Below are positions 1-64,000 of a stretch of 64,000 nucleotides of DNA, piece after piece. Numbering within the stretch: the stretch's first letter is position 1; every line of letters starts with the position of its first letter. The DNA lies in assembly GCF_024464185.1 (NCBI RefSeq), contig NZ_JANHAU010000002.1:1-64000 (forward strand). Direction: 5' to 3'. The position numbers and the translations under genes are program-made. This DNA is from Haloarchaeobius salinus (GTDB lineage Archaea > Halobacteriota > Halobacteria > Halobacteriales > Natrialbaceae). The notes below the pieces were generated by a model. The model was not told the origin of the DNA. It searched no databases and worked only from the letters and a program-made list of their open reading frames with translations.

Positions 1-119
1 CTACGTTCGGCGGCGTTCCCTCGCTCGGTCTCCACAGAGTTCGTCGAGAGATATTCCGAAACTCATTGCGAGACCGAATCAGTGGAGAGGTTCAACTCCG
101 AGAACGATTTGATTCGGCG

Positions 120-144
120 TCTACTGTTCAGGGCGGGGAGAATG
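120..144 (-). other. Possible IS200/IS605-type end remnant
   Basis: Directly after the stop codon of the neighbouring regulator, the minus strand reads ATTCTCCCCGCCCTGAAC. Haloarchaeal IS200/IS605 (TnpB-type) elements often end with a CTCCCCGCCCTGAAGGGCGGGG hairpin. Only the left arm is present here, so this could be a fragment or chance. The rest of 1-144 shows no gene. Confidence 0.2.
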
Positions 145-549
145 TCAATCATCTAAGTCGTCTTCCAGCTCTTCGAGTTCTGCATCGAGTTCCTCATCAG
201 TGCGACCCTCACCGATTTGTTTCTCGGGTTCTTCGGGATTGGCGTCCGCATCGCGGTGGTGACCGAACATCCGATCTACTTGGTTGAGACTAGAGACGTA
301 CCGGCGAATGTCGTCCCGTTCGCTCAGAGCGTAGTAATAGCCGTCGTCTGTTTTGCCGATGTAGCCGTCGTCGTAGAGACGTTTCAGTGTGGTTGTGGCA
401 GTCCCTCTGGGGATGTCGAGGGCTTCCGTGAGGTCCTGCGGGGAGTATCCCCATTTGGGATTCTGGTACAGGTACGCCACGATATCTGACTTCGTGGTTC
501 CCGGACGAAGGTTGAGTTCGGAGTCGTGGTCTTCGAGGAGCACCGGCAT
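145..549 (-). CDS. Winged-helix (MarR-like) transcriptional regulator
   Basis: A protein of 134 residues with a winged helix-turn-helix in the first 70 residues: a recognition-helix region (LTEALDIPRGTATTTLKRL) is followed by a wing (GYIGKTDDGYYYAL). The C-terminal 50 residues are very acidic. I chose the ATG at 549. An in-frame start at 624 exists, but the sequence between them is AT-rich with a TATA-like stretch (TTGTATAATAAATC region, about 568-582) that looks like the promoter. Related haloarchaeal regulators often precede a MazF/PemK toxin gene. No such gene follows here, so this may be an orphan antitoxin or a stand-alone regulator. The fold call is firm; the target is unknown. Confidence 0.75.
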   Translation of the reverse strand: MPVLLEDHDSELNLRPGTTKSDIVAYLYQNPKWGYSPQDLTEALDIPRGTATTTLKRLYDDGYIGKTDDGYYYALSERDDIRRYVSSLNQVDRMFGHHRDADANPEEPEKQIGEGRTDEELDAELEELEDDLDD

Positions 550-712
550 AATGTACCCAGATGTAGCCGATTGTATAATAAATCTGTTTCGGTCAGTTCG
601 TACGATTCCGAATCCATTGACCAAGCCCAGAAGTCCATAATTAGTGAGACGATGATGGCCGATGCCGAGTTCTTGTGTTGAGATGTCGGTCTCCCACCCG
701 AAACGGGAGGAC

Positions 713-1576
713 TCAGGTCCCCAGCAGGTACCGCCGGATCCCGAGGACGAGCAGCGGGATGGCGATGGTGATGACGAGCATCACCGTCGCGAGCGCGTCG
801 ATCTGCGGGCTGATGCTCGTCCGGAGCATCGAGAAGATGACGACCGGGACGGTCGTCGTGGTCCGTTTCACCCAGAACTGCGTCGCCGTGAACTCGCCGA
901 ACGAGATGACGAAGACGATGACCATCGCGGTGAGGATCGACGGCGAGATGAGCGGGAAGGTGACCTCGCGGAACGTCGTCACCGGGTTGGCACCGAGGGT
1001 CTTCGCGGCCTCCTCCAGGGTCTCGTCGAACAGGTAGAGCTGGCTGCGGATGATGAGGAACGCGTAGGGGAGCCCCAGCAGCGTGTGCATCACGATGAGC
1101 CAGGCGAGCGACCGCTCGAGACCGATCTGGCCGAAGAAGATGGTCGAGGCGACGCCGACGATGATGGGCGGGATGAGCAGCGGCGACAGCATGACGATGA
1201 CGAGGGCGTCCTGCGCGGGGAAGTCGTTGCGGACGAACCCCATCGCCGTGAGCGTCCCGACGAGGCCGGCCCCGAGCGCGGCCGCGACCCCGACCTGGAA
1301 GCTGTTCCAGAGCGCCCGGAGCATCCGGGTGTCCGCGAGCAGCGCCTCGTACCACCGGAGGCTGAGCGAGGACGGCGGGAAGTTCCCGAGCCGCGACGGG
1401 TTGAACGAGTTGATGACGATGACCGCGAGCGGCAGCAGCATCAGCACGTAGACGAACACCGTGACCGCGCGGATGAGGTTCCACTTGGTCCGCGTCGAGA
1501 GCGTGATCCCGAAGTAGCCCCGTTCGGCGTCGACGTCCGTCTCGCCCTGGGTCACGGCGTCGGTTTCGGTCGCCAC
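713..1576 (-). CDS. ABC transporter permease, PotC-like
   Basis: A 287-residue inner component of a binding-protein-dependent importer. Hydrophobic segments lie near residues 35-57, 92-114, 124-148, 157-177, 212-228 and 262-281. The EAA loop that contacts the ATPase is at 188-210 (LEEAAKTLGANPVTTF, then the FPLISP tail). The start is a GTG placed one base after the TGA of the upstream permease, so the two are translationally coupled. It is the last gene of a four-gene operon (lipoprotein, ATPase, permease, permease). The family includes spermidine/putrescine PotC and related importers; iron(III), thiosulfate or phosphonate substrates cannot be excluded. Confidence 0.9.
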   Translation of the reverse strand: MATETDAVTQGETDVDAERGYFGITLSTRTKWNLIRAVTVFVYVLMLLPLAVIVINSFNPSRLGNFPPSSLSLRWYEALLADTRMLRALWNSFQVGVAAALGAGLVGTLTAMGFVRNDFPAQDALVIVMLSPLLIPPIIVGVASTIFFGQIGLERSLAWLIVMHTLLGLPYAFLIIRSQLYLFDETLEEAAKTLGANPVTTFREVTFPLISPSILTAMVIVFVISFGEFTATQFWVKRTTTTVPVVIFSMLRTSISPQIDALATVMLVITIAIPLLVLGIRRYLLGT

Positions 1577-1577
1577 G

Positions 1578-2486
1578 TCAGGCCACCCCCGTCTCCAGCG
1601 CCTCTTCGAGGTCGACGCGCCGCGTGAACAAGTACAGCAGGACGCCGATGATGGCGAAGTAGATGAGCGACAGCGCGGCGGCGAACGGCCAGTTGAAGTC
1701 GAGGATGAACACCGTCTCGATGACCGGCGCGATCATCCGCGTGCTGGGGCCACCCAGGAGCGTCGGCGCGAGGAACGCGCCCGCGGAGATGATGAACACG
1801 AACAGGATCCCCGAGACGATGCCGGGAAGCGACTGCGGGAGCGTGATCTCGCGGAACGCCCGGAAGTCCGTCGCCCCGAGCGTCTTCGCGGCGTGTATCT
1901 GGTCCTCCTCGATGGTGCTGACGGAGACGTAGACGGGCAGTATCATGAACGGCAGCAGGCTCACGGTCAGCCCGAGTATCATGCTGTAGTCCGTGTACAT
2001 GATGTCGAGCGGCGACGCGATGACGCCAAGGTCCAGGAGGAGCCCGTTCAGGACGCCGTTGTTCGAGAGGACGATGATCCACGCGTACGTCCTGATGATG
2101 AAGGGCACCCAGTACTGGAGGACGACCAGCCCGAGCAGCACCCACTTCCAGTCGGTCTTCGACCGGCCGAGGAAGTAGCCGACGGTGTAGCCCAGCGGGA
2201 GCGCCAGGAGCGTCACGACGACACCGTAGACGAGCGACTCGAGGATGATGTTCTTGTAGACGTCGGCCTCCCAGAACCGCTCGTAGTTCGCGAGCGTGAA
2301 CTCGTAGATGACGTTCCCGAAGTCGCCGGGCACGGAGAAACTGATGACGACGATGACCGTCATCGGCAGGAACAGGAACAGGAGGACCCAGGCGATCCCC
2401 AGCCCCGGTGAGAGCAGGAGTCTGACCAGGTCGCTCTCCATCACGCGGTCTCGCACCTTCCCGAAGCGTGCACGCTCCGTGCTCAT
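1578..2486 (-). CDS. ABC transporter permease, PotB-like
   Basis: A 302-residue membrane permease, the partner of the next gene downstream. It has a long N-terminal cytoplasmic stretch, then about six membrane segments. The EAA-type loop reads AAKTLGATDFRAFREITLPQ. I chose the ATG at 2486, which overlaps the stop of the ATPase gene as ATGA. A start 45 bases upstream would overlap the ATPase more deeply. Operon position and motif fit the PotB half of a PotABCD-type importer. The substrate is not readable from the sequence. Confidence 0.9.
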   Translation of the reverse strand: MSTERARFGKVRDRVMESDLVRLLLSPGLGIAWVLLFLFLPMTVIVVISFSVPGDFGNVIYEFTLANYERFWEADVYKNIILESLVYGVVVTLLALPLGYTVGYFLGRSKTDWKWVLLGLVVLQYWVPFIIRTYAWIIVLSNNGVLNGLLLDLGVIASPLDIMYTDYSMILGLTVSLLPFMILPVYVSVSTIEEDQIHAAKTLGATDFRAFREITLPQSLPGIVSGILFVFIISAGAFLAPTLLGGPSTRMIAPVIETVFILDFNWPFAAALSLIYFAIIGVLLYLFTRRVDLEEALETGVA

Positions 2487-3592
2487 GGCTCGCCCTGCTC
2501 GGCGACGGGTGCGTCCCCGGCCGGCAGACACGTGACGTTCGCTGGCTCGATGTGCATCGACACGGTGTCACCGAGTTCGTGGAAGACCTCCTCGCTGTGG
2601 TCGGCGATGTGGCTCACCTGGAGCGTCTGGTCCAGCTCGGGCACGCGGATGAAGTAGTTGATGTCGCGGCCCCGGTAGTCGACGGACTCGATGGTTCCCT
2701 CGATGACGTTGGTCTCCGGTTCGGTGCCGTCGACGAGTTTCAGCTTCTCGTCGCGGAGGAACAGCGACACCGCGTCTCCCGGGGCAAGCTCCTCGTCGTC
2801 GGGGACCTGCAGTTCGACGCCGTCCGCGAGTTCGGCGACTGCGCGCCCGTTCTCCCTGCGGTACGTCCCGACGACCTCCGTCGACCGGCCGAGGAAGTCC
2901 GCGACGAAGCGCGTCTCCGGCCCCCGATAGACGTTCTCTGGCGCATCGAACTGCTCCAGTCGCCCGTCGTTCATCACGGCGATCTTGTCGCCGAGGGACA
3001 GCGCCTCGTTCTGGTTGTGCGTGACGTAGACCGTCGTGACCCCCGTCTCCTCCTGGATGCGCCGCAGCTCGCTCCGGATGCTCGTCCGGAGGTTCTTGTC
3101 GAGGTTCGACAGCGGCTCGTCCATCAGCACGAGGTCCGGGTCGAACGCGATGGCGCGTGCCACCGCGATGCGCTGTTGCTCACCGCCGCTGCACTCCTCC
3201 GGGTACTTCTCCTCGTAGCCCTCCAGGTTCACCATCCGGAGCATCTCCTCGACGCGCTCGCGCTGTTCTTCCTCCGGGGCGTTGCGCATCTTCAGACCGA
3301 ACGCGACGTTCTCGAACACGGTCTTGTGCGGGAACAGCGCGTAGTCCTGGAACACCAGCCCGATGTTGCGTCGGTACGGCGGCAGGTCCGTGATGTCCTC
3401 GCCCTCGAGCCGTATCTCGCCGTCTGTCAGCGTCTCCAGTCCGGTGATCGACCGGAGGATCGTCGACTTCCCACAGCCCGACGGGCCGACGATGGTCACG
3501 AACTGTCCCTCCTCGATGTCCAGCGACACGTCGTTCACCGCGACGAGGTCGCCGAACTCCTTCCGTATCTCGTCTAGCTCCAGAAATGCCAT
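2483..3592 (-). CDS. ABC transporter ATP-binding protein, PotA-like
   Basis: A 369-residue ATPase that drives the importer. Walker A GPSGCGKST is at residues 36-44, the signature CSGGEQQR at 134-141, and Walker B LVLMDEP at 154-160, followed by the switch histidine in YVTHNQNEAL. The C-terminal third has the TOBE-type beta domain typical of PotA/FbpC ATPases. The signature begins with Cys where Leu is usual. It is encoded between the lipoprotein gene (30 bases upstream) and the permeases, with a 4-base overlap downstream. Confidence 0.93.
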   Translation of the reverse strand: MAFLELDEIRKEFGDLVAVNDVSLDIEEGQFVTIVGPSGCGKSTILRSITGLETLTDGEIRLEGEDITDLPPYRRNIGLVFQDYALFPHKTVFENVAFGLKMRNAPEEEQRERVEEMLRMVNLEGYEEKYPEECSGGEQQRIAVARAIAFDPDLVLMDEPLSNLDKNLRTSIRSELRRIQEETGVTTVYVTHNQNEALSLGDKIAVMNDGRLEQFDAPENVYRGPETRFVADFLGRSTEVVGTYRRENGRAVAELADGVELQVPDDEELAPGDAVSLFLRDEKLKLVDGTEPETNVIEGTIESVDYRGRDINYFIRVPELDQTLQVSHIADHSEEVFHELGDTVSMHIEPANVTCLPAGDAPVAEQGEP

Positions 3593-3622
3593 GTCGTGTC
3601 ACCCTCTGATTTCGGGGTCCGG

Positions 3623-4756
3623 TCAGTTCCCACGCACTTCCTCCCACCGCTGGGACCACTCGTCGTTGTGCTCGTTGATGTACTCCACGTCGGGGAACTT
3701 CAGCCCCTCGCCGCCGGACGGGTCGTAGTCGTAGAGGCCCGTGATGGTGTCGGAGGTGACGCTGGTCGACGGCGGCAGCCCGAGCTTCTCGACGACCGGC
3801 CTGAGGATCTCGTCCCGCAGGAGGAAGTTGATGAACTCCAGGCACGCCTCCCGCTTGTCGTCCTCGATCCCCTCCACGAGTGCGTGGTTCTGGGTGTAGC
3901 CGTACGCTCCCTCGTCCGGGATGACGTAGCTGAGGTGGTCGTTCCCGTCCTGCACCGCCCCGTAGATGACGTTGCCCCAGGCCTCGCCCACCCAGGCGTC
4001 GGTCGACGTGAACAGCCGTCCCAGCTCGTCGCCGCTCGTCCAGTTCGTGACGACGAGGTCCTGCTGTTCGGCGACGCGCTGCCAGATCTGTTCGATCGCC
4101 TCATCGTAGGAGCTCTCCGCCCCGATGTCGTTGGGGTCCATCCCCATCTCGAGGGCGGTCGTGAACACGCGGATGAAGCCGAAGCCCTCGGGGGCGACGT
4201 GGCCCGAGTACGCCTCGTCCCACATCGCACTCCACGACGTCGGGTCGTCGAGCTCCTCGTTGTTGTACGCCATCCCGACGGTACCGTAGGCGTGCGGGAC
4301 GCCGTGTATCTGCTCGCCCGGGTCGAAGATCGGGTTCTTCAGCGGGTCGAGGACGTTGCTCTCGTAGTTCGGGATCTCGGACGGGTCGATCGGCTCCCAG
4401 ACCTCTTCCATGGTCCCGTTGTAGAGCGTGAACGGTGGGACACTCGCCATGTCGACCTCGGCCTGGCCCGCCTTGATCTGTGCGTACCCGCTCTGCTGGC
4501 TGCTCCGGAGGGCGACCTCGACGGTCGTCCCGAACTCCTCCTCGAACGGTTCGAACGCCTCCGACTCCAGCGCGTCCAGCATGGTTCCACCCTCCATCTG
4601 GAGGACGATCTCGTCTGCAGTCCCGCCTCCACCGCCGAACGCATTGATACACCCGGCCAGCGATGCGGTGCCAGCGCCGGCGAGTGCCCCGAGCAGCCCG
4701 CGTCGACTGGTCGCGCTACGACTGGACCCACCATTGGCCTTGTTCATGTGTGACAT
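3623..4756 (-). CDS. Tat-exported ABC substrate-binding lipoprotein, PotD-like
   Basis: A 377-residue extracellular binding protein and the first gene of the importer operon. The N-terminus holds a twin-arginine signal (TSRRGLLGALAGAGTASLAGC) with a lipobox ending at a Cys near residue 36, the usual haloarchaeal export and lipid-anchor signal. The rest is a two-lobed bacterial-type solute-binding fold (family 1/PotD-like). An alternative ATG lies 9 bases downstream. A TATA-like GGTTATACC lies about 25-33 bases upstream of the start, and a 14-bp palindrome lies just upstream of that. The ligand is unknown; a polyamine-type cation or an iron complex is possible. Confidence 0.9.
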   Translation of the reverse strand: MSHMNKANGGSSRSATSRRGLLGALAGAGTASLAGCINAFGGGGGTADEIVLQMEGGTMLDALESEAFEPFEEEFGTTVEVALRSSQQSGYAQIKAGQAEVDMASVPPFTLYNGTMEEVWEPIDPSEIPNYESNVLDPLKNPIFDPGEQIHGVPHAYGTVGMAYNNEELDDPTSWSAMWDEAYSGHVAPEGFGFIRVFTTALEMGMDPNDIGAESSYDEAIEQIWQRVAEQQDLVVTNWTSGDELGRLFTSTDAWVGEAWGNVIYGAVQDGNDHLSYVIPDEGAYGYTQNHALVEGIEDDKREACLEFINFLLRDEILRPVVEKLGLPPSTSVTSDTITGLYDYDPSGGEGLKFPDVEYINEHNDEWSQRWEEVRGN

Positions 4757-4779
4757 GGGAAGTCAATGCGTACCTCTCG

Positions 4780-4790
4780 GTATAACCATG
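4780..4790 (-). promoter_or_regulatory. TATA box of the PotABCD-type operon
   Basis: On the minus strand the sequence reads ATGGTTATACC, with the AT core about 27 bases upstream of the lipoprotein start codon. That is the spacing expected for a leaderless or short-leader haloarchaeal transcript. Confidence 0.55.
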
Positions 4791-4793
4791 TGA

Positions 4794-4807
4794 CCTCTCA
4801 TGAGAGG
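4794..4807. promoter_or_regulatory. 14-bp perfect palindrome upstream of the ABC operon promoter
   Basis: CCTCTCATGAGAGG is self-complementary over 14 bases. It lies directly upstream of the TATA-like box, where a BRE-overlapping operator would sit. The half-site ACCTCTC recurs at 4772-4778. No dedicated regulator gene is adjacent. Confidence 0.45.
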
Positions 4808-4880
4808 GGGTCTCGGAGAAGCGGATGCTGCTACTCCCGTCTCGCCGGTGTCCGTGGCCGTCACCACTGAAACGGCCTCC

Positions 4881-4988
4881 TCAGTCGATTACGAGCGACC
4901 GCCCGCAGTCGGGACACTCCTCGTCGACGATGGTGACCTGGGCGTCGCAGTCGGGGCAGAACTCGCGGTAGCAGGCGCGATCTCCCAT
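4881..4988 (-). CDS. Small zinc-ribbon protein
   Basis: A 35-residue protein starting MGDRACYREF with two CPxC knuckles (CPDC, CPDC) about 14 residues apart, enough for one zinc site. Longer in-frame starts upstream give a low-complexity arginine-rich N-terminus, so I chose the ATG at 4988. Haloarchaea encode many such tiny two-knuckle zinc-finger proteins. The function is unknown. It is downstream of, and on the same strand as, the broken gene at 5069. Confidence 0.6.
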   Translation of the reverse strand: MGDRACYREFCPDCDAQVTIVDEECPDCGRSLVID

Positions 4989-5068
4989 ACTTCGAGAGAC
5001 AGCAGCCAGCGACAAAACAGTAGTCCCACGTTCGATGGCCTCTCGGATCGTCCTGTGACGCGCCCGCC

Positions 5069-5277
5069 TCAGACCCCCGACGCGTATCTCGGAAGTACTT
5101 CCTCCAGAAGGTCCTCGACGATTTCCCAGAGGATCAGCGACGGCGTCTGGTGTTCGAACGTGACTCCCCACCGGTCTTCCTCGTCGTCGGCCGAGTACTG
5201 GAAGTGGGCTCGACCGAGTTCGGTGTGGTCTTCGTCCTGGTGCCAGCCGGCGTGGAACCCGGTGCTCGTGTCGCTGT
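5069..5277 (-). pseudogene. 3' part of a gene split by the 586-bp element
   Basis: This part encodes the C-terminal 69 residues of a haloarchaeal protein (beginning YSDTSTGFHAGWHQ and ending in an acidic amphipathic tail). The 5' part lies at 5872-6112. Removing the element and one copy of the 8-bp target repeat restores a continuous 149-codon frame across the junction (FRVN then YSDTS). The inserted copy instead ends the upstream part with three foreign codons and a stop. The function is unknown. Confidence 0.8.
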
Positions 5278-5285
5278 AGTTGACC

Positions 5286-5302
5286 GGCTCTGTTGAAATC
5301 CT
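5286..5302 (+). repeat. Left terminal inverted repeat of the IS6-type element
   Basis: GGCTCTGTTGAAATCCT is a perfect inverted match to 5855-5871. The next bases differ between the two ends. Confidence 0.9.
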
Positions 5303-5436
5303 CAATCCGTGACAGATTTGGGGATAATCGGTACGTACAGGAACCTCACGTACCGATTGCCTTGTTGAACTGCTTCCCACCTGTCAAGAACGCCGCCGAC
5401 ATACAAAGCATCTATCCAGCACAACGGTTGCGTCTA

Positions 5437-5473
5437 GTTCACCGCAAACGGGCGAATCACTCGTTCGGTGAAC
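5437..5473. terminator. Stem-loop downstream of the amphi-Trp gene
   Basis: GTTCACCG (5437-5444) and CGGTGAAC (5466-5473) form an 8-bp stem around a 21-base loop, 12 bases past the amphi-Trp stop on its strand. It could end the cargo transcript or be part of the ancestral transposon end. Confidence 0.35.
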
Positions 5474-5484
5474 GTGCGGTGTGA

Positions 5485-5772
5485 CTACTCGATTTCTAAC
5501 TGATCACTTCCGCTGCTCTCCTGACCGTCGTTCTCGTCCCATTCGAGTTCGAACTCGATACTTCGTTCAGTCATGTTGCCAGCCGGGCCTTCGCGTTCAG
5601 CTTTGACTTCGAAGGTCGGTCGGGCAGGAGGATTCAGCGTTACAGACTCGGAGCCTGCTTTCAGCTTGATAGCGTTGCCGCTGTCGAGATTGTCCGCGAC
5701 TTTCCGGAGGTACGATGCAATCTCTTCTCGACTCTGGACACTCTCCGATTTGAACAGAACTTCTTCAGGCAT
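5485..5772 (-). CDS. Amphi-Trp domain protein (cargo of the IS6-type element)
   Basis: A 95-residue protein starting MPEEVLFKSESVQSREEI. It matches the haloarchaeal amphi-Trp family in the opening KSE.QSREEIA.YLR block, the central VTLNPPARPTFEVKAEREGP and the C-terminal IEFELEWDE strand. The biochemical role of this family is not known. I chose the ATG at 5772. A TATA-like TATTTATC about 30 bases upstream (5803-5810) lies inside the element, so the gene travels with its promoter. The protein looks intact and is the sole coding content of the mobile element. Confidence 0.85.
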   Translation of the reverse strand: MPEEVLFKSESVQSREEIASYLRKVADNLDSGNAIKLKAGSESVTLNPPARPTFEVKAEREGPAGNMTERSIEFELEWDENDGQESSGSDQLEIE

Positions 5773-5854
5773 ACAGGAGATAGTACACAGCCCGCACCGA
5801 TAAATACGCAACCCCACTCACCGGCTGTTTCACCGCAGATAGTATCGAACTAAT

Positions 5855-5871
5855 AGGATTTCAACAGAGCC
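5855..5871 (-). repeat. Right terminal inverted repeat of the IS6-type element
   Basis: AGGATTTCAACAGAGCC is the exact reverse complement of 5286-5302. It is followed immediately by the AGTTGACC target repeat at 5872-5879. Confidence 0.9.
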
Positions 5872-6112
5872 AGTTGACCCGGAACCAGTCGTGCGGCGTC
5901 TGTCTGTACCAGCCGATGACTAGTTCCGGGAGCTCTGGACCAGTCGGGGGTTCGAGTCGAGAAGGGTCGAACGTCGTTCGCAACTGCTTCGCTTCGACCT
6001 CGTCCGGAACGTATTCGACGGCCGTTATCTGTGGGACGCGGTCGAGGACATCCCGCTTGAGCTGTGCGTACAGATTGGCGTTCGGGTCGCCACCCGGGTG
6101 TTGGACGGCCAT
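5872..6112 (-). pseudogene. 5' part of the gene split by the IS6-type element
   Basis: This part encodes the first 80 residues of the split protein (MAVQHPGGDPNANLYAQL to HDWFRVN). In the present sequence translation continues three codons into the element (WLC) and stops. The start codon is only three bases after the stop of the winged-helix gene at 6116-6646, so the two form a tight operon. Such HTH-plus-small-protein pairs recur in haloarchaeal accessory regions and may be toxin-antitoxin-like. That role is inference; the family has no known function. Confidence 0.8.
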
Positions 6113-6115
6113 TCG

Positions 6116-6646
6116 TCAGTTGTTGGCTTCGGCACGGTCAGCGGTCGGTGCCAGGAAGTCCCACTCTCGGATCGCGAAGCCGACGATCTGGATGCGACGC
6201 TGGAGGTGGTCCCAGTCACGTGCGACGTCTCTCCGACGCTTCTCCTCGTCGGGTCCGACGTGGCTCTCGGCGACCGTCGCGCGGAGCTGGTTCGGGGATT
6301 CGACACCGAACTCGTCCTCCCACTCGCGAATGCGGTCTTTCATCTCCGCGAGACGGTCGGTCAGCTCCTCGACCGTCTGCGCCCCGTCGCGGAGCCGCAT
6401 CGCCTCCTGCATCGCCTGCCGACGATAGTCCGGGGAGTACGTCGTGTGCGTCCCGCTGTCGTCCCGGTGCAGAACCCCGTCTTCGACCAGTCGTTCGAGG
6501 ACGCGCTTCGTCGGCCCGTGTGACCACTCGGCCTCGGAGGCGATCCAGTTCGCCGTCCGTGGCTCCGAGAGTTGACGGGCGACCATTCGGACGCGGTCCT
6601 CGCCTGTGGTCTGTCGCTCCACGAGGCTTGGTTCCTCGTCGGTCAT
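6116..6646 (-). CDS. Winged-helix regulator, first gene of a split two-gene module
   Basis: A 176-residue protein. Residues 20-75 form a winged helix (ASEAEWSHGPTKRVLERLVE, then a GVLHRDDSGTHTTYSPD wing). A coiled-coil-prone acidic and basic stretch follows (ELTDRLAEMKDRIREWEDEF), then a C-terminal helical domain. It resembles haloarchaeal HTH proteins that are encoded with one small downstream partner. Here the partner is interrupted by the IS6-type element. If the pair is an antitoxin-toxin or regulator-effector unit, the insertion has left the regulator alone. Confidence 0.7.
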   Translation of the reverse strand: MTDEEPSLVERQTTGEDRVRMVARQLSEPRTANWIASEAEWSHGPTKRVLERLVEDGVLHRDDSGTHTTYSPDYRRQAMQEAMRLRDGAQTVEELTDRLAEMKDRIREWEDEFGVESPNQLRATVAESHVGPDEEKRRRDVARDWDHLQRRIQIVGFAIREWDFLAPTADRAEANN

Positions 6647-6768
6647 GTCTCACAGTTCTCGGCCTGTATTAATATAGATTGAGGTGCTTCGTTCTATAAC
6701 GAACTAATGCTGTCGGGACCGACTCGTGGGGTTGGTCGTCAGGAGGCGTCCTGAATGCGGAACGTCTG

Positions 6769-7173
6769 TTACCCCTGGTTGTCTCGAATCGCGACGAGCA
6801 ATCCGTCAGTGAACTTCGCCTCGAGACTGATGTAGTCCCCATCGATGGAGGTGTGGAACTCGAAGAGACCGTGGTACTCCACGTCGATCCAACCGTGGTG
6901 AACCCTCTGGATGCTTCCGGCCATCTCATCGAGCGGATTCTCGAAGCCTTCGAGTTCGACGTCGTAGAGTGGCCGTTCCGTTTCGGGGACGGTTTCGTAC
7001 TCGCAGTCCTGTCTGAAGAGACGACCGTCGGCCGTGACCCTGTAGTGGTCAAGCTGCGGATGGTGTCGGCTGATCGACTTCGTCTGCCACGTGAGTCCGT
7101 AGGGGTCGCCGTCGATATCTGGGAAATCCACGTCGAGCCCGTCTTCGAAGGTCAGCCGGTCGTAGAGTCCCAT
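6769..7173 (-). CDS. Conserved hypothetical protein
   Basis: A 134-residue acidic protein starting MGLYDRLTFEDGLDV. Similar small soluble proteins opening MG-YD and containing a YRVTADGRL block and a VHHGWIDVEYHGLFEF block occur in archaea, bacteria and phages. No catalytic motif is visible. Base composition is lower in GC than the housekeeping genes around it, consistent with the accessory nature of the 4.8-7.2 kb stretch. Function unknown. Confidence 0.65.
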   Translation of the reverse strand: MGLYDRLTFEDGLDVDFPDIDGDPYGLTWQTKSISRHHPQLDHYRVTADGRLFRQDCEYETVPETERPLYDVELEGFENPLDEMAGSIQRVHHGWIDVEYHGLFEFHTSIDGDYISLEAKFTDGLLVAIRDNQG

Positions 7174-7286
7174 GTTTCCAGCGTTCTTCGAGGACAGACT
7201 TAGCTATGCAGCTGGTATGTCGATCTATCACATGGCTCTCTCGTCGGGTTTCGAAACTGCCGTTCTCTGCCGATCACGCGGTGTCG

Positions 7287-8150
7287 CTACGCCAGCAGTA
7301 TCGCCAGCCCGCCGCCCACAATCGCAAGCGCCCCGAGGCCCACACAGACGCCCCAGAACGCGACCCGTTTCACGACCCGCATCAGCGCGTCGATGGTGAG
7401 GTAGCCGACGACGGCGGCGACGACGAGCGCGAGCAGCGCGGCGACCGGCGAGAGCGTGGGGAGCCCGCCGCCGTCGAGGACGGCGAGCACACCGGCCCCG
7501 AGCGCGGCGGGCACGCTCAGCAGGAACGAGAGCCGGAACGACGCCTCGCCCTCGTAGCCGCGCAGCAGCAGCGCGCTGACGGTCGTCCCCGACCGGGAGA
7601 CGCCGGGGAGGATGGCGAGGCCCTGGAGCGCGCCCACCAGGACGGCGTCGACGGCGGTCGGCGTCTCGCGGTGGCCCGCGACGCCGCCGTCGGGCGCTGG
7701 CGTCTCGTCGCGGTCGGCGTCGCCCGTGCCGGCGACGCGCTGGAGGATGCCGGTCACGACGAGCAGCACGCCGATGAGCGCGACGGCCGCGCCGCCGGTG
7801 AGTTCGGAGACGAGCCCCTCGATGGCGAGGTAGGCGGCGATGCCGACGATACCGGAGGCGAGCGTCGCCAGCACGAGGAAGGAGAGCGTGGCGGTCTCGT
7901 CGCGGAACGGGTCGTCGGGGCGCAGTTCGGGCAGCGTCCAGCCCACGTCGGCGAGCGTGTCGCGGTAGTAGACGGTGGCGGCGAGCGCGGTACCGACGTG
8001 GAGGAACAGCGAGTACTGGACCGCGGCCTCCGGCTCGCTCCCGAGTGCGGTCAGGACGACCGTGACGTTGCCCTCGCTGGAGACGGGCAACCACTCGAAG
8101 ATGCCCTGGAGGACACCGACGACGAGCGCGACGAGGACCTCCGAGTCCAT
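7287..8150 (-). CDS. uppP: Undecaprenyl-diphosphatase family protein (UppP/BacA)
   Basis: A 287-residue polytopic membrane enzyme that dephosphorylates polyprenyl diphosphate carriers used in glycan assembly. The two signature segments are EWLPVSSEGN near residue 19 (bacterial form E-F-L-P-x-S-S-T-G-H) and PGVSRSGTT in the C-terminal half. The first differs at the last three positions, which is common in archaeal members. I chose the ATG at 8150 (MDSEVLVALVVG). The longer frame to 8441 runs through the divergent formyltransferase gene. The natural substrate in archaea would be a dolichyl or polyprenyl diphosphate. Confidence 0.85.
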   Translation of the reverse strand: MDSEVLVALVVGVLQGIFEWLPVSSEGNVTVVLTALGSEPEAAVQYSLFLHVGTALAATVYYRDTLADVGWTLPELRPDDPFRDETATLSFLVLATLASGIVGIAAYLAIEGLVSELTGGAAVALIGVLLVVTGILQRVAGTGDADRDETPAPDGGVAGHRETPTAVDAVLVGALQGLAILPGVSRSGTTVSALLLRGYEGEASFRLSFLLSVPAALGAGVLAVLDGGGLPTLSPVAALLALVVAAVVGYLTIDALMRVVKRVAFWGVCVGLGALAIVGGGLAILLA

Positions 8151-8301
8151 ACAGCGCCGTCCAGTCCGGTGATACAAAGCCCGTTCGGTTGCGTCCCTGT
8201 GGGGCCCGCCCACGAGCACCCGGACGGGCCGTTCCGGCCGGGTGCCGGCCTGCGGTAGCTGCCACCTAGCTATGTGCGATGGCTCCGAACCGGTTCCTAC
8301 A

Positions 8302-9084
8302 ATGATCGACGTCGCGTTCTTCGGGAGCCACCCGCTCGGTGAGGCCTGCCTCGAACGACTCCACGCCCACGAGGCGGTCTCGGTCCCCGTCGTCGTCACG
8401 TACCCCGAGGACGAGGAGCACTGGTGGGACGGCTCGGTCAACCGGCTCGCGCACGACCTCGGCTACGACGTGCTGCCCATCGCCGACGAGCGGGACGTGC
8501 TCGACTACGAGTTCGACTACCTGCTCAGCGTCTACTACCCCAACATCCTCGGGCCGGAGCTGCTCGACCATCCCGACGAGGCCGCGATCAACCTCCATCA
8601 GGCCGAACTCCCGCGGTACCGGGGGAGTAACGTGTTCAGTCACTCCATACTGAACGCTCGCGAGGACGACCACTGGAGGCACGGCACCACGATGCACTTC
8701 ATGGCCGAGCAGGTCGACGCGGGCGACATCATCGACCGCAGGTTCGCCGAGATAACCGAGACCGACACCAGCCGGACGCTCTACGAGAAGGTCCGGGAGC
8801 GATCCATCGAGCTGTTCGAGGAGATGCTGCCGAAGCTCGTCTCGGGCGAGGTCCTCGAGATGGGGACCCCCCAGTCCGAGTACGACGGTGAGCGGTACTT
8901 CTACGCGAAGGACAGCCTCGACGGCGCGAAGGAGATCCCCCTCGACGAACTCGTCGACGGCGACGAACTCGCCGTGTACGACCGGATCCGCGCGCTCGAC
9001 TTCCCGCCGTTCGAGCCCGCCTACACCCGTCTGGGCGGCGAGAAGGTCTACCTGACGAGGACGAACTACGAGTCGCTGTTCTGA
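8302..9084 (+). CDS. Formyltransferase-family protein
   Basis: A 260-residue protein with the formyl_trans_N fold of methionyl-tRNA and sugar N-formyltransferases. It begins with a nucleotide-binding-like strand (MIDVAFFGSHPLGEA) and contains INLHQAELPRYRGSN (equivalent of the HxSLLPxxRG loop) and HGTTMHFMAEQVDAGDII (the TGxTxH...D.GDI catalytic block). Archaea do not use formyl-Met for initiation, so a formamido-sugar or another 10-formyl-THF-dependent role is more likely. The ATG at 8302 gives the canonical N-terminus; an ATG at 8272 is in frame. The C-terminal extension resembles the Arna/FdtC-type rather than tRNA-binding OB domain. Confidence 0.8.
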   Translation: MIDVAFFGSHPLGEACLERLHAHEAVSVPVVVTYPEDEEHWWDGSVNRLAHDLGYDVLPIADERDVLDYEFDYLLSVYYPNILGPELLDHPDEAAINLHQAELPRYRGSNVFSHSILNAREDDHWRHGTTMHFMAEQVDAGDIIDRRFAEITETDTSRTLYEKVRERSIELFEEMLPKLVSGEVLEMGTPQSEYDGERYFYAKDSLDGAKEIPLDELVDGDELAVYDRIRALDFPPFEPAYTRLGGEKVYLTRTNYESLF

Positions 9085-9137
9085 CAGCCGTCCGGGTGGA
9101 ACTCGCTGTCGCGCCGTGGCTGTGTTCTCACGAGCCA

Positions 9138-9236
9138 GTCCGCGCTCGCCGACAGCCTTGACTGCTTGCCGTCCCAAGCGAAGTCCAGTATGAGCAACTG
9201 GACTGCGGCGGACGTGCCGGACCAGTCGGGACGAAC
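9138..9236 (+). repeat. Left copy of a 99-bp direct repeat (start of the SDR gene)
   Basis: This 99-bp segment matches 10505-10603 at 92 of 99 positions. It contains the upstream region and first 16 codons of the short-chain dehydrogenase gene, including ATG at 9190 (MSNWTAADVPDQSGRT). After it the frame meets a stop within three codons. Six of the seven differences fall in the 30 bases before the ATG. The repeat pair brackets the HEPN/MNT genes. Confidence 0.9.
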
Positions 9237-9246
9237 AGGGGGGTGA
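9190..9246 (+). pseudogene. 18-codon remnant of the SDR gene start
   Basis: ATG at 9190 opens the same reading frame as the intact SDR gene (MSNWTAADVPDQSGRTGG) but ends in TGA at 9244. It is the stub left on the far side of the inserted HEPN/MNT module. Confidence 0.75.
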
Positions 9247-9249
9247 CGT

Positions 9250-9750
9250 CTAACCGAGTTGACAGCGACACTCATGGCGACGCCCGACGATGTTGATGCA
9301 CCGTCTATGGATTCGATTCGCTAATTCGAGCATCGCCTCGGCTCGTTCCCGGGTCGCCTTCCCATCCTGATAGTACGTCTGTGCCCGGTTCTCTCTCCAG
9401 AGATTGTCCAATCGCGACGCGAGCTCTGCGCTGACGAATCCAACCTCCGCACTTCGGTTGATGGCCGTCGTGTGTGACTGTGGTGGGTTGCTGGGGTCCT
9501 GATGCCCCTCCTCGATCAGCCAGAACATGAACGTCTTCTCAATCGAGGTGAATGAAGCTTCGACGGTCAACGTGTAGTACCCATCGTCGAGTAACTGATC
9601 CGCACCGGAGAGTGACCGACACGCCTTGCGGAGCTGTACCAGCTCCGCAGACGACACGCCCAGTCCGTCCTCGGCTGTCTGTCCACCGTGACGGAACGCT
9701 GTTTCTGCGTCGGTGAGTGTGGGCTCGATATCGTCCAGGGTGATCGGCAT
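9250..9750 (-). CDS. HEPN-like protein, partner of an MNT nucleotidyltransferase
   Basis: A 166-residue helical protein encoded three bases after the nucleotidyltransferase gene. The C-terminal third (LDNLWRENRAQTYYQDG, then a RERAEAMLELANRIHRR helix) resembles HEPN proteins of the UPF0332 type. The usual RNase motif Rx4-6H is not seen. The equivalent position holds R119/R122 followed by Tyr-Tyr (126-127). In MNT-HEPN modules the HEPN protein is normally the RNase toxin and the MNT enzyme the AMPylating antitoxin. With the His missing, activity is uncertain. The pairing is clear; the family call rests on pattern and context. Confidence 0.65.
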   Translation of the reverse strand: MPITLDDIEPTLTDAETAFRHGGQTAEDGLGVSSAELVQLRKACRSLSGADQLLDDGYYTLTVEASFTSIEKTFMFWLIEEGHQDPSNPPQSHTTAINRSAEVGFVSAELASRLDNLWRENRAQTYYQDGKATRERAEAMLELANRIHRRCINIVGRRHECRCQLG

Positions 9751-9753
9751 CGC

Positions 9754-10437
9754 TCAGTCGTCACCCCGTTCGTCCGCGTACACTGCCGTTCGGACGTCCG
9801 GTAATCTATCACTCCGTTTCAACACGATTCCCTCGTCGAATATCTCTCGTAACTTCTCGCCGTGTGATTTGGCCGATTCTGTCGTCTCGACGAGCACCTC
9901 GAACTGGTACCGGTCGCCATCGAACCGGCGCTCTTCGAGGTCTCTGGCAATCTGTGACCCGATGCGGCGTCCGTACGTTCCGTCGCCCTCCACGATGAGC
10001 AAGAGGTCGATATCGCTCCCTCGGTCGGCAGTTCCCCGGGCGACGCTTCCGAAGAGGATGACGCCGACTACTCCCTCGACCTCCCTGGAGTCATCTACCC
10101 GGCTCGTGAGCCCTTCGAGGAACGTTTGAATCGGGTCACGAAACTCCTCCTGTGGAACCGAGAAGATGGGGTCGGAACGCTCGATATGGCTCTGGTCGAT
10201 CGCGATTCGAGCCGGCTTCCCATCGCTGATATCGAGGACACCGAGCTGTTCAAGCAGCGCGATGGAGCGTGAGACCGTCGAGATATCGGCACCTGTTCTG
10301 GTGGCTAACTCCTGTTGCGTGTACGCCTCGAATGGCTCGTTCATCAGGTGGTGGAGGATGTCTTGCATCGCCTGATATCGGAAGACTCGCTCCTCCGGAA
10401 ATGGAAAGTCGAGCAGTACCTTGGCCCGTTCTTGCAT
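9754..10437 (-). CDS. HTH-fused MNT nucleotidyltransferase (antitoxin-like)
   Basis: A 227-residue protein. An N-terminal winged helix (LATRTGADISTVSRSIALLE, about residues 40-60) is followed by a minimal nucleotidyltransferase core with LFGSVARGTADRGSDIDLLL, the GSxxRG...DxD motif that binds nucleotide and metal. The ATG at 10437 (MQERAKVLLDFPF) is preferred over an upstream TTG at 10446. Two TTGCA-N5-TGCAA palindromes cover the start region, and the HTH domain suggests autorepression. MNT antitoxins of known systems modify HEPN toxins with AMP. Here the DNA-binding domain would add transcriptional control. Confidence 0.8.
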   Translation of the reverse strand: MQERAKVLLDFPFPEERVFRYQAMQDILHHLMNEPFEAYTQQELATRTGADISTVSRSIALLEQLGVLDISDGKPARIAIDQSHIERSDPIFSVPQEEFRDPIQTFLEGLTSRVDDSREVEGVVGVILFGSVARGTADRGSDIDLLLIVEGDGTYGRRIGSQIARDLEERRFDGDRYQFEVLVETTESAKSHGEKLREIFDEGIVLKRSDRLPDVRTAVYADERGDD

Positions 10438-10446
10438 ATACTGCAA
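10432..10446. promoter_or_regulatory. Operator-like palindrome 1, TTGCA-N5-TGCAA
   Basis: TTGCATATACTGCAA is a perfect 5-bp inverted repeat with a 5-base spacer. It overlaps the start codon of the HTH-MNT gene. Its centre is 19 bp from the centre of the second copy. Confidence 0.65.
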
Positions 10447-10450
10447 CTAC

Positions 10451-10465
10451 TTGCATAATGTGCAA
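10451..10465. promoter_or_regulatory. Operator-like palindrome 2, TTGCA-N5-TGCAA
   Basis: TTGCATAATGTGCAA has the same arms and spacer length as the copy at 10432-10446. The tandem arrangement immediately upstream of an HTH-bearing antitoxin gene is typical of autorepressor sites. Confidence 0.65.
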
Positions 10466-10504
10466 AAGTGTTTGGGTTGGGTGTCTCCCCTTCACGGCAC
10501 GACG

Positions 10505-10603
10505 GTCCGCGCTCGCCGACAGCCTTGACTGCCTGCCCTCCTAAACGGAATCCAGTATGAGCAACTGGACTGCGGCGGACGTGCCGGACCAGTCGGGGCG
10601 AAC
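10505..10603 (+). repeat. Right copy of the 99-bp direct repeat
   Basis: Matches 9138-9236 at 92 of 99 positions. This copy continues into the intact SDR gene. Confidence 0.9.
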
Positions 10604-11513
10604 GGTCGTCGTCACCGGGGCCAACAGCGGCCTCGGGCTGGAGGGGACGAAGCACTTCGCCGACGCGGGCGCGACCGTGGTGATGGCCTGCCGCAGCACG
10701 AGCAAGGGCGAGTCTGCCGCCGCCGAGGTGCGCCAGACGGTCCCCGACGCCGACCTCGACGTGCGCGAGTGCGACCTCGCGGACCTCGACTCGGTGGCGT
10801 CGTTCGCCGCGGACGTCCGCGACGACTACGCCGCGGTCGACGTCCTCTGCAACAACGCCGGCGTGATGGCGATCCCGCGCTCGGAGACGACGGACGGCTT
10901 CGAGACCCAGTTCGGCGTGAACCACCTCGGGCACTTCGCGCTGACCGGGCACCTGCTCGGGGCGCTCCGGGCGAGCGAGGGCGAGGCCCGGGTCGTCAGC
11001 CAGTCCAGCGGCCTGCACGAGCGCGGCGAGATGGAGTTCGACGACCTCCACGGCGAGCGCAGCTACGACAGGTGGGACGCCTACGCCCAGTCGAAGCTCG
11101 CGAACCTCCTCTTCGCGTACGAACTCGACCGGCGACTCGACGCAGTCGGTGTCGACGACGTGACGAGCGTCGGCTGCCATCCCGGCTACTCGTCGACGAA
11201 CCTCCAGTACCGCGGCCCCGAGGCGAGCGGCTCGTGGCTCCGGCTCGCGATGATGCGCGTCGCCAACGCCGTCGTCGGCCAGTCGCCGCGCGTCGGCGCG
11301 CTCCCGATGGTGTACGCCGCCACCCATCCCGGTATCGAGGGCGGCGAGTACGTCGGCCCGGGCGGGCTCATGGACATGCGCGGCTATCCCGCGGTGCAGG
11401 AGTCGAGCGAGCGCTCGCACGACGAGCCGAGCGCACAGCGGCTCTGGGAGGTCTCCGAGGCGCTGACGGGCGTCACCTACGCGCTCGGGGAGCCGGTCGT
11501 CGCGGAGGACTGA
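10557..11513 (+). CDS. Short-chain dehydrogenase/reductase (SDR)
   Basis: A 318-residue NAD(P)-dependent oxidoreductase. It has the glycine-rich TGANSGLG at residues 20-27, NNAGV at 99-103, a catalytic Ser near 150 and the Y176-x3-K180 pair (YAQSK). Length and N-terminus match the retinol-dehydrogenase/WWOX-like SDR group common in haloarchaea. The substrate is unknown. Its first 47 bases and promoter region are duplicated at 9138-9236. The insertion therefore rebuilt or preserved a complete gene while leaving a stub behind. Confidence 0.9.
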   Translation: MSNWTAADVPDQSGRTVVVTGANSGLGLEGTKHFADAGATVVMACRSTSKGESAAAEVRQTVPDADLDVRECDLADLDSVASFAADVRDDYAAVDVLCNNAGVMAIPRSETTDGFETQFGVNHLGHFALTGHLLGALRASEGEARVVSQSSGLHERGEMEFDDLHGERSYDRWDAYAQSKLANLLFAYELDRRLDAVGVDDVTSVGCHPGYSSTNLQYRGPEASGSWLRLAMMRVANAVVGQSPRVGALPMVYAATHPGIEGGEYVGPGGLMDMRGYPAVQESSERSHDEPSAQRLWEVSEALTGVTYALGEPVVAED

Positions 11514-11741
11514 CCCCGGCCGTCACAGCAGCAGCGAGACGATGGCGAGTCCCAGCAGGCTGCCGGTCTGCAGGGGGTCGCCGGCGAGGGCCGTACCCAC
11601 GTCCCCCGTACTACCGGTGGTCGCGAGCTGCGTCGCCGATGCGAACAGTGGCGTCCGACGGAGCGCCCGCCAGCCGCTTCAGGATAGACGTGCGACGCGA
11701 ACGCGGGCAACGCTGATTATCGTTCATGCGAAACCCTCGGT
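11514..11741. other. Gap with a possible degraded minus-strand ORF
   Basis: The minus strand from about 11670 down to 11523 can be read without a stop and ends in a hydrophobic stretch (GSLLGLAIVSLLL), but it has no ATG. Upstream the frame meets a stop at the point where a start would be expected. It may be a decayed small membrane protein gene or chance. Nothing else is recognisable apart from the region upstream of the Bat-type regulator. Confidence 0.25.
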
Positions 11742-12416
11742 ATGTACCGGGCCAAGCTCTACATCGATATCCAGACGGAGTGCGTGCTGAGCGAGGTGAC
11801 GAACCGGTGGGACACCTCCTTCGCGGTCAAGCACGAGGAGGTCCTCGACGACGAGCACATCGCGTTCGTCATCGACGCGGGCGAGCGGGTGGAGGAGTTC
11901 ATCGCCGCGTTCGAGGCGTCGGACCAGGTCCCCGAGGTCGAGCGCGTCGACGACACCCACATCCAGCTCACGAAGCGCTCCTGCGGCGCGCTGCCCATCA
12001 TCCGGAAGAACCACGGCATGATGCAGTGGTGGGACCGGGTCAGCGGCAGCCAGCGCACGTTCGACATCGTGGTGTTCCGGCGCGACGACCTGCGGAACAT
12101 CGTCTCCGAACTCCGGGAGATCGGGTCGGTGGAGCTCGCCCGACTCACGCCGTATCGCGCCCCGGAGGCCATGCTCTCGGAGCGACAGGCGGAGGTCGTG
12201 GGGCTGGCCATCGAGGCGGGCTACTACGAGTGGCCGCGCGAGACGGACGCCGAGACGCTCGCGGCACAGCTCGACATCACGCACTCGACGTTCCTCGAGC
12301 ACCTCCGCAAGGCCGAGTCCCGGCTGCTGCGGAGCGCGCTCGACGCCAGCGGCGAGGCCGGCAGCCCGCCGCCGGTCGAGCGCCCGCCGGACCCGGTCGA
12401 ACACGGCGCACACTGA
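11742..12416 (+). CDS. HTH_10 (bacterio-opsin activator type) regulator
   Basis: A 224-residue transcription factor. The C-terminal domain is the haloarchaeal HTH_10: LSERQAEVVGLAIEAGYYEW (the long conserved helix) followed by TLAAQLDITHSTFLEHLRKA (recognition helix), about residues 145-203. The N-terminal 140 residues are an input domain without a recognised ligand site. It lies 70 bases upstream of the sugar ABC operon on the same strand, so it is a good candidate regulator of that operon. That link is inference from position. Confidence 0.85.
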   Translation: MYRAKLYIDIQTECVLSEVTNRWDTSFAVKHEEVLDDEHIAFVIDAGERVEEFIAAFEASDQVPEVERVDDTHIQLTKRSCGALPIIRKNHGMMQWWDRVSGSQRTFDIVVFRRDDLRNIVSELREIGSVELARLTPYRAPEAMLSERQAEVVGLAIEAGYYEWPRETDAETLAAQLDITHSTFLEHLRKAESRLLRSALDASGEAGSPPPVERPPDPVEHGAH

Positions 12417-12418
12417 CC

Positions 12419-12435
12419 GGGGATACTTAAAGAGC
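12419..12435 (+). promoter_or_regulatory. Promoter of the sugar ABC operon
   Basis: CGGGGATACTTAAAGAG contains an AT-rich TATA-like core (ATACTTAAAG) about 60 bases before the binding-protein ATG. It lies directly after the stop of the Bat-type regulator gene, so the operon probably has its own promoter. Confidence 0.4.
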
Positions 12436-12486
12436 CAACAAGTGAAGGGCGAACTGGCTCCCCCATCTACCGTGTTATCGGTTCTC

Positions 12487-13797
12487 ATGGCACGGGACCA
12501 ATCGACCAGGCGGCAGCTGCTGACCGCGACCGGCGCAGCCACGACGGTCGCACTCGCGGGGTGCATCGACTCACTGACCGGCGGCGGTTCGGGCGGCGGT
12601 TCGAACGAGATCAAGTACCTCTCGGACCGGGGCGACTCGCGGGAGATCATCGACCAGATCATCTCCGAGTTCGAGAACGAGTACGACTACACGGTCGACG
12701 TCACCTACACGTCGAAGGGCACCTCGACCGACGAACAGCTCCAGCGGATGCGCGCGGCGGGGAACCCACCGGACATCATCTTCGACACGTCCGCCGACGC
12801 CTACCGCTACCAGCGCGACGGCAAGGCGGCACAGGTAAGCGACGTTGTGCAGGGGACGGGCCTGCCCGACCCGGTGAACGTCGACGGCGAGTCCTACTTC
12901 GTCCCGACGATGGTCGAGCCGCTGATGGGCTGGTACCGCAACGACCTCTACCCGGAGAACCCGACGACGTGGGAGACCTGGCAGACGGAGGCCCAGCGCA
13001 TCTCCGAGGAGGAGGACATCAACGGCTACGTCGTCCAGTCCGGACAGACGAACAACGCGGACACGATGGTCACACAGACGCTGTGGCAGAACGACGTGAA
13101 CATCTACGACGGCCCGGCCGACGACATCCAGGTGACCATCGACGACGACGGGAACCGTCAGGCGGCCGTCGAGACGTACGAGTGGCTCCAGACGATGGCG
13201 CAGTACGCACCGAACGGCTCCGGCTGGGAGTGGGGCGACGCCATCGCCGCGCTCCAGCAGGAGAACGCCGCGGCCGCGATGAGCGTCGGCGGCCTGCCCA
13301 TCCTCACCATCCAGGCGAACCGGCCGGACCTCGTCGACAGCCTCTCGCCCACCGCGTTCCCCGTCCCCGACGGGAAGGCACAGGACAAGTGGTGGGCGTA
13401 CATGGAGGGACACGTCGTCTGGAACGACGGCGACGCGACCGAGGGCGCACGCGAGTTCGTGGACTTCTTCAGCAGCTCAGAGCGGTTCATGGACTTCATC
13501 CTCTCCGCGCCGCTGTTCCAGTTCCCGCCCACCCGGGAGGGCCTCGACAGCGAGGCGGTGCAGAACAACGAGACCATCCAGCAACACCCCGAGGTGATGG
13601 ACCTCGTCCGCGACAACTGGGACGCGTTCACGACCGTCCTCGCCACCGGCCGGGACGGCGCGCCGAACATCGTCGCCGCGGACGCCTACGGTCAGCAACT
13701 GCTCGGGCAGTCCGCCGACCAGCTGCTCGTCGGGGGCCGCTCGCCGGAGGAGACGGTCGACTGGGTCGCGAGCGAACTGCGGGGGCTGCAGGGTTGA
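12487..13797 (+). CDS. Sugar ABC transporter substrate-binding lipoprotein
   Basis: A 436-residue binding protein of solute-binding family 1. The Tat signal STRRQLLTATGAATTVALAG is followed by the lipobox Cys (LAGC). A short Gly/Ser linker leads to the two-lobed domain, with typical motifs PPDIIFD and PLMGWYRNDLY. I chose the ATG at 12487, which places the Arg-Arg pair at residues 8-9. It is the first gene of a four-gene CUT1-type importer (binding protein, two permeases, ATPase). The ligand is probably a sugar, polyol or glycerol phosphate. Confidence 0.92.
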   Translation: MARDQSTRRQLLTATGAATTVALAGCIDSLTGGGSGGGSNEIKYLSDRGDSREIIDQIISEFENEYDYTVDVTYTSKGTSTDEQLQRMRAAGNPPDIIFDTSADAYRYQRDGKAAQVSDVVQGTGLPDPVNVDGESYFVPTMVEPLMGWYRNDLYPENPTTWETWQTEAQRISEEEDINGYVVQSGQTNNADTMVTQTLWQNDVNIYDGPADDIQVTIDDDGNRQAAVETYEWLQTMAQYAPNGSGWEWGDAIAALQQENAAAAMSVGGLPILTIQANRPDLVDSLSPTAFPVPDGKAQDKWWAYMEGHVVWNDGDATEGAREFVDFFSSSERFMDFILSAPLFQFPPTREGLDSEAVQNNETIQQHPEVMDLVRDNWDAFTTVLATGRDGAPNIVAADAYGQQLLGQSADQLLVGGRSPEETVDWVASELRGLQG

Positions 13798-13816
13798 ATC
13801 CCGTCGTCCAGCCACA

Positions 13817-14725
13817 ATGAGCACGTCGACCCTCAGGCAGCCGTTCGCCGACCTCGACGAGCGGCGGCTGCTGCTCTGGCTCACGTTCCTGCCCCTCGTC
13901 GCGTTCTTCACCCTGGTGTGGGCCATCCCAATCCTGTACGCGCTCGGGATGAGCCTGTTCGAGAACCCGACGACGTCGCCGACGTTCGCCGGCCTCGACA
14001 ACTACACCGCCATCCTGACCAGCGGCGACTTCCTGCTGTTCCTCTGGAACAGCGTGCTGTACGCGGTGTCGACGACCGTGTTCAGCCTGATCATCGGGCT
14101 GGCGCTCGCGCTCGTCGTCAACCAGGAGATCCGCGGCGGGAGCGTCCTCCGGACGATGATGATCTTCCCGTACCTGCTGCCGACGCTCGTGGTCATCTTC
14201 ATCTGGCAGTTCCTGTTCGACCCGAACATCGGCGTCATCAACCAGTGGCTCGTCGACTACGGCGTCGTGAGCGAACCCATCGCGTTCTTCTCGACGGTCG
14301 AGTGGGCGATGCCCGCGGTCGCCATCACGAGCGTCTGGAAGTTCGGCTCGTTCGCGTTCTTCATCCTGCTCGCGCGGCTGCAGGCCATCGACCCGAACCT
14401 CTACGAGCGCGCCCGCGTCGAGGGTGCCTCGCCGTGGCAGTCGTTCCGGGACATCACCGTCCCGCACCTCCGGGGGGCCATCCTCATCATCCTGCTCGTC
14501 AGGGGCATCTGGATGTTCAACAAGTTCGACATCATCTACCTCTCCACGAGGGGTGGCCCGCTGGACGCGACGACCACGCTCCCCATCCGGGTGTACGAGC
14601 TCGCGTTCAACGAGGTGAACTTCGGCGGCGCGACCGCGATGGCGGGCATCATGTTCTTCCTGCTCGCGGGGGTCGCCGTCGTCTACTTCAAGGTGTTCGA
14701 ACCCGAGAAGGAGGTGGCGCACTGA
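13817..14725 (+). CDS. Sugar ABC transporter permease, UgpA/MalF type
   Basis: A 302-residue permease with six predicted membrane segments, the first at about residues 18-45 (LLLWLTFLPLVAFFTLVWAI). The EAA loop reads YERARVEGASPWQSFRDITV. It overlaps the next permease by one base (TGATG), so translation is coupled. It belongs to the CUT1 carbohydrate uptake family. Confidence 0.92.
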   Translation: MSTSTLRQPFADLDERRLLLWLTFLPLVAFFTLVWAIPILYALGMSLFENPTTSPTFAGLDNYTAILTSGDFLLFLWNSVLYAVSTTVFSLIIGLALALVVNQEIRGGSVLRTMMIFPYLLPTLVVIFIWQFLFDPNIGVINQWLVDYGVVSEPIAFFSTVEWAMPAVAITSVWKFGSFAFFILLARLQAIDPNLYERARVEGASPWQSFRDITVPHLRGAILIILLVRGIWMFNKFDIIYLSTRGGPLDATTTLPIRVYELAFNEVNFGGATAMAGIMFFLLAGVAVVYFKVFEPEKEVAH

Positions 14726-15600
14726 TGCTGGGCCTCGGCGAAGGTGAGGCCGGCTCCATCGTCCCGCAACACCTCCAGCGGCGCATCAAGCGCGTCTCGG
14801 TCGTCGTCGTCGCGCTGGCGGTCGCCATCTTCGTCACCATCCCGGTGTACGTGATGGTCGCCGTCGCGGTCCAGGACCCCACGACCGTCTTCGCGGGCGG
14901 CGACGTCCACCTGCTGATCACCGACCTGACGTTCCGGAACTTCGAGGTGCTGCTCGAGCAGACGGACACGGTCCGCTACTTCACGAACAGCCTCATCGTC
15001 ACCATCAGCTCGACGTTCCTGTCGACGTCGCTCGCGGTCGCCGCGGGCTACGGCCTCACGCGCTTCGAGTTCACCGGCAAGACCGTGGCGGCACGCGCGG
15101 TGCTGTTCTCGTACATGTTCAGCCCCATCGTGCTCGCCATCCCGCTGTACGTCATCTTCTACACGCTCGGCATGCTCGACAGCTACTTCGCGCTGACGCT
15201 CGGCCTGACCGCCATCTCCGCGCCCTTCACCATCTGGCTCATGTGGCAGTACTTCCAGACGGTGCCCATCGCGCTGGAGGAGTCGGCCTGGGTGCGCGGC
15301 GCGAGTCGCACCCGCACCGTCTGGGACGTGGTGCTCCCGGTCGCACGGCCGGGCTACATCTCCGCGGCCATCTTCTCCTTTGCGGTCGCGTGGAACGACT
15401 TCACCATGTCCCGCGTCGTCATGAGCAGCGACGAGATGTACACCATCACGGTCGGGGCGAGCCTGTTCCTCGACCGCGTCACCATCGGCTGGGGCGAGAC
15501 GATGGCCGTCTCGCTGCTCATCTGCATCCCGCCGTTCCTCATCGCCGTCTTCCTCCAGAACTACCTGCTCCAGGGCTTCAACGTCGGAGGGCTCGAATAA
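14725..15600 (+). CDS. Sugar ABC transporter permease, UgpE/MalG type
   Basis: A 291-residue permease. The ATG at 14725 overlaps the previous stop. Membrane segments begin at about residue 25 (VSVVVVALAVAIFVTIPVYV). The EAA loop is ALEESAWVRGASRTRTVWDV. The C-terminus NYLLQGFNVGGLE is typical of MalG-type permeases (Q-x-x-x-x-G-x-x-x-G-A/G-x-K/E). The stop TAA overlaps the ATG of the ATPase. Confidence 0.92.
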   Translation: MLGLGEGEAGSIVPQHLQRRIKRVSVVVVALAVAIFVTIPVYVMVAVAVQDPTTVFAGGDVHLLITDLTFRNFEVLLEQTDTVRYFTNSLIVTISSTFLSTSLAVAAGYGLTRFEFTGKTVAARAVLFSYMFSPIVLAIPLYVIFYTLGMLDSYFALTLGLTAISAPFTIWLMWQYFQTVPIALEESAWVRGASRTRTVWDVVLPVARPGYISAAIFSFAVAWNDFTMSRVVMSSDEMYTITVGASLFLDRVTIGWGETMAVSLLICIPPFLIAVFLQNYLLQGFNVGGLE

Positions 15601-16730
15601 TGGCACGTCCAATCCACTTCGATACGGTTCGCAAGGAGTACCGCACCGCCGGCGCGACCCACGTCGCCGTCGACGACCTCACCCTCTCCATCCCGGAGGG
15701 GTCGTTCACCACGCTCGTCGGCCCCTCGGGCTGTGGCAAGACGACCACGCTCCGGATGATCGCCGGGCTGGAGACGCCGACCTCGGGTCGCCTCTCCTTC
15801 GGCGACGAGGACGTGACCGACCAGTCGCCACAGGAGCGCAACTGCGCGATGGTGTTCCAGTCCATCGCCCTGTACCCCCACATGACCGTCCGGCAGAACA
15901 TCGGCTACGGGCTGAAGGTACAGGGCGTGTCGAAGGAGGTCCGCGACGAGCGCATCGACGAGGCCGCGGAGACCCTCCAGATCACCGAACAGCTGGAGAA
16001 GATGCCCGCCGAGCTGTCGGGCGGCCAGCAACAGCGCGTCGCGCTCGGCTCGGCGTTCGTCCAGGACCCCGACGTGCTCCTGCTCGACGAGCCGATGAGC
16101 GACCTCGACGCGAAGCTCAAGGCCGAGCTCCGTGTCGAGGTCCAGCGGCTCCACCAGGAGCTCGACGCCACCGTCGTCTACGTCACCCACGACCAGACGG
16201 AGGCGATGACGATGAGCGACCAGGTCATCCTGCTGAACGACGGTCGGCTGGAGCAGTTCGCGCCCCCGGGAGAGCTGTTCGACGACCCCGTCTCGGCGTA
16301 CGTCGCCGAGTTCATCGGCACGCCGTCGACCAACCTCCTGCCCGCGACCGTCGAACGGACCGACGAGGGGCTCGTCCTCGCCGGCGATGGCTTCGCCGTC
16401 GCCGCGCCCGAGGACCAGTTCGCCGACCGCGTCGGCGAGGCGGTCACGCTGGGCATCCGCCCGCAGTACCTCTCGCCCGACGGCGGCACCTACGAGCTGC
16501 GCATCGTCGCGGAGGTCGTCGAACAGCTCGGCACGGAGTTCGTCGTCCACGGCCACACACCCGACGGTACGGCGGTCGACGCCGTCTCGGCCGCGTTCGG
16601 CGACGTCGCACACGACGACGAGTTCGTCGTCGGCTTCGACCCCGCGGACCTGTTCGTCTTCGGCGACGACGGCCGGACCATCTGCCACGGCGACGCGTTC
16701 CCGAGCGAGCGGCCCTCACAGCCCCAGTGA
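15600..16730 (+). CDS. Sugar ABC transporter ATPase, UgpC/MalK type
   Basis: A 376-residue ATPase. Walker A GPSGCGKTT is near residue 41, the signature LSGGQQQRVALGSAF follows, then Walker B VLLLDEP, the D-loop SDLDAKL and the H-loop YVTHDQ. The C-terminal TOBE/OB region from about residue 240 is the regulatory domain of MalK-like ATPases. The position after the signature reads GSAF where GRAL/GRAI is usual. The ATG overlaps the permease stop. It completes the four-gene importer. Confidence 0.93.
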   Translation: MARPIHFDTVRKEYRTAGATHVAVDDLTLSIPEGSFTTLVGPSGCGKTTTLRMIAGLETPTSGRLSFGDEDVTDQSPQERNCAMVFQSIALYPHMTVRQNIGYGLKVQGVSKEVRDERIDEAAETLQITEQLEKMPAELSGGQQQRVALGSAFVQDPDVLLLDEPMSDLDAKLKAELRVEVQRLHQELDATVVYVTHDQTEAMTMSDQVILLNDGRLEQFAPPGELFDDPVSAYVAEFIGTPSTNLLPATVERTDEGLVLAGDGFAVAAPEDQFADRVGEAVTLGIRPQYLSPDGGTYELRIVAEVVEQLGTEFVVHGHTPDGTAVDAVSAAFGDVAHDDEFVVGFDPADLFVFGDDGRTICHGDAFPSERPSQPQ

Positions 16731-16769
16731 CACCACCGGTACAGTCTCCCAACCCACCTTACAACCACG

Positions 16770-18104
16770 ATGACGAACGAACCCAATCCCCCTGCAGAGA
16801 GCGCGTCGGCCGACGAACGAGGTCAGCGGACCGAGCGTCGCCACAGCACAGCCGAGCAGCCACCCCCCGGTCACCGCCTCCGGGCCGACGGCGGCCGCGT
16901 CGCCCCCGGCCTGTTGCCGGGTGAGGACGGCCGCCCGCTGTCGGGCGTGACGGTGCTCGAACTCGGGCACATCATCGCCGGCCCGTTCTGCTCGATGGTG
17001 CTCGCCGACCTCGGCGCGGAGGTCATCAAGGTCGAATCACCGGGACGGGGCGACGCCGTCCGCGATTCGAGCCCCATCGGCAACAGCTCGTTCAACTACG
17101 TCAACCGGAACAAGCTCGGCGTCGCGCTCGACCTGAAATCCGAGGATGGGCGGGCCATCTTCTACGAGCTGGTCGAGGAGGCCGACGTGCTCGTCGAGAA
17201 CTTCGCGGCCGGCACCGCGGACCGCCTCGGCGTCGGCTACGAGGACCTATCCGCGGTGAACGACGAGCTCGTCTACTGCTCCATCAAGGGGTTCAACCCC
17301 GGGCCGTACGAGTCGTTCCCCGCGCTCGACCCCGTCGCCGAGGCGCTCTCGGGCGTGATGAGCGTGACGGGCCACCCCGGCCAGCCGCCCGTGCGCTCGG
17401 GCACCAGCCTCTCGGACATGGTCGCGTCGCTGTACGCCGCGGTGACCGTCCTCGGCGCGGTGCGCCAGCGCGACGCGACCGGCGAGGGCCAGCACGTCAC
17501 CGTGCCGCTGTTCGAGAGCACGGTCGCCCTGATGGGCTACTGGCTCGCGTACACCCAGGCGTACGACGACGTGCCCGAGCCGATGGGCGCGAGCCACCCC
17601 GGCTGGGCCCCCTACGACGTCTTCCAGTCCGCCGACGACGAGTGGGTGTTCATCGGGCCGTCCTCGGACCGCGCGTGGCGGCGGTTCTGCGACGCGCTCG
17701 ACCTCGACCTCGCGGACGACGAGCGCTTCGCCGAACTCGCCGACCGGCTCGACAACCGTACGGTGCTCCACGCCATCGTCGAGGCACGGTGCGAGGAGCT
17801 CCCGGCCGAGGAGATCGTCTCGCGACTGCAGGCGGCGAGCGTCCCCGTCGCCCCGGTGAACGACACCCGCGACGTCTGTGCCGACCCGCACCTCCACGAG
17901 ACGGACGCGCTCGCCGAGGTCCGCGCGACGGAGGGCGACGGGGGCCGCATCGCGACGCCCCGGTTCCCCGCGCGGGCGACCGGCTTCGACCGCGTCGAGT
18001 CCACCGACCCGCCCGAACTCGGCGAGGACACCACGGCGGTCCTCGACGCGCTCGGCTACGACGACGAGGCGGTCGACCGACTCCGCGAGGAGGGCGTCAT
18101 ATGA
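16770..18104 (+). CDS. Family III CoA-transferase (CaiB/BaiF type)
   Basis: A 444-residue enzyme that moves CoA between carboxylic acids. After a disordered acidic/basic N-terminus of about 55 residues comes the family start LSGVTVLELGHIIAGPFCSM, with the ADLGAEVIKVE block. The catalytic Asp is probably the one in GTSLSDMVASLYAAV. It lies 39 bases downstream of the sugar importer operon and overlaps the next gene by 3 bases, so it probably acts with that gene. Haloarchaeal members include mesaconyl-CoA C1-C4 CoA-transferase. The substrate here is not determined. Confidence 0.85.
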   Translation: MTNEPNPPAESASADERGQRTERRHSTAEQPPPGHRLRADGGRVAPGLLPGEDGRPLSGVTVLELGHIIAGPFCSMVLADLGAEVIKVESPGRGDAVRDSSPIGNSSFNYVNRNKLGVALDLKSEDGRAIFYELVEEADVLVENFAAGTADRLGVGYEDLSAVNDELVYCSIKGFNPGPYESFPALDPVAEALSGVMSVTGHPGQPPVRSGTSLSDMVASLYAAVTVLGAVRQRDATGEGQHVTVPLFESTVALMGYWLAYTQAYDDVPEPMGASHPGWAPYDVFQSADDEWVFIGPSSDRAWRRFCDALDLDLADDERFAELADRLDNRTVLHAIVEARCEELPAEEIVSRLQAASVPVAPVNDTRDVCADPHLHETDALAEVRATEGDGGRIATPRFPARATGFDRVESTDPPELGEDTTAVLDALGYDDEAVDRLREEGVI

Positions 18105-19177
18105 AGCTGCTCGACCTCACGTTGCGCGAGGGCGAACAGCGTCCCGGCGTCGAGTACACCGTCGACCAGAAGGTCGCGGCCGCCCGCGAACTCGACGCGC
18201 TCGGCGTCGACTACATCCAGGTCGGCTTCCCCGTCGCCGACGACCGCACGAGGCGCGTCTGCGAGCGGGTCGACCTCGACGCGAAGACGACCGGCATCGC
18301 CCGTGCGGTGCCGGCCGACGTGGACGCCGCCATCGACGCCGGCGTCGACGTCGTCAACCTGTTCGCGCCGACGAGCGACCGCCAGCTCGAACACGTCCTC
18401 GGGAGATCCCGCGAGGAGCTCCTCGACACGGTCGTCACGGTCGCCGACCGCGCCCGCGACCACGGCGTCGAGGTCCACTTCGACGCGATGGACGGCTTCC
18501 GGACCGACCCGGCCGACCTCGACGCGCTGTTCGACGCCATCGACGCCGAGCTGTACACCATGGCCGACACCGTCGGCGGCCGGACGCCCGCTGGTGTCGT
18601 CGACCACCTCGAAGCCATAGAGACGAGCCTCGACGACCTCGGCGTCCACTTCCACGACGACCTCGGGGTCGCCACCGCGAACACGCTCGCGGCCGCACGC
18701 CTCGGCGTCGCCCGTGCCGACGTGTCGGTCGCCGGCCTCGGCGAACGCGCGGGCAACGCCGTGCTCGAGGAGGTCGTCGCCGCAGCCGTCGTCGGCGACG
18801 AGCCGTTCACCCTCGACGTGGACGAGCGCCGACTGCTCCCGACTGCACGGGCCGTCCTCGACGCGCTCGACGAGGACGTCGAGCCCGCCAAGGCGCTGCT
18901 CGGCGACGAGGTGTTCGCCCACGAGTCCGGGCTCCACACCGCCGCGATGCTCGACGACCCGGCCACGTTCGAGCCGTTCGACCCCGCCCGATTCGGTGGC
19001 CAGCGCCGGCTCCTGTTCGGGAGCGCGACCGGCACGGGGGCCGCTCGTCGGCTCCTCGAACGCGCCGGCAGGGAGCCGACCGAGGAGCGCGTCGGCGCAC
19101 TGCTCGACCGGCTCGACGACGTCGAGGAGGAACTGTCGCTGGAGGCGGCGGTGGCGCTGGCCGGCGAGGTGGCGTGA
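18101..19177 (+). CDS. LeuA/homocitrate-synthase-family enzyme
   Basis: A 358-residue alpha-isopropylmalate/homocitrate synthase-type Claisen-condensing enzyme. It has LTLREGEQRPGVEY at the N-terminus (usual LRDGEQ, with Glu replacing the Asp next to the metal site), the metal pair in VHFHDDLG, and GLGERAGNAVLEEVVAAA. A FAHESGLHTAAML block with a FEPFDPARFGG tail excludes HMG-CoA lyase, which lacks these. No LeuA regulatory domain is present. It is translationally coupled to the CoA-transferase (ATGA overlap), which suggests successive steps on one organic acid. Citramalate, homocitrate and isopropylmalate are all possible products. Confidence 0.75.
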   Translation: MKLLDLTLREGEQRPGVEYTVDQKVAAARELDALGVDYIQVGFPVADDRTRRVCERVDLDAKTTGIARAVPADVDAAIDAGVDVVNLFAPTSDRQLEHVLGRSREELLDTVVTVADRARDHGVEVHFDAMDGFRTDPADLDALFDAIDAELYTMADTVGGRTPAGVVDHLEAIETSLDDLGVHFHDDLGVATANTLAAARLGVARADVSVAGLGERAGNAVLEEVVAAAVVGDEPFTLDVDERRLLPTARAVLDALDEDVEPAKALLGDEVFAHESGLHTAAMLDDPATFEPFDPARFGGQRRLLFGSATGTGAARRLLERAGREPTEERVGALLDRLDDVEEELSLEAAVALAGEVA

Positions 19178-19306
19178 CGACGCTCGCCCGTTCGCTGTTC
19201 TCGCGGGCGGAACTGCCGGGCGGTGTGGATGCGTATCCACCACTGGTTGTTCGCCCGGCTGAGCCCGGTGTCAGAAGAGCGGGCTGAACGGCGCGAGACG
19301 GACCGT

Positions 19307-20146
19307 TCAGGCTCGGAACCGCATCTCGATCCCGTCTGGTCCTGTGACGGCGATCCCGTCGTCAGTCCCGGTGACCGTGTACCGACCCTCCGCGACTCGA
19401 TCCTGGACCGCGTCCAGTGCGTCCGCGTCGGGAAGGACCACCTCGAACCAGGACAGTCCCCTGCCGTCGACTGGTCTGGACCGGTGGTGCCACGTGTTCG
19501 CCCCGAGGTGGTGGTGGTATCCGCCGGCAGAGACGAAGGATGCGGCCGGTACCTCCGTTTGCACCTCGAACCCGACGCGATCCACGTAGAACGCTCTGAA
19601 CTCCTCGAGTGAGGATACCTCGAGGTGGACGTGTCCCACATCCGTCCCAGCAGGGAGTCCCGATTCGCCAGCGGCAGCGGCTCTCAGCGGTTCGAGATCG
19701 AGGGAATACGTGCCCATACGGATGGTCCCGTCGTCGCCGCGAGGCCACTCCTCGCGCGGGTAATCCCGGTAGATCTCGATTCCGTTCCCCTCCGGGTCAG
19801 TCAGGTACAGTGCCTCGCTCACGCCGTGGTCGGATGCGCCACCGAGCTGCCAGCGCTCACGAACACGTGCCAACGCGTCACCCAGCGCTTCACGAGAGGG
19901 GACTCTGAACGCGTTGTGAAAGAGCCCCGCCCCCGACCGGTGTCGACCGAGCGCATCCGGGTCGTGCTCCAGCACGAGCAGCGGGGTCTCCTCGACACCG
20001 AGGACCGCGGTCGTGTCGGAGCGACCGAGCACGGTGAGCCCGACGATATCCTGGTAGAAGTCGGCCATCTCCGTGAGCTTCGACACCGTGAGTGCAGTCC
20101 GTCCGATACGGGTCTCCGGGGGCAGTGTCTCTCCGTTCGAGTGCAT
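19307..20146 (-). CDS. VOC-family dioxygenase-like protein (CatE type)
   Basis: A 279-residue two-module vicinal-oxygen-chelate protein. The N-module begins RIGRTALTVSKLTEMADFY and includes LYLTDPEGNGIEIYRD. The C-module begins VGHVHLEVSSLEEFRAFY and includes GYHHHLGANTWHH, with the metal-binding His/Glu pattern of catechol-2,3-dioxygenase and CatE. The ATG at 20146 (MHSNGETLPPETRIG) gives the usual N-terminus. An ATG at 20191 overlaps the stop of a 19-codon upstream ORF and is an alternative. It is divergent from a broken HxlR gene. In bacteria this pairing senses quinone or aldehyde stress. Confidence 0.8.
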   Translation of the reverse strand: MHSNGETLPPETRIGRTALTVSKLTEMADFYQDIVGLTVLGRSDTTAVLGVEETPLLVLEHDPDALGRHRSGAGLFHNAFRVPSREALGDALARVRERWQLGGASDHGVSEALYLTDPEGNGIEIYRDYPREEWPRGDDGTIRMGTYSLDLEPLRAAAAGESGLPAGTDVGHVHLEVSSLEEFRAFYVDRVGFEVQTEVPAASFVSAGGYHHHLGANTWHHRSRPVDGRGLSWFEVVLPDADALDAVQDRVAEGRYTVTGTDDGIAVTGPDGIEMRFRA

Positions 20147-20190
20147 GGTCGACCGATGTGACGTGTTCGCCGCGTTCGCTCGCCGCTCCA

Positions 20191-20250
20191 TCAGACCGCC
20201 GCCTCCGGCTGGTCGTCGGTCACAGGCACCGTCGCGTGCTGTCGTTCCAT
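20191..20250 (-). CDS. Possible 19-codon leader ORF of the VOC gene
   Basis: MERQHATVPVTDDQPEAAV runs from the ATG at 20250 to a TGA that overlaps an ATG in the VOC frame (TGATG at 20189-20193). With the TATA box at 20280-20286 the transcript would begin very close to this ATG. It might couple translation into an extended VOC start. Real expression is uncertain. Confidence 0.3.
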   Translation of the reverse strand: MERQHATVPVTDDQPEAAV

Positions 20251-20254
20251 TACA

Positions 20255-20286
20255 GTATATCGTTTGGAGCCAAACCCACGTATATC
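20255..20286. promoter_or_regulatory. Divergent promoter with palindromic operator
   Basis: A perfect 14-bp palindrome GTTTGGAGCCAAAC (20262-20275) lies between two GTATATC boxes (20255-20261 and 20280-20286). Read on opposite strands, these boxes can serve as TATA elements for the HxlR remnant (+) and the VOC gene (-). The palindrome would then lie between TATA and transcription start on both sides, an ideal repressor position. HxlR/YodB-type regulators bind such short inverted repeats. Confidence 0.65.
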
Positions 20287-20312
20287 TCAGGCGACAGTAG
20301 TGTGACCAGGTA

Positions 20313-20470
20313 ATGCCCACCCAACCACCGGCGGCAGATGGCACGGACCAGTCCGATGTGGAACGGCGTACGGCGGACGCCTGTAACGGAGTTGGGCGGT
20401 GGAGGCGGTGGGGTCGAAGTGGAAGCCCGTCGTCCTTACCGACTCGCGACACGGTGACCGAGTGCACCGA
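20313..20470 (+). pseudogene. Broken HxlR-family regulator
   Basis: The ATG at 20313 opens MPTQPPAADGTDQSDVERRT then DACNGV, like the opening of haloarchaeal HxlR (DUF24) regulators. At about 20395 the match moves to another frame, which reads VEAVGSKWKPVVLTDSRHGD (from 20399), the conserved HxlR helix. Homology is then lost before the winged helix is complete. This is a frameshifted and truncated remnant. It is divergent from the VOC gene and shares the palindromic operator. The fragment boundaries are approximate. Confidence 0.55.
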
Positions 20471-20503
20471 CCCGTCCCTCACATAATCACAACCCGGTCC
20501 ACT

Positions 20504-21517
20504 GTGAAGACTGACGACTTGAAACGTTCGCGTGCCCCATCCCTCTGGAAGATGGCTGCTGGAAGTACCGGCGTCGTGATCGCGGCACTGTTCGCTAACG
20601 CCGGTATCACGGTGCTGAAATTCGGCGGGTTCTTGCTGACCGGGAGTCCAGCGATGCTCGCCGAGACCTACCACTCCATCTCCGACACGGGCAATCAGGT
20701 CCTGCTTCTGGTCGGGATCAGAGGCAGCAAACAGCAGGCGACCAGAGCCCACCCCTTCGGTCACGGGAAGACCCAGTTCTTCTACGCGTTCCTCGTCTCG
20801 GTGCTGCTCTTCGGGGCCGCAGGGTGGAAGAGCCTCACGCACGGTGTCGCGGAACTGCGCGCCGGCGGGCACGAGATCGAAACTGGCTCCGCGCAGTTTC
20901 TCGGGGTCACGATCGATCTGCAGGCACCGGTGGACCCGTTCTACATCGTGGTCGCCATCCTGCTCGGAGCGGTCGTCTTCGAGGTGTACGCCCTCTCGAA
21001 GGCGAACGCCGAACTGCGACGCCAGATGGAGGTCTACGACTGGTCGGGCTATCGCCAGGCGTTTAGCCATACGAGCGACATCACGACGCTGACTGCCTTC
21101 ACGGAGGATGCGGTCGCACTGCTGGGGCTCCTCACCGCGCTCTTCGGGATCGTTGCGACACGTATCACCGGGAACCCCGCCTACGACGCCGCCGCCGCAG
21201 TCGTGATCGGAGTTCTCCTCATGACGTTCGCGGTGGCACTGGCGATCGAGAACAAGCGGCTCATCATCGGCGAGAGTCTCCCCGCGGACGTCGAGCGGGA
21301 GCTGCGCACGGCCGTCGAGTCCCACGCGGGCGTCGTCCATCTCGATGACTTCCGGACGATGTTCATCGGGACCGGGAAGGTACTCGTCACGGCGGACGTG
21401 AGCTTCGACCCGGAGCTCGTGACCGGCGACATCGACGAGGCTGTCCAGCAGATCGAGCAGGCACTGTCCGACGTCGACGGTCGAGTGAAGCTGGTGTACA
21501 TCGAGCCGGAGCTGTGA
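20504..21517 (+). CDS. Cation diffusion facilitator (CDF) transporter
   Basis: A 337-residue CDF-family metal/proton antiporter. Membrane segments begin at MAAGSTGVVIAALFANAGIT. The first metal motif HSISDTGNQ (HxxxD in TM2) is present, and the TM5 site reads FTEDAVALLG with Thr/Glu-Asp rather than HxxxD, so metal selectivity may differ from the zinc exporters. The HPFGHGKTQ loop is typical. The C-terminal about 80 residues form the cytoplasmic ferredoxin-like domain. The start is uncertain: GTG at 20504 (VKTDDLKRSR) or ATG at 20552. Upstream in-frame sequence belongs to the HxlR remnant. Confidence 0.85.
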   Translation: MKTDDLKRSRAPSLWKMAAGSTGVVIAALFANAGITVLKFGGFLLTGSPAMLAETYHSISDTGNQVLLLVGIRGSKQQATRAHPFGHGKTQFFYAFLVSVLLFGAAGWKSLTHGVAELRAGGHEIETGSAQFLGVTIDLQAPVDPFYIVVAILLGAVVFEVYALSKANAELRRQMEVYDWSGYRQAFSHTSDITTLTAFTEDAVALLGLLTALFGIVATRITGNPAYDAAAAVVIGVLLMTFAVALAIENKRLIIGESLPADVERELRTAVESHAGVVHLDDFRTMFIGTGKVLVTADVSFDPELVTGDIDEAVQQIEQALSDVDGRVKLVYIEPEL

Positions 21518-21622
21518 CCGTATTCCGCCACACGAGCGCGTGCACTGGCTCCCCGACGTCACACTGACGGACGTGCTGGGTTCCTGAGTACGCGCCCCCG
21601 TCTCTCGCACTTCGTCTGACTG

Positions 21623-22396
21623 CTAGTCCGCGACGCACCGCGCGACCACCCTGAGCCTGCGGTAGTCCGCCGTCCACGTCCCGTCCGAGAACAGCTCGTC
21701 GCGGAGCCGGTCCTCGACCGTCGAAACCAGCGCCTCGCGCTCGTCCTCTGGAACCGGCCCGAGCAACCCGTCGCCGAACATCCCGAGCCACCCGGCCAGC
21801 CCTGCCTCGCCGTCGTCGAGTTCGGTCGGCCGGTCGAACAGGGTCGCGTATCGCACCTCGAAGCCGTGGGTCTCCAGCAGACTCGCGTACTCGCCGACGC
21901 TCGGGAAGTACCACGGGTTCTCGACCTCGTAGCTCCGCTCGGCTGCCACATCCTCGACCGCGCCGACGATGGACGCGACGTTGCCAGCCCCGCCGAGTTC
22001 GGCGACGAACCGGCCACCGGGGCGGAGCGCGTCGGCGACGGAGTCGAGCACCGCGTCCTGCTCGTGGATCCAGTGCAGCGCCGCGTTCGAGAACACCGCG
22101 TCGAACGGCTCCCGGAAGGCGAACTGCCGGGCGTCCCCCTGCACGAACCGCAGGTCGGGGTAGCTGCGGGCGGCCTCGCCGACCATCGCCCGGTCGGCGT
22201 CGAGGCCCACCACGGCCGCACCCGACTCGGCGATGCTGGCGGTCAGGTGGCCGGTGCCACAGCCGAGGTCGAGCACTCGCTCGCCCGGTTCGGGGTCGAG
22301 CAGGTCGACGACGCCCTCGCCGTACTCGAAGACGAACGCGTGCCCGCCGTCGTAGTCGTCGGCCGACCACTCGTTCCCGTCGTCTCGCTGGCTCAT
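21623..22396 (-). CDS. Class I SAM-dependent methyltransferase
   Basis: A 257-residue methyltransferase with motif I VLDLGCGTGHLT, acidic motif II GLDADRAMV, and motif post-II FVQGDARQFAF / FDAVFSNAALHWI. This last block resembles trans-aconitate 2-methyltransferase (Tam-like) proteins. The substrate cannot be assigned. It is encoded alone and divergent from the hydrolase at 22523. Confidence 0.85.
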   Translation of the reverse strand: MSQRDDGNEWSADDYDGGHAFVFEYGEGVVDLLDPEPGERVLDLGCGTGHLTASIAESGAAVVGLDADRAMVGEAARSYPDLRFVQGDARQFAFREPFDAVFSNAALHWIHEQDAVLDSVADALRPGGRFVAELGGAGNVASIVGAVEDVAAERSYEVENPWYFPSVGEYASLLETHGFEVRYATLFDRPTELDDGEAGLAGWLGMFGDGLLGPVPEDEREALVSTVEDRLRDELFSDGTWTADYRRLRVVARCVAD

Positions 22397-22486
22397 ACGC
22401 TCGCCTGTCGCCCCGTCGGCTTAGTGCTGTCCGGTCCGACAGTCCGGGCGTGTCCGGTGTCGGCGAACCGAAACCGACCGTTAACG

Positions 22487-22500
22487 CAACCGTTTATACT
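22487..22500 (+). promoter_or_regulatory. TATA box of the alpha/beta hydrolase gene
   Basis: AACCGTTTATACTC has a TTTATA core about 30 bases upstream of the ATG at 22523, consistent with a near-leaderless transcript. Confidence 0.55.
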
Positions 22501-22522
22501 CGATTACACGGTGTGTGTTGTC

Positions 22523-23368
22523 ATGACCCGGACCGACGCCTTCGTCACCGTCGACGGCACCGAGGTACACTACACAGACTGGGGCGACGCCGACGACCCG
22601 CTCGTCGTCTGCGTCCACGGGCTCTCGCGCAACGGCCGCGACTTCGACCCGCTGGCGCGCCGGCTCGTGGGCGAGGGATACCGCGTCGTCTGTCCGGACA
22701 TGCCCGGCCGCGGCCTGAGCGAGTGGGCCGACGACCCCGAGACCGAGTACTCGTGGGAGGGGCTGCTCGGCACGCTCCGCGCGTTCTGCGACACGTTCGA
22801 GCGCGAGGAGATCCGCTACGTCGGCACCTCGATGGGCGGCTTGCTCGGGATGCTGCTCGCGGACGACGACGAGGCCGTCACCCTCTCGCACCTCGTCTGC
22901 AACGACATCGGTCCCGTCTTCGTCCACGCCGAGGAGGGCATCGAGCGCATCGTCGACTACCTCACCGACCCGCCCGCGTTCGACACCTACACCGAACTCG
23001 AGGCATGGTACCGGGAGACCTACGGAACGATGAACGCCCAGACCGACGCGGAGTGGCGGCGGTTCACCCTCACGAGCGCACGACGGCGCGACGACGGACG
23101 GGTCACCCGCGACTACGACGAGCGCATCGTCGAGGCGCTGCTCTCGAGCAACGCCGACCCCGAGGCGGCCTGGGGCTACTGGGAGGCGCTCGCCCTGCCG
23201 ACGTTCGTCATCTGGGGACACGAGTCGGACGTGCTCACCGAGCCGACCGTCGAGGAGATGCTCGAGCGACGGCCCGAGACGGAGCTGCTCGAACTCGACT
23301 GCGGGCACCCACCGGGGCTGAACGTCGACGAACAGCTCGACCCCGTCGTCGACTTTCTCGCCGGCTGA
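22523..23368 (+). CDS. Alpha/beta hydrolase
   Basis: A 281-residue serine hydrolase. The oxyanion segment VCVHGLSRNGRDF, nucleophile elbow GTSMGG, an acid in the IWGHESD region and the C-terminal His (LDCGHPPGL) form the expected triad. The substrate is unknown. The similar protein at 43728 is a distant paralogue. The ATG at 22523 follows a TATA box by about 30 bases. Confidence 0.88.
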   Translation: MTRTDAFVTVDGTEVHYTDWGDADDPLVVCVHGLSRNGRDFDPLARRLVGEGYRVVCPDMPGRGLSEWADDPETEYSWEGLLGTLRAFCDTFEREEIRYVGTSMGGLLGMLLADDDEAVTLSHLVCNDIGPVFVHAEEGIERIVDYLTDPPAFDTYTELEAWYRETYGTMNAQTDAEWRRFTLTSARRRDDGRVTRDYDERIVEALLSSNADPEAAWGYWEALALPTFVIWGHESDVLTEPTVEEMLERRPETELLELDCGHPPGLNVDEQLDPVVDFLAG

Positions 23369-23412
23369 GCGGAACACAAGACGTTTACCGGCCGGTCCGT
23401 GAATCTGACACG

Positions 23413-24426
23413 ATGCCCTGCTCCCGCCGTTCCCTCCTCCAGCGTACCGGCGCGGTCGCCGGTCTCGCCGCGACCGCCGGAGCCGGCTGCCTGAGCTTCG
23501 GCTCCGCGAGCGGCTACCGGCTGATCGTCCACGACGTCCCCGATCTCGCCGAGGAGTTCCTCGTCGACGACCCGGTCGCGGTCCGCGCCGAGACCCGTAT
23601 CGACTACGACACCGAGACGAAGCGCGACTGGCTCGCCGAACTGTTCGAGACCGGCAGCGCCACCGCGGTCCAGTGGCCGCTGGTCCGCCCCGACGACTGG
23701 GGGACAGCGACCCGACCGAGGCCGACGTTCCTCCAGCGCGACGAAGCCTACCACGAGGTGACCACGGAGGCGACGCGACAGGTCGAGCGCGAGCGGTGGC
23801 TGTTCGCGGTCCAGCGGACCGACGAGGAACCGCCCGACTCCGCGACCGTCGCGGGCGAGCCGTTCGGACTCGTGGGGCGGGACCGCGAGATACTGCAGGC
23901 CGCCCTCGACGCGGTCTACGCGGACAACGACGGCTTCCTCGGCGAACCAGACATCGACGGCCTCCGCCCGGTCGAGTACCATCAGGATATGGACCCGGAG
24001 GCGAGCGAACTCGTCCCCGAACCACCGTTCGACTACGTCGACTACTCCGGCAGCACCTACCGCGTCGTGGTCGAGGAACGAACCGTGACGGTGCCCGAGC
24101 GGACGTTCGCCGTCGAGCAGGTCGCCACGTCGCGGGACGCGCTCGACTCGTACGTCGAGGAGACCGTCCCCGACGCCCGGTTCGACCGGGACGCGCTCTC
24201 CGACGCCGCCCGCGACGTGCTCGATACCGCCGTCGAGAGCGAGCCCGGCGACCGCTACCACGAGGAGCCGCCGCTCTCGGACGGGCTCTCGACGGTCGTC
24301 GACCGGCTCGGCATCGGCGACGACCTGCAGTCGTACGACAGCTACGACGAACGCGTCGGCTTCCGCAACGCCGTCGCGTCCTACGGCGGCGACTGGTACC
24401 TGTTCGACCTGCTCGTCCTCGCGTGA
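23413..24426 (+). CDS. Tat lipoprotein of unknown function
   Basis: A 337-residue secreted protein. The signal CSRRSLLQRTGAVAGLAATA ends at a lipobox GAGC (Cys near residue 26). The mature part is acidic, with no enzyme motif seen. It begins 44 bases after the hydrolase stop and could be in the same transcript. Confidence 0.75.
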   Translation: MPCSRRSLLQRTGAVAGLAATAGAGCLSFGSASGYRLIVHDVPDLAEEFLVDDPVAVRAETRIDYDTETKRDWLAELFETGSATAVQWPLVRPDDWGTATRPRPTFLQRDEAYHEVTTEATRQVERERWLFAVQRTDEEPPDSATVAGEPFGLVGRDREILQAALDAVYADNDGFLGEPDIDGLRPVEYHQDMDPEASELVPEPPFDYVDYSGSTYRVVVEERTVTVPERTFAVEQVATSRDALDSYVEETVPDARFDRDALSDAARDVLDTAVESEPGDRYHEEPPLSDGLSTVVDRLGIGDDLQSYDSYDERVGFRNAVASYGGDWYLFDLLVLA

Positions 24427-24447
24427 GCGGTCGGCACGACCGCCTGC

Positions 24448-25680
24448 CTACACCTCGACGGTCTCGTCCAGCGTCGGCGCGCTCGCGTCGAAGCCGCCGG
24501 CGACGAGCTCTGCGGCGAAGTCCTCGCAGTCGTCGCCGTGGTTCACCAGGACCTGCGCGTCGCGGTACGACCGCAGGAACTCCCAGAGCCCGTCGCTGTC
24601 GGCGTGGGCGGAGAAGTCGTGCTGTTCGGTCCGGGCCGCGACGGGGAGGATGCGCCCGTCGAAGTCGGCCCGGCCGCGTTCGAGCAGTTCGTGCCCCGGA
24701 GACCCAGGAACCTGGAAGCCGGTGAACGCGACCTTGTTCGTCGGGCTCGACCGGATCTCCGGGACGTACGTCATCGCGGGCCCGCCGTGGAGCATCCCCG
24801 ACGTGGTGACGATGACGGTGTTCTTCTCCGCGATGCGCTCGCGCTGGCCGGGTTTCCCGGTGACGAACCGGGCGTTCGACGCGCCGCGCTGGAGGGTGTC
24901 GGGGTCGTGGACGAAGCCGTCGTGGCGCTGGAACATTCGCGTCACGCCCTTGCCCATCCCGTCGACGTAGCAGTCGACGTCGTGCGCGCCGAGGACGCAG
25001 AGCACCTCCTGCGTGCGGCCGATGCCGAAGGCGGGGACGACGACGGTGCCGCCCTCCCAGACCGTCGACTTCACGCTCTCGACGAACCGGTGCTCGATGG
25101 CGGCACGGGACTCGCGCTCGGTGTCGGCGTACGTCGACTCCACGACGACCACGTCGGCGTCGGGCCGGGCGCGCGAGCCGGCGAGCAGGCGCTGGTCCTC
25201 CGTGTGGAAGTCGGCGGTGTAGAGGAGCCGCGTGTCGCCGTCGTCGACCAGGACGTGCGCGCTGCCGGGGATGTGCCCGGCCTCGAAGAACGTCACCTCG
25301 TAGCCCGCGGCCTCGAACGGCTGCTGGTAGCCGTGGGTCCGTGAGACCTCGGTCATGCGCTTCAGCTCCGCCTCGGTGAACGGGCAGTCGTAGCTCCCGC
25401 CGTGCAGTTTGAGCGTGTCCCGGCCGAGCACCCGCGCCAGCTCGGCGGTCGGCGGCGTCCAGTGGATGGGCGGGCGCTCGTCGCCCGACAGGAGCGACGG
25501 CACCGCGCCGACGTGGTCGAGGTGGCCGTGGGAGACGACGACCGCCTCGGGGTCGGGTCGGTCCACCGGGTACTGCGGCGGGTTGCCCGACGCCATCCCG
25601 TAGTCGAGCAGCAGCGAGCCGTCGACGAGGATGGCGCTCCGCCCGATCTCGCGCGCCCCACCGAGGAACCGTATCTCCAT
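24448..25680 (-). CDS. Metallo-beta-lactamase/beta-CASP nuclease-like protein
   Basis: A 410-residue protein of the archaeal CPSF/RNase J group. Motif 2 is SHGHLDHVGAV (HxHxDH), motif 3 the His in IPGSAHVL, and motif 4 the Asp in LLYTADFHTED. A beta-CASP insertion follows (VVVESTYADTE, then VPAFGIGRTQE and TTSGMLHGGP), and the C-terminal His is in FSAHADSDGL. Such enzymes cut or trim RNA 3' or 5' ends. No KH domains are present, so this is the shorter paralogue type. I chose the ATG at 25680. Confidence 0.85.
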   Translation of the reverse strand: MEIRFLGGAREIGRSAILVDGSLLLDYGMASGNPPQYPVDRPDPEAVVVSHGHLDHVGAVPSLLSGDERPPIHWTPPTAELARVLGRDTLKLHGGSYDCPFTEAELKRMTEVSRTHGYQQPFEAAGYEVTFFEAGHIPGSAHVLVDDGDTRLLYTADFHTEDQRLLAGSRARPDADVVVVESTYADTERESRAAIEHRFVESVKSTVWEGGTVVVPAFGIGRTQEVLCVLGAHDVDCYVDGMGKGVTRMFQRHDGFVHDPDTLQRGASNARFVTGKPGQRERIAEKNTVIVTTSGMLHGGPAMTYVPEIRSSPTNKVAFTGFQVPGSPGHELLERGRADFDGRILPVAARTEQHDFSAHADSDGLWEFLRSYRDAQVLVNHGDDCEDFAAELVAGGFDASAPTLDETVEV

Positions 25681-25729
25681 TCGATTGCGGTCCCGTATGC
25701 GGGCGAGGGGTTTGGGTCCGTCGGCTTCG

Positions 25730-25795
25730 ACCCGGATACCCGAATCCAAAATAGGCGACTTCGGAACTGGCTGTTCTGGATCCGGGTATCCGGTT
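25730..25795. other. Large imperfect hairpin between divergent genes
   Basis: Two 25-base arms (25730-25754 and 25771-25795) pair at about 20 of 25 positions around a 16-base loop. The best-paired core is CCGGATACCCG against CGGGTATCCGG. It lies in the divergent intergenic space of the nuclease and exchanger genes. It could be a regulatory structure or a palindromic repeat remnant. Confidence 0.5.
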
Positions 25796-25887
25796 CCAGC
25801 AGCCACGGATGGACGGGCGACGACGGTCCTTCGACGCCGTCCCCCCAACGCTCATTCCCGTGGCCGCCGTCACTCCGACAACGACCG

Positions 25888-26844
25888 ATGGCAGGCACGC
25901 TCGTCCAGCTCGGCATCGTCGTCGCGGCCGTCGTCGGCCTCGGGCTCGGGGCGCGACTGCTCGTCGACTCGGCGGTCAGGCTCGCACGGGGTGTCGGCCT
26001 CTCGCAGCTCACCATCGGCCTGACCGTCGTCGCGGCGGGCACGTCGATGCCGGAGCTCGCGGTGACGGTCGACGCCGCGCTCGAGGGACTGGGCGACCTC
26101 GCCGTCGGGAACGTCTTCGGGTCGAACATCTACAACCTCGCGTTCGTCCTGGGCGTCGTCGCCCTGATCCGCGTCGTCCCCGTCGAGGGAGGACTCGTCC
26201 GGCGCGATGGCCTGATGCTGCTCGCGAGCACGCTGCTGGGCGGATTCGTCGTGCTCGACCAGCTGGTCACCCGCACCGAGGGCGCGGTGCTCGTCGTGGT
26301 GTTCGTCGCCTACACCGGCTACCTGCTGCACAGCCGGACCGACGAGAGCCCGCCCGAGCCCGACGCGGCCGTCGTCCGCGACATCACCGGTCGACTGACG
26401 TTCCCGGGTCGCGACCCGCTCCTGCTCGTCGTCGGGCTCGTGGTCGTCCTCGTGAGCGGCGACGCGCTGGTCGGCGCGGCGTCGGCGCTGGCGCGGGGTG
26501 CAGGCGTCTCCGAGTGGGTCATCGGCGGCACCATCGTCGCGGCCGGCACGTCGACGCCCGAGTTCGCCGTCTCGCTCGTCGCCCTCAGACGCGGGAGCCT
26601 CGGCGTCTCCATCGGGAACGTCGTCGGGAGCAACGTGTTCAACGTGCTCGCCGTCCTGGGCGTCGGCGCACTCGTGCGGCCGCTCTCGGTGAGCCCGGTC
26701 GCACTGGAGACGTTCGGCTGGCTGCTCGCCGTCACGGCGGTCATGGTCGCCGCGCTGTGGACCGGTCGCGTGCTCTCGAGACTGGAGGGTGCGGTGTTCA
26801 CCGCGTCCGAACTCGCCAGGTGGGCGTTGGGCCTGCTCGGCTAG
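25888..26844 (+). CDS. Sodium/calcium exchanger family protein (YrbG type)
   Basis: A 318-residue membrane antiporter with two inverted alpha repeats: GTSMPELAVTVDAAL with GNVFGSNIYNLAF, and GTSTPEFAVSLVALR with GNVVGSNVFNVLA. These carry the ion-coordinating Glu residues of CaCA exchangers. About ten membrane segments; no large cytoplasmic loop. Calcium extrusion by sodium or proton exchange is expected. The 3' end overlaps the convergent small gene by four bases. Confidence 0.92.
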   Translation: MAGTLVQLGIVVAAVVGLGLGARLLVDSAVRLARGVGLSQLTIGLTVVAAGTSMPELAVTVDAALEGLGDLAVGNVFGSNIYNLAFVLGVVALIRVVPVEGGLVRRDGLMLLASTLLGGFVVLDQLVTRTEGAVLVVVFVAYTGYLLHSRTDESPPEPDAAVVRDITGRLTFPGRDPLLLVVGLVVVLVSGDALVGAASALARGAGVSEWVIGGTIVAAGTSTPEFAVSLVALRRGSLGVSIGNVVGSNVFNVLAVLGVGALVRPLSVSPVALETFGWLLAVTAVMVAALWTGRVLSRLEGAVFTASELARWALGLLG

Positions 26845-27128
26845 AACGTGCCGTTCTCCCGGTCGCGTGGGTTCCGCCGCACCGTGAACTGGTTGTACTC
26901 GGGGCCGTGCGCTATCGCGAGCGAGCCGAGCCACCAGTTCCACCGGTCGACCACGTCACCCCGCGGGGCGTCGCGCAGGTTGTCGACGATGACGTCGGCG
27001 GTGAGGTCGTGGCCGGCATCGTCGTGGTACCGACCGGAGTCGCGCAGGTCGAGCGCCTCGCGGACGACGACGTGGGCCTCGCCGCCGAACTCCCGTTCGA
27101 GCCTGAGCTCCAGACGGCCAGGTTCCAT
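26841..27128 (-). CDS. Conserved small haloarchaeal protein
   Basis: A 95-residue protein starting MEPGRLELRLEREFGGEAHV, with a C-terminal block RWNWWLGSLAIAHGPEYNQF. No known domain is recognised. The sequence looks constrained (Trp-rich block). It is convergent with the exchanger gene and overlaps its end by four bases. Confidence 0.6.
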   Translation of the reverse strand: MEPGRLELRLEREFGGEAHVVVREALDLRDSGRYHDDAGHDLTADVIVDNLRDAPRGDVVDRWNWWLGSLAIAHGPEYNQFTVRRNPRDRENGTF

Positions 27129-27269
27129 GGCGTGGCGTTCGTGCCCGGAGGCTTTCGGTCTTCGGGTGGGCAGTCAGTCGGCCGTCAGCCGGGCGTCGGA
27201 CCCGGGTGGTTTCAGGACGTGAAACAGCTGTCACTACCCTATGTATCCGGAGCCCGTCCGTCCGGGTAC

Positions 27270-27488
27270 ATGACGGATATCAGCGAACGTGACCGGACTA
27301 CCTCCACGACCGACGAGGACCCCCACGAGGTCGTCGACGGGGCCATCGGCTCCCGCATCGGGGTCGCCACCGACCCCACCGCCGGGACGGTCACGTTCAT
27401 GGCCCGCGGCTCCGACGGCCGGCCGGCGGCGACCGAGTGGATACTGGTCGACGAATCGCTCGTCGTCGACGTCGCCCGGATGGGCTGA
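27270..27488 (+). CDS. Small acidic haloarchaeal protein
   Basis: A 72-residue protein starting [20 protein letters not shown]. An unstructured acidic N-terminus is followed by a compact C-terminal part with alternating beta pattern ([20 protein letters not shown]). Function unknown. It ends 74 bases before the eS6 gene. Confidence 0.55.
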
Positions 27489-27562
27489 AGCGAACGGCTG
27501 CTCGACCCGTTCGGTCCCGTTTCGACGGAGTTTTGAACGCCCACCGACGATTCGTATCCACT

Positions 27563-27979
27563 ATGGCGAGTTTCAACGTCGTCGTTGCGGACCCGGACTC
27601 GGGCGCATCGTACCAGCTCGAGGCGGAGGAACAGGACGCGAACCGGTTCATGGGCAAGGAGCTCGGCGAGGAGGTCGACGGTGACGCCGTCGGCCTCGAC
27701 GGCTACACGCTCCTGCTGACCGGGGGCTCGGACGAGGCCGGGCGGCCGATGCGCGAGGACATCGAGGGCGCGAACGTGGAGGAGGTCCTGATGCGCGAGC
27801 AGGGCGTCGGCTACAACCCGTCCCGGTCCGGCGAGCGCAAGCGGCTGACCATCCGTGGGCGGCAGGTCTCCGACGAGACCAGCCAGATCAACGCGAAGAT
27901 CGTCGGCCGCGGCGACGAGTCCGTCGAGTCGCTCCTCGGTCTGGTCGAGGAGGACGCCGACGAAGACGACGAGGAGTAA
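27563..27979 (+). CDS. rps6e: 30S ribosomal protein eS6
   Basis: A 138-residue archaeal/eukaryal-type ribosomal protein. It has the family start [17 protein letters not shown], the [16 protein letters not shown] loop, and [14 protein letters not shown]...[12 protein letters not shown], which match eS6. The C-terminus is a short acidic tail as in other haloarchaea. It is a component of the small subunit. Confidence 0.95.
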
Positions 27980-28120
27980 TCCGAACGGGTCCCGTCACGG
28001 CCGCGTCGTAGGTTTCCTGAGGGGCACACCCTCGGCGCGCGGCGGTGACAGCGACACACTTCTTGCGCCCATTACGCCGCGAGCGACAGGTACATCCGGC
28101 GTGGCGAACGAGTAGCGCAC

Positions 28121-28555
28121 ATGGCAGATCGGGTTTCTTCCGACGCAGTGCCCACGGTACGGGCGAAGCTCGCGAAGCACGGTGCGACCGGGCGACTGAA
28201 GCTGGAGCTTCCGGCCGAGGAGGCGGCGCAGTTTCCGGTCGACGAGGTCGTTCGGGTGGTGCTCGACGGCGAGCAACAGTTCGCACGCATCGAGTCGTCG
28301 CTGACGGGTGACGAGCTACTCATCTCGGGCGTGTTCGAGACGCCGTCGGCGGCGCGGAACCCCGGTGAGGGAGAGAACCACCTCACGGACTGGTGTGAAG
28401 CCAACGGCCGCGGCGCTGGTGGGTCGGTGCTGGTCGACGTCGTCGAGGACGGGTTCCAGTACGGGTTGCGGGCCCCGGGAGGCCGTGCAGTGTACGACGC
28501 ACTGGAGCAACCCGACGGGAGTCTCGCGTCCATCGCCTCGGATCTCGAGGACTAG
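28121..28555 (+). CDS. Conserved haloarchaeal protein (DUF7112-like)
   Basis: A 144-residue acidic protein starting MADRVSSDAVPTVRAKL. It has an LELPAEEAAQFPVDEVVRVVLDG block, then a central GENHLTDWCEANG. I associate this pattern with the haloarchaeal DUF7112 group, from memory. No catalytic motif is visible. Its last four bases overlap the convergent PadR-like gene. Confidence 0.6.
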   Translation: MADRVSSDAVPTVRAKLAKHGATGRLKLELPAEEAAQFPVDEVVRVVLDGEQQFARIESSLTGDELLISGVFETPSAARNPGEGENHLTDWCEANGRGAGGSVLVDVVEDGFQYGLRAPGGRAVYDALEQPDGSLASIASDLED

Positions 28556-29052
28556 AGTCGGGGGAGGAAGGAGTAGAGCAGGTAGCCGAAGGCGAGGTGC
28601 TGGAGCATCGTGCGTTCGACGCTCATGCGGACCTCGTGTTCGTCGTTGATGGAGTACTCCTTCGTGCGGACCTTCTTGTGCATGTGGAGCACGTCGTCCT
28701 CCTCGAGCTTGTGCAGGCCGGGGTAGACCGTACCCGGGCTGAGCTGTGCGTCGAAGAGGCGCGTGAGGTCGGAGATGAGCTCCTTGCCGTGGGTCTCGCC
28801 GCGCAGCGAGATGAGCATGAGGAGCACCTCGTCGAGGTTCTCCTTGATGATCTCCTCGTCGAACTCCGCCTCGGCGGTCGGGAGCGCGTCCTCGACGGAT
28901 TCGAGCATCTCGTCGAGCTCGCGCTCGACGGACTTCTCGTCCACCTTCTCGGCCGACCCGATGGTCAGCTCGTACTGCTCGCCACTATCGTCGTCGGTCG
29001 CAGCGGCCGTGAGGTCGCTGAACACCGAACTGGTATCCTTGTTGTTTCGCAT
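28552..29052 (-). CDS. PadR-like winged-helix regulator next to the archaellum locus
   Basis: A 166-residue protein. Residues 1-80 are acidic and variable. Residues 70-150 form a PadR-type winged helix (VLLMLISLRGETHGKELISD, then LSPGTVYPGLHKLEEDDVL). It is the gene next to the arlD/E-domain gene and on the same strand as the arl operon, making it a candidate regulator of motility. That role is inferred from position only. Confidence 0.75.
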   Translation of the reverse strand: MRNNKDTSSVFSDLTAAATDDDSGEQYELTIGSAEKVDEKSVERELDEMLESVEDALPTAEAEFDEEIIKENLDEVLLMLISLRGETHGKELISDLTRLFDAQLSPGTVYPGLHKLEEDDVLHMHKKVRTKEYSINDEHEVRMSVERTMLQHLAFGYLLYSFLPRL

Positions 29053-29347
29053 CGGTCAGTCGTCACCTTCTGGCGTTCTCCGATTCGGCCCGCCACACCG
29101 ACCGCCACCAACGGTCATCGGGGCCCGTTCGGGTACTACTCCGTTCGATGGATGCATGACTAATAAGTCAAACGGCCAACCCCTCTCTAATGACAAAATA
29201 TTAGCTGAGTTCGTGGCGATGTTTACGACGGACGAAAAATGGCCGAAAAACGTTTTACGTGGGCTAATTCGGCAGGAACCGGTGAGCCACGTTCGACCGA
29301 GTTACTGATGGCTCTGACCGCAACATATCAGGAAACGTGCATTGGTT
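29053..29347. other. AT-richer intergenic spacer
   Basis: This stretch between the PadR-like gene and the arlD/E-domain gene contains an unusually AT-rich part at 29160-29270 (for example GACAAAATATTAG and GAAAAATGG). No gene or repeat was recognised. It probably includes the PadR-like gene promoter, but no convincing TATA position was chosen. Confidence 0.4.
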
Positions 29348-29791
29348 TCAGTCGTCGCCGATCGCCTCGACGACCTCCTGGCGGACCGAGCGGTCCCCGA
29401 TCTGTTTCTCGACGCGGCGCTCGGCGAGCCGGGCGAGCATCAGGTGCTCCTCGAGGTCGTCGCCCGCGATGGACGCGATGTACTTCAGCGACCGGGCGTG
29501 GGTGCCGAAGGGCGTCCCCGAGAGCGTCTCCAGCGGGTACTCGAGCGTCGCCGGCTCGTCGTACTTCTTGTTGTGGATCTCCTGGAGCGAGAGCCCCCGG
29601 ATGTACGTCGTCATCGAGCGAGCGACGCCCTCCGAGATCCAGCCGAGGCGCTCGTAGTAGCGCAGACAGTTCAGCGCGCCGCTGGTGCCGAACGTCTCCC
29701 CGAGGTAGCGAGCCCACTCCATCGTGGCCTCCATCCCCTCGGTGCCCTGCGAGAGCGAGCGCAGGTACGGTTTCTCGGCGTGCAGTGACAT
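29348..29791 (-). CDS. Archaellum ArlD/ArlE-domain protein
   Basis: A 147-residue protein of the archaellum motor accessory family (FlaD/FlaE domain). Its WARYLGETFGTSGALNCLRY and YERLGWISEGVARSM blocks align with the C-terminal domain of ArlCE (WLTDLVTSAGPAAALRAIAY, YEEIGWISPEVKAYL). In haloarchaea ArlD and ArlCE link the motor to the chemotaxis adaptor CheF. I chose the ATG at 29791 (MSLHAEKPYLRSL). A TATA box (TTTATAC) lies about 30 bases upstream, so it has its own promoter despite being next to the main operon. Confidence 0.85.
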   Translation of the reverse strand: MSLHAEKPYLRSLSQGTEGMEATMEWARYLGETFGTSGALNCLRYYERLGWISEGVARSMTTYIRGLSLQEIHNKKYDEPATLEYPLETLSGTPFGTHARSLKYIASIAGDDLEEHLMLARLAERRVEKQIGDRSVRQEVVEAIGDD

Positions 29792-29820
29792 CCGCTTGTC
29801 CGTAGCGAGGGACGGTACCC

Positions 29821-29857
29821 GTATAAAGGTGCTCGCCGTTTCGAGGCGTGAGTCGAC
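29821..29857 (-). promoter_or_regulatory. Promoter of the arlD/E-domain gene
   Basis: On the minus strand: GTCGACTC, then TCGAAACGG, then CACCTTTATAC as TATA box (29821-29831). The GTCGA and CGAAACRG pieces also occur, closer together, upstream of archaellin genes at 36710 and 38163, which may point to a shared regulator. Confidence 0.5.
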
Positions 29858-29898
29858 GCCCGAATCCGGCTCTCTCCGGTGGGTCCGTCGCCCGACGG

Positions 29899-30339
29899 TC
29901 AGCCGTGGGTCGCACCGACCAGCGACTGGTGCTCGAACACCCAGCGACCCACCAGCCCCCCGAGCAGTCCGATGAGGGCCGTGAAGACGAGGTGGACCCC
30001 GACGAACAGCAGCACGAAGGCGGCCTCGAGGAGGGAGTACGACACCGTATCGTCGCCCGAGACCACGAAGTCGACGAGCGGCGGGAGGAACCAGGCGAGC
30101 GCCGGGGAGCCACCGAGCAGGCCCGCACCTATGGCGGCACGGCCGACGTCGGTTCTGGCCGACGCTCGAGCGACCAGGAAGCCGGTGACGAAGCCACCGA
30201 CCAGGACGCCGTTCAGCGAGAGCTCGGTGTCGAGCCCGGTGTACAGGTTGTTGCCGATGACGAGCGCTGCGGCGACGAAGCCGCCGACGAGGGCGAACGT
30301 CCAGGCGTGCTGTCGGTCGCGGTGGAGGGTCTCGGTCAT
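29899..30339 (-). CDS. Four-helix membrane protein inside the archaellum locus
   Basis: A 146-residue protein with about four membrane segments, the first at residues 13-30 (TFALVGGFVAAALVIGNN). It resembles the small haloarchaeal DUF5518-type membrane proteins. It lies between the arlJ and arlD/E-domain genes on the same strand, with about 90 bases on the arlJ side and 107 on the other. Its role in motility, if any, is unknown. Confidence 0.65.
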   Translation of the reverse strand: MTETLHRDRQHAWTFALVGGFVAAALVIGNNLYTGLDTELSLNGVLVGGFVTGFLVARASARTDVGRAAIGAGLLGGSPALAWFLPPLVDFVVSGDDTVSYSLLEAAFVLLFVGVHLVFTALIGLLGGLVGRWVFEHQSLVGATHG

Positions 30340-30432
30340 GGCTGGAACGATGCCCTGCGCAGACGTATAAGACGAGGGAGAGTTTCCGAGTCGGAAACTG
30401 TGCCCCGTCTCGCTGCGGGGCGTTCCCCCGTC

Positions 30433-32151
30433 TCAGACGGAGATGAGGGCGTCGACGGCGACCTTCGTGACGACGGCGGTCAGCGCGCCGGTCCACGTCA
30501 GCGCGACGAAGTGGACGTAGCCCGAGAGGATGTGGCCGCGGTCGGCCACGCGGACCATGATCGAGGAGAGCAGCGCGTTGAGGACGATAGTGAGGATGAG
30601 CAGGAACTCGATGACCTCCACGTCGTACTGCTCGGTCGACAGCAGGAAGCTCATCTGGCTCGCCTGCAGGTCCATGTCCTCGACGATGGTCATCAGCATC
30701 TCGACGACCTCCAGCCCGACGAAGAAGGAGAACACGGACGCGGCGGTCAGTCCGTACAGCACACCGATGAGCGTCGTCGTCGCCTGCTGGCGCTGCTCGC
30801 GCAGCTTGAGGACCTCGCTCTGGTTCCGCGAGATGACCTGCCCGAGCATCTTCGGGTCGCCACCCATCCGGCGGCCCTCGACGTACATGTCGCCGAACTT
30901 CTGGATGAGGTACGAGCCGGTCTCGGCCGCGAAGAGCGACCACGAGCGCGTGGGGTCGACCCGCATGGCGAGGCGCTTGTAGAGGTTGTCGATGTTGTGC
31001 GTGAGCGCGCCGAAGTCCTTGCGCCGGAGCGACTCCAGCACGTTGCCCGTCGAGGTCTGCTTGACGGACTCGACGGCACCGAGCGCGCGGACGAAGCTGG
31101 GGAACTCGCTGTCGCGCTCTTTGACCTTCTTCTCCTCGTGGCGGACGAGCCAGCCGGGGATGAGCAGCGGCGTCACCGGGATGGCCGCCATGATGGGCAG
31201 CGGCAGCACGTCGCTCTCGACGGGCAGGTAGCCGAGCAGGATACCGCCGACGACGACGAACGCGACGAGCGAGAGCACGCCGCCCGCGACGAGCGCCGGC
31301 TTCGCACGCTGGAGCGGGTAGTCGCCAGCCGTCTCCTGGATGTACCACACCGGGTCGTACGGCGAGACGGCGTGGATGGCGTAGACGAAGCCCGCCTGCA
31401 CGACGACGAACATGAAGATGACGCCGCCGACCGCGACCGTCGGGTTGATGCCGACGAGCACGGGCAGGACGATGGCGAACACCAGCACGAACGCCGTCGA
31501 CAGCATCATCGACAGGTAGAGCTCCTTCATCACGTCGAGCTTGTTCAGGTCCGCCTCGTAGCGGATGACGTACTGCTGGATGATGGAGTCCTGCTCGTCG
31601 ATGAGGAACTCGCTGATCTGCTGGCCGCCACCGACGGTGTACGCGAGCCGCTCCAGGAAGTCCGACAGAAGCGGCGAGTTCACCTGTCTGGCCCGCATCC
31701 GTGCGCTGTCGTCGAGGCTCTGGTTCCACGTGTCCACGAGCGCGACGAGGTAGCCCATCTCCTCGGCGAGCGCCTGGTACTCCTCCTCCTCCGCGAGGGT
31801 CCGGAAGATCTCGATGCGGTTGATGTTGGTCATCGAGAGGACCGTGATGTGGGTCAGGAACAGGTGGAAGCGCTGGCGGATCTGCTTGCGCTGTCTGTCC
31901 TGCACCGCCTTCGGGTAGACGAGCGCGGCGAACACCGCGAACACCCCGAGCAGTATCACCGGGCCGCCGATGGTCAGCGGGAGGCCGACGACGAAGACGG
32001 CGGCGACGCTCCCGACCATGAACAGGATCGAGGGAACGACGATGAGCAGCACGTACCGCCGTGCCGACATCTCCATGCGCCGGTACGCCTCCCGGACCGA
32101 GGAGAGCATCGTGCGGGCGTTGATGTCGCCCGAGGGGTTCGCGGTGGACAT
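30433..32151 (-). CDS. arlJ: Archaellum membrane platform protein ArlJ
   Basis: A 572-residue polytopic protein, the membrane platform of the archaellum motor, homologous to type II/IV-pilus F/TadC proteins. Hydrophobic segments cluster near residues 35-75, 205-245, 275-320 and the C-terminal 100 residues. Two cytoplasmic T2SF-like domains lie between (FPSFVRALGAVESVKQTSTG is the second). It begins right after the arlI stop, in the order arlF-G-H-I-J normal for haloarchaea. Confidence 0.95.
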   Translation of the reverse strand: MSTANPSGDINARTMLSSVREAYRRMEMSARRYVLLIVVPSILFMVGSVAAVFVVGLPLTIGGPVILLGVFAVFAALVYPKAVQDRQRKQIRQRFHLFLTHITVLSMTNINRIEIFRTLAEEEEYQALAEEMGYLVALVDTWNQSLDDSARMRARQVNSPLLSDFLERLAYTVGGGQQISEFLIDEQDSIIQQYVIRYEADLNKLDVMKELYLSMMLSTAFVLVFAIVLPVLVGINPTVAVGGVIFMFVVVQAGFVYAIHAVSPYDPVWYIQETAGDYPLQRAKPALVAGGVLSLVAFVVVGGILLGYLPVESDVLPLPIMAAIPVTPLLIPGWLVRHEEKKVKERDSEFPSFVRALGAVESVKQTSTGNVLESLRRKDFGALTHNIDNLYKRLAMRVDPTRSWSLFAAETGSYLIQKFGDMYVEGRRMGGDPKMLGQVISRNQSEVLKLREQRQQATTTLIGVLYGLTAASVFSFFVGLEVVEMLMTIVEDMDLQASQMSFLLSTEQYDVEVIEFLLILTIVLNALLSSIMVRVADRGHILSGYVHFVALTWTGALTAVVTKVAVDALISV

Positions 32152-32152
32152 C

Positions 32153-33817
32153 TCAGATGGTCCCGCCGAGGCCCCCGGTGTCGATGGGGATACCCTCCAT
32201 GCCGTCGCGCTGGTAGTCGGCGATGAAGTCGTTGACCTCGTGGTAGCCGAGGATGTCGGCGTCGATGGCCCGGCGGATGAGCTCGGCGCGCTTGTCCAGC
32301 TCGTCGTAGATGAGCCGGGTGTCGGTGTAGCCGAGCAGCGTCGCGATCTGCTCCTCCAGCACGTAGGAGTTGTTCCGCCCGGTGAACTCGACCTCGTCGT
32401 CGCGGGGGTCCCAGTTGAACGCCTGCCGCGTGATGACGCCGTCCTCGTAGTCGGAGTAGCCCTCGATCTCCTGGACCGAGGTGACCCGCCGAAGCACCTT
32501 GTCGCCCTGCTTGACGCGGTTCTGGAACAGCGCCACGTCGCAGTTGTCCATGAACGTCTCGGGGACGTTGATGGGTGCGCCGGTGAACCGCTGGATCATC
32601 GAGACGATGTCGCTCGCGTGGAAGGTGAGCATCACCGGGTGGCCGGTCTGGGCGGCCTGGAACGCCATCTGCCCCTCCGCGCCACGCACCTCGCCGACGA
32701 TGATGTAGTCGGGACGGGAACGCAGCGCGGCGGCGACGAGGTCGAACATATCGACGTCGGAGCTGCTGTCGCCCGAGCCCTCCCGGGTGAGCAGCTGCTG
32801 CCACGTCTCCTGTGGGGGCTTCACCTCGGCGGTGTCCTCGGCGGTGTATATCTTCGAGTCGTTCGGGATGAACGACAGCGAGGCGTTGAGCGTCGTCGTC
32901 TTCCCCGACGCCGTCTCGCCGACGACGAACACGGTCTGCTCGTTCTCCAGGCAGAGCCAGAGGTACGCGCCGAGCTCGGGGCTCAGCGTCCCCCACTTCG
33001 TGATCTGGAAGATGGACAGCGGGATCTCCTCGCCCTGGCGGATGGTGAGCGACGGCCCCTGCACCGACACGTCGTCGGAGTAGATGATGTTGATACGCGA
33101 GCCGTCGGGCAGCGTCGAGTCGATGATGGGGTGGGAGTCGCTGACCGGCGTGTCCATCCGCTCGCCCATGTTCCGGATCCAGTTCTGGAACGACTCCAGC
33201 CCGCCGAAGTCGACGTTCGTCTCGACCATGCCGTACGTGCCGTGGTCGGTGTAGCACTGGTGCGGACCGATGACGTGGATGTCCTCGTTCTCCGGGTCCT
33301 GCATCACCGGGTCGAGCGGGCCGAGGCCGACGATGTCGCGCTGGAGATGGTAGCGCAGCGACTCGTACGTGTCCGGGTCGACCGTGATGGAGCCGCCGAG
33401 CAGCCCGCCCACGGAGGAGCTGATGGCCCCGCCGACGCTGACGACCTCGCCCAGCAGCGTGTCTATGTGCTCCTCGAACTCGTCGTCGTTCGAGGGTGCG
33501 GGCCGGGTGACCGAGCGGTCGAGGATGCGCTGGCGGACCTGCGCGTACACCTCGCGCTGCTCCTGGTCGAGCTGTGGCTCGATGCAGTAGTACGTCGTGT
33601 CGATCCCGAGGTCGCCGAAGACGTGGACGAACACCTCCTCGGAGACCTGATAGCAGACGTTCGGCCGGTCCGACTCGTAGTCGCCGGGGTCCGGCACGAG
33701 CGTCGGGTACTCGCCGAACTCCGCGCTGAACTCCGCGAGGTGGTCCGCGAGGTGACCGTGCTCCTCGCTCGCCTCCCGCAGTTCGGTCGTCATCCGGCCG
33801 GTGCCGTACTCCGCCAT
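32153..33817 (-). CDS. arlI: Archaellum motor ATPase ArlI
   Basis: A 554-residue secretion-type ATPase that powers assembly and rotation. Walker A GETASGKTT is at residues 300-308. The Asp-box and Walker B follow (PDYIIVGEVRGAEGQ), with the His-box near GHPVMLTFHASD. The N-terminal domain (residues 1-150) is the flexible ArlI-specific part. The ATG is one base after the ArlH stop. Confidence 0.96.
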   Translation of the reverse strand: MAEYGTGRMTTELREASEEHGHLADHLAEFSAEFGEYPTLVPDPGDYESDRPNVCYQVSEEVFVHVFGDLGIDTTYYCIEPQLDQEQREVYAQVRQRILDRSVTRPAPSNDDEFEEHIDTLLGEVVSVGGAISSSVGGLLGGSITVDPDTYESLRYHLQRDIVGLGPLDPVMQDPENEDIHVIGPHQCYTDHGTYGMVETNVDFGGLESFQNWIRNMGERMDTPVSDSHPIIDSTLPDGSRINIIYSDDVSVQGPSLTIRQGEEIPLSIFQITKWGTLSPELGAYLWLCLENEQTVFVVGETASGKTTTLNASLSFIPNDSKIYTAEDTAEVKPPQETWQQLLTREGSGDSSSDVDMFDLVAAALRSRPDYIIVGEVRGAEGQMAFQAAQTGHPVMLTFHASDIVSMIQRFTGAPINVPETFMDNCDVALFQNRVKQGDKVLRRVTSVQEIEGYSDYEDGVITRQAFNWDPRDDEVEFTGRNNSYVLEEQIATLLGYTDTRLIYDELDKRAELIRRAIDADILGYHEVNDFIADYQRDGMEGIPIDTGGLGGTI

Positions 33818-33818
33818 C

Positions 33819-34547
33819 TCAGGCCACCGTCCGGTTCACGATGGTGATCCCCCGTCCCTGCTGGACGTTGAAGCCGATGCTGTCGTCGACGGGCCGTTGC
33901 ATGTTCGCGAAGCGACGCACGCGGGCCGTCCGCCGGATGTCCTGCCCGACCGTCTCGGTCTCGATCTGGAGGAACACGTCCGCGACGCTCCGGATGGGCA
34001 TCAGCCCGCGCTCGGTGACGGCGTCGGGGTCGACGGTCAGCACGACCGACTTGCCCTTCCTCGTCATCCCCTCCAGGAACGTCAGCACGGACTCCATCGC
34101 GTGGTCCTCGTCGCCGACGCCGCTGATGGCGTCGTACCGCGGGTCGTTCCGGAGGAACGCGCTGAACGCGTCGACGACGACGACGTCGCCCTGCCAGAGC
34201 AGGCTCGGCTCGGTGAGCCGTGCGAGCAGCTCGCGCTGGCTGCCGTTCCGGTGCGTGTCGACGTCCGCGTTGAGGAACAGCAGCCGGCCGCCGAGCAGCT
34301 GGTCGACGACGTCGTACGACAGCGAGTGCATCTGCGTGATGAACTCGCCCGCGTTCAGCTCCGTCGAGATGTACGAGACGTAGGCGTCCTCGCTGGCGAT
34401 GCCGTAGGCCATGCGCTGGCTCATGACCGACTTGCCCGCGCCGTCGACGCCCTCGACGAGGACGACGCTGCCCTCGGGGATACCGCCCCCGAAGGCGTGG
34501 TTGACGCGGTCCGAGTCGGTCAGGCCGAGCGAGTAGTAGTCGTTCAT
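33819..34547 (-). CDS. arlH: Archaellum KaiC-like regulator ArlH
   Basis: A 242-residue RecA/KaiC-like protein that binds ATP and works with ArlI at the motor base. Walker A GVDGAGKS is at residues 33-40, and Walker B is VVVDAFSAF. I chose the ATG at 34547 (MNDYYSLGLTDSDRVN), which overlaps the ArlG stop by 4 bases; the longer frame upstream overlaps arlG fully. Confidence 0.95.
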   Translation of the reverse strand: MNDYYSLGLTDSDRVNHAFGGGIPEGSVVLVEGVDGAGKSVMSQRMAYGIASEDAYVSYISTELNAGEFITQMHSLSYDVVDQLLGGRLLFLNADVDTHRNGSQRELLARLTEPSLLWQGDVVVVDAFSAFLRNDPRYDAISGVGDEDHAMESVLTFLEGMTRKGKSVVLTVDPDAVTERGLMPIRSVADVFLQIETETVGQDIRRTARVRRFANMQRPVDDSIGFNVQQGRGITIVNRTVA

Positions 34548-34993
34548 ACGTTGAACTCGAACACCTCCCTGTCGCCGTTGATGATGACGACGACCCGGTG
34601 CTCGCCGGGGTCGAGGTCGACGGTCAGCTCCAGTCGGATCACGTCGCCCGGCATCCACTCCGAACCACCGCCGACGACGTTCAGCGTCCGGTCGCTCGCG
34701 CCGACGTACTGCCCGTCGACCAGCACGTCGGGCTTCGAGGCGTCGGCCGAGAGCCGCCCGTTGCCGGTGTTCTTCACGAGCAGCGTCACCGTGGAGCCGT
34801 CGTACACCGCGTCGCTGCCGGGGTCGGAGATGACGTCTATCTCCGTGTCGATGGTCTGGGCGGCGTCCGCGCTTCTGGCGTCGATGGAGCCGCTCACGTC
34901 GCCGACGCTCGTGACGAGTGTCCCGGCGACGCTCGCCGCGACGAGCATCGCCGCGATGAACAGGATCATGCTCGAGACGGAGCTGCTCGCCAT
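34544..34993 (-). CDS. arlG: Archaellum stator protein ArlG
   Basis: A 149-residue pseudoperiplasmic protein with one N-terminal membrane helix (VSSMILFIAAMLVAASVAGT) and a beta-sandwich domain (NTGNGRLSADASKPDVLVDG). It forms a filament with ArlF anchoring the motor to the S-layer. It overlaps arlH by four bases. Confidence 0.93.
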   Translation of the reverse strand: MASSSVSSMILFIAAMLVAASVAGTLVTSVGDVSGSIDARSADAAQTIDTEIDVISDPGSDAVYDGSTVTLLVKNTGNGRLSADASKPDVLVDGQYVGASDRTLNVVGGGSEWMPGDVIRLELTVDLDPGEHRVVVIINGDREVFEFNV

Positions 34994-34994
34994 C

Positions 34995-35426
34995 TCACAG
35001 CACCTCCGTCTCGGCGATGCCGTTCTCGGTCACGAGCTTGACCCGGGCCGGTCCGGCGGTGACGCCGGTCAGCTCGAACTGGAGCTGCTCGCCGGGCACC
35101 CAGATGGTCCGCCCGGGGTCGCCCTCGACGCGGGTCGTCGCCCCGGTCACGTAGCCCCCGTCCAGCAGCAGGTCGGTGCCATCGACCGAGAGCGTCGTCG
35201 ACCCCGTGTTGGTGACGTTCACGACGAGCGTGTCGGTCGAGGCGTTGTAGCCCACGTCGGTCACGTTCACCGCCGTGTTCGCCTGGTCGAGTACGCGGTC
35301 GTCGCGGGCCTCGGACGCCTCCGTCACCCGTTCGTTCGCGGTCTCCATCACGGGGTAGACGGTGCTCAGACAGACGAGCAGGCCGACGAACAGGATGGCG
35401 ACCGAGCCACTCGTGCTGAATCCCAT
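34995..35426 (-). CDS. arlF: Archaellum stator protein ArlF
   Basis: A 143-residue protein with an N-terminal helix (MGFSTSGSVAILFVGLLVCL) and an S-layer-binding beta-sandwich with NTGSTTLSVDGTDLLLDGG, paralogous to ArlG. I chose the ATG at 35426, which follows the ArlCE stop by two bases; the longer frame overlaps arlCE. Confidence 0.93.
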   Translation of the reverse strand: MGFSTSGSVAILFVGLLVCLSTVYPVMETANERVTEASEARDDRVLDQANTAVNVTDVGYNASTDTLVVNVTNTGSTTLSVDGTDLLLDGGYVTGATTRVEGDPGRTIWVPGEQLQFELTGVTAGPARVKLVTENGIAETEVL

Positions 35427-35428
35427 GG

Positions 35429-36535
35429 TTACAGTCCGGTGTCGTCCATCGTCTGCTGGATGGCGTCCAGTTTCATGATGTACTCGTAGCTCTCTGCGTG
35501 GTCCTCCGCGTTCAGCTCGTTCGGGTCGCGGCTCGGGTCGACGGTCATGTCGAGGTCCGGGCCGGAGAGCGTGTCTTCGAGGTACGCCTTCACCTCGGGC
35601 GAGATCCACCCGATCTCCTCGTAGTACGCGATGGCCCGCAGCGCCGCGGCCGGCCCCGCGCTCGTCACGAGGTCGGTCAGCCACTCGAACACGAGGATGT
35701 CCGTCGCGTACGTGTCCGCGAGGCTGGGGAGGGTGGCGTCCGAGCGTGCCTCGCGCGTCCCGGCACGGGACTCCCTCGACGCCCGGTCGTACGTGCGCGA
35801 CCCCTCTGCTGCGTCGCTCATCTGTGCTGCCTCGTCCGAGAGTGGTTCGACCTCCAGTCTGGTGTCGTCTGTATTGTCATCTTCCTGTTCTCGCTGGGTC
35901 TGGACCGCCTGCTGGCCGTCGTCGCCCTGCTCGCGTTCGTCGTCGCTCGACTCGTTCCCCGCCTTCAGGTCGTCGAAGGAGACGGCGTCCTCGTCGCCCG
36001 GGTCGGTCGCCTCGACGACGACCTCGTTGTCCGCGAGTTCCTCGGGTTCGGGGTCCCCATCCTCGTCGGCCGCCGGCTCGGCCTCGTTCTCGACCGCCTC
36101 GGCCGGGGGCATCTCGCCCGTCGCGTCCTCGGGCTCGGGCTCGCCGCCGAGGCCGAACCCCTCGACGTCGTCGTCCATCCGGGTCCGGCTCCCGCCCTCG
36201 ACGAACGGGTTCGCGCTGGCGGTCAGCTGGTCGTAGATGCCGAGCAGCTGTCGGACCGTCCCGTTGACGTCCTCGACGCGGTCGGCGACCTCCTCCTGGG
36301 AGCTCTGTATCGACTCGATCTGGGAGCTGCTGCGCTCTATGTCCTCCTGCATCGAGTCGATCCGGTGCTCGAGGTTCTCGATCTGCTCCTCCTGGTCCAG
36401 GTCCTCGAGCGGGACGTCGAAGCTCGGGTCGGGCGACGTCTCCGCTTCGTCCTCCTCGTCGTCGGCCTCGGACTCGGAGCCGCCCTGTGGCCCCTCCGAG
36501 CTGAGGAAGTCAGCGAGTACGTCTCGAAGCCCCAT
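35429..36535 (-). CDS. arlCE: Archaellum ArlC/ArlE fusion protein
   Basis: A 368-residue fusion characteristic of haloarchaea. A short N-terminal part (MGLRDVLADFLSS) and a coiled coil (about residues 45-95, EEQIENLEHRIDSMQEDIER) make up the ArlC portion. A long acidic disordered linker runs from about 110 to 260, and the C-terminal 100 residues are the ArlD/E domain (FEWLTDLVTSAGPAAALRAI). It links the archaellum motor to CheF-mediated chemotaxis signals. It is the first gene of the minus-strand operon. The ATG at 36535 is preferred over one 30 bases upstream. Confidence 0.93.
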   Translation of the reverse strand: MGLRDVLADFLSSEGPQGGSESEADDEEDEAETSPDPSFDVPLEDLDQEEQIENLEHRIDSMQEDIERSSSQIESIQSSQEEVADRVEDVNGTVRQLLGIYDQLTASANPFVEGGSRTRMDDDVEGFGLGGEPEPEDATGEMPPAEAVENEAEPAADEDGDPEPEELADNEVVVEATDPGDEDAVSFDDLKAGNESSDDEREQGDDGQQAVQTQREQEDDNTDDTRLEVEPLSDEAAQMSDAAEGSRTYDRASRESRAGTREARSDATLPSLADTYATDILVFEWLTDLVTSAGPAAALRAIAYYEEIGWISPEVKAYLEDTLSGPDLDMTVDPSRDPNELNAEDHAESYEYIMKLDAIQQTMDDTGL

Positions 36536-36645
36536 TGGTGTCCCTCTCGGTGTCGACTCGTGCACGTCCGGCGCGGTCGCTCCCGCGGTCGAAGGCGGGC
36601 ACGCCGACGGTCGCTGTACTCCCAGCAGTCACTGCTACCTCGTAG

Positions 36646-36666
36646 GACGGATGTCGGTATATTGGT
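36646..36666 (-). promoter_or_regulatory. Possible promoter of the arlCE-arlJ operon
   Basis: The minus strand reads GTACCAATATACCGACATCC around 36646-36666, with an AATATACC TATA-like core. It is about 120 bases upstream of the arlCE start, which would give a long leader. Confidence 0.35.
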
Positions 36667-36709
36667 ACGGACGCCTTCGTCGGCCGAGTCGGCCCGCGTA
36701 TCGAGGCCT

Positions 36710-36756
36710 GAGTCGACGGTCGAAACAGACCCTGAGCGCATACCGGTCTTGATAGT
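36710..36756 (+). promoter_or_regulatory. Conserved archaellin promoter block (copy 1)
   Basis: GAGTCGACGGTCGAAACAG is followed after a spacer by CATACCGGTCTTGATAGT. The same order recurs at 38163-38209 upstream of the second archaellin. The CATAC part is a likely TATA region. The ATG of the first archaellin is 216 bases downstream, so the transcript would carry a long leader. Confidence 0.6.
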
Positions 36757-36971
36757 CACGACCGTCGTCGTCCTCCACGGGGAACACTCCCCACGCTGTG
36801 ATGCGAGGAATCGGCTCACCCCACGACGGGGAACGACGTTGGCGGCGGTCGGCAGCAGACGCCTCTCTCTGGATCGCGTCGCGCCGACCCCCGGCTGGCC
36901 CGGCTGGGCCACGCGTAGCTGGTCGTGTCCGCGAGGACGCGAGTGAGCTGCTCGCACGGGGTGAATTACCG
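36757..36971 (+). other. Long leader region before the first archaellin
   Basis: About 215 bases separate the promoter block from the archaellin ATG. The region has hairpin potential (GGGGAACACTCCCC at 36780-36793 and others) and an in-frame ATG at 36798 that would add 58 residues. That would bury the class III signal peptide, so the longer start is unlikely. No other gene is seen. Confidence 0.45.
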
Positions 36972-37547
36972 ATGAACGTAACGGAACCACAAGATGAAGA
37001 CCGCGGGCAGGTCGGCATCGGGACCCTGATCATCTTTATCGCGATGGTCCTGGTCGCGGCTGTCGCAGCTGGCGTGCTCATCAACACGGCAGGCATGCTG
37101 GAAGCGAAGGCGTCGGACACGAGTACCGACGCACAGTCACAGGTCTCGAATCACATCGTCGCTGTCAGCGCGACCGGCGAGGTGAACGCCAATGGCACCG
37201 GCGTCGACAAGGTAAACCTCACCTTGATGCAGGCGGCCGGTGCCGGCGACATAGACCTGAGCAAGGCGTCGTTCGAGTGGGTCTCGGATTCGGCAGCAGT
37301 CACGCTGTCGTCCGACGACTCGGCAGTCTCGCTCATCAACATGAGCGGCGACTCGAACACGACGCTGAACGACCGATCCGACCGCATCCGCGTCTCCATC
37401 GACGTCACTGACGATCAAGTCGAAGGAACGTACCTCCCCGAGGGCGAACAGGCGATGCTCCAGATAGTCGACCAGTCGGGCGCGAAGACGCTCTACGGCG
37501 TCAACGTCCCGCAGTCGATATCCGACGAGGAGTACGTCGTCGTCTGA
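36972..37547 (+). CDS. arlA: Archaellin (first of three)
   Basis: A 191-residue archaellum filament subunit. The class III signal peptide ends at [17 protein letters not shown], cleaved by the PibD peptidase before the hydrophobic helix that forms the filament core. The outer domain contains N-glycosylation sequons (NGT, NLT, NMS, NTT). It is less like the other two archaellins than they are like each other ([13 protein letters not shown] against [11 protein letters not shown]). The ATG at 36972 gives a normal short signal peptide. Confidence 0.95.
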
Positions 37548-37559
37548 TGGGAGGAACCA

Positions 37560-37578
37560 GTGCCCCCACGTGGGGCAC
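37560..37578 (+). terminator. Perfect hairpin between archaellin and the small acidic gene
   Basis: GTGCCCC (37560-37566) and GGGGCAC (37572-37578) form a 7-bp GC stem around CACGT. It lies between the archaellin stop and the next ATG. It may attenuate or process the transcript, so that the archaellin is expressed more than the downstream gene. Confidence 0.45.
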
Positions 37579-37588
37579 ACACAAACCA

Positions 37589-38035
37589 ATGAACGAACGC
37601 ACGAAGCACACGGACGAACGCGCCGACGGCATCCTCTCGCCAGAGGAGCTGACCCCAGACGAGGACCGCTGTACGGACCTCGGCGACGGTCGGTTCGTCG
37701 TCTCGGCGAGCGATGGTCCGTCTGCGGGATCGCACGGCGGTGGGACCCGACTTCCGGACGTCGACCCGGCACTCGCCGGGCTGGCGACCGACGGGTCCGG
37801 TGGCCCACCGGGGGCCGCCGTCTCCGCCGACGCGCTAGCGGACGCCGACGAGCGATACGGCGTCGACATCGCGGTGAAGACCGACGACGGCGTCGCCCAC
37901 GAGGAGATCCGCTCGAACGACGTGCGCGAGGTGTTCACGGCGCTGCTGACGTGGTACGCCGACGAGCTCGACGACGAGCTGGACACCGAGGAGACGCTCC
38001 GGATACTGCTGGACGCGTCGCCGTTGGAAGTATAG
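37589..38035 (+). CDS. Conserved acidic protein between archaellin genes (DUF7500-like)
   Basis: A 148-residue protein starting MNERTKHTDERADGILSPEE. It has ILSPEELTPDEDRCTDLGDGRFVVS in the N-terminal part and a C-terminal helical block (NDVREVFTALLTWYADELDD). I recall haloarchaeal DUF7500-type proteins with this ILSPEEL...GRFVVS pattern near archaellin genes. An ATG at 37547 overlaps the archaellin stop and is an alternative start. Function unknown; its position within the archaellin array suggests a role in filament assembly or regulation. Confidence 0.6.
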   Translation: MNERTKHTDERADGILSPEELTPDEDRCTDLGDGRFVVSASDGPSAGSHGGGTRLPDVDPALAGLATDGSGGPPGAAVSADALADADERYGVDIAVKTDDGVAHEEIRSNDVREVFTALLTWYADELDDELDTEETLRILLDASPLEV

Positions 38036-38254
38036 TAACTAAAATGGTAGTTGTGCGGTGCTGTTCTCCGGTCGGTAGCGATGCTGTTGCTGACGCGGGA
38101 GCCATTGCTTCGATAGACAGCAGTACGATTACCGTCTCATTTCCCGCGCCGTATCGAGTCGTGAGTCGAGGACCGAAACGGCTCTCGAAACCATACAGGC
38201 CTTGATAGTAGTAGGTACCATTGGACCACTCGGGGCGCATCCCCACGTAAACCA
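38036..38254. other. Intergenic region with archaellin promoter block (copy 2)
   Basis: The promoter block GAGTCGAGGACCGAAACGG plus CATACAGGCCTTGATAGT lies at 38163-38209, 46 bases before the second archaellin ATG. No gene is seen in the remainder. GGGGCGCATCCCC at 38231-38243 can form a small hairpin just ahead of the ATG. Confidence 0.55.
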
Positions 38255-38833
38255 ATGATAGTGGACGTAACAGACAACGACGAACGCGGTCAGGTGGGCA
38301 TCGGCACCCTGATAATCTTCATTGCCATGGTGCTCGTCGCCGCAGTGGCGGCCGGCGTGCTCATCAACACGGCCGGGCTGCTCGAGTCCACGGCGTCCGA
38401 CACGGGCGCGGACTCGCAGGCACAGGTTTCAAACCAGATCGACGTGGTCACGGCAGTCGGTGAGAACACCGACGGCGACAGCTCCGTGGAGATTCTGACC
38501 TTCACGGTCAAGAAGTCGGCGGGGTCGGACAACATCGACCTCGCAGACGCGACCATCGAGTACCAGTCGGATTCGGCGTCCCAGACGCTGACGCAGGGCG
38601 CGGTCGCTAACGCGACGCACTTCAACCAGAGCTCGCTGAAGGGCGACGGTGACCTGGTACTCACGAACACCAGCGAACGGATGAGCATCGAGCTCGACGT
38701 GACCGCTGTCGACGGCGCACTCAACGAGGGCGAGGAAGCGACCGTTCGCTTCGTCGACCAGTCCGGCGCGACGACCATCTACGGCGTCAACGTGCCCGAC
38801 AGCATCGCCGGTGAGACGTTCGTGGAGGTCTAA
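38255..38833 (+). CDS. arlA: Archaellin (second of three)
   Basis: A 192-residue filament subunit with cleavage site [17 protein letters not shown] and core helix to [15 protein letters not shown]. The C-terminal beta domain ends [18 protein letters not shown]. Several N-glycosylation sequons are present (NAT, NQS, NTS). It is separated by three bases from the next archaellin gene and has its own promoter block. Confidence 0.96.
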
Positions 38834-38836
38834 TCC

Positions 38837-39436
38837 ATGTTCGCAGACATCACCGAGAACGACGGCGACCGCGGGCAGGTCGGCATCGGCACGCTGATCA
38901 TCTTCATCGCGATGGTGCTCGTCGCGGCAGTCGCCGCGGGCGTACTCATCAACACGGCCGGGCTGCTCGAGTCCACCGCCTCCGACACGGGGCAGGACTC
39001 ACAGTCCCAGGTGTCCAACCAGATCTCGGTCGTCTCCGCGAGCGGTAACGTCAGCGGTGGCAACGTCGCCTACCTCAACTTCTCGGTCATGAAGTCCGCA
39101 GGGTCCGGCGACATCGACCTCGAGGACGCGACCATCGAGGTCACGACCGAAGACATCTCGGAGACGTTGACGTTCGCCGAGAGCTACGGCAGCACCAACT
39201 TCGTCGTGGCGAACACCGGCGACACCTCGACGTACCTCAACGCGACCACGCAGGACGTCGTGCTCTCCGAGTCCTCGGAGCGCAAGGTCGTCGGTGTCTC
39301 GATGGCCAGTCTCGGCGACTCGCTCGAAGAGGGCGAGGAAGCGACGATCCGCTTCGTCGACCAGTCCGGTGCGACGACCGTGTACGGCGTGAACGTGCCG
39401 GACACGATCTCCGACCAGGACTACGTGGCGGTCTAA
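38837..39436 (+). CDS. arlA: Archaellin (third of three)
   Basis: A 199-residue filament subunit, [18 protein letters not shown], very similar to the second archaellin through the core helix ([18 protein letters not shown]) and the C-terminal [19 protein letters not shown]-type block. The middle domain diverges. It is cotranscribed with the preceding gene. Confidence 0.96.
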
Positions 39437-39444
39437 GGGGCGAC

Positions 39445-39532
39445 GCTGAGACTTCCCACCTCAGCTTCGTCGGCTCCGAGTAACGTCTGCGGGCGCATCC
39501 CCTCCGGTCTCACACTGGACCGGGGATGCGCC
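39445..39532 (+). terminator. Two hairpins after the archaellin operon
   Basis: The first is GCTGAG (39445-39450) with CTCAGC (39460-39465), starting 8 bases past the last archaellin stop. The second is a strong two-part stem: GGCGCATCC (39492-39500) pairs with GGATGCGCC (39524-39532), enclosing CCGGTC/GACCGG (39504-39509/39518-39523) with a 3-base bulge. No T-run follows. This is a likely transcript end or 3'-stabilising structure. Confidence 0.5.
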
Positions 39533-39824
39533 GGTGACATCGACCGGAGACGAGGACCGCTCGACGCGTCCCTCACGGGATGCGCTCGTAGACTCGCCCG
39601 GAACGGTACAGCGCGGTAACCATCCCAACGAAGGATACGAGGCGTCCTCCCGACGCATCGATCCAGGCAACGCGATCCGACGCCGGCGGCGACGTGCCGC
39701 CGGGGTCACCCCACTGTGGTGTATCCCACACCCGAGGCAACGCGGATCCGGCTGCGAGCACGCCCCGACCTTCCCACTCGGGGCGACTCGCGTGCTTTTT
39801 ATCGGTCGAGACGGTACCCCGACC
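39533..39824. other. Intergenic spacer upstream of the DUF5807 gene
   Basis: No gene was recognised. A likely TATA element (CTTTTTATC, about 39795-39803) lies 25-30 bases before the ATG at 39825. GC-rich short hairpins (CGCCGGCGGCGACGTGCCGCCGG, about 39682) are present in the middle. Confidence 0.45.
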
Positions 39825-40250
39825 ATGAGCGATACACGCCGCGAGCAGTTTCTGGCGGGCGAACTGCCCGAGGACATCGCACTCTACCTGGCCGACAGCT
39901 TCGTCGACGACGTCGGCCGGCTCGAGAAGTACGGCGACCGCGTCGCCGACGGCATCGTCGTCGTGGTCGACGGCGACAGCGGCCGGAACGCGTTCACCGC
40001 CGCGACCGGTGCCGACGCGATGAACTTCGCGAAGGAGGCCATGGGCACCGAGGGCACCATCGCGCCGAACCTCACCGCCGGGGACTGCCCGGAGTGCGAC
40101 GACGGCCACGTCGAGTACGTCTTCGCCTTCGCCGAGGAGCAGAACGAGGAGGTCGGCGGCCTCTACGAGGAGGGCGACGTCATCCACGCCTACGCCCGCT
40201 GCTCCTGCGGGGCGGCGTACAGCCAGAAGTGGGTCGCCGGCTCCCGGTAG
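39825..40250 (+). CDS. DUF5807-family protein
   Basis: A 141-residue haloarchaeal protein. It has the family start REQFLAGELPEDIALYLADS and the GDSGRNAFTAATGADAMNFA block. The C-terminal half contains two pairs of Cys (CPEC at about residue 87 and CSCGAAYSQKW), a probable zinc-binding site. Function unknown. It ends exactly where the sugar kinase gene begins (TAG followed by ATG). Confidence 0.8.
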   Translation: MSDTRREQFLAGELPEDIALYLADSFVDDVGRLEKYGDRVADGIVVVVDGDSGRNAFTAATGADAMNFAKEAMGTEGTIAPNLTAGDCPECDDGHVEYVFAFAEEQNEEVGGLYEEGDVIHAYARCSCGAAYSQKWVAGSR

Positions 40251-41171
40251 ATGCCCACCGTCGTCGCCGTCGGCAGCGCCCTGCTCGACCGCATCTACCC
40301 CGTCACCAACCTGCCGGAACCCGACGGCGGCGCGTTCGCCCGCGACGAACGACTCGCGGCCGGTGGCGTCGCCGCGAACGTCGCCACCGCCTGCGCCCGG
40401 CTCGGCCGTGACGCCGGCGTCGTCAGCCGCATCGGGCACGACGACGACGGCGACCGCATTCTCGACTCGCTTGCTGCCGAAGACATCGACGCCAGCCACG
40501 TCGCCCGCGGCGACGAACGGTCCAGCTACGCGATGATACTCCGGGACGACGACGGCCGCCGGATGATAATCGCGGGCGGCGAGAGCATCCCGAAGCTCCG
40601 GCTGGACGACGCCGCCCTCGACTACTGCCGCGATGCAGACGTGGTGTTCACCAGCGCCTACGCGCCGGACAGGGTCGTCTCGCGTCTCGTCCAAGCGGCC
40701 CGAGCGGACGACGCGTTCCCGCCCATCGTCTTCGACCTCGCCGGCCCACTCGAAGAACTCGAAGGCCGTGGCACGGAGCCGGCGACCATCGACGACCTGC
40801 TCCCGGTGGTGGACTGCTTCGTATCGAGCGAGGTGCCCCTGCGCTCCTATCTCGGCTGCGACGGGCGCGAGGCGGCCGCGGAACTGCGCGACCGCGGGGT
40901 CACGCGGGCCGCCCTGACGCGTGGCGAGGACGGCGCGCTGTTGCTGGACGGTGACGACGTGGTGGAGGTCCCCGCGTTTCGGGTCGACGCGGTGGACACG
41001 ACCGGTGCCGGCGACGCCTTCTCGGCCGGGCTGGTGGATGCGTGGATTCTCGACGGGAAACCGGCGGCCGAGGCGGGGCGGTTCGCGGCCGCCGTGGCGG
41101 CGGAGAACTGCCTCGGTGAGGGTGCCCGTGGCGGGTTGCCGGGGCGGGAGACGGTGCTGGAGCGACTCTGA
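40251..41171 (+). CDS. PfkB-family carbohydrate kinase
   Basis: A 306-residue ribokinase-fold kinase. The N-terminal substrate signature AAGGVAANVATACARLG and the C-terminal phosphate/anion-hole motif DTTGAGDAFSAG with catalytic Asp are both intact. The phosphorylated sugar or nucleoside cannot be assigned. It starts one base after the DUF5807 stop. Confidence 0.9.
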   Translation: MPTVVAVGSALLDRIYPVTNLPEPDGGAFARDERLAAGGVAANVATACARLGRDAGVVSRIGHDDDGDRILDSLAAEDIDASHVARGDERSSYAMILRDDDGRRMIIAGGESIPKLRLDDAALDYCRDADVVFTSAYAPDRVVSRLVQAARADDAFPPIVFDLAGPLEELEGRGTEPATIDDLLPVVDCFVSSEVPLRSYLGCDGREAAAELRDRGVTRAALTRGEDGALLLDGDDVVEVPAFRVDAVDTTGAGDAFSAGLVDAWILDGKPAAEAGRFAAAVAAENCLGEGARGGLPGRETVLERL

Positions 41172-41197
41172 TTCCCCGCGAACACAACCTGCGTTCG

Positions 41198-41449
41198 CTA
41201 CGCGTTCCGGTCGAGCCAGTCGCAGAACTCGTCGAAGTCGTTCGCACCTGCACGCTCGGCTATCTCACGGAGTGTCCCTGTCCGCAGTTCGCCGTGCAAC
41301 GGAACCGTAACCTGTCGCCTGTCGTCCTCGTTCGTCGGGTGCTCGTAGTACAGCTGTGCGTGGTCACCGGTCGTTCGTCGCCACTCGAAGCCACCGGTGT
41401 TTACGAGTACCTTCACGACCTCCCTGCCGGAGAACGTCCGCCGGCCCAT
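41198..41449 (-). CDS. hicA: HicA-family toxin (mRNA interferase)
   Basis: An 83-residue protein with the HicA double-stranded-RNA-binding-like fold. It begins FSGREVVKVLVNTGGFEWRR, the catalytic His is in TTGDHAQLYY (family GSH, here GDH), and the tail VPLHGELRTGTLREIAERAG matches. HicA cleaves mRNA and is blocked by HicB. The gene directly follows hicB without spacing, antitoxin first. Confidence 0.88.
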   Translation of the reverse strand: MGRRTFSGREVVKVLVNTGGFEWRRTTGDHAQLYYEHPTNEDDRRQVTVPLHGELRTGTLREIAERAGANDFDEFCDWLDRNA

Positions 41450-41719
41450 CTATTCGAGCACGTCCGGCGGTTCCTGGTCGCCAGTCGTATTGTCCTCGGG
41501 CTCGATTCCCGTCTCACGAAGCTCCTCCTCGCTCGGTTCGTGCCCCGCTTCTCCCCGGTGAAGGGCGACGGCCTCGTCGAGGTTGTCGAGTGCCTCGCCC
41601 CGGGACTCGCCCTGCGTCGTCACGCCAGTCTCGACGTCCTTGGCGATCCACCAGCCGTCCTCGCGCCACAGACGAATCTCGTCGTCGTGAGCGTCGCCGT
41701 CCCGCGTCGAACTGGCCAT
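41450..41719 (-). CDS. hicB: HicB-family antitoxin
   Basis: An 89-residue protein with the HicB partial RNase-H-like domain: LWREDGWWIAKDVETGVTTQ then GESRGEALDNLDEAVALH. No C-terminal DNA-binding domain is evident; the tail is acidic. I chose the ATG at 41719. It would bind HicA and mask its active site. hicB first, hicA second is the less common order in bacteria but usual in haloarchaea. Confidence 0.85.
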   Translation of the reverse strand: MASSTRDGDAHDDEIRLWREDGWWIAKDVETGVTTQGESRGEALDNLDEAVALHRGEAGHEPSEEELRETGIEPEDNTTGDQEPPDVLE

Positions 41720-41777
41720 CACCGGAAGTTTGGCCGTTTTGTGGGATAAACGTTCGGCCGAGTTCGGAGTCGACGGC

Positions 41778-42458
41778 CTACACCGTCACCGGATACGTCA
41801 GCGAGAACTCCCAAGTGAACTCGACGAGGTCATCGTCGGGTATCTGAAACTCGCTCTCGAAGGTGTACTCGCCCGCAGGGACACAGCCACGGGGGCTGTT
41901 GACGAGCACGGAATAGGTGTTGGTGAACGTCTCGGCCTTGCCCAGTGTTATCTGGAACGCGTTGTTCGGCGGGCTGGACGGAACATCGATCCGGTTCCAG
42001 CACTCGCCATCCCGCGAGTCCGGGACTACGTTGGCCTCGCGGTCGCCGTCCTCGTCGTTGATGAACGAATTGTGGATGTCGTGTGGATGCAGGAGCAGTC
42101 CCTCGGATTCTGGCCCGCCACCCACGAACGGTGCCGACAGCGGCGCGGAGCCGATGAAGTTCAGGTCCCGGGGTCGTCCCTCGTTCGTGACGCCGATCTC
42201 TATCTCCGCCGGGTGCTCCGCAGTCGCCTCGCTCAGTTTCTCGACGTGGAAGGAGATGTTCGCGTCGGCGATGGAGTCCGGTGGTTCGACGGTGGTTGTC
42301 GGTTCTGCGGTCGGTGTCGCGGTCGGCGCTGCCGTCGTCTCGGTGGGCGTTGTGGTCGTGGCGCTCGTCGTCTCGGCTTCTGTCTCCGAACCATCCAGTG
42401 CGGAACATCCCGGGAGAGCGACCAGTCCGAGACTGGCGAGGAGGCGGCGGCGGTCCAT
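41778..42458 (-). CDS. Lipoprotein with Thr-rich stalk
   Basis: A 226-residue secreted lipoprotein. The Tat-like signal MDRRRLLASLGLVALPGC has its lipobox Cys at residue 18. A Thr/Pro/Ala-rich stalk (about residues 25-60, probably O-glycosylated) is followed by an immunoglobulin-like domain with GECWNRIDV and GCVPAGEYTFESEF. It is a paralogue of the protein at 51395-51991, which shares HCWRLN...LPAGEYS. No function is known. I chose the ATG at 42458. Confidence 0.8.
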   Translation of the reverse strand: MDRRRLLASLGLVALPGCSALDGSETEAETTSATTTTPTETTAAPTATPTAEPTTTVEPPDSIADANISFHVEKLSEATAEHPAEIEIGVTNEGRPRDLNFIGSAPLSAPFVGGGPESEGLLLHPHDIHNSFINDEDGDREANVVPDSRDGECWNRIDVPSSPPNNAFQITLGKAETFTNTYSVLVNSPRGCVPAGEYTFESEFQIPDDDLVEFTWEFSLTYPVTV

Positions 42459-42515
42459 ACAAGCGGTTCTCACCGATAGGATAACTGTCTTGTCCCGAGA
42501 ACGAAACCGCGACCG

Positions 42516-43613
42516 TTACCGCTCGGTCTCGACGCCCTCGTCGTCGTCCTCGGGCTCTAAGTTCCGGAAGCCGTCGAGGATGACCTGTTTCGCGGTCGCG
42601 CCGCGGGTCGTCCAGTGGTGGGCGTAGTCGAGCATGTCGCCGTAGATGTCGGGCTTGCAGCCGGCGGCCTTGGGGTGGCCGCCGCCGTTGACTTGCGCGG
42701 CGACCTCGTGGCAGCGCTCGAACTCGTCGGTGCCTCGGATTGAGGCGGAGCCGGCGGGCTTCACGACGACGCTCGCGTCCGCGCCCTGCTCGCGAAACGC
42801 CTCGGCGACCTCGTTCTGGGAGCAGCGGCCGTAGGTGACGCCGACGGTCCAGCCGTTGACCTCACGGATCTCGCCGCGGTCGACGGCCTTCTCGATGAGC
42901 GCCTCCTTCTCGACGCGGCGCTCGGCGAGCAGCTTCTCGGCCTCGGGCGGGAGGTCCGCGCCCCCCTTGGCGACGATGTCGACGTACTCGTCGGGTTCGA
43001 GCCAGTACGCGAGGTCCGCGAGGTCTCCGCTGCGCTCGTCCTCGCGCAGCCAGAGGTCGTGGTCGCGGGTGACCGCGGCGAGGTCGACGAACTTGTCGTC
43101 GAACTCGTAGTCGAGCGAGCGCACGGCCACGTCGGCGGTGCACTCCTCCTCGCCGTCGCCGACGACGAGGTCGACGCCCGCGTCGCGGACGGCCTGTTCG
43201 ACCTCGGGGTCCCACTGGTGGTGGTCGAACCAGCGCACGCTGTCGGCGGTCTCGAGCAGCATGTCGAGCTCCGCCTCGACGTACTCGAACCTGTCCGGGC
43301 AGAGGTCGCAGACGAACACGTCGAGTCCGGGCTCGCCGAACTCGGCGACGAGTTCCATGCCCTCCTCCAGGTCGTGCGGACTGGCCGGGATCAGTCCGGC
43401 CTCGCCGAAGGCCTCCCGGAGCAGCGCGACGCAGGCCAGTCCGTCGGCATCGGGGTCGGCCACCACGGCCACCGATTTCCCCTCCAGTGCGGACATCGCC
43501 TCGCGCTCGCGTCGCTCGTCGTCGACCTCGTCGGGGACGAAGAAGCCGGTGCCCGGCAGGACCGACTTGCGGGCCAGCGGCATGTCCTCGTCAGCGATGA
43601 GTTCCTCGTTCAT
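42516..43613 (-). CDS. DHH-family phosphoesterase
   Basis: A 365-residue protein of the DHH/DHHA1 superfamily. Metal motifs DPDADGLACVALL (DxD), VCDLCPD and FDHHQWDPE (DHH) are present, with VTRDHDLWLRE for the fourth site. The C-terminal DHHA1 domain has VNGGGHPKAAG for substrate binding. Related archaeal enzymes include RecJ-like nucleases and oligonucleotide/cyclic-dinucleotide phosphodiesterases; the length fits the compact type. I chose the ATG at 43613. Confidence 0.88.
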   Translation of the reverse strand: MNEELIADEDMPLARKSVLPGTGFFVPDEVDDERREREAMSALEGKSVAVVADPDADGLACVALLREAFGEAGLIPASPHDLEEGMELVAEFGEPGLDVFVCDLCPDRFEYVEAELDMLLETADSVRWFDHHQWDPEVEQAVRDAGVDLVVGDGEEECTADVAVRSLDYEFDDKFVDLAAVTRDHDLWLREDERSGDLADLAYWLEPDEYVDIVAKGGADLPPEAEKLLAERRVEKEALIEKAVDRGEIREVNGWTVGVTYGRCSQNEVAEAFREQGADASVVVKPAGSASIRGTDEFERCHEVAAQVNGGGHPKAAGCKPDIYGDMLDYAHHWTTRGATAKQVILDGFRNLEPEDDDEGVETER

Positions 43614-43727
43614 ACCCCGGAAGAGTGGGGGGAGCGGGAAGAAGCCGCCGGTTCCCGGGCGGGGCGGGGTCGTGCCCGTGCCTGCACCATCGGTGGTTTT
43701 TCGGTCCACGCTCGCGCCAGTCGCGGC

Positions 43728-44525
43728 ATGGACGTCCCCGACGGCTGGACGACCGATACCGTCCACGCGAACGACGTCGACCTCCAGTACCACCGCACCG
43801 GTGAGGGACCGCCGCTCGTCGTCGCCCACGGCTTCTACGAGAACGCGCGCTGTCGGATTCCACTCGTCGAGGACCTCGCCGAATCCTTCGACGTCGTCGC
43901 CTACGACGCTCGAGGCCACGGCGGCTCCGACGGCCCGGACTGGGGCTACGGCATCGACGACCGCGTGGCCGACCTCGTCGGGCTGGTCGAGGCGCTCGAA
44001 CTCGAGAACCCAATCCTGTTCGGCCACTCCGCCGGCGGCTCGACGATCGCCTGGGCGGCCGCCCGGTACCCCGAACTCCCCCGCGCCGTCGTGCTGGAGG
44101 ACCCCGACGCCTGGCGTGGCGAACCCGACATGACCCCCGAGGAGATGGCCGAGTTCGTCCGCGAGCGCGTCGCGGGGCTCGCAGAGCAGTCGGTCGCGGA
44201 GATCGCCGCGGAGCACGAGGAACTGGCCGACGAACGGGCACGACGGGTCGCCGTCGCAAACAAAGAGTTGAGTCCCAACGTCGCCGGCGTGTACGGGACG
44301 GAGTTGGAGATGACGCCCGACGCCTTCCCCGACATCGCGGCCCCGACGCTGGTCCTGAAGCGGGACACCGAGCCCGAGGAGCGAGCCGAGGACCTGGCGA
44401 TCGCCGACGCGCTCCCCGACGGCCGGCTCGTCCATATCCCCGACGCCGGCCACCACGTCTTCTGGGACGAGTACGACGCGGCGTGGGCCGAGCTCAGGGC
44501 GTTCCTGTACGGGGTGGCGAACTGA
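43728..44525 (+). CDS. Alpha/beta hydrolase
   Basis: A 265-residue serine hydrolase. The oxyanion segment LVVAHGFYENARCR, DARGHGGSDGP loop, nucleophile elbow FGHSAGGS and C-terminal His DAGHHVFWDEY are present. It is divergent from the DHH gene with about 115 bases between starts. The substrate is unknown. Confidence 0.88.
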   Translation: MDVPDGWTTDTVHANDVDLQYHRTGEGPPLVVAHGFYENARCRIPLVEDLAESFDVVAYDARGHGGSDGPDWGYGIDDRVADLVGLVEALELENPILFGHSAGGSTIAWAAARYPELPRAVVLEDPDAWRGEPDMTPEEMAEFVRERVAGLAEQSVAEIAAEHEELADERARRVAVANKELSPNVAGVYGTELEMTPDAFPDIAAPTLVLKRDTEPEERAEDLAIADALPDGRLVHIPDAGHHVFWDEYDAAWAELRAFLYGVAN

Positions 44526-44603
44526 CCGCAGCGGCGTTCTGCAGCTGCCGCACCCCCGGCACGGCACTCGGACGACGGGTCCCCCGTCGCCGGTTCGGCA
44601 GCG

Positions 44604-45692
44604 TCAGTTCGCCTCGGTAGCGGGGACGGTCATCTCGACGACCGTCCCCTGTGGCTCGTTCCGCTCGAACGAGAGGTCGCCGTTCGACATGGTGACGGTC
44701 CAGTACATCAGCCACAGGCCGAGCCCGGAGGCGTGGACGAGGGAGTCCTCGCTTCCCTCACGGATGGCGTCGAGTTCGTCCTCGGGGATGCCATCGCCGG
44801 TGTCGGAGACGGACACGGTGACGGTGTCCGGCGGATCCCGGTCGATCGATACCCGGACATCGGTCCCGGGGTCGTTGTGTCGGACGGCGTTCTCGACGGC
44901 TTCTGTCACCGCGAAGTCGAACCGGTGATGCACGTCGGCGGGGGCGGACGGCGGCAGGTCGGTGGTGACGGTTGCGTCATCGTATTCTGCCAGTACGTCT
45001 TCCACGCTACCCTCGACCACCTCGGTGAGGTCGAGTTCGTCGGTGAACTCGTTCTCCCAGACCTGGTTGAGCCGCTTCGCCTGGTTCCCGAGCCGCTCGA
45101 CGTTCTTCGTGTGCTTGCGGATGGTCCGCAACGTGGCTCTCGAATCGTCCCTCGGTTCGGTGTCGAGCAGCGACTCGGTGTACCCTCGGATGACGGTGGT
45201 CTCGTTCCGGAGGTTGTGGCGGAGGGCGCGGTTGAGGACGGACAGTCGGCGGTGCAGTCTGGTGGTGTAGTCCGTCTGTTCGCGGAGGGTCTTCCGTTCG
45301 TTCCACAGGCGCTCCCGGTACTCCGCGACGCCGAGTCCGACGATGGCGGTTGCCCCCGACGCCGTCACCAGCAGGACCGGGATGTTCTGGAGCTCGACGC
45401 CATCGAGCTGCTGCATCTTGATGAGGAGTGTGGCGACGACGAGGCCGACGAGGCCCGAACCCAGGACCCAGAAGAACACCCGGAGGCCGTCGTGCGTGTC
45501 GAGATCGAGCCGGGAGAGTCGCACGCCCCCGTAGAGCAGGGCCGTCCCGAGGAGTCCGAGGAGCACCGCCTCGACCGCTGTCGCGACGCCGTCGTTGCCT
45601 CCACCGACGAGGTGGACCGCTGCGGCCACCAGGTACCCGACACCGAGTCCCACGACCGGCAGGGAGGGATGTCGGTCGAAGACCCCGGTCAT
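44604..45692 (-). CDS. Membrane-bound sensor histidine kinase
   Basis: A 362-residue kinase. About four N-terminal membrane helices (residues 11-125) form the sensor. The H-box ALRHNLRNE has the phospho-accepting His159. The ATPase domain has the N-box AVTEAVENAVRHN, G1 VSDTGDGIPEDEL and G2 GLGLWLMYW. No response regulator gene is adjacent, so the partner is elsewhere. The group is the haloarchaeal HisKA_4/HATPase type. Confidence 0.92.
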   Translation of the reverse strand: MTGVFDRHPSLPVVGLGVGYLVAAAVHLVGGGNDGVATAVEAVLLGLLGTALLYGGVRLSRLDLDTHDGLRVFFWVLGSGLVGLVVATLLIKMQQLDGVELQNIPVLLVTASGATAIVGLGVAEYRERLWNERKTLREQTDYTTRLHRRLSVLNRALRHNLRNETTVIRGYTESLLDTEPRDDSRATLRTIRKHTKNVERLGNQAKRLNQVWENEFTDELDLTEVVEGSVEDVLAEYDDATVTTDLPPSAPADVHHRFDFAVTEAVENAVRHNDPGTDVRVSIDRDPPDTVTVSVSDTGDGIPEDELDAIREGSEDSLVHASGLGLWLMYWTVTMSNGDLSFERNEPQGTVVEMTVPATEAN

Positions 45693-45793
45693 ACCCGATT
45701 CATGTCACCACCTGTTAATGTAGCTATGGGGGAAACAGCCCCTCTCACGACCTCCCGACGCCGGGTGAGCCGGACACGCTGGCCGGAACCGGC

Positions 45794-46222
45794 CTACGCC
45801 TCCTGCAGCTGGCGCACCGTCAGCACGGGGCTCTCGCAGGTGCGGACGACGCGCTCGGCGACGCTCCCGATGAGGAACCGGTTCTCGCCGTGACGGCCCC
45901 TGGTGCCGGTCGCCACGACGTCGGCGTCCACCTCGCGAGCGTACGCACAGATCTCGGCGGCCGGCCGGCCCTCGCGGACGGCCGTCTGCACCGGCAGGTC
46001 GGTGTCCGCGGTGACCTCCGTCAGCGCGTCCTCCGCGCTCTCCTCCAGCGCCTCGCGGAACTGGTCCCGGACCGACTCGGGCGAGGACTCCACCTCGCTC
46101 GCGTCGATCACGTACAGCGCGTGGACCGTCGCGTCGAAGCGCTCTGCCAGGTTGAGAGCGACCGCGACCGCTCGTTTGACGCTCTCGGAGCCGTCGGTGG
46201 CGATGACGACGGTGTCGAACAT
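45794..46222 (-). CDS. Universal stress protein (UspA family)
   Basis: A 142-residue single-domain UspA protein. It begins MFDTVVIATDGSESVKRAV with the first ATP-binding Asp, and the C-terminal loop GTRGRHGENRFLIGSVAERV gives the G-x2-G-x9-G-S/T ATP-binding pattern. The ATG at 46222 is the first in a normal position. It lies next to the first structured repeat. Confidence 0.92.
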   Translation of the reverse strand: MFDTVVIATDGSESVKRAVAVALNLAERFDATVHALYVIDASEVESSPESVRDQFREALEESAEDALTEVTADTDLPVQTAVREGRPAAEICAYAREVDADVVATGTRGRHGENRFLIGSVAERVVRTCESPVLTVRQLQEA

Positions 46223-46316
46223 GGTCTGGGGTTTTCCGGCTGACGGCATAAATCTGCGGACATTTCCGTCAGCAGTCTGTGGCTGGCGTTGGAGCGAGAG
46301 GGCTGGCTCGGCTGTC

Positions 46317-46549
46317 GTGGGACTCGCTGGTATCAACAACAGCCAGAAAGCCCCCGACTGCTCGACGTTCGAGGCGAAGTAAGCACCGCAGGTACGAGGA
46401 GCGCAACGAGCCGCAGTAGTCGAGCAGTCGGTCCCTTTCAGTCCCACCCACCGCACCGCGCCTCACACCTCCCCAGCCGGTTCGCTCGGTCGCAAGCTCT
46501 CACTGGCCGTCGGAATCGCTTGCGATTCCGAGACAGCCGCGCGCCACCC
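46317..46549 (+). repeat. Structured repeat element, copy 1 (downstream of mutS)
   Basis: This 233-bp element shares a backbone with 49552-49935. It begins GTGGGACT, which pairs with AGTCCCAC at 46440-46447. A CTGG/CCAG stem (46327-46330/46343-46346) is followed by AGAAAGCCCC. A 13-bp perfect stem CCGACTGCTCGAC/GTCGAGCAGTCGG (46354-46366/46419-46431) encloses a core with GCACCGCAGGTACGAGGAGC (46383-46402). After the first closing stem come CCCACC, CCTCCCCAGCC, a CGGAATCGC/GCGATTCCG hairpin and the end CCGCGCGCCACCC. It has no coding potential and fills most of the space between the Usp and mutS genes. Confidence 0.8.
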
Positions 46550-46575
46550 GGAAAAACGGGTGCTGTCGCCGCCGT

Positions 46576-49212
46576 TCACTCCCGCTGCAATCGCTCCTGC
46601 CACTCCTGCACGCGCTGCATCAGCTCGACGGGCGAGGTGCGGTCCACGTCGATGTCGTCCAGTTCGTCCAGAATCGCCGCCGTCTCGGGGTCGATGGCCG
46701 GTTCCGGCTCGCGGCCGCCGTCCGCGGTCGTCATCGTCCCGCTGTCGAGGTCGAAGACGACCTGCCTGGTGCCGTCGCCGTCGCCGCCCCCGCTGCCGCG
46801 GGCCTCGATGGCCTTCTCCTGTCTGAGCCGGTCGAGCACGTCGCGCGCCCGGTCGACGACCGGCCCGGGGACGCCGGCGAGGTCGGCGACGTGGATGCCG
46901 TAGGAGCGGTCGGTCGGGCCCTCCCGCACCGTCCGGAGGAACGTCACGTCGCCGTCGCGCTCGTCGGCCGCGACGTGGACGTTCTGGACGCGGTCGAGGT
47001 GCTCGGCGAGGCCGGTCAGCTCGTGGTAGTGCGTCGCGAACAGGGTCTTCGCGCGGATCTCGTTGTGGAGGTACTCGACGGCGGCCCAGGCGATGGAGAT
47101 GCCGTCGTAGGTGGCGGTGCCGCGGCCGACCTCGTCCAGGATGACCAGCGAGTCCTCGGTGGCGGAGTGGAGGATGTTCGAGAGCTCCTGCATCTCGACC
47201 ATGAACGTCGAGCGGCCCTGGGCGAGCTCGTCCAGCGCGCCGACCCGGGTGTAGATACCGTCGACCAGCCCGACGGTGGCCTCCCGGGCGGGCACGAAGC
47301 TGCCGACCTGCGCGAGCAGGACGATGAGCGCGGTCTGTCGCATGTAGGTGGACTTCCCGCTCATGTTCGGGCCGGTGACGACGGTGAACGTGCGCTCGTC
47401 GTCCATGTGGCAGTCGTTCGGGACGAACTCGACGGTCTGCTCGACGACGGGGTGGCGGCCGGCGGTGACGTCCAGCCCGCGGCCCTCGGTCAGCTCGGGG
47501 CGGGTCCAGTCGTTCGAGACGGCGTGGGTCGCGAGGCTCGCGAGCACGTCGACCTCGGCGACGGTCCGGCCCACGTCCTGCAGGAGTTCGGCCCGGGCCG
47601 CGACCCGTTCTCGGAGCTCGTCGAAGAGCCGGGCCTCCAGCTCGCCGCGCTGCTCCTCCAGCCGGAACAGCTCGCGCTCCTTCTCGGCGAGCTCCTCGGT
47701 CCGGAACCGCTTCGAGTTCTTCAGCGTCTTCACGTGCTCGAAGTGCTCCGGAACCCCGTCCGCAGCCGACTTGCCGACCTGCACGTAGTAGCCGTCGGTC
47801 TTGTTCCGGTCGACGGTGACGTGGCTGAGGCCGTGCTCGCGTTTCACCCGGTCGGCGAGTTCGTCGAAGTACGCCTGTGCGGCCTCGTGGCGTTCGCGCA
47901 GTTCGTCGAGCTCGTCGTCGTAGCCCCGTTGGAACAGCCCGCCCTGCGTCGTCGTCTTCGGCGGGTCCTCGACCAGTGCGTCGGCGAGCTCCTCCCGCAG
48001 GTTCGCGGCGGCCGCCCGGTCCGGCCGCGAGAGGATGTCGGGAAGGGGGGAGTCCGCGAGCTGCGACGAGGCCTCGACGGCCTCGACGAGCTCGGGGAGC
48101 ACCCCCAGCGTGTCCCGCACCCGGAGCAGGTCCGTCGCGTCCGCGCTCTCACCGACCGCCTTCGCCGCCAGCCGTTCCAGGTCGTAGGCAGAATCCAGCA
48201 CCTCGCGAATCTCCTCGCGGCCGAGCGCGCCGGCGGCGAAGGCGGCGACGCTCGCCTGCCGTTCTTCGAGCGTGCCCCGGTCGCGTCGGGGTCGCTGGAG
48301 CCACTCCTTCAGCAGCCGACCGCCCGGGCTCGTGACGGTGTGGTCGACCGTCGCGAAGAGGCTGCCCGCGCGGTCGCCGTGCATCGTCTCGGTGAGTTCG
48401 AGGTTGCGCTGGGTCGTCGCGTCGAGTTCGACGTGCTCGCCGCCGTGGTAGGGCTGGACCCGGGTCATCGACGCCAGCACGCCCGTTCCGGTCTCGTCGA
48501 CGTACGCGAGGACTGCGCCCGCGGCGCGGACGCCGAGGTCGCCCACACCGAGCGTCGCGAACGTGTCGTCGCCGAACTGGTCGCGGGCGACGTGGCTCGC
48601 CTTCCCGGGGGCGAAGGAGTCCGCGTCGGGCAGCGAGAGCCGCGCGCCGGTGCGCTCCTCGATCCGGTCGCAGAGGTCGCCGTCGTTCCGCACGTCGGGG
48701 CCGGGGAGCACCTCGACGGGGCTGAACCGGTAGAGCTCGGTGAGCGCGGCGTCGGTCCCGTCGACCGTCGTCACGTGGAACCGGCCGGTCGTCACGTCGG
48801 CGAACGCGAGTCCGTAGGTGGCGTCGTCTCCCTCGTCCGCCCGCACGACCGCGGCGAGGTACTGCGCGTCCACACCGGCCACGTCGAGGAGGGTACCGGG
48901 CGTCACCATGCGCTCGATCTCGCGATGGATGTCGCCGCCGTCCTCGTGCTGCTCCGCGACGGCGACCGTGTAGCCGCGCTCGACCAGCGCCTTCAGGTAC
49001 GGCGTCAGGTCGTCGACCGGCACGCCCGCCATCGGGTACGACGAGCCGTGGCTGGACTTCTGGCTCACCTTCAGGTCCAGCTCGTCGGCGACCAGCTCGG
49101 CGTCGTCCGCGAAGAACTCGTAGAAGTCACCGCACTGCATCGCGAGCACGTCGGCTGCAGTCTCCTCTTTCAGCCCCAGGAACTCCCCGACGATGCCCGT
49201 CGCCTCTGTCAT
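46576..49212 (-). CDS. mutS: DNA mismatch repair protein MutS
   Basis: An 878-residue MutS1-type protein. The mismatch-binding motif GDFYEFF, near residue 28, contains the Phe-x-Glu pair. The ATPase domain has Walker A GPNMSGKSTYMRQ near residue 615, Walker B LVILDEVGRGTATYDG and the ATHYHEL switch. The clamp and lever domains are in the normal order. Full length for the family. No mutL gene is adjacent, although the two are often neighbours in haloarchaea. Structured repeats flank it on both sides. Confidence 0.96.
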   Translation of the reverse strand: MTEATGIVGEFLGLKEETAADVLAMQCGDFYEFFADDAELVADELDLKVSQKSSHGSSYPMAGVPVDDLTPYLKALVERGYTVAVAEQHEDGGDIHREIERMVTPGTLLDVAGVDAQYLAAVVRADEGDDATYGLAFADVTTGRFHVTTVDGTDAALTELYRFSPVEVLPGPDVRNDGDLCDRIEERTGARLSLPDADSFAPGKASHVARDQFGDDTFATLGVGDLGVRAAGAVLAYVDETGTGVLASMTRVQPYHGGEHVELDATTQRNLELTETMHGDRAGSLFATVDHTVTSPGGRLLKEWLQRPRRDRGTLEERQASVAAFAAGALGREEIREVLDSAYDLERLAAKAVGESADATDLLRVRDTLGVLPELVEAVEASSQLADSPLPDILSRPDRAAAANLREELADALVEDPPKTTTQGGLFQRGYDDELDELRERHEAAQAYFDELADRVKREHGLSHVTVDRNKTDGYYVQVGKSAADGVPEHFEHVKTLKNSKRFRTEELAEKERELFRLEEQRGELEARLFDELRERVAARAELLQDVGRTVAEVDVLASLATHAVSNDWTRPELTEGRGLDVTAGRHPVVEQTVEFVPNDCHMDDERTFTVVTGPNMSGKSTYMRQTALIVLLAQVGSFVPAREATVGLVDGIYTRVGALDELAQGRSTFMVEMQELSNILHSATEDSLVILDEVGRGTATYDGISIAWAAVEYLHNEIRAKTLFATHYHELTGLAEHLDRVQNVHVAADERDGDVTFLRTVREGPTDRSYGIHVADLAGVPGPVVDRARDVLDRLRQEKAIEARGSGGGDGDGTRQVVFDLDSGTMTTADGGREPEPAIDPETAAILDELDDIDVDRTSPVELMQRVQEWQERLQRE

Positions 49213-49330
49213 GGCAGGTAGTGGTCGGGAGACGGAGTAAAACCCTGCGGGTTCCGCGTCGGTCGCTGGTGGTCCGTGTCGCGTTCGGCCTGCCGAAGCC
49301 CTTTAGCCACCTCCGCGAGGTGGTTGTCGT

Positions 49331-49510
49331 ATGGCCGGCGACCCGAACCGACTCGTCCGCGCGCTCGCCAACGCCGTCGTCGCCTTCGGCGTCACCGCCG
49401 GGATGGGGATGCTGCTGCGCGTTCCGACCGACGTGGCGTTCCTGCAGGGTGGGGCCGTCGCCGTCGCGCTCGTCGTCGGGACGTTCGCCGTCGCGTCGAT
49501 GGGCTACTGA
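49331..49510 (+). CDS. Small two-helix membrane protein
   Basis: A 59-residue protein, MAGDPNRLVRALANAVVAFG onward, with two hydrophobic segments (about residues 10-32 and 38-57) separated by RVPTDVAFLQGG. GC-rich codon usage like neighbouring genes supports it as real. Function unknown. It is divergent from mutS with 118 bases between the starts and lies just before the second structured repeat. Confidence 0.6.
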   Translation: MAGDPNRLVRALANAVVAFGVTAGMGMLLRVPTDVAFLQGGAVAVALVVGTFAVASMGY

Positions 49511-49551
49511 CTGTCTCTGTCTTCGATGCCTCAGCAGAAACGCTGGTTTTC

Positions 49552-49935
49552 GTGGGACTATCTGGTCACGACAACAGCCAGAAAGCCCCGACCGGTTCGA
49601 TGGCTGCAACTCGCTGTCGTTCGAAAGACGCCTCCGGCGTCTTTCGTGATGACGAGAGAGCTTCGCTCTCTCGAACCACGCTCCTCGTACCTGCGGTGCT
49701 TGCGTCGTTTCGCCTATCGAACCGGTCGCCCATTTCAGTCCCACCCGACCGCACAGCACCGCACCTCGGGCCTCCCCAGCCTCCTGCCTCTCCGGAAATC
49801 TCTGATTTCCGGCGGGCTCACGAAATGCACGTGTTTCGTGACCGGTGCTCGCTCCGCTGCGCTTCTCGTCCCTCGCGCGAGCGTGTGCTGTGCGCCTCGC
49901 AGGCTCGGCACGCAGCACACGTCCGCGCGCCACCC
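49552..49935 (+). repeat. Structured repeat element, copy 2 (upstream of kynU)
   Basis: This 384-bp element has the same backbone as 46317-46549: GTGGGACT (49552-49559) with AGTCCCAC (49737-49744), CTGG/CCAG, ACAACAGCCAGAAAGCCCC, and a 13-bp perfect stem CGACCGGTTCGAT/ATCGAACCGGTCG (49589-49601/49716-49728). The core is the reverse complement of copy 1 (GCTCCTCGTACCTGCGGTGC at 49680-49699). Extra perfect hairpins are present: GAAAGACGCC/GGCGTCTTTC (49623-49645) and CGAGAGAGC/GCTCTCTCG (49653-49673). The 3' portion carries more hairpins and ends CCGCGCGCCACCC. No coding potential. Confidence 0.8.
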
Positions 49936-50086
49936 ATCTGATTCGGTATCGTCGCAAGCTAGAGTTTACAATATTCGTAAACCTGGGGCGCTCATACCGG
50001 CTGGGTGAATCCCATGGTTTTCGGTGGTCGACACCGTCGCCGCCGACCAAAGCTAGTTCACGGTTCCTCGCGAATCCAGAGCCAAC
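49936..50086. other. Promoter region of kynU
   Basis: After the repeat element comes an AT-rich stretch (AGAGTTTACAATATTCGTAA, 49961-49980) that could hold a TATA box about 110 bases before the kynU ATG. A closer TATA-like box was not seen. Confidence 0.35.
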
Positions 50087-51385
50087 ATGCCGACGCCGGA
50101 ACTCCCCGCAGACCCGCCGACGGACCGCGCCTTCGCCGAGGAACTGGACGAGCAGGACCCGCTCGCGTCGCTCCGGGAGCGGTTCTACATCCCCGAGGGC
50201 GACCGTTACATGGACGGGAACTCGCTGGGGCTCATGTCGAAAGACGCCGAGGCGGCGCTCTCCCGGGTCGTCGACGAGTGGCGCGACCTCGCCATCCGCG
50301 GCTGGGGCGAGGCCGACCCGGACTGGTTCCACTACCCGGAACGGCTCGGGGACCGGCTCGCACCGCTCGTCGGCGCGAAGGAGTCCGAGGTCGTCGTCGG
50401 CAACTCGACGACGGTCAACATCCACACCCTGATCGGGACGATGCTGGACGCCTACGGCGCGGAGACGATACTGGTCGACGACCTCGACTTCCCGACGGAC
50501 CACTACGCAATCCGGGCCCAGCTCCGCCAGCGCGGGCTCGACCCGGACGACCACCTCGTCGTCGCCGAGAGCAGCGACGGGCGCACCGTGACGGTCGAGG
50601 ACCTCGAGGCCGCACTGGAGGGGAACGACGTGGACATCGTCTTCCTCCCGACGGTACTCTACCGCTCCGGCCAGCTGCTCGAGGTGGGAGCCATCGCCGA
50701 GCTGGCCCGCGAGCACGGCGCGCTGTTCGGCGTCGACGCGGCCCACAGCGTCGGCGCGGTCCCCCACGAGTTCGACGCGAACGGCGTCGACTTCGCGGTC
50801 TGGTGCTCGTACAAGTACCTCAACGGCGGTCCCGGCGCGCTCGCGGGACTGTACGTCAGCGAGGAGCACTTCGGTTCGCCGCCCGCGCTGGCGGGCTGGT
50901 GGGGCAACGACAAGGCGACGATGTTCGAGATGCGGACGACGTACGACCAGGCCGGGGACGCCGGCGCGTGGCAGATCGGCACGCCACCGTTGCTCGCCGC
51001 GGCACCGCTCGACGGCGCGCTGGACGTGGTCGAGGATGCAGGGATCGACGCACTGCGCGAGAAGTCCGTCGCGCTGACGGAGTACCTCGTCGCGCTGACC
51101 GACGCACGGCTCGCCGAGCACGGCTTCTCCGTCGGGACGCCGCGGGACCCCGACCGTCGGGGTGGCCACGTCGCGCTCGAACACCCCGAGGGCTACCGCA
51201 TCAGCGAGGCGCTGCGCGACCGCGGCATCGTCGTGGACTACCGGCCGCCGGACGTGGTCCGGGTCGCGCCGTCGCCGTACTACGTCACGTTCGCGGAGGT
51301 GTGGTCGGTGGTGGACGACCTCGTCGAGATCGTCGAGGACGAGGTGTACGTGCAGTACGAGCGCGAGTCGGGCGGGGTGACGTGA
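50087..51385 (+). CDS. kynU: Kynureninase
   Basis: A 432-residue PLP enzyme that cleaves kynurenine to anthranilate and alanine. N-terminal MDGNSLGLMS (substrate loop), VVGNSTTVN, DDLDFPTDHY, FGVDAAHSVGAVP (PLP Asp near 217) and the PLP Lys243 in CSYKYLNGGPG are all in family order. The neighbouring genes here are not kyn genes. The product may feed tryptophan catabolism or NAD/anthranilate supply. Confidence 0.92.
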   Translation: MPTPELPADPPTDRAFAEELDEQDPLASLRERFYIPEGDRYMDGNSLGLMSKDAEAALSRVVDEWRDLAIRGWGEADPDWFHYPERLGDRLAPLVGAKESEVVVGNSTTVNIHTLIGTMLDAYGAETILVDDLDFPTDHYAIRAQLRQRGLDPDDHLVVAESSDGRTVTVEDLEAALEGNDVDIVFLPTVLYRSGQLLEVGAIAELAREHGALFGVDAAHSVGAVPHEFDANGVDFAVWCSYKYLNGGPGALAGLYVSEEHFGSPPALAGWWGNDKATMFEMRTTYDQAGDAGAWQIGTPPLLAAAPLDGALDVVEDAGIDALREKSVALTEYLVALTDARLAEHGFSVGTPRDPDRRGGHVALEHPEGYRISEALRDRGIVVDYRPPDVVRVAPSPYYVTFAEVWSVVDDLVEIVEDEVYVQYERESGGVT

Positions 51386-51394
51386 ATCGACGGA

Positions 51395-51991
51395 CTACGA
51401 TTCGACGGCAAAGGAGAGCGTCAGTTCGACCAGCGGGTCGGTGCCTTCGCCTTCTTCCGGTGCGAACGACGTCGAGTATTCGCCTGCTGGAAGGCACTGC
51501 TCGTCGGGTCCGACCCACACCGTGAACTCAGTGGCGAGTGTGCCACCGTTGTCGAGTTCGGTGTAGTCGCTGCGCAGTTCGAAGCCGGGGGCGGTGTTGA
51601 GTCGCCAGCAGTGCTCGGTCGGTTCGTCGGGGAACATCGTGGTAGTGTTCCCGACCACTATCTCCCTGTTCGCCGGAATCAACGAAGCGATGACCCCGTC
51701 GTCGTTGGTCGCACCGTGGGTCGAGAACGGTGGTGTCGAGCCGAAGCTGCCGCCCGTCGGCGCACCTCTGTTTTCGAGGACGACGCGGATTCGTGGCGGT
51801 TCATCGGTGCTTCCAGCGGTGAGTATCTCACCGTCGAACGGGAGGTCGGACGAACTAGACTCGGTTTCGAGGTCCACGATTCGAGAAATCGCGGTACTGT
51901 CCTCCTGTGCGCCGAACGTCGTACAGCCGGCAAACACCGCCGAGCCGACGGCTCCGAGCAGTGTCCGACGGCACGTCGTCGGGGAGGGCAT
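51395..51991 (-). CDS. Lipoprotein, paralogue of the 42-kb lipoprotein
   Basis: A 198-residue secreted protein. The signal TTCRRTLLGAVGSAVFAGC ends in a lipobox Cys near residue 22. There is no Thr-rich stalk. The globular domain has HCWRLNTAPGFELRS and CLPAGEYSTSFAPEE, matching ECWNRIDV and CVPAGEYTFESEF in the lipoprotein at 41778-42458. Convergent with kynU, ending 9 bases away. Function unknown. Confidence 0.78.
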   Translation of the reverse strand: MPSPTTCRRTLLGAVGSAVFAGCTTFGAQEDSTAISRIVDLETESSSSDLPFDGEILTAGSTDEPPRIRVVLENRGAPTGGSFGSTPPFSTHGATNDDGVIASLIPANREIVVGNTTTMFPDEPTEHCWRLNTAPGFELRSDYTELDNGGTLATEFTVWVGPDEQCLPAGEYSTSFAPEEGEGTDPLVELTLSFAVES

Positions 51992-52054
51992 GGGAACAGC
52001 GAAAGGCGATAGTCTGAAAAAGCTGTGCCCTGTCGGTGCAGGGCGGTGTGGTGC

Positions 52055-52234
52055 TCAGACCGTTTCCTCACCCTCGCCGCGTGCGCCCTCGGTGATCTTC
52101 ATGGCGAGCCACACGAACAGGACGATGGGCGCGAGCGGGAGCAGGATGAGCGCCAGCAGCGCCGCGATGATGTAGCCGATGGCGCTCATCGACGCATCCG
52201 GATGCATCCCGACGCTTTTGCCGACGGTTGACAT
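52055..52234 (-). CDS. Small membrane protein
   Basis: A 59-residue protein with a PDASMSAIGYIIAALLALIL start and one or two hydrophobic segments (about residues 18-45). Haloarchaea have many such proteins with an N-terminal H/R-PDA-x-M pattern before the helix. An internal ATG at 52189 (MSAIGYIIAALL) is an alternative start. A TATA-like CCTATACT lies just upstream (about 52241-52250), closer than usual for the longer start. Function unknown. Confidence 0.55.
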   Translation of the reverse strand: MSTVGKSVGMHPDASMSAIGYIIAALLALILLPLAPIVLFVWLAMKITEGARGEGEETV

Positions 52235-52309
52235 GGTAGTATAGGTACGCGTCAAAACGGGAAAAGTGGCCCGTTCGGCGGCTGAAACTGGTGTACAGCT
52301 GGTAACCGG

Positions 52310-52651
52310 CTACTCGTCGATATCGACCATCACGGGGCCGTCGTCCTCGTCGTCGGCCTCGCGATCCCCGGCTTCGGCGTCCTCGACGGCGGCAGCGGCG
52401 GCAGCCTTGTCGTCGGCGCGGTCGGCGAGGATGTAGCCGAACAGGCCGCCGACGAGCATCCCGAGGCCGGAGGCACGGGTGGAGTCGACGTACCAGTCGC
52501 GGGGTTCGAGCTCGCCGGTGTTCTCGTGGCTCGCGCCGAGCAGGAGGCGGGAGCCGAGTTTGGCCATGCGCTTCGGGAAGAGGAGGCTGAGAAGTCCCTG
52601 TGCGGCGGTCGCGGCGGCGATAGCTTTCCGGAGTTTCGGGGAGCCGAGCAT
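52310..52651 (-). CDS. Conserved haloarchaeal protein with one membrane helix
   Basis: A 113-residue protein starting MLGSPKLRKAIAAATAAQGL. It has a short amphipathic N-terminus, a YVDSTRASGLGMLVGGLFGYILA hydrophobic segment near residues 55-78, and an acidic Ala-rich tail. No known domain. The start at 52651 is preferred over one 39 bases upstream. Confidence 0.6.
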   Translation of the reverse strand: MLGSPKLRKAIAAATAAQGLLSLLFPKRMAKLGSRLLLGASHENTGELEPRDWYVDSTRASGLGMLVGGLFGYILADRADDKAAAAAAVEDAEAGDREADDEDDGPVMVDIDE

Positions 52652-52720
52652 ACCGGGAGTTGTACCTCCAGCGAGAAAAACCCCGACCAAACCGGGTGGG
52701 GCCGCCGGCTCGGTCGCGGC

Positions 52721-53185
52721 TCAGTCGAGGTCGAACTCCTCGGGGCTGTCCGTCCACGCGGAGCCGCCGTCGCCGCCGGCGGTCTTGAACACGCCGCGGG
52801 CGGTCGCGACGCGGGTGCCGGTCACGTCGGTCACGTCGCAGTCGACGGTGGCGATGTCGCCGCCGTTGCGGACGACCTCGGCCTCGGCGACGAGGTCCGC
52901 CGTCGCCGGGGCGAGGTGGTCGATGCGGATGTCGATGGTCGGCGTCGGCGTGAAGTTCAGCGAGATGACGGCCGCGCCGGCGACGTGGTCGGCGAAGGAG
53001 TGGACGACGCCGCCGTGGGCGACGATCTTCCCGGGGACCGAGGAGTGCTCTTCCGCGAGTTCGAGGCGACCCCGGGCGAAGCCGTCCTCGGCTTCCTCCA
53101 TCTCGATGCCGAGGTGCTTCGCGTACGGCATCGCGTCGAAGATCGCGTTGACGGTCATGGAGTCCCGTTGCGCGGCCTCGACCAT
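52721..53185 (-). CDS. PaaI-type hotdog thioesterase
   Basis: A 154-residue acyl-CoA thioesterase-like protein. It has the family VAHGGVVHSFADHVAGAAV motif (HGG-x-x-x-x-x-D) and then PTIDIRIDHLAPA. The substrate (phenylacetyl-CoA or another acyl-CoA) is unknown. An internal ATG (MTVNAIFDAMPY) 27 bases downstream is an alternative start. Confidence 0.85.
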   Translation of the reverse strand: MVEAAQRDSMTVNAIFDAMPYAKHLGIEMEEAEDGFARGRLELAEEHSSVPGKIVAHGGVVHSFADHVAGAAVISLNFTPTPTIDIRIDHLAPATADLVAEAEVVRNGGDIATVDCDVTDVTGTRVATARGVFKTAGGDGGSAWTDSPEEFDLD

Positions 53186-53308
53186 ACCGTTTTGCCAACG
53201 ACGAGGAACGTGTCTTCAGTGTGTCGGGGTCGTGCGGTCACCACACACGAACTTGTGGTATGCTAACAGTTATCGTGTTCGGGGACCAACGTGGTGACGA
53301 GGTACACA

Positions 53309-53485
53309 ATGGCTGCTGCACCGAACCCGGACCGGGGACACGACAGGGTCGGAGTCGACGCCGTCGACTTCGGCCCGTACGTCGCCATCGACGTCGGCGA
53401 CGGCGAGGTCCTGCTGTTCGACGAGGGGCGCTCCACGGCGTGGATCCAGTCCACCGTGGCCGTCCCGGTCGAGGAGGCAGTGTGA
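53309..53485 (+). CDS. Small haloarchaeal protein (DUF7331-like)
   Basis: A 58-residue protein starting MAAAPNPDRGHDRVGVDAVD. Its C-terminal part GEVLLFDEGRSTAWIQSTVA matches the haloarchaeal pattern VVLFDAENPLAWVQS that I associate with DUF7331. Function unknown. It overlaps the following ATG (GTGATG). Confidence 0.55.
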   Translation: MAAAPNPDRGHDRVGVDAVDFGPYVAIDVGDGEVLLFDEGRSTAWIQSTVAVPVEEAV

Positions 53486-53729
53486 TGTCGAAACGGCTTC
53501 GCCCGCTTCCCACACGACGTCCGGTACCGTCCACGCCGTCCGTCGACAGCCCGTCGTAGCGGCTGCTTCTGCTGCTCCCGCTTCTGCTCGCCGTTCCGGA
53601 CCCGAATCCGTTCCCTCAGGACAGCAACGGCTCCCCGTTGGCGACTAGCTCTCAGCCGATGCGTGTCGGCCTCGCTCGGGGTGCTCGTCTACATCCTGTC
53701 CCGGTTCGCCGTCGGCGTGTACGACTGAC
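53485..53729 (+). pseudogene. Possible frameshifted small membrane protein
   Basis: The ATG at 53484 gives only 24 codons. Beyond its stop one frame reads RLLLLLPLLLAVPDP (about 53560-53604), and another ends in LGVLVYILSRFAVGVYD followed by TGA (about 53678-53729). Two hydrophobic, protein-like segments in different frames suggest a decayed gene. Boundaries are approximate. Confidence 0.3.
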
Positions 53730-53785
53730 CCCGGCCGCGACCGACAATCACAACCCCTACGGTGTCTCCCCGAGCACCTTCGGCC

Positions 53786-54697
53786 ATGCAACTGGGCGTA
53801 CTCGGCCTCGGGCGGATGGGCCGCATCGTGGTCGACCGAACACTCGCCGCCGGACACGACGTGGTCGCGTTCGACCTCGACGACGAGGCCGTCGCCGCGG
53901 CGGCCGACGCGGGCGCAACACCCGTCGACTCCGTCGACGAACTCGCCGCGGAACTCGGCGACGAGAAGCGTCTCTGGCTGATGGTCCCCGCGGGCGAACC
54001 GGTCGACGCCGCGCTCGCGGACCTGGAGCCCCGACTCGACGGCAACGACATCGTCGTCGACGGCGGCAACTCCCACTTCGAGGACTCCGTGCGCCGCGCC
54101 GAGGAGACCGACGCCGCCTACCTCGACTGCGGCACCTCCGGCGGCCCCGCCGGGGCAGACCTTGGCTTCTCGCTGATGGTCGGCGGCCCGCAGTGGGCGT
54201 ACGACGAGCTCTCGCCCGTCTTCGACGCGGTCGCGACCGGCCCCGGGGGCCACGACCGAATGGGTCCCGCCGGCTCCGGGCACTACGTGAAGATGGTCCA
54301 CAACGGCGTGGAGTACGCGCTCATGCAGGCCTACGGCGAGGGGTTCGAGCTGCTCGCGAACGGCCGGTACGACCTCGACCTCGAAGCCGTCGCCCACACC
54401 TGGAACAACGGCGCTGTCATCCGGTCGTGGCTCCTCGAACTCTGCGAGGAGGCGTTCCGCGAGGAGGCCACCGACGAGGACGAACTCGGCGACGTCGCGG
54501 ACCACGTCGCCGGGGGCTCGACGGGCACCTGGACCGTGCAGGAGGCGCTGGAGCAGGAGGTCCCCGTCCCGCTCATCTACCAGTCGCTCGCCGAGCGGTT
54601 CGGCTCCCGTGCGCCCGAGTCGGGGCGGTTCTCCCGGCGACTCGCCAACCGGCTCCGGTACGGCTTCGGGCGGCACGAGGTCGCGCGGCAGGAGTGA
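53786..54697 (+). CDS. gnd: 6-phosphogluconate dehydrogenase (decarboxylating)
   Basis: A 303-residue enzyme of the short 6PGDH group used in the haloarchaeal oxidative pentose phosphate pathway. It has the N-terminal NAD(P) site GVLGLGRMGRIV, substrate motif DGGNSHFEDSV, DCGTSGGPAGA, and the catalytic Lys/Asn region GHYVKMVHNGVEYALMQA. It makes ribulose 5-phosphate from 6-phosphogluconate. I chose the ATG at 53786 (MQLGVLGLG). Confidence 0.92.
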   Translation: MQLGVLGLGRMGRIVVDRTLAAGHDVVAFDLDDEAVAAAADAGATPVDSVDELAAELGDEKRLWLMVPAGEPVDAALADLEPRLDGNDIVVDGGNSHFEDSVRRAEETDAAYLDCGTSGGPAGADLGFSLMVGGPQWAYDELSPVFDAVATGPGGHDRMGPAGSGHYVKMVHNGVEYALMQAYGEGFELLANGRYDLDLEAVAHTWNNGAVIRSWLLELCEEAFREEATDEDELGDVADHVAGGSTGTWTVQEALEQEVPVPLIYQSLAERFGSRAPESGRFSRRLANRLRYGFGRHEVARQE

Positions 54698-54761
54698 GCC
54701 CATCGCGTCGTCGTGCTGTCGCGGTGCAGTGGACGTACGGCGGCCGCAGGCCGGCGTTTCA

Positions 54762-54794
54762 CCGCGGCGAACGAAGTGAGCCGCGGCCTTTTTC
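54762..54794 (+). terminator. Terminator of the gnd gene
   Basis: CCGCGGC (54762-54768) and GCCGCGG (54780-54786) form a 7-bp GC stem around GAACGAAGTGA, followed by CCTTTTTC. A stem plus T-run 65 bases after the gnd stop is a good archaeal terminator. Confidence 0.6.
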
Positions 54795-54796
54795 AT

Positions 54797-54854
54797 CCAT
54801 ATTTTTGGCGCGAGCGGTTCGAGCGCAGCGAGAACCCGAGCGGAAAAAAGATGG
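54797..54854. repeat. 58-bp imperfect palindrome with A/T-tract arms
   Basis: The left arm CCATATTTTTGGCGCGAGCGGTT (54797-54819) pairs with the right arm AACCCGAGCGGAAAAAAGATGG (54833-54854) with a few mismatches. Similar T-tract/A-tract hairpins seem, from memory, to recur between genes in haloarchaea. It lies between the gnd terminator and the ThDP-enzyme gene. Confidence 0.45.
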
Positions 54855-54894
54855 TAGAGGTACACTTTTCACGGGTCCCTGCGCTCCGTGTAGT

Positions 54895-54930
54895 ATGACA
54901 GCAACTCCCGTGACGGGTGTTCGACGGTGA
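54895..54930 (+). CDS. Possible 11-codon leader peptide
   Basis: ATG at 54895 encodes MTATPVTGVRR and its TGA overlaps the GTG start of the ThDP-enzyme gene (GTGA). It could couple translation to that gene, or be chance. Confidence 0.25.
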   Translation: MTATPVTGVRR

Positions 54931-56579
54931 CCGCGGCAGAGGACCTGGTGGCGACGCTCGAGGAGAGCGGCGTCTCGACCGTCTTCGGCTTCCCGTGCGA
55001 GCAGATGGAGCCGTACTACGCGGCGCTCGCCGGCTCGGACATCCGGCACGTCCACCCCCGTAGCGAGGCCAGCGCGGCGATGATGGCCGACGGCTACGCC
55101 CGCGTGACGGGTTCGCTCGGCGTCTGTGACGGCGTCGGCGGCCCCGGCGCGGCGTACACCGGCGTGGGGCTGACCGAGGCCGACGGCGCGTCGAGCCCGG
55201 TGCTCGCGCTGACCGGCGACAACGACCGTGCGTTCCGGGGCCGGGAGGCCATCCAGGACGCCGACAACGAGGCCATCCTGGAGCCGCACGTCGCGGCGAG
55301 CTACGACCCCGAGTCGCCCGAGCGGGTCGTCGAGGCGGTCCGGGCAGCCGCACGCGAAGCCGTCACCGGTGTCCCCGGGCCGACGCACGTGAACCTGCCC
55401 GAGGACGTGCTCGCCGCGGAGAGCGAGTCGGGGTCGGGCGCAGGCGTCGACATCCGGTTCGACGACGGCGGACCTGCGCCGTCACCCGCGGACGTGACGG
55501 CCATCGCCGACGTGCTGGCCGACGCCGAGCGGCCCGTCGTCGTCGCGGGCGAGGGGGCGCTCCGGGCGGGCGCGGCGGGCGCGGTGGGCGACCTCGCCGA
55601 CGCGACGAACACGCCCGTCGTCACGTCGATGAACGGGAAGGGAGTCGTCGCGGAGGACGAACCCTACGCCGCGGGCGTCGTCGGTCGCTGGGGCTTCTGC
55701 GAGGTGGCGAACGACCTCGTCGAGGACGCCGACGCCATCGTCGGACTGGGCTGTCGCTTCGGCGAGCTGTCGACGGTCGGTTGGTCGCTCGTCCCCGAGG
55801 ACGCGACGATGGCCCACGTCGACCTCGACCCGCACTGGCTCGGGCGGAACTACGACGCCGACGTGGCGGTGCAGGCCGACATCCGGGCGACCGTCGAGGC
55901 CCTCTGCGAGGCCGTCGACCCGGCGGAGTTCGCGGACCGCCGCGACCGAATCGAGCAGGTCGCCGCCGACCGCGAGACCTGGCGCGGGGAGTACGCCGGC
56001 CGGCTGGAGAGCGACCGGACGCCCATCGACCCCGCCCGCATCGTCAGCGAGCTGCAGGACGCCATCCCGGACGACGGCCTGCTCGTCTCGGCCACGTCGT
56101 TCCCCGGCTTCTTCACCGGCGCGTTCTACGAGGTGCGCGAGCCCGGCGTCGGCTACATCCAGGCGCGGGGCAGCGACGGCATCAACTGCGCGCTCCCGCA
56201 GGCCATCGGTGCGAAAGCGGCCGACCCCGAGCGACCCGTCGTCGCGGTGTCGGGTGACGGCGGCATCGGCTACCACATCTCCGATCTCGAGACCGCGGTC
56301 CGGGACGACCTGCCGGTCGTCGTGGTCGTCTGGAACAACCAGTCGCTCGCGTCCTCGAAGGCGAGCCAGCTGACGAACTACGGCGTCGACATCTCGACCG
56401 ACTTCGAGCCCGAGACCGACTACGCCGCCGTGGCGCGTGGCTTCGGCTGTGCTGGTTCGGTGGTGACTGACCCCGAAGAACTGGCCGGCGAACTGACCGA
56501 CGCGCTGGCGCGCGACCGCCCGACGCTGCTCGACGTGCAGGTCGATCCCGGTGCGGTGCCACCCGTCATCGCGGACTAG
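54927..56579 (+). CDS. Thiamine-diphosphate-dependent enzyme (acetolactate-synthase-like)
   Basis: A 550-residue three-domain ThDP enzyme. The catalytic Glu is in HPRSEASAAMMADGY, the PYR domain is residues 1-160, and the central Rossmann-like domain has PVVVAGEGALRAG. The ThDP/Mg motif GDGGIGYHISDLETAV...WNNQSLAS is in the C-terminal domain. Acetolactate synthase, oxalyl-CoA decarboxylase-like, sulfopyruvate or other 2-oxo-acid decarboxylases share this layout; no regulatory subunit gene is adjacent. The GTG start at 54927 is chosen because the next in-frame ATG removes the first strand. Confidence 0.82.
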   Translation: MTAAEDLVATLEESGVSTVFGFPCEQMEPYYAALAGSDIRHVHPRSEASAAMMADGYARVTGSLGVCDGVGGPGAAYTGVGLTEADGASSPVLALTGDNDRAFRGREAIQDADNEAILEPHVAASYDPESPERVVEAVRAAAREAVTGVPGPTHVNLPEDVLAAESESGSGAGVDIRFDDGGPAPSPADVTAIADVLADAERPVVVAGEGALRAGAAGAVGDLADATNTPVVTSMNGKGVVAEDEPYAAGVVGRWGFCEVANDLVEDADAIVGLGCRFGELSTVGWSLVPEDATMAHVDLDPHWLGRNYDADVAVQADIRATVEALCEAVDPAEFADRRDRIEQVAADRETWRGEYAGRLESDRTPIDPARIVSELQDAIPDDGLLVSATSFPGFFTGAFYEVREPGVGYIQARGSDGINCALPQAIGAKAADPERPVVAVSGDGGIGYHISDLETAVRDDLPVVVVVWNNQSLASSKASQLTNYGVDISTDFEPETDYAAVARGFGCAGSVVTDPEELAGELTDALARDRPTLLDVQVDPGAVPPVIAD

Positions 56580-56688
56580 GCAACTCCGGACGGTGGTCTC
56601 GCGATTCAGCGCTGTGGCCGGCTGACCCGGTAGTCACGTCACCTGCAGCGGCTGCGTCTATCAGAAGGGAACGGGAGCGCGTCGTCGG

Positions 56689-56895
56689 TCAGGTGTGAGC
56701 GACGGCGGTCCGGGATGGCCGACTCGCCATGTCCGAGGAGTCTTCCCGGTGGAGGGTGCGGGCGACGATGTACAGACCGGCTGCCAGTGCCATGAACCAG
56801 AGTGCGAACTCGGGATGCATGGCCAGCGAGAGCGTACACGCCGTACTCGCCATGATGATGCCGACCGTCAGGATCCAGTGCAGCCAGTACTTCAT
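56689..56895 (-). CDS. Small two-helix membrane protein
   Basis: A 68-residue protein with two hydrophobic segments, WILTVGIIMASTACTLSLAM (about 7-26) and ALWFMALAAGLYIVA (about 31-45). The upstream AGGAGTAATAAC stretch has a Shine-Dalgarno-like AGGAG 15 bases before the ATG. Function unknown. Confidence 0.55.
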   Translation of the reverse strand: MKYWLHWILTVGIIMASTACTLSLAMHPEFALWFMALAAGLYIVARTLHREDSSDMASRPSRTAVAHT

Positions 56896-57010
56896 ATCGT
56901 GGCGTTATTCTAAGGAGTAATAAATGTTCGCTTCCGTAGCACATTTCCCGCCGCTGTGATGCTGGTCGTCGTCAGGCACGCCACGTGACGGACTGCTCTC
57001 CCGGCAGACC

Positions 57011-58180
57011 CTACCCCAGCGACTCAGCGGGCTCGAACACGCCCGCCCCCGTCTCCGCGTACCGCGCTTCGAGCACGGCACGGAGCACGTCGCCGCCGAC
57101 CATCCCCTCGATGTCGAACGGGCCGATGGCCCCGCCGCTCCCGCGCTTGAGGATCTCGTTCAGCGTCTCGCGGTCGGCCACACCGTCCCCCACCATCCGG
57201 TGGGCCTCGTTCACCAGCGCGGCGACGATGGGCTGGACGTCGTGGGGCGACTCGACGTCGGGGAGTACGGCCTCGCCGTCCTGCCAGATGAAAAAGCCCT
57301 CGCCGTCCTTCGCCCCGGCGCGGCCGTCGGCGACCATCGTCTCCATGCGCTCGCGGACCGGTTCGGGTGGGTCGAAGCGACCGCCGTACTCGACGGCGAG
57401 GTTGTCGACCGTCGCGAGGTGGATGTCGATGCCGATGAGGTCGACGAACGCCAGCGGGCCGCGCGGGAAGCCCATGTTCCGCGCGCCGACCTCGATGGCG
57501 GCCGCGTCGGCGTCGAGCAGTTCCCACGTGCCGGCGCACTTGATGGCGGCAGAGAGCCGGCTGAGGCCGTTCGCGCGGCGCTCGGTCCCGAGGCGGAACG
57601 GCGTCTTGCCCATGTCGCGTGCGACGGACTCGGCGAGTGCGAGCGCGTCCTCGCTGGCGGACTCGCCGTTGATCTCCACCACGTCGCGCGGGATGGCGGG
57701 GTTGGCGAAGTGGAAGAGGACGACCCGTTCCGGGTGGTCGGCCTCGGCGGCCACCGCGCTCGCGGTGAGCGAGGAGGTGTTCGTCCCGACGACGGCGTCG
57801 GGGGAGAGGACGGCCTCGAGTTCGGCGAGGACCCCCCGTTTCGCGTCGAGCGACTCGCTGATGGCCTCGACGACGAAGCCGCAGTCGGCGAGTACGTCGA
57901 GGTCGGTGGCATAGTCGATGCGGTCCGCGAGGGTGTCGGGGTCGCTGGCGTCGCCGTCGACCAGCCCGGCGTCGGTGAGTGCCGCGCCCGCCTCGGTTTC
58001 GAGGTACGATTCGGCGGCCGACAGCGCGTCGGGGTCCACGTCGACGAGGGTGACCGCGTGGCCGCCGTTGGCGAGGAGTGCGGCGATGTCGCGGCCCATC
58101 ACGCCCGCGCCGACGACGCCGGTCCGCAGGCCGTCGCCAGTGGGGCCGTCGCCCGCGTGGTCCGTGGTGTCGTTCGTCAT
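57011..58180 (-). CDS. 3-hydroxyacyl-CoA dehydrogenase
   Basis: A 389-residue NAD-dependent enzyme of fatty-acid beta-oxidation or its analogues. NAD site GVVGAGVMGRDIAALL is at residues 21-36. The GTNTSSLTASA and HFANPAIPRDVVEI (catalytic His in the FHFxNP loop, here preceded by VVLFHF) blocks are present. C-terminal 3HCDH domains follow (RRANGLSRLSAAIK, NMGFPRGPLAFVDLIG). It is longer than the bacterial single enzyme (about 280) because of the extra C-terminal domain. I chose the ATG at 58180. Confidence 0.9.
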   Translation of the reverse strand: MTNDTTDHAGDGPTGDGLRTGVVGAGVMGRDIAALLANGGHAVTLVDVDPDALSAAESYLETEAGAALTDAGLVDGDASDPDTLADRIDYATDLDVLADCGFVVEAISESLDAKRGVLAELEAVLSPDAVVGTNTSSLTASAVAAEADHPERVVLFHFANPAIPRDVVEINGESASEDALALAESVARDMGKTPFRLGTERRANGLSRLSAAIKCAGTWELLDADAAAIEVGARNMGFPRGPLAFVDLIGIDIHLATVDNLAVEYGGRFDPPEPVRERMETMVADGRAGAKDGEGFFIWQDGEAVLPDVESPHDVQPIVAALVNEAHRMVGDGVADRETLNEILKRGSGGAIGPFDIEGMVGGDVLRAVLEARYAETGAGVFEPAESLG

Positions 58181-58203
58181 GTCACCTCGCACGAGGGCGG
58201 GGG

Positions 58204-59544
58204 TTAAAACTCCCCGTCGAACCCCGACAGCAGGGTGGTGCCCCGGTCGGCGAGGTAGCGCCGTCGAGCGAGCAGGTACGCGCCGCCGCCGAGGAGGGTG
58301 AGGCCCGCCCACGAAGCGAACAGCAGCGGGCTCTGACTGGCGAGCAGGACGAGGAGGACGGCGTTCGCACAGACCGCGGCGACGGCGAGGCCGACGGTCA
58401 TCCGCGCCGGGACGGGAATCGGCGTCGCCGCGTAGCGCTCGGGATGCCGGCGGACGAACCGGACCGCGGCGACCATCATCGGGACGATGAGGACGATGCC
58501 ACCGAAGCCCAGCAGCGAGCCGAGGTCCGCGACGGGGAGCGGACTGACCAGCGACGCGAGCGAGAGGGCGAACACGAGCGTCAGTCCCCAGTGCGGCGTG
58601 CCGAAGCGGTCGTTCGTCCGGGCCAGCGCGCTCGGGAAGAAGCCGTCGTCGGCGAGCACGACCATGTACTTCGGGGCGATGATGAACACCGCGTTGATGC
58701 TCGTCGCGATGGCGAACAGCGCGCCCCCGACGACGAAGAACGCGGAGAGGGCGGGCGGGAGCGCGACCTCGGCGGGAACCGAGAGCGTCGCACCGGCCAT
58801 CGACCCCGGACCGGCCGCGCCGACGCTGCCGACGGCGACGAGCGCGGTGCCGACGTAGAGCACGAACACGAGGGGGATGCTCACTGCGAGCGACCGCGGG
58901 ATGGTGACCGTCGCCGACTGCACGTCCTCGCCGAGGTCGACGATGAAGTTCGCGCCGAGGCAGACGAAGTAGAGGACGCCGGCACCCGTCAACATCCCGC
59001 CGACGCCGGTCGAGAGGAACGGCTCGAAGTTCGTGGTATCGACGGCGGGCGCGCCCACGACGACGAACACGACGAGGCTCGCGACGAGCGAGACGAACAG
59101 GAGCGCCTGCACGCCGGCGGCCACGTCGATGCCGGCGAGGTTCACGAGGTAGAAGGCGGTCAGGACGACGACGCCGATGGCGACCGGATTCACGGGTGTC
59201 AGCGAGTCGACGTAGCGCCCGAAGCTCAGCGCGTACACCGGTAGCCCGCCGCCGAACATGCTGATGGAGAGCCCCCACGCGGTGAAGAAGGCGACGACGG
59301 GCGACCAGAGCCGGCTCGGGTACCAGTAGTTCCCGCCCGTCACGGGCCGGGCGGCGGCCAGTGCGGCGGTCGGGACGAGGCTCATCGCGACGACGGTGAA
59401 CGTGAACACGTACGACAGCGGGACCGCCGTCCCGGCGAGCGTGGTCGCCACGCCGGTCAGCGAGAACAGCCCCGCACCGACGATGAGCCCGACCTCGATG
59501 GCGACGGCCTGGAAGAGCCCGACGGTCGTGTCGTCGTCTGTCAT
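58204..59544 (-). CDS. APC-family amino acid permease
   Basis: A 446-residue transporter with about 12 membrane segments. Residues 11-30 (FQAVAIEVGLIVGAGLFSLT) contain the family GxG loop in TM1. The remaining segments are typical of the amino acid-polyamine-organocation superfamily. The substrate is unknown. I chose the ATG at 59544. Upstream in-frame extensions are arginine-rich and unlikely. Confidence 0.9.
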   Translation of the reverse strand: MTDDDTTVGLFQAVAIEVGLIVGAGLFSLTGVATTLAGTAVPLSYVFTFTVVAMSLVPTAALAAARPVTGGNYWYPSRLWSPVVAFFTAWGLSISMFGGGLPVYALSFGRYVDSLTPVNPVAIGVVVLTAFYLVNLAGIDVAAGVQALLFVSLVASLVVFVVVGAPAVDTTNFEPFLSTGVGGMLTGAGVLYFVCLGANFIVDLGEDVQSATVTIPRSLAVSIPLVFVLYVGTALVAVGSVGAAGPGSMAGATLSVPAEVALPPALSAFFVVGGALFAIATSINAVFIIAPKYMVVLADDGFFPSALARTNDRFGTPHWGLTLVFALSLASLVSPLPVADLGSLLGFGGIVLIVPMMVAAVRFVRRHPERYAATPIPVPARMTVGLAVAAVCANAVLLVLLASQSPLLFASWAGLTLLGGGAYLLARRRYLADRGTTLLSGFDGEF

Positions 59545-59751
59545 CGCACCCCGCCGTCCGCGTGTCGTGGCTGTCGCAGTCTCGGTGCCGCCCCCGCGTG
59601 CATGTCCTTCTCTATCAGAGCACCGCCACAAATAGTCTCGGTGGCCGTCCGGGCTGTGACGGTTGTCTGACGCACGTCCGACGCCGCTCCCGGAGATCGG
59701 TGCAGCACGGCCACAGCGGGTGGAGAACGGTGCTGGACGGTCGGTCGATTT

Positions 59752-59765
59752 ATTACCCCTTCGCT
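59752..59765 (+). promoter_or_regulatory. TATA box of the RHH regulator gene
   Basis: ATTACCCCTTCGCT with TTTATTACC just before it (59749-59757) gives a TATA-like TTTATTA about 27 bases upstream of the ATG at 59779, typical of a leaderless transcript. Confidence 0.5.
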
Positions 59766-59778
59766 AACATGAGTGGGT

Positions 59779-60189
59779 ATGGTAAAGAGCACGGTCCGAT
59801 TCTCGGAGTCGACCGTCGAGGAGATCGAGTCCCTCGTCGATGAGGGCGTCTTCGAGAGCAAGTCCGAGTTCTACCGCTTCGCCTCGGAGTACATCCTGGA
59901 GCAGCTCTCGGACAGCTACGAGCCCTCGACCGTCGACTTCGAGGACATCAAGGCGGACGTGTTCCCGCAGGACCAGATCATCGAGTCCGCCGAGGACCAC
60001 GAGTCCGGCCTCCCCTTCTTCGAGTCGGTCGCGACCGTGCGGCGGTTCGTCGTCCGCGGCAATCCGAGTGACGCCGAGGACTTCATCGACCACCACTACG
60101 CGACGAGTTCGCGCGATGCACTCCTGCTGGAGGAGCTGCTCGAACTGTACTGCCACCAGTACGGCGTCGACCGTCCCGGTCGGGAGTGA
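59779..60189 (+). CDS. Ribbon-helix-helix regulator
   Basis: A 136-residue protein. The N-terminal 45 residues are a ribbon-helix-helix DNA-binding domain (MVKSTVRFSESTVEEIESLV then FESKSEFYRFASEYI). The C-terminal domain ends with a SSRDALLLEELLELYCHQYG helical block. Haloarchaeal two-domain RHH regulators of this size include regulators of the cell-division/morphology switch (CdrL type). I cannot decide whether this is that protein or a paralogue. The ATG at 59779 has a TATA box about 27 bases upstream. Confidence 0.8.
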   Translation: MVKSTVRFSESTVEEIESLVDEGVFESKSEFYRFASEYILEQLSDSYEPSTVDFEDIKADVFPQDQIIESAEDHESGLPFFESVATVRRFVVRGNPSDAEDFIDHHYATSSRDALLLEELLELYCHQYGVDRPGRE

Positions 60190-60262
60190 GAGCGGACGGC
60201 GACGCCACACGGGCGCGAGCAATCACAACTGAATTAAACCCGTACTTCCAACCGTCTCGCAT

Positions 60263-60841
60263 ATGGCTAACGAACTGGGAATCGCTATCGGGCTCTCCCT
60301 GACGGTCATCGCCGTCACGCTCCATCTCGTGCGTGGTACGTCCTGGAAGCCCAACGAGGACATCTCGCAGGACGTCCTCGAACATCGGGCGAGCACCGTC
60401 CCGGAGACCGACTTCCCCGAGCCGATGAACCGCTCCATCGGTGGCGGCGGCGCGGTCGGTGCCGTCGGCGCGGGCGACGCCGGCGCGGAGCTCGAGGAGG
60501 GCGCGGAGGAGGAGGAGTCGACGAGCCCCGCCGACATCCCGGAGGACGAGATCGAGCACTTCGACATCGAGTACACGAAGGAGGGCGAGACCATCTCCGT
60601 CGCCAACAACGAGACGCTGCTCGAGGCCGGCGAGGACGAGGGCTGGGACCTGCCCTACGCCTGCCGCGAGGGCCAGTGTGTCTCCTGTGGTGGTCACATC
60701 GCCGACGGTGACTCCCGAGATTTCGTCGAGCACGACAACCAGCAGATGCTCGACGAGCCCGAACTCGAGGACGGCTACGTGCTCACCTGCGTCGCCTACC
60801 CGCGTGGCGAGTTCACGCTCGAGACCAACGAGACGCCGTAG
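60263..60841 (+). CDS. Membrane-anchored 2Fe-2S ferredoxin
   Basis: A 192-residue protein. The N-terminal segment (residues 4-23, ELGIAIGLSLTVIAVTLHLV) is a single membrane helix. A Gly/Glu-rich linker spans about 58-98. The C-terminal plant-type ferredoxin domain has C134-x4-C139-x2-C142 (ACREGQCVSCGGH) and C176 (LTC) for the cluster, as in haloarchaeal ferredoxin. Soluble haloarchaeal ferredoxin lacks this anchor. Electron partner unknown. Confidence 0.85.
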   Translation: MANELGIAIGLSLTVIAVTLHLVRGTSWKPNEDISQDVLEHRASTVPETDFPEPMNRSIGGGGAVGAVGAGDAGAELEEGAEEEESTSPADIPEDEIEHFDIEYTKEGETISVANNETLLEAGEDEGWDLPYACREGQCVSCGGHIADGDSRDFVEHDNQQMLDEPELEDGYVLTCVAYPRGEFTLETNETP

Positions 60842-61042
60842 TCGGTCGACGCACGTTCTTCTCCGTTCGTCGCGGTGCAAACCAGTTCCGACAGTCACGG
60901 CGTAGGCGGTCACTGACCGAGTAACGCCGGACTTCTCCCTCGTATACGCTTCACTACAAAGGGCGCATTCGGCGTGTCTCCCCACGTCGATGCGTGAACC
61001 CCGCCGTCGGGTCGGACGGGTCGGAGAGGTGCCTGTAGCCCG
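60842..61042. other. Intergenic region before the repeat surface protein
   Basis: No gene is seen. TCGTATACGC at 60940-60950 is a possible TATA region, about 90 bases upstream of the ATG at 61043. Confidence 0.35.
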
Positions 61043-64000
61043 ATGAACCGCCGGGTCGTCCTTGTCGTTCTCCTCCTCGTGCTCGCTGCGCCGGCGTCGG
61101 CCGTCACGGTGGCCGACAACCCGGCTCCCGACATCGGCGACCGCTTCGAGCTGGTCGGCGTCGAGGGCTCGGTCACGGAGGCCGATGGCGGGCAGCTCAC
61201 GGTCACCGTCGAGAACACCGGTGGGGCCGTCGCGGACGTGACGGCGGCGCTCTCTTCGGCCGAGGCCGACACCGGCGACCACGAGCCCCACGTCGGAACG
61301 TGGGCGGGCGGCACGGAGCACAGTTTCTCGTTCGACGTGGCGAGCGTCCCGCCCGGTGCCGGCACGTCCATCTCGCTGACGCTCACGCTGACGTACACTG
61401 CGGGCGGGACGGCGTACACGAAGACGCTCCAGCTGACCGTTGCGGTCGGTGGTGGCGGTGATGACGGTGATGGAGACGGTGGAGGAGATGGTGGCGCTGA
61501 CGGCGGAGGAGACGGTGGCGGTGGTGGTGACGGCGGAGGAGACGGTGGTGATAGTGACGGCGGAGGAGACGGTGGCGACGGCGGCGCGGGCGTCGTCGAC
61601 GCCACCGAGGTGTTCGAGGTCACGGACATCGAGACCGACGTGCAGGTCGGCTCGACCGGGACGCTCGCGGTGACCATCGAGAACGTCGGCGACGAGGACC
61701 TCACGGAGGCCGTCGTCTCGGCGTCGTCGCTGAACCGAGAGTTCCTGTTCGGGCGGAGCCCGAACGCCAGCCGGTTCGTCGGCGACTGGGACGAGGGCGA
61801 GGAGCGTACCGTCGAGTTCTCGGTGACGCTCGGCAACGAGTCGGTCACCGAGCCGTACCCGGTCGCGCTCTCGGTCGACTACCGGAACGAGGACGACGAA
61901 CCCCGGGCCGTCCGGGGGCTCCGGATCGGCGTCCAGCCACGCAGCGAGCAGCGCTTCCGCGTGAGCGGCGTCGAGGGAGATCTCCGGGTCGGGGCCGAGG
62001 GCACGGTCGAGGGCGAGGTCGAGAACCGCGGCCCCGACGACGCCGAGGAGGCGGTCATCCGAATCCGGAGCAGCGAGGCGGCGATCCAGCCCCGTCGGAC
62101 GGAGTTCGTCCTCGGCGACCTCGACGACGGCGAGGCGGAGGGCTTCGAGTTCCCCGTCGCCGTCGCGCCCGACGCCGAGCCCGGCGAGTACCAGCTCGGT
62201 TTCGTCGTGGTGTACCGCGACGAGGTGGGGAACCGGGTCGCCAGCCGCGGGCTCACGGGGACCGTCGAGGTCGACGACGAGGCGGCCGTCTTCGAGGTGA
62301 CCGACGTGGAGACGAGCGTGCAGGTCGGCGAGCGCGGGACGCTCGCGGTGACCCTCGAGAACACCGGCGACGAGGACCTGACCGACGCCGTCGTCTCGGC
62401 GTCGTCGCTGAACCGCGACCTCCTGTTCGGCCGGAGCGCGAACGCCACCCGGTTCGTCGGCGAGTGGGAGTCCGGCGAGGAGCGCACCGTCGAGTTCTCG
62501 GTGGTGACGACGAACGACAGCATCACCGAGCCCTATCCGGTGGACCTCGCGGTCCGCTACGAGGACGAGGATGGACGGGCGAAGGTCGCCGACGACCTCC
62601 GCATCGGCGTCCGGCCGCGGAGCGAGCAGCGCTTCCGGCTCGACGACACCTCCGGGACCCTCCGGGTCGGCGCGGACGGCACGGTCGAGGGCGAGGTGAC
62701 AAACCGCGGCCCCCAGACCGCCGAGCGGGCAGTCGTCCGGCTCGTGAACCCGCCACCGGGGATCGAACCACAGCAGGCGTCGGTCGTCCTCGGCGATCTC
62801 GGGTCGGGCGAGTCGGTCGGGTTCGAGCTGCCGGTCTCGGTCGCGCGGTCGGTGGAGCCCGGCGACCGACAGCTCCGGTTCGTCGTGGAGTTCCGCAATC
62901 GGGACGACGACCCTCGGCGAAGCACGCCGCTGCTTGGCACGTACGAGGTACGTGAGTTCCGCGACGACTTCGAGCTGGTCGACGTCGACTCGGACCTCCA
63001 GGTCGGCGAGGCGGGGACGGTGACGCTCGAACTGCGGAACCGTCAGAACCGCACCCTCGACGACGCGACGGTGACCCTGCAGTCCGCCAGCGGCGAGGTC
63101 CTCGTCGGTCGCGCCCCGAACGGGAGCCGCTTCGTCGGCGCGTGGGAGCCGAACGAGACCCGCGAGGTCGAGTTCACCGTCACCCCGACGAACGCGACCG
63201 ACGAACAGCCGTACCCGTTCGTTGCGACGGTCTCGTCCGACGACGCGGACGGCGACAGACGGCGGAGCGACCCGTTCCGCTTCGGTGTGGAGCCGGACGA
63301 GGCACAGGCCTTCGAGCTCACCGACGCCGACGCGAACCTCCAGGTCGGCGACGACGGGACCGTCACCGCGACGGTGACCAACGAGGGGCCACGCGACGTC
63401 GAGAACGCGGTCGTCCGGCTGACCAGCGACGACCCGGGCGTCGTCCCGCAGGTGAGCCAGTACCCCGTCGGCGACCTCGACGAGGACGAGTCGGCGACCG
63501 TCGAGCTTCCGGTACGGGTCGCCCGCGACGCGAAGGCGGTGCCGCGACAGCTCTCGTTCGTCGTCTCCTACCAGACCGACGAGAACGAGCCACGGCGGAG
63601 CGACACGCTCGCCGAGCAGTTCGCCGTCGACGAGCGCGTCCCGGCGTTCGAGGTCGTCGACGTGGACTCGTCGGTGCAGGTCGGCGATGAGGGCACGCTC
63701 GAACTCACGCTGACGAACGCCGACGCCGAGGCCGCCAGCGACGCCGTCGTCACCCTCGCCACGAGAAGCGGCGAGCTGCTCGTCGGCCGTGCCGCGAACG
63801 GGAGCCGGTTCGTCGGCGACTGGGCTCCGAACGAGGAGCGCACCGTCGCGTTCACCGTCACGTCGACGAACGCGACCGACGTCCAGCAGTACCCGCTCTC
63901 GGTCTCGGTGAACTACGAGGACGAGGACGGCGACGAGCGCCGCTCGGAGGCCCGGACGCTCGGCGTCGAACCGCTCGACGAGCAGCGGTTCGCGCTGGCG
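61043..64000 (+). CDS. Large secreted tandem-repeat surface protein (partial)
   Basis: The ORF starts at 61043 and is open to the window edge: 986 codons so far, no stop. A Sec signal (MNRRVVLVVLLLVLAAPASA) is followed by an immunoglobulin-like unit (RFELVGVEGSVTEA), a Gly/Asp-rich linker (about residues 136-185), then repeated units of about 113 residues. These alternate between type A (VFEVTDIETDVQVG, NASRFVGDW) and type B (RFRVSGVEGDLRVG). Unit starts fall near 61612, 61953, 62288, 62632, 62968, 63308, 63646 and 63985. Such COG1361/CARDB-like repeats form S-layer or cell-surface proteins. The C-terminal anchor is beyond the window. Confidence 0.85.
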   Translation, partial: MNRRVVLVVLLLVLAAPASAVTVADNPAPDIGDRFELVGVEGSVTEADGGQLTVTVENTGGAVADVTAALSSAEADTGDHEPHVGTWAGGTEHSFSFDVASVPPGAGTSISLTLTLTYTAGGTAYTKTLQLTVAVGGGGDDGDGDGGGDGGADGGGDGGGGGDGGGDGGDSDGGGDGGDGGAGVVDATEVFEVTDIETDVQVGSTGTLAVTIENVGDEDLTEAVVSASSLNREFLFGRSPNASRFVGDWDEGEERTVEFSVTLGNESVTEPYPVALSVDYRNEDDEPRAVRGLRIGVQPRSEQRFRVSGVEGDLRVGAEGTVEGEVENRGPDDAEEAVIRIRSSEAAIQPRRTEFVLGDLDDGEAEGFEFPVAVAPDAEPGEYQLGFVVVYRDEVGNRVASRGLTGTVEVDDEAAVFEVTDVETSVQVGERGTLAVTLENTGDEDLTDAVVSASSLNRDLLFGRSANATRFVGEWESGEERTVEFSVVTTNDSITEPYPVDLAVRYEDEDGRAKVADDLRIGVRPRSEQRFRLDDTSGTLRVGADGTVEGEVTNRGPQTAERAVVRLVNPPPGIEPQQASVVLGDLGSGESVGFELPVSVARSVEPGDRQLRFVVEFRNRDDDPRRSTPLLGTYEVREFRDDFELVDVDSDLQVGEAGTVTLELRNRQNRTLDDATVTLQSASGEVLVGRAPNGSRFVGAWEPNETREVEFTVTPTNATDEQPYPFVATVSSDDADGDRRRSDPFRFGVEPDEAQAFELTDADANLQVGDDGTVTATVTNEGPRDVENAVVRLTSDDPGVVPQVSQYPVGDLDEDESATVELPVRVARDAKAVPRQLSFVVSYQTDENEPRRSDTLAEQFAVDERVPAFEVVDVDSSVQVGDEGTLELTLTNADAEAASDAVVTLATRSGELLVGRAANGSRFVGDWAPNEERTVAFTVTSTNATDVQQYPLSVSVNYEDEDGDERRSEARTLGVEPLDEQRFALA
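61449..61590 (+). repeat. Gly/Asp-coding short tandem repeat
   Basis: About 140 bases within the surface-protein gene repeat units of the type GACGGCGGAGGAGACGGTGG with variations, encoding a DG/GGD-rich flexible linker. Slippage here could change linker length. Confidence 0.6.

Follow-up and report, generated by a model that had tools for sequence, protein, structure and literature searches.

A transposase-less amphi-Trp element in Haloarchaeobius salinus has IS5-type ends and looks like one of a widespread gene-carrying transposon format

Introduction

A short segment of the genome of Haloarchaeobius salinus has the termini of an insertion sequence (IS) and a single gene that is not a transposase. 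This raises the questions of what kind of element it is, what could have moved it, and whether other genes are carried in the same manner. It lies at positions 5286 to 5871 of the 64,000-nucleotide stretch of DNA analyzed here (the window). An initial annotation, made from the sequence of the window, had described a non-autonomous unit of the IS6 type and suggested that transposition of this kind might account for the distribution of amphi-Trp genes.

Anatomy and insertion of the element

The unit of 586 bp is bounded by 17-bp terminal inverted repeats, GGCTCTGTTGAAATCCT, both exact, at 5286 to 5302 on the plus strand and 5855 to 5871 on the minus strand. These are the only two sites in 64 kb that match with up to three mismatches, where 0.04 would be expected. 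They are flanked by an exact 8-bp target site duplication, AGTTGACC, at 5278 to 5285 and 5872 to 5879. The GC content of the element is 52%, compared with 63-68% for its surroundings. The sole real gene within it (5485 to 5772, minus strand) encodes an amphi-Trp protein of 95 amino acids, matching PF20068 across the full profile (E = 6.4e-36) and TIGR04354 above the cut-off. The promoter region of this gene (5773 to 5809, minus strand) includes a TATA box, TTTATCGG, near -30 that is conserved in its relatives, and neither a transposase nor the remnant of one was found inside the element. In length, perfect repeats, exact duplication, lack of transposase and a single complete gene with its own TATA box, the unit is as the initial annotation had it.

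The element splits a host gene (5069 to 6112, minus strand) that has no Pfam match. When the element and one copy of the duplication are deleted in silico, a reading frame of 149 amino acids is restored, and the rejoined protein aligns without interruption to homologs (74-81% identity) from over 20 genomes of the host family. The insertion is therefore real, and the target of the 586-bp unit was a conserved gene. That its two halves remain open suggests that the event was fairly recent. No second copy of the entire unit was found, so its mobility is seen solely through this one insertion. Taken with the ends, the duplication, the complete gene and the missing transposase, the empty site bears out the reading of the unit as a passenger-carrying, non-autonomous transposable element. 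PADLOC gave no match for the interrupted gene; the adjoining DUF7342 gene (6116 to 6646) has a weak match to the PADLOC candidate PDC-M05A (E = 6.5e-4).

An IS5-family transposase in partner elements

Of 125 genomes from the host family, 111 have the 17-bp end with at most one mismatch; a reversed-pattern control gave 0. We paired convergent ends and read the content between them for genes. Many pairs enclose a transposase of 273 amino acids that scores 219.6 bits against NCBIfam NF033579 (cut-off 140), placing it in the IS5 family; it also matches PF01609 (2.6e-18), with DUF772 slightly under the cut-off. In almost all copies its ATG is 52 bp inward of one end. It is by the transposase found between the same ends in its partners that we assign the ends of the window unit, which itself lacks one, to the IS5 family. 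These elements may belong to the ISH1 subgroup, which would fit the length of their duplications, exact at 8 bp in 47 cases among the matches listed. Two genomes of the same phylum from outside the order (G455 and G464), possibly halophilic methanogens, contain 10 and 4 exact 17-bp ends, and nothing closely related to the 273-aa transposase was found in them.

Similarity between ends reaches about 60 bp inward, forming conserved arms of three types. The P arm adjoins the transposase, and the D arm (CCTATT...TGAAACAGCC) is the transposase-distal type. The N arm (TGATAGGTTT...GTGCTGAATACAG) occurs mostly in cargo-only elements and at the distal ends of a few autonomous ones, so that it may usually be served by another transposase not seen here. 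The window unit has one arm of type N (5286 to 5340, plus strand; E = 1.5e-9) and one of type D (5813 to 5871, minus strand; E = 5.7e-14), scored with profiles trained without amphi-Trp elements. An 11-bp inverted repeat, AATCGGTACGT/ACGTACCGATT (5326 to 5358), spans the inward boundary of the N arm. Homology among amphi-Trp copies starts exactly at 5809, right at the inward limit of the D arm, leaving almost no spacer between that arm and the promoter-bearing gene. We also looked within the arms for an inverted copy of the tip that might serve as another binding site, and dropped the idea because the best candidates had four to six mismatches in 12. Elsewhere in the host genome a solo D arm (C7:172453; E = 5e-11) has no partner end nearby.

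Varied cargo between the same ends

Among the matches listed we collected 81 end pairs, 61 from the host family (the window included) and 20 from other families of the order; being picked from those matches, they do not give unbiased proportions. Exact 8-bp duplications flank 47 of the 81 among the matches listed, and 11 of the 20 in the replication set outside the host family; when flank pairs were reshuffled, none matched at 8/8. Lengths range from 125 to 2917 bp. A transposase is present in 25 of the 47 exact-duplication elements (22 alignable at full length and three broken), usually with another gene on its far side. It is missing from the other 22, most of which carry a passenger instead, such as a hydrolase, PAS, HalOD1 or GYD protein, an SBF transporter or a small membrane protein.

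Cargo confirmed by Pfam, in a list that includes some elements with duplications of 7/8 or less, comprises a TehB-like methyltransferase (L066, and L063 by similarity), an alpha/beta hydrolase (L055), HalOD1 (L064, L214), GYD (L155), PAS (L189), an AsnC-type regulator with DUF7344 (L178), cupin (L183), a threonine-synthase-like PALP enzyme (L186), RDD (L068), an HTH_10 regulator (L153), phosphatidylserine decarboxylase (L165), an SBF transporter (L215), Usp (L220), a BrkB-like membrane protein (L221), a luciferase-like monooxygenase (L222) and a PQQ propeller (L065). Cargo that lacks a Pfam match includes lipoprotein-like frames and many small membrane proteins. The same cargo recurs in the same layout in separate genomes for the methyltransferase (L063/L066), a membrane protein (L164/L191) and a lipoprotein-like frame (L051/L168/L170). 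Two apparent cargo frames (L152 and L184) are, by inspection, nested foreign transposases, IS110-like and IS66-like respectively. The host itself has a second cargo-only element of 1054 bp (C1:323439-324492) with duplication CTTCTGCC and a gene for a 212-aa membrane protein. The search of the host and other Halobacteria that the initial annotation proposed thus yields transposase-less siblings with varied cargo, and its idea of a general cargo system is well supported by the 47 exact-duplication elements among the matches listed and their many cargo genes. Overall, the format appears to be a widespread one for gene-carrying transposons.

Two further kinds of element have these ends. An IMG/VR contig (L211, 9928-10843) contains a 916-bp element with the exact duplication TGGTACTC and an HNH protein. 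Non-coding 125-bp miniature elements (MITEs) in G064 and G045 (L159, L172) have the same tips and a different interior; they are multi-copy in G064, and exact duplications flank two of three cases checked.

Movement of amphi-Trp genes

The flanks of the 80 closest amphi-Trp relatives from named genomes were compared. Ten of the 80 have a recognizable arm within 155 bp in the correct orientation, and there are 13 arm matches beside the 80 against 0.5 expected. Most of them have no clear arm or ends, and searching de novo for further kinds of terminal repeat near the 80 gave nothing convincing. In Halomicroarcula sp. SYNS111 an element of 1649 bp (L076; duplication 7/8) holds amphi-Trp with an IS5-type transposase that is itself interrupted, and in Haloarcula amylovorans a 451-bp element (L079; duplication 7/8) has the order N arm, gene, D arm. 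N arms lie on both sides of amphi-Trp in Halorubrum aquaticum (L072) and Halalkalicoccus (L110), where the duplication has decayed. These differing arrangements across genera suggest that amphi-Trp has been transposed repeatedly. The initial annotation had held that its proposal would fall if these ends enclosed amphi-Trp nowhere else; L076 and L079 provide such copies.

The D arm lies upstream of amphi-Trp in the window and downstream of it in L079 and L076, an opposition that points to more than one capture of the gene, with arm exchange also possible. In several genera there are inner relics of the D arm that lack tips and end 14-19 bp after the amphi-Trp stop codon, and at about 10 loci, several of them weak, an N-type motif stands at one fixed offset downstream of the gene; these motifs were partly picked after viewing the same flanks, and we weigh them as supporting only. 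At the DNA level the window gene shares 93-94% identity with a Haloarcula copy and 68% with its paralog in the same genome, a pattern in line with horizontal transfer. The suggestion that amphi-Trp genes spread by transposition therefore holds in part, for the ten relatives with arms and perhaps for those with relics, and does not extend to the majority, which have no clear ends.

No clear ends adjoin the other amphi-Trp genes of the host (C1:1217704, C1:536295 and C5); a paralog at C5:94890-95152 is broken by a stop codon or frameshift. At another locus (L080, 5808-6897) another unit bounded by arms, about 1090 bp long, lies next to a partial amphi-Trp element; the flanks of this unit are not duplicated, and its 252-aa frame resembles, by eye, a creatininase-type amidohydrolase. 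A structural model of the amphi-Trp protein (pLDDT 80.9) has one helix and four strands. It found no match in the PDB (best E = 0.6), so we infer no function; PADLOC likewise gave no match, and the family name did not occur in the literature searched.

Mobilization of the element and competing explanations

The 586-bp unit is very probably a non-autonomous, gene-carrying member of one set of haloarchaeal IS5 transposons that make 8-bp duplications, moved by a transposase of the 273-aa type. Autonomous members consist of an end, 52 bp, the 273-aa transposase, one or more passenger genes and the second end; in cargo-only members a complete gene with its own promoter replaces the transposase between two arms of about 60 bp with the same 17-bp tips. 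A transposase of the 273-aa type in the same cell would have recognized both arms and moved the unit in trans into the 149-aa host gene, after which the cargo may have been expressed. The host genome (3.85 Mb) contains no close intact helper, its nearest transposase relatives being 34-42% identical and broken or partial, so the unit is probably stranded there now; the assembly is in 17 contigs, and a helper copy could have been overlooked. Transposases of about 40% identity were considered as helpers and set aside, as their ends differ (GGCTGTGTTGAATCGC and similar).

The element might instead have arisen simply by internal deletion from an autonomous IS5-type parent, keeping its passenger by chance and having no further significance. 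In favor of this, amphi-Trp stands beside a broken transposase of the same family in L076, and one end of the window unit is of the transposase-distal type. However, the other arm is of type N and not the transposase-side P type, and the orientation of amphi-Trp relative to the D arm is opposite to that in both L076 and L079. We consider this explanation unlikely, if worth keeping in mind.

Origin from the IS6 family was a reasonable guess, since IS6 elements have 8-bp duplications and an end motif of GG..cTGTt..aaa (PMC7986276) and the window unit has both the duplication, which is not exclusive to IS6, and a GG...CTGTT...AAA tip. Yet the model of the IS6 transposase domain, PF13610, finds nothing in the host genome while it does detect the domain in control genomes, and where a full IS6 partner with matching ends had been anticipated, the elements with those ends encode the IS5-family transposase instead, well above its cut-off. 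The IS6 label is accordingly rejected, and such an origin is very improbable. That two separate solo ends happen to flank ordinary host DNA containing amphi-Trp deserves almost no credence, for while solo ends such as the D arm at C7:172453 do exist, the exact duplication, the uninterrupted host gene in relatives and the low GC content of the insert all speak against it.

Discussion

Having placed the unit among IS5-type transposons, we may ask what the arms imply. They could constitute a dedicated haloarchaeal gene-cassette format, in which two standard arms of about 60 bp (N with D, or N with N) repeatedly capture single promoter-bearing genes, amphi-Trp among them, and are moved by shared IS5-type transposases; we put this forward tentatively, as plausible rather than probable. 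If it is true, much of the traffic in small accessory genes among Halobacteria would go by way of these elements. Patchy small genes are common in haloarchaea, and their spread is usually unexplained; the elements supply a concrete vehicle, and a possible route for amphi-Trp. The vehicle is recognizable in sequence, in that any gene with an N arm on one side and a D or second N arm on the other, flanked by an 8-bp duplication, can be called as a passenger. The arms that each transposase recognizes and the size of the cargo pool can now be tested directly.

Among known short elements, a MITE has no coding capacity, which excludes the window unit with its complete 95-aa gene, despite the non-coding 125-bp siblings. 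ISH2 of Halobacterium and HqIRS32 of Haloquadratum are likewise short, transposase-less haloarchaeal elements with a non-transposase reading frame (PMC3119063), mobilized in trans by ISH8 (PMC10264941). They differ in having mostly 10-bp duplications, termini of the ISH8 type and one fixed frame, and so represent another end family. ISH1 shares the 8-bp duplication (PMC10264941, table). Transposases of about 40% identity occupy compact ISs of 925-940 bp, mostly with GGCT ends and 8-bp duplications; unlike the window unit, these and ISH1 have no room for a cargo gene.

The closest known kinds are mobile insertion cassettes (MICs) and transporter ISs (tISs). MICs hold a passenger gene between IS-type ends. 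They are IS derivatives that have lost the transposase but can be moved by a related one, and tISs combine a transposase with unrelated passenger genes within one IS (PMC3129680). The window unit has the anatomy of a MIC, namely IS-type ends, a complete passenger gene, a target duplication and no transposase, and would be moved in trans. It differs in that the haloarchaeal arms fall into a defined set of conserved types, and in that many unrelated passengers use one format across an order of archaea. Transposase and passenger occur together in L056, L066, L186 and others, and the autonomous members and L076 fit the tIS description, whereas the window unit, lacking a transposase, does not. The literature searched gave no description of tISs in haloarchaeal IS5 and no report of haloarchaeal IS5 elements with passengers. 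The principle is already covered by MICs and tISs together; what is new lies in the scale, in arms that are standard and in cargo that recurs.
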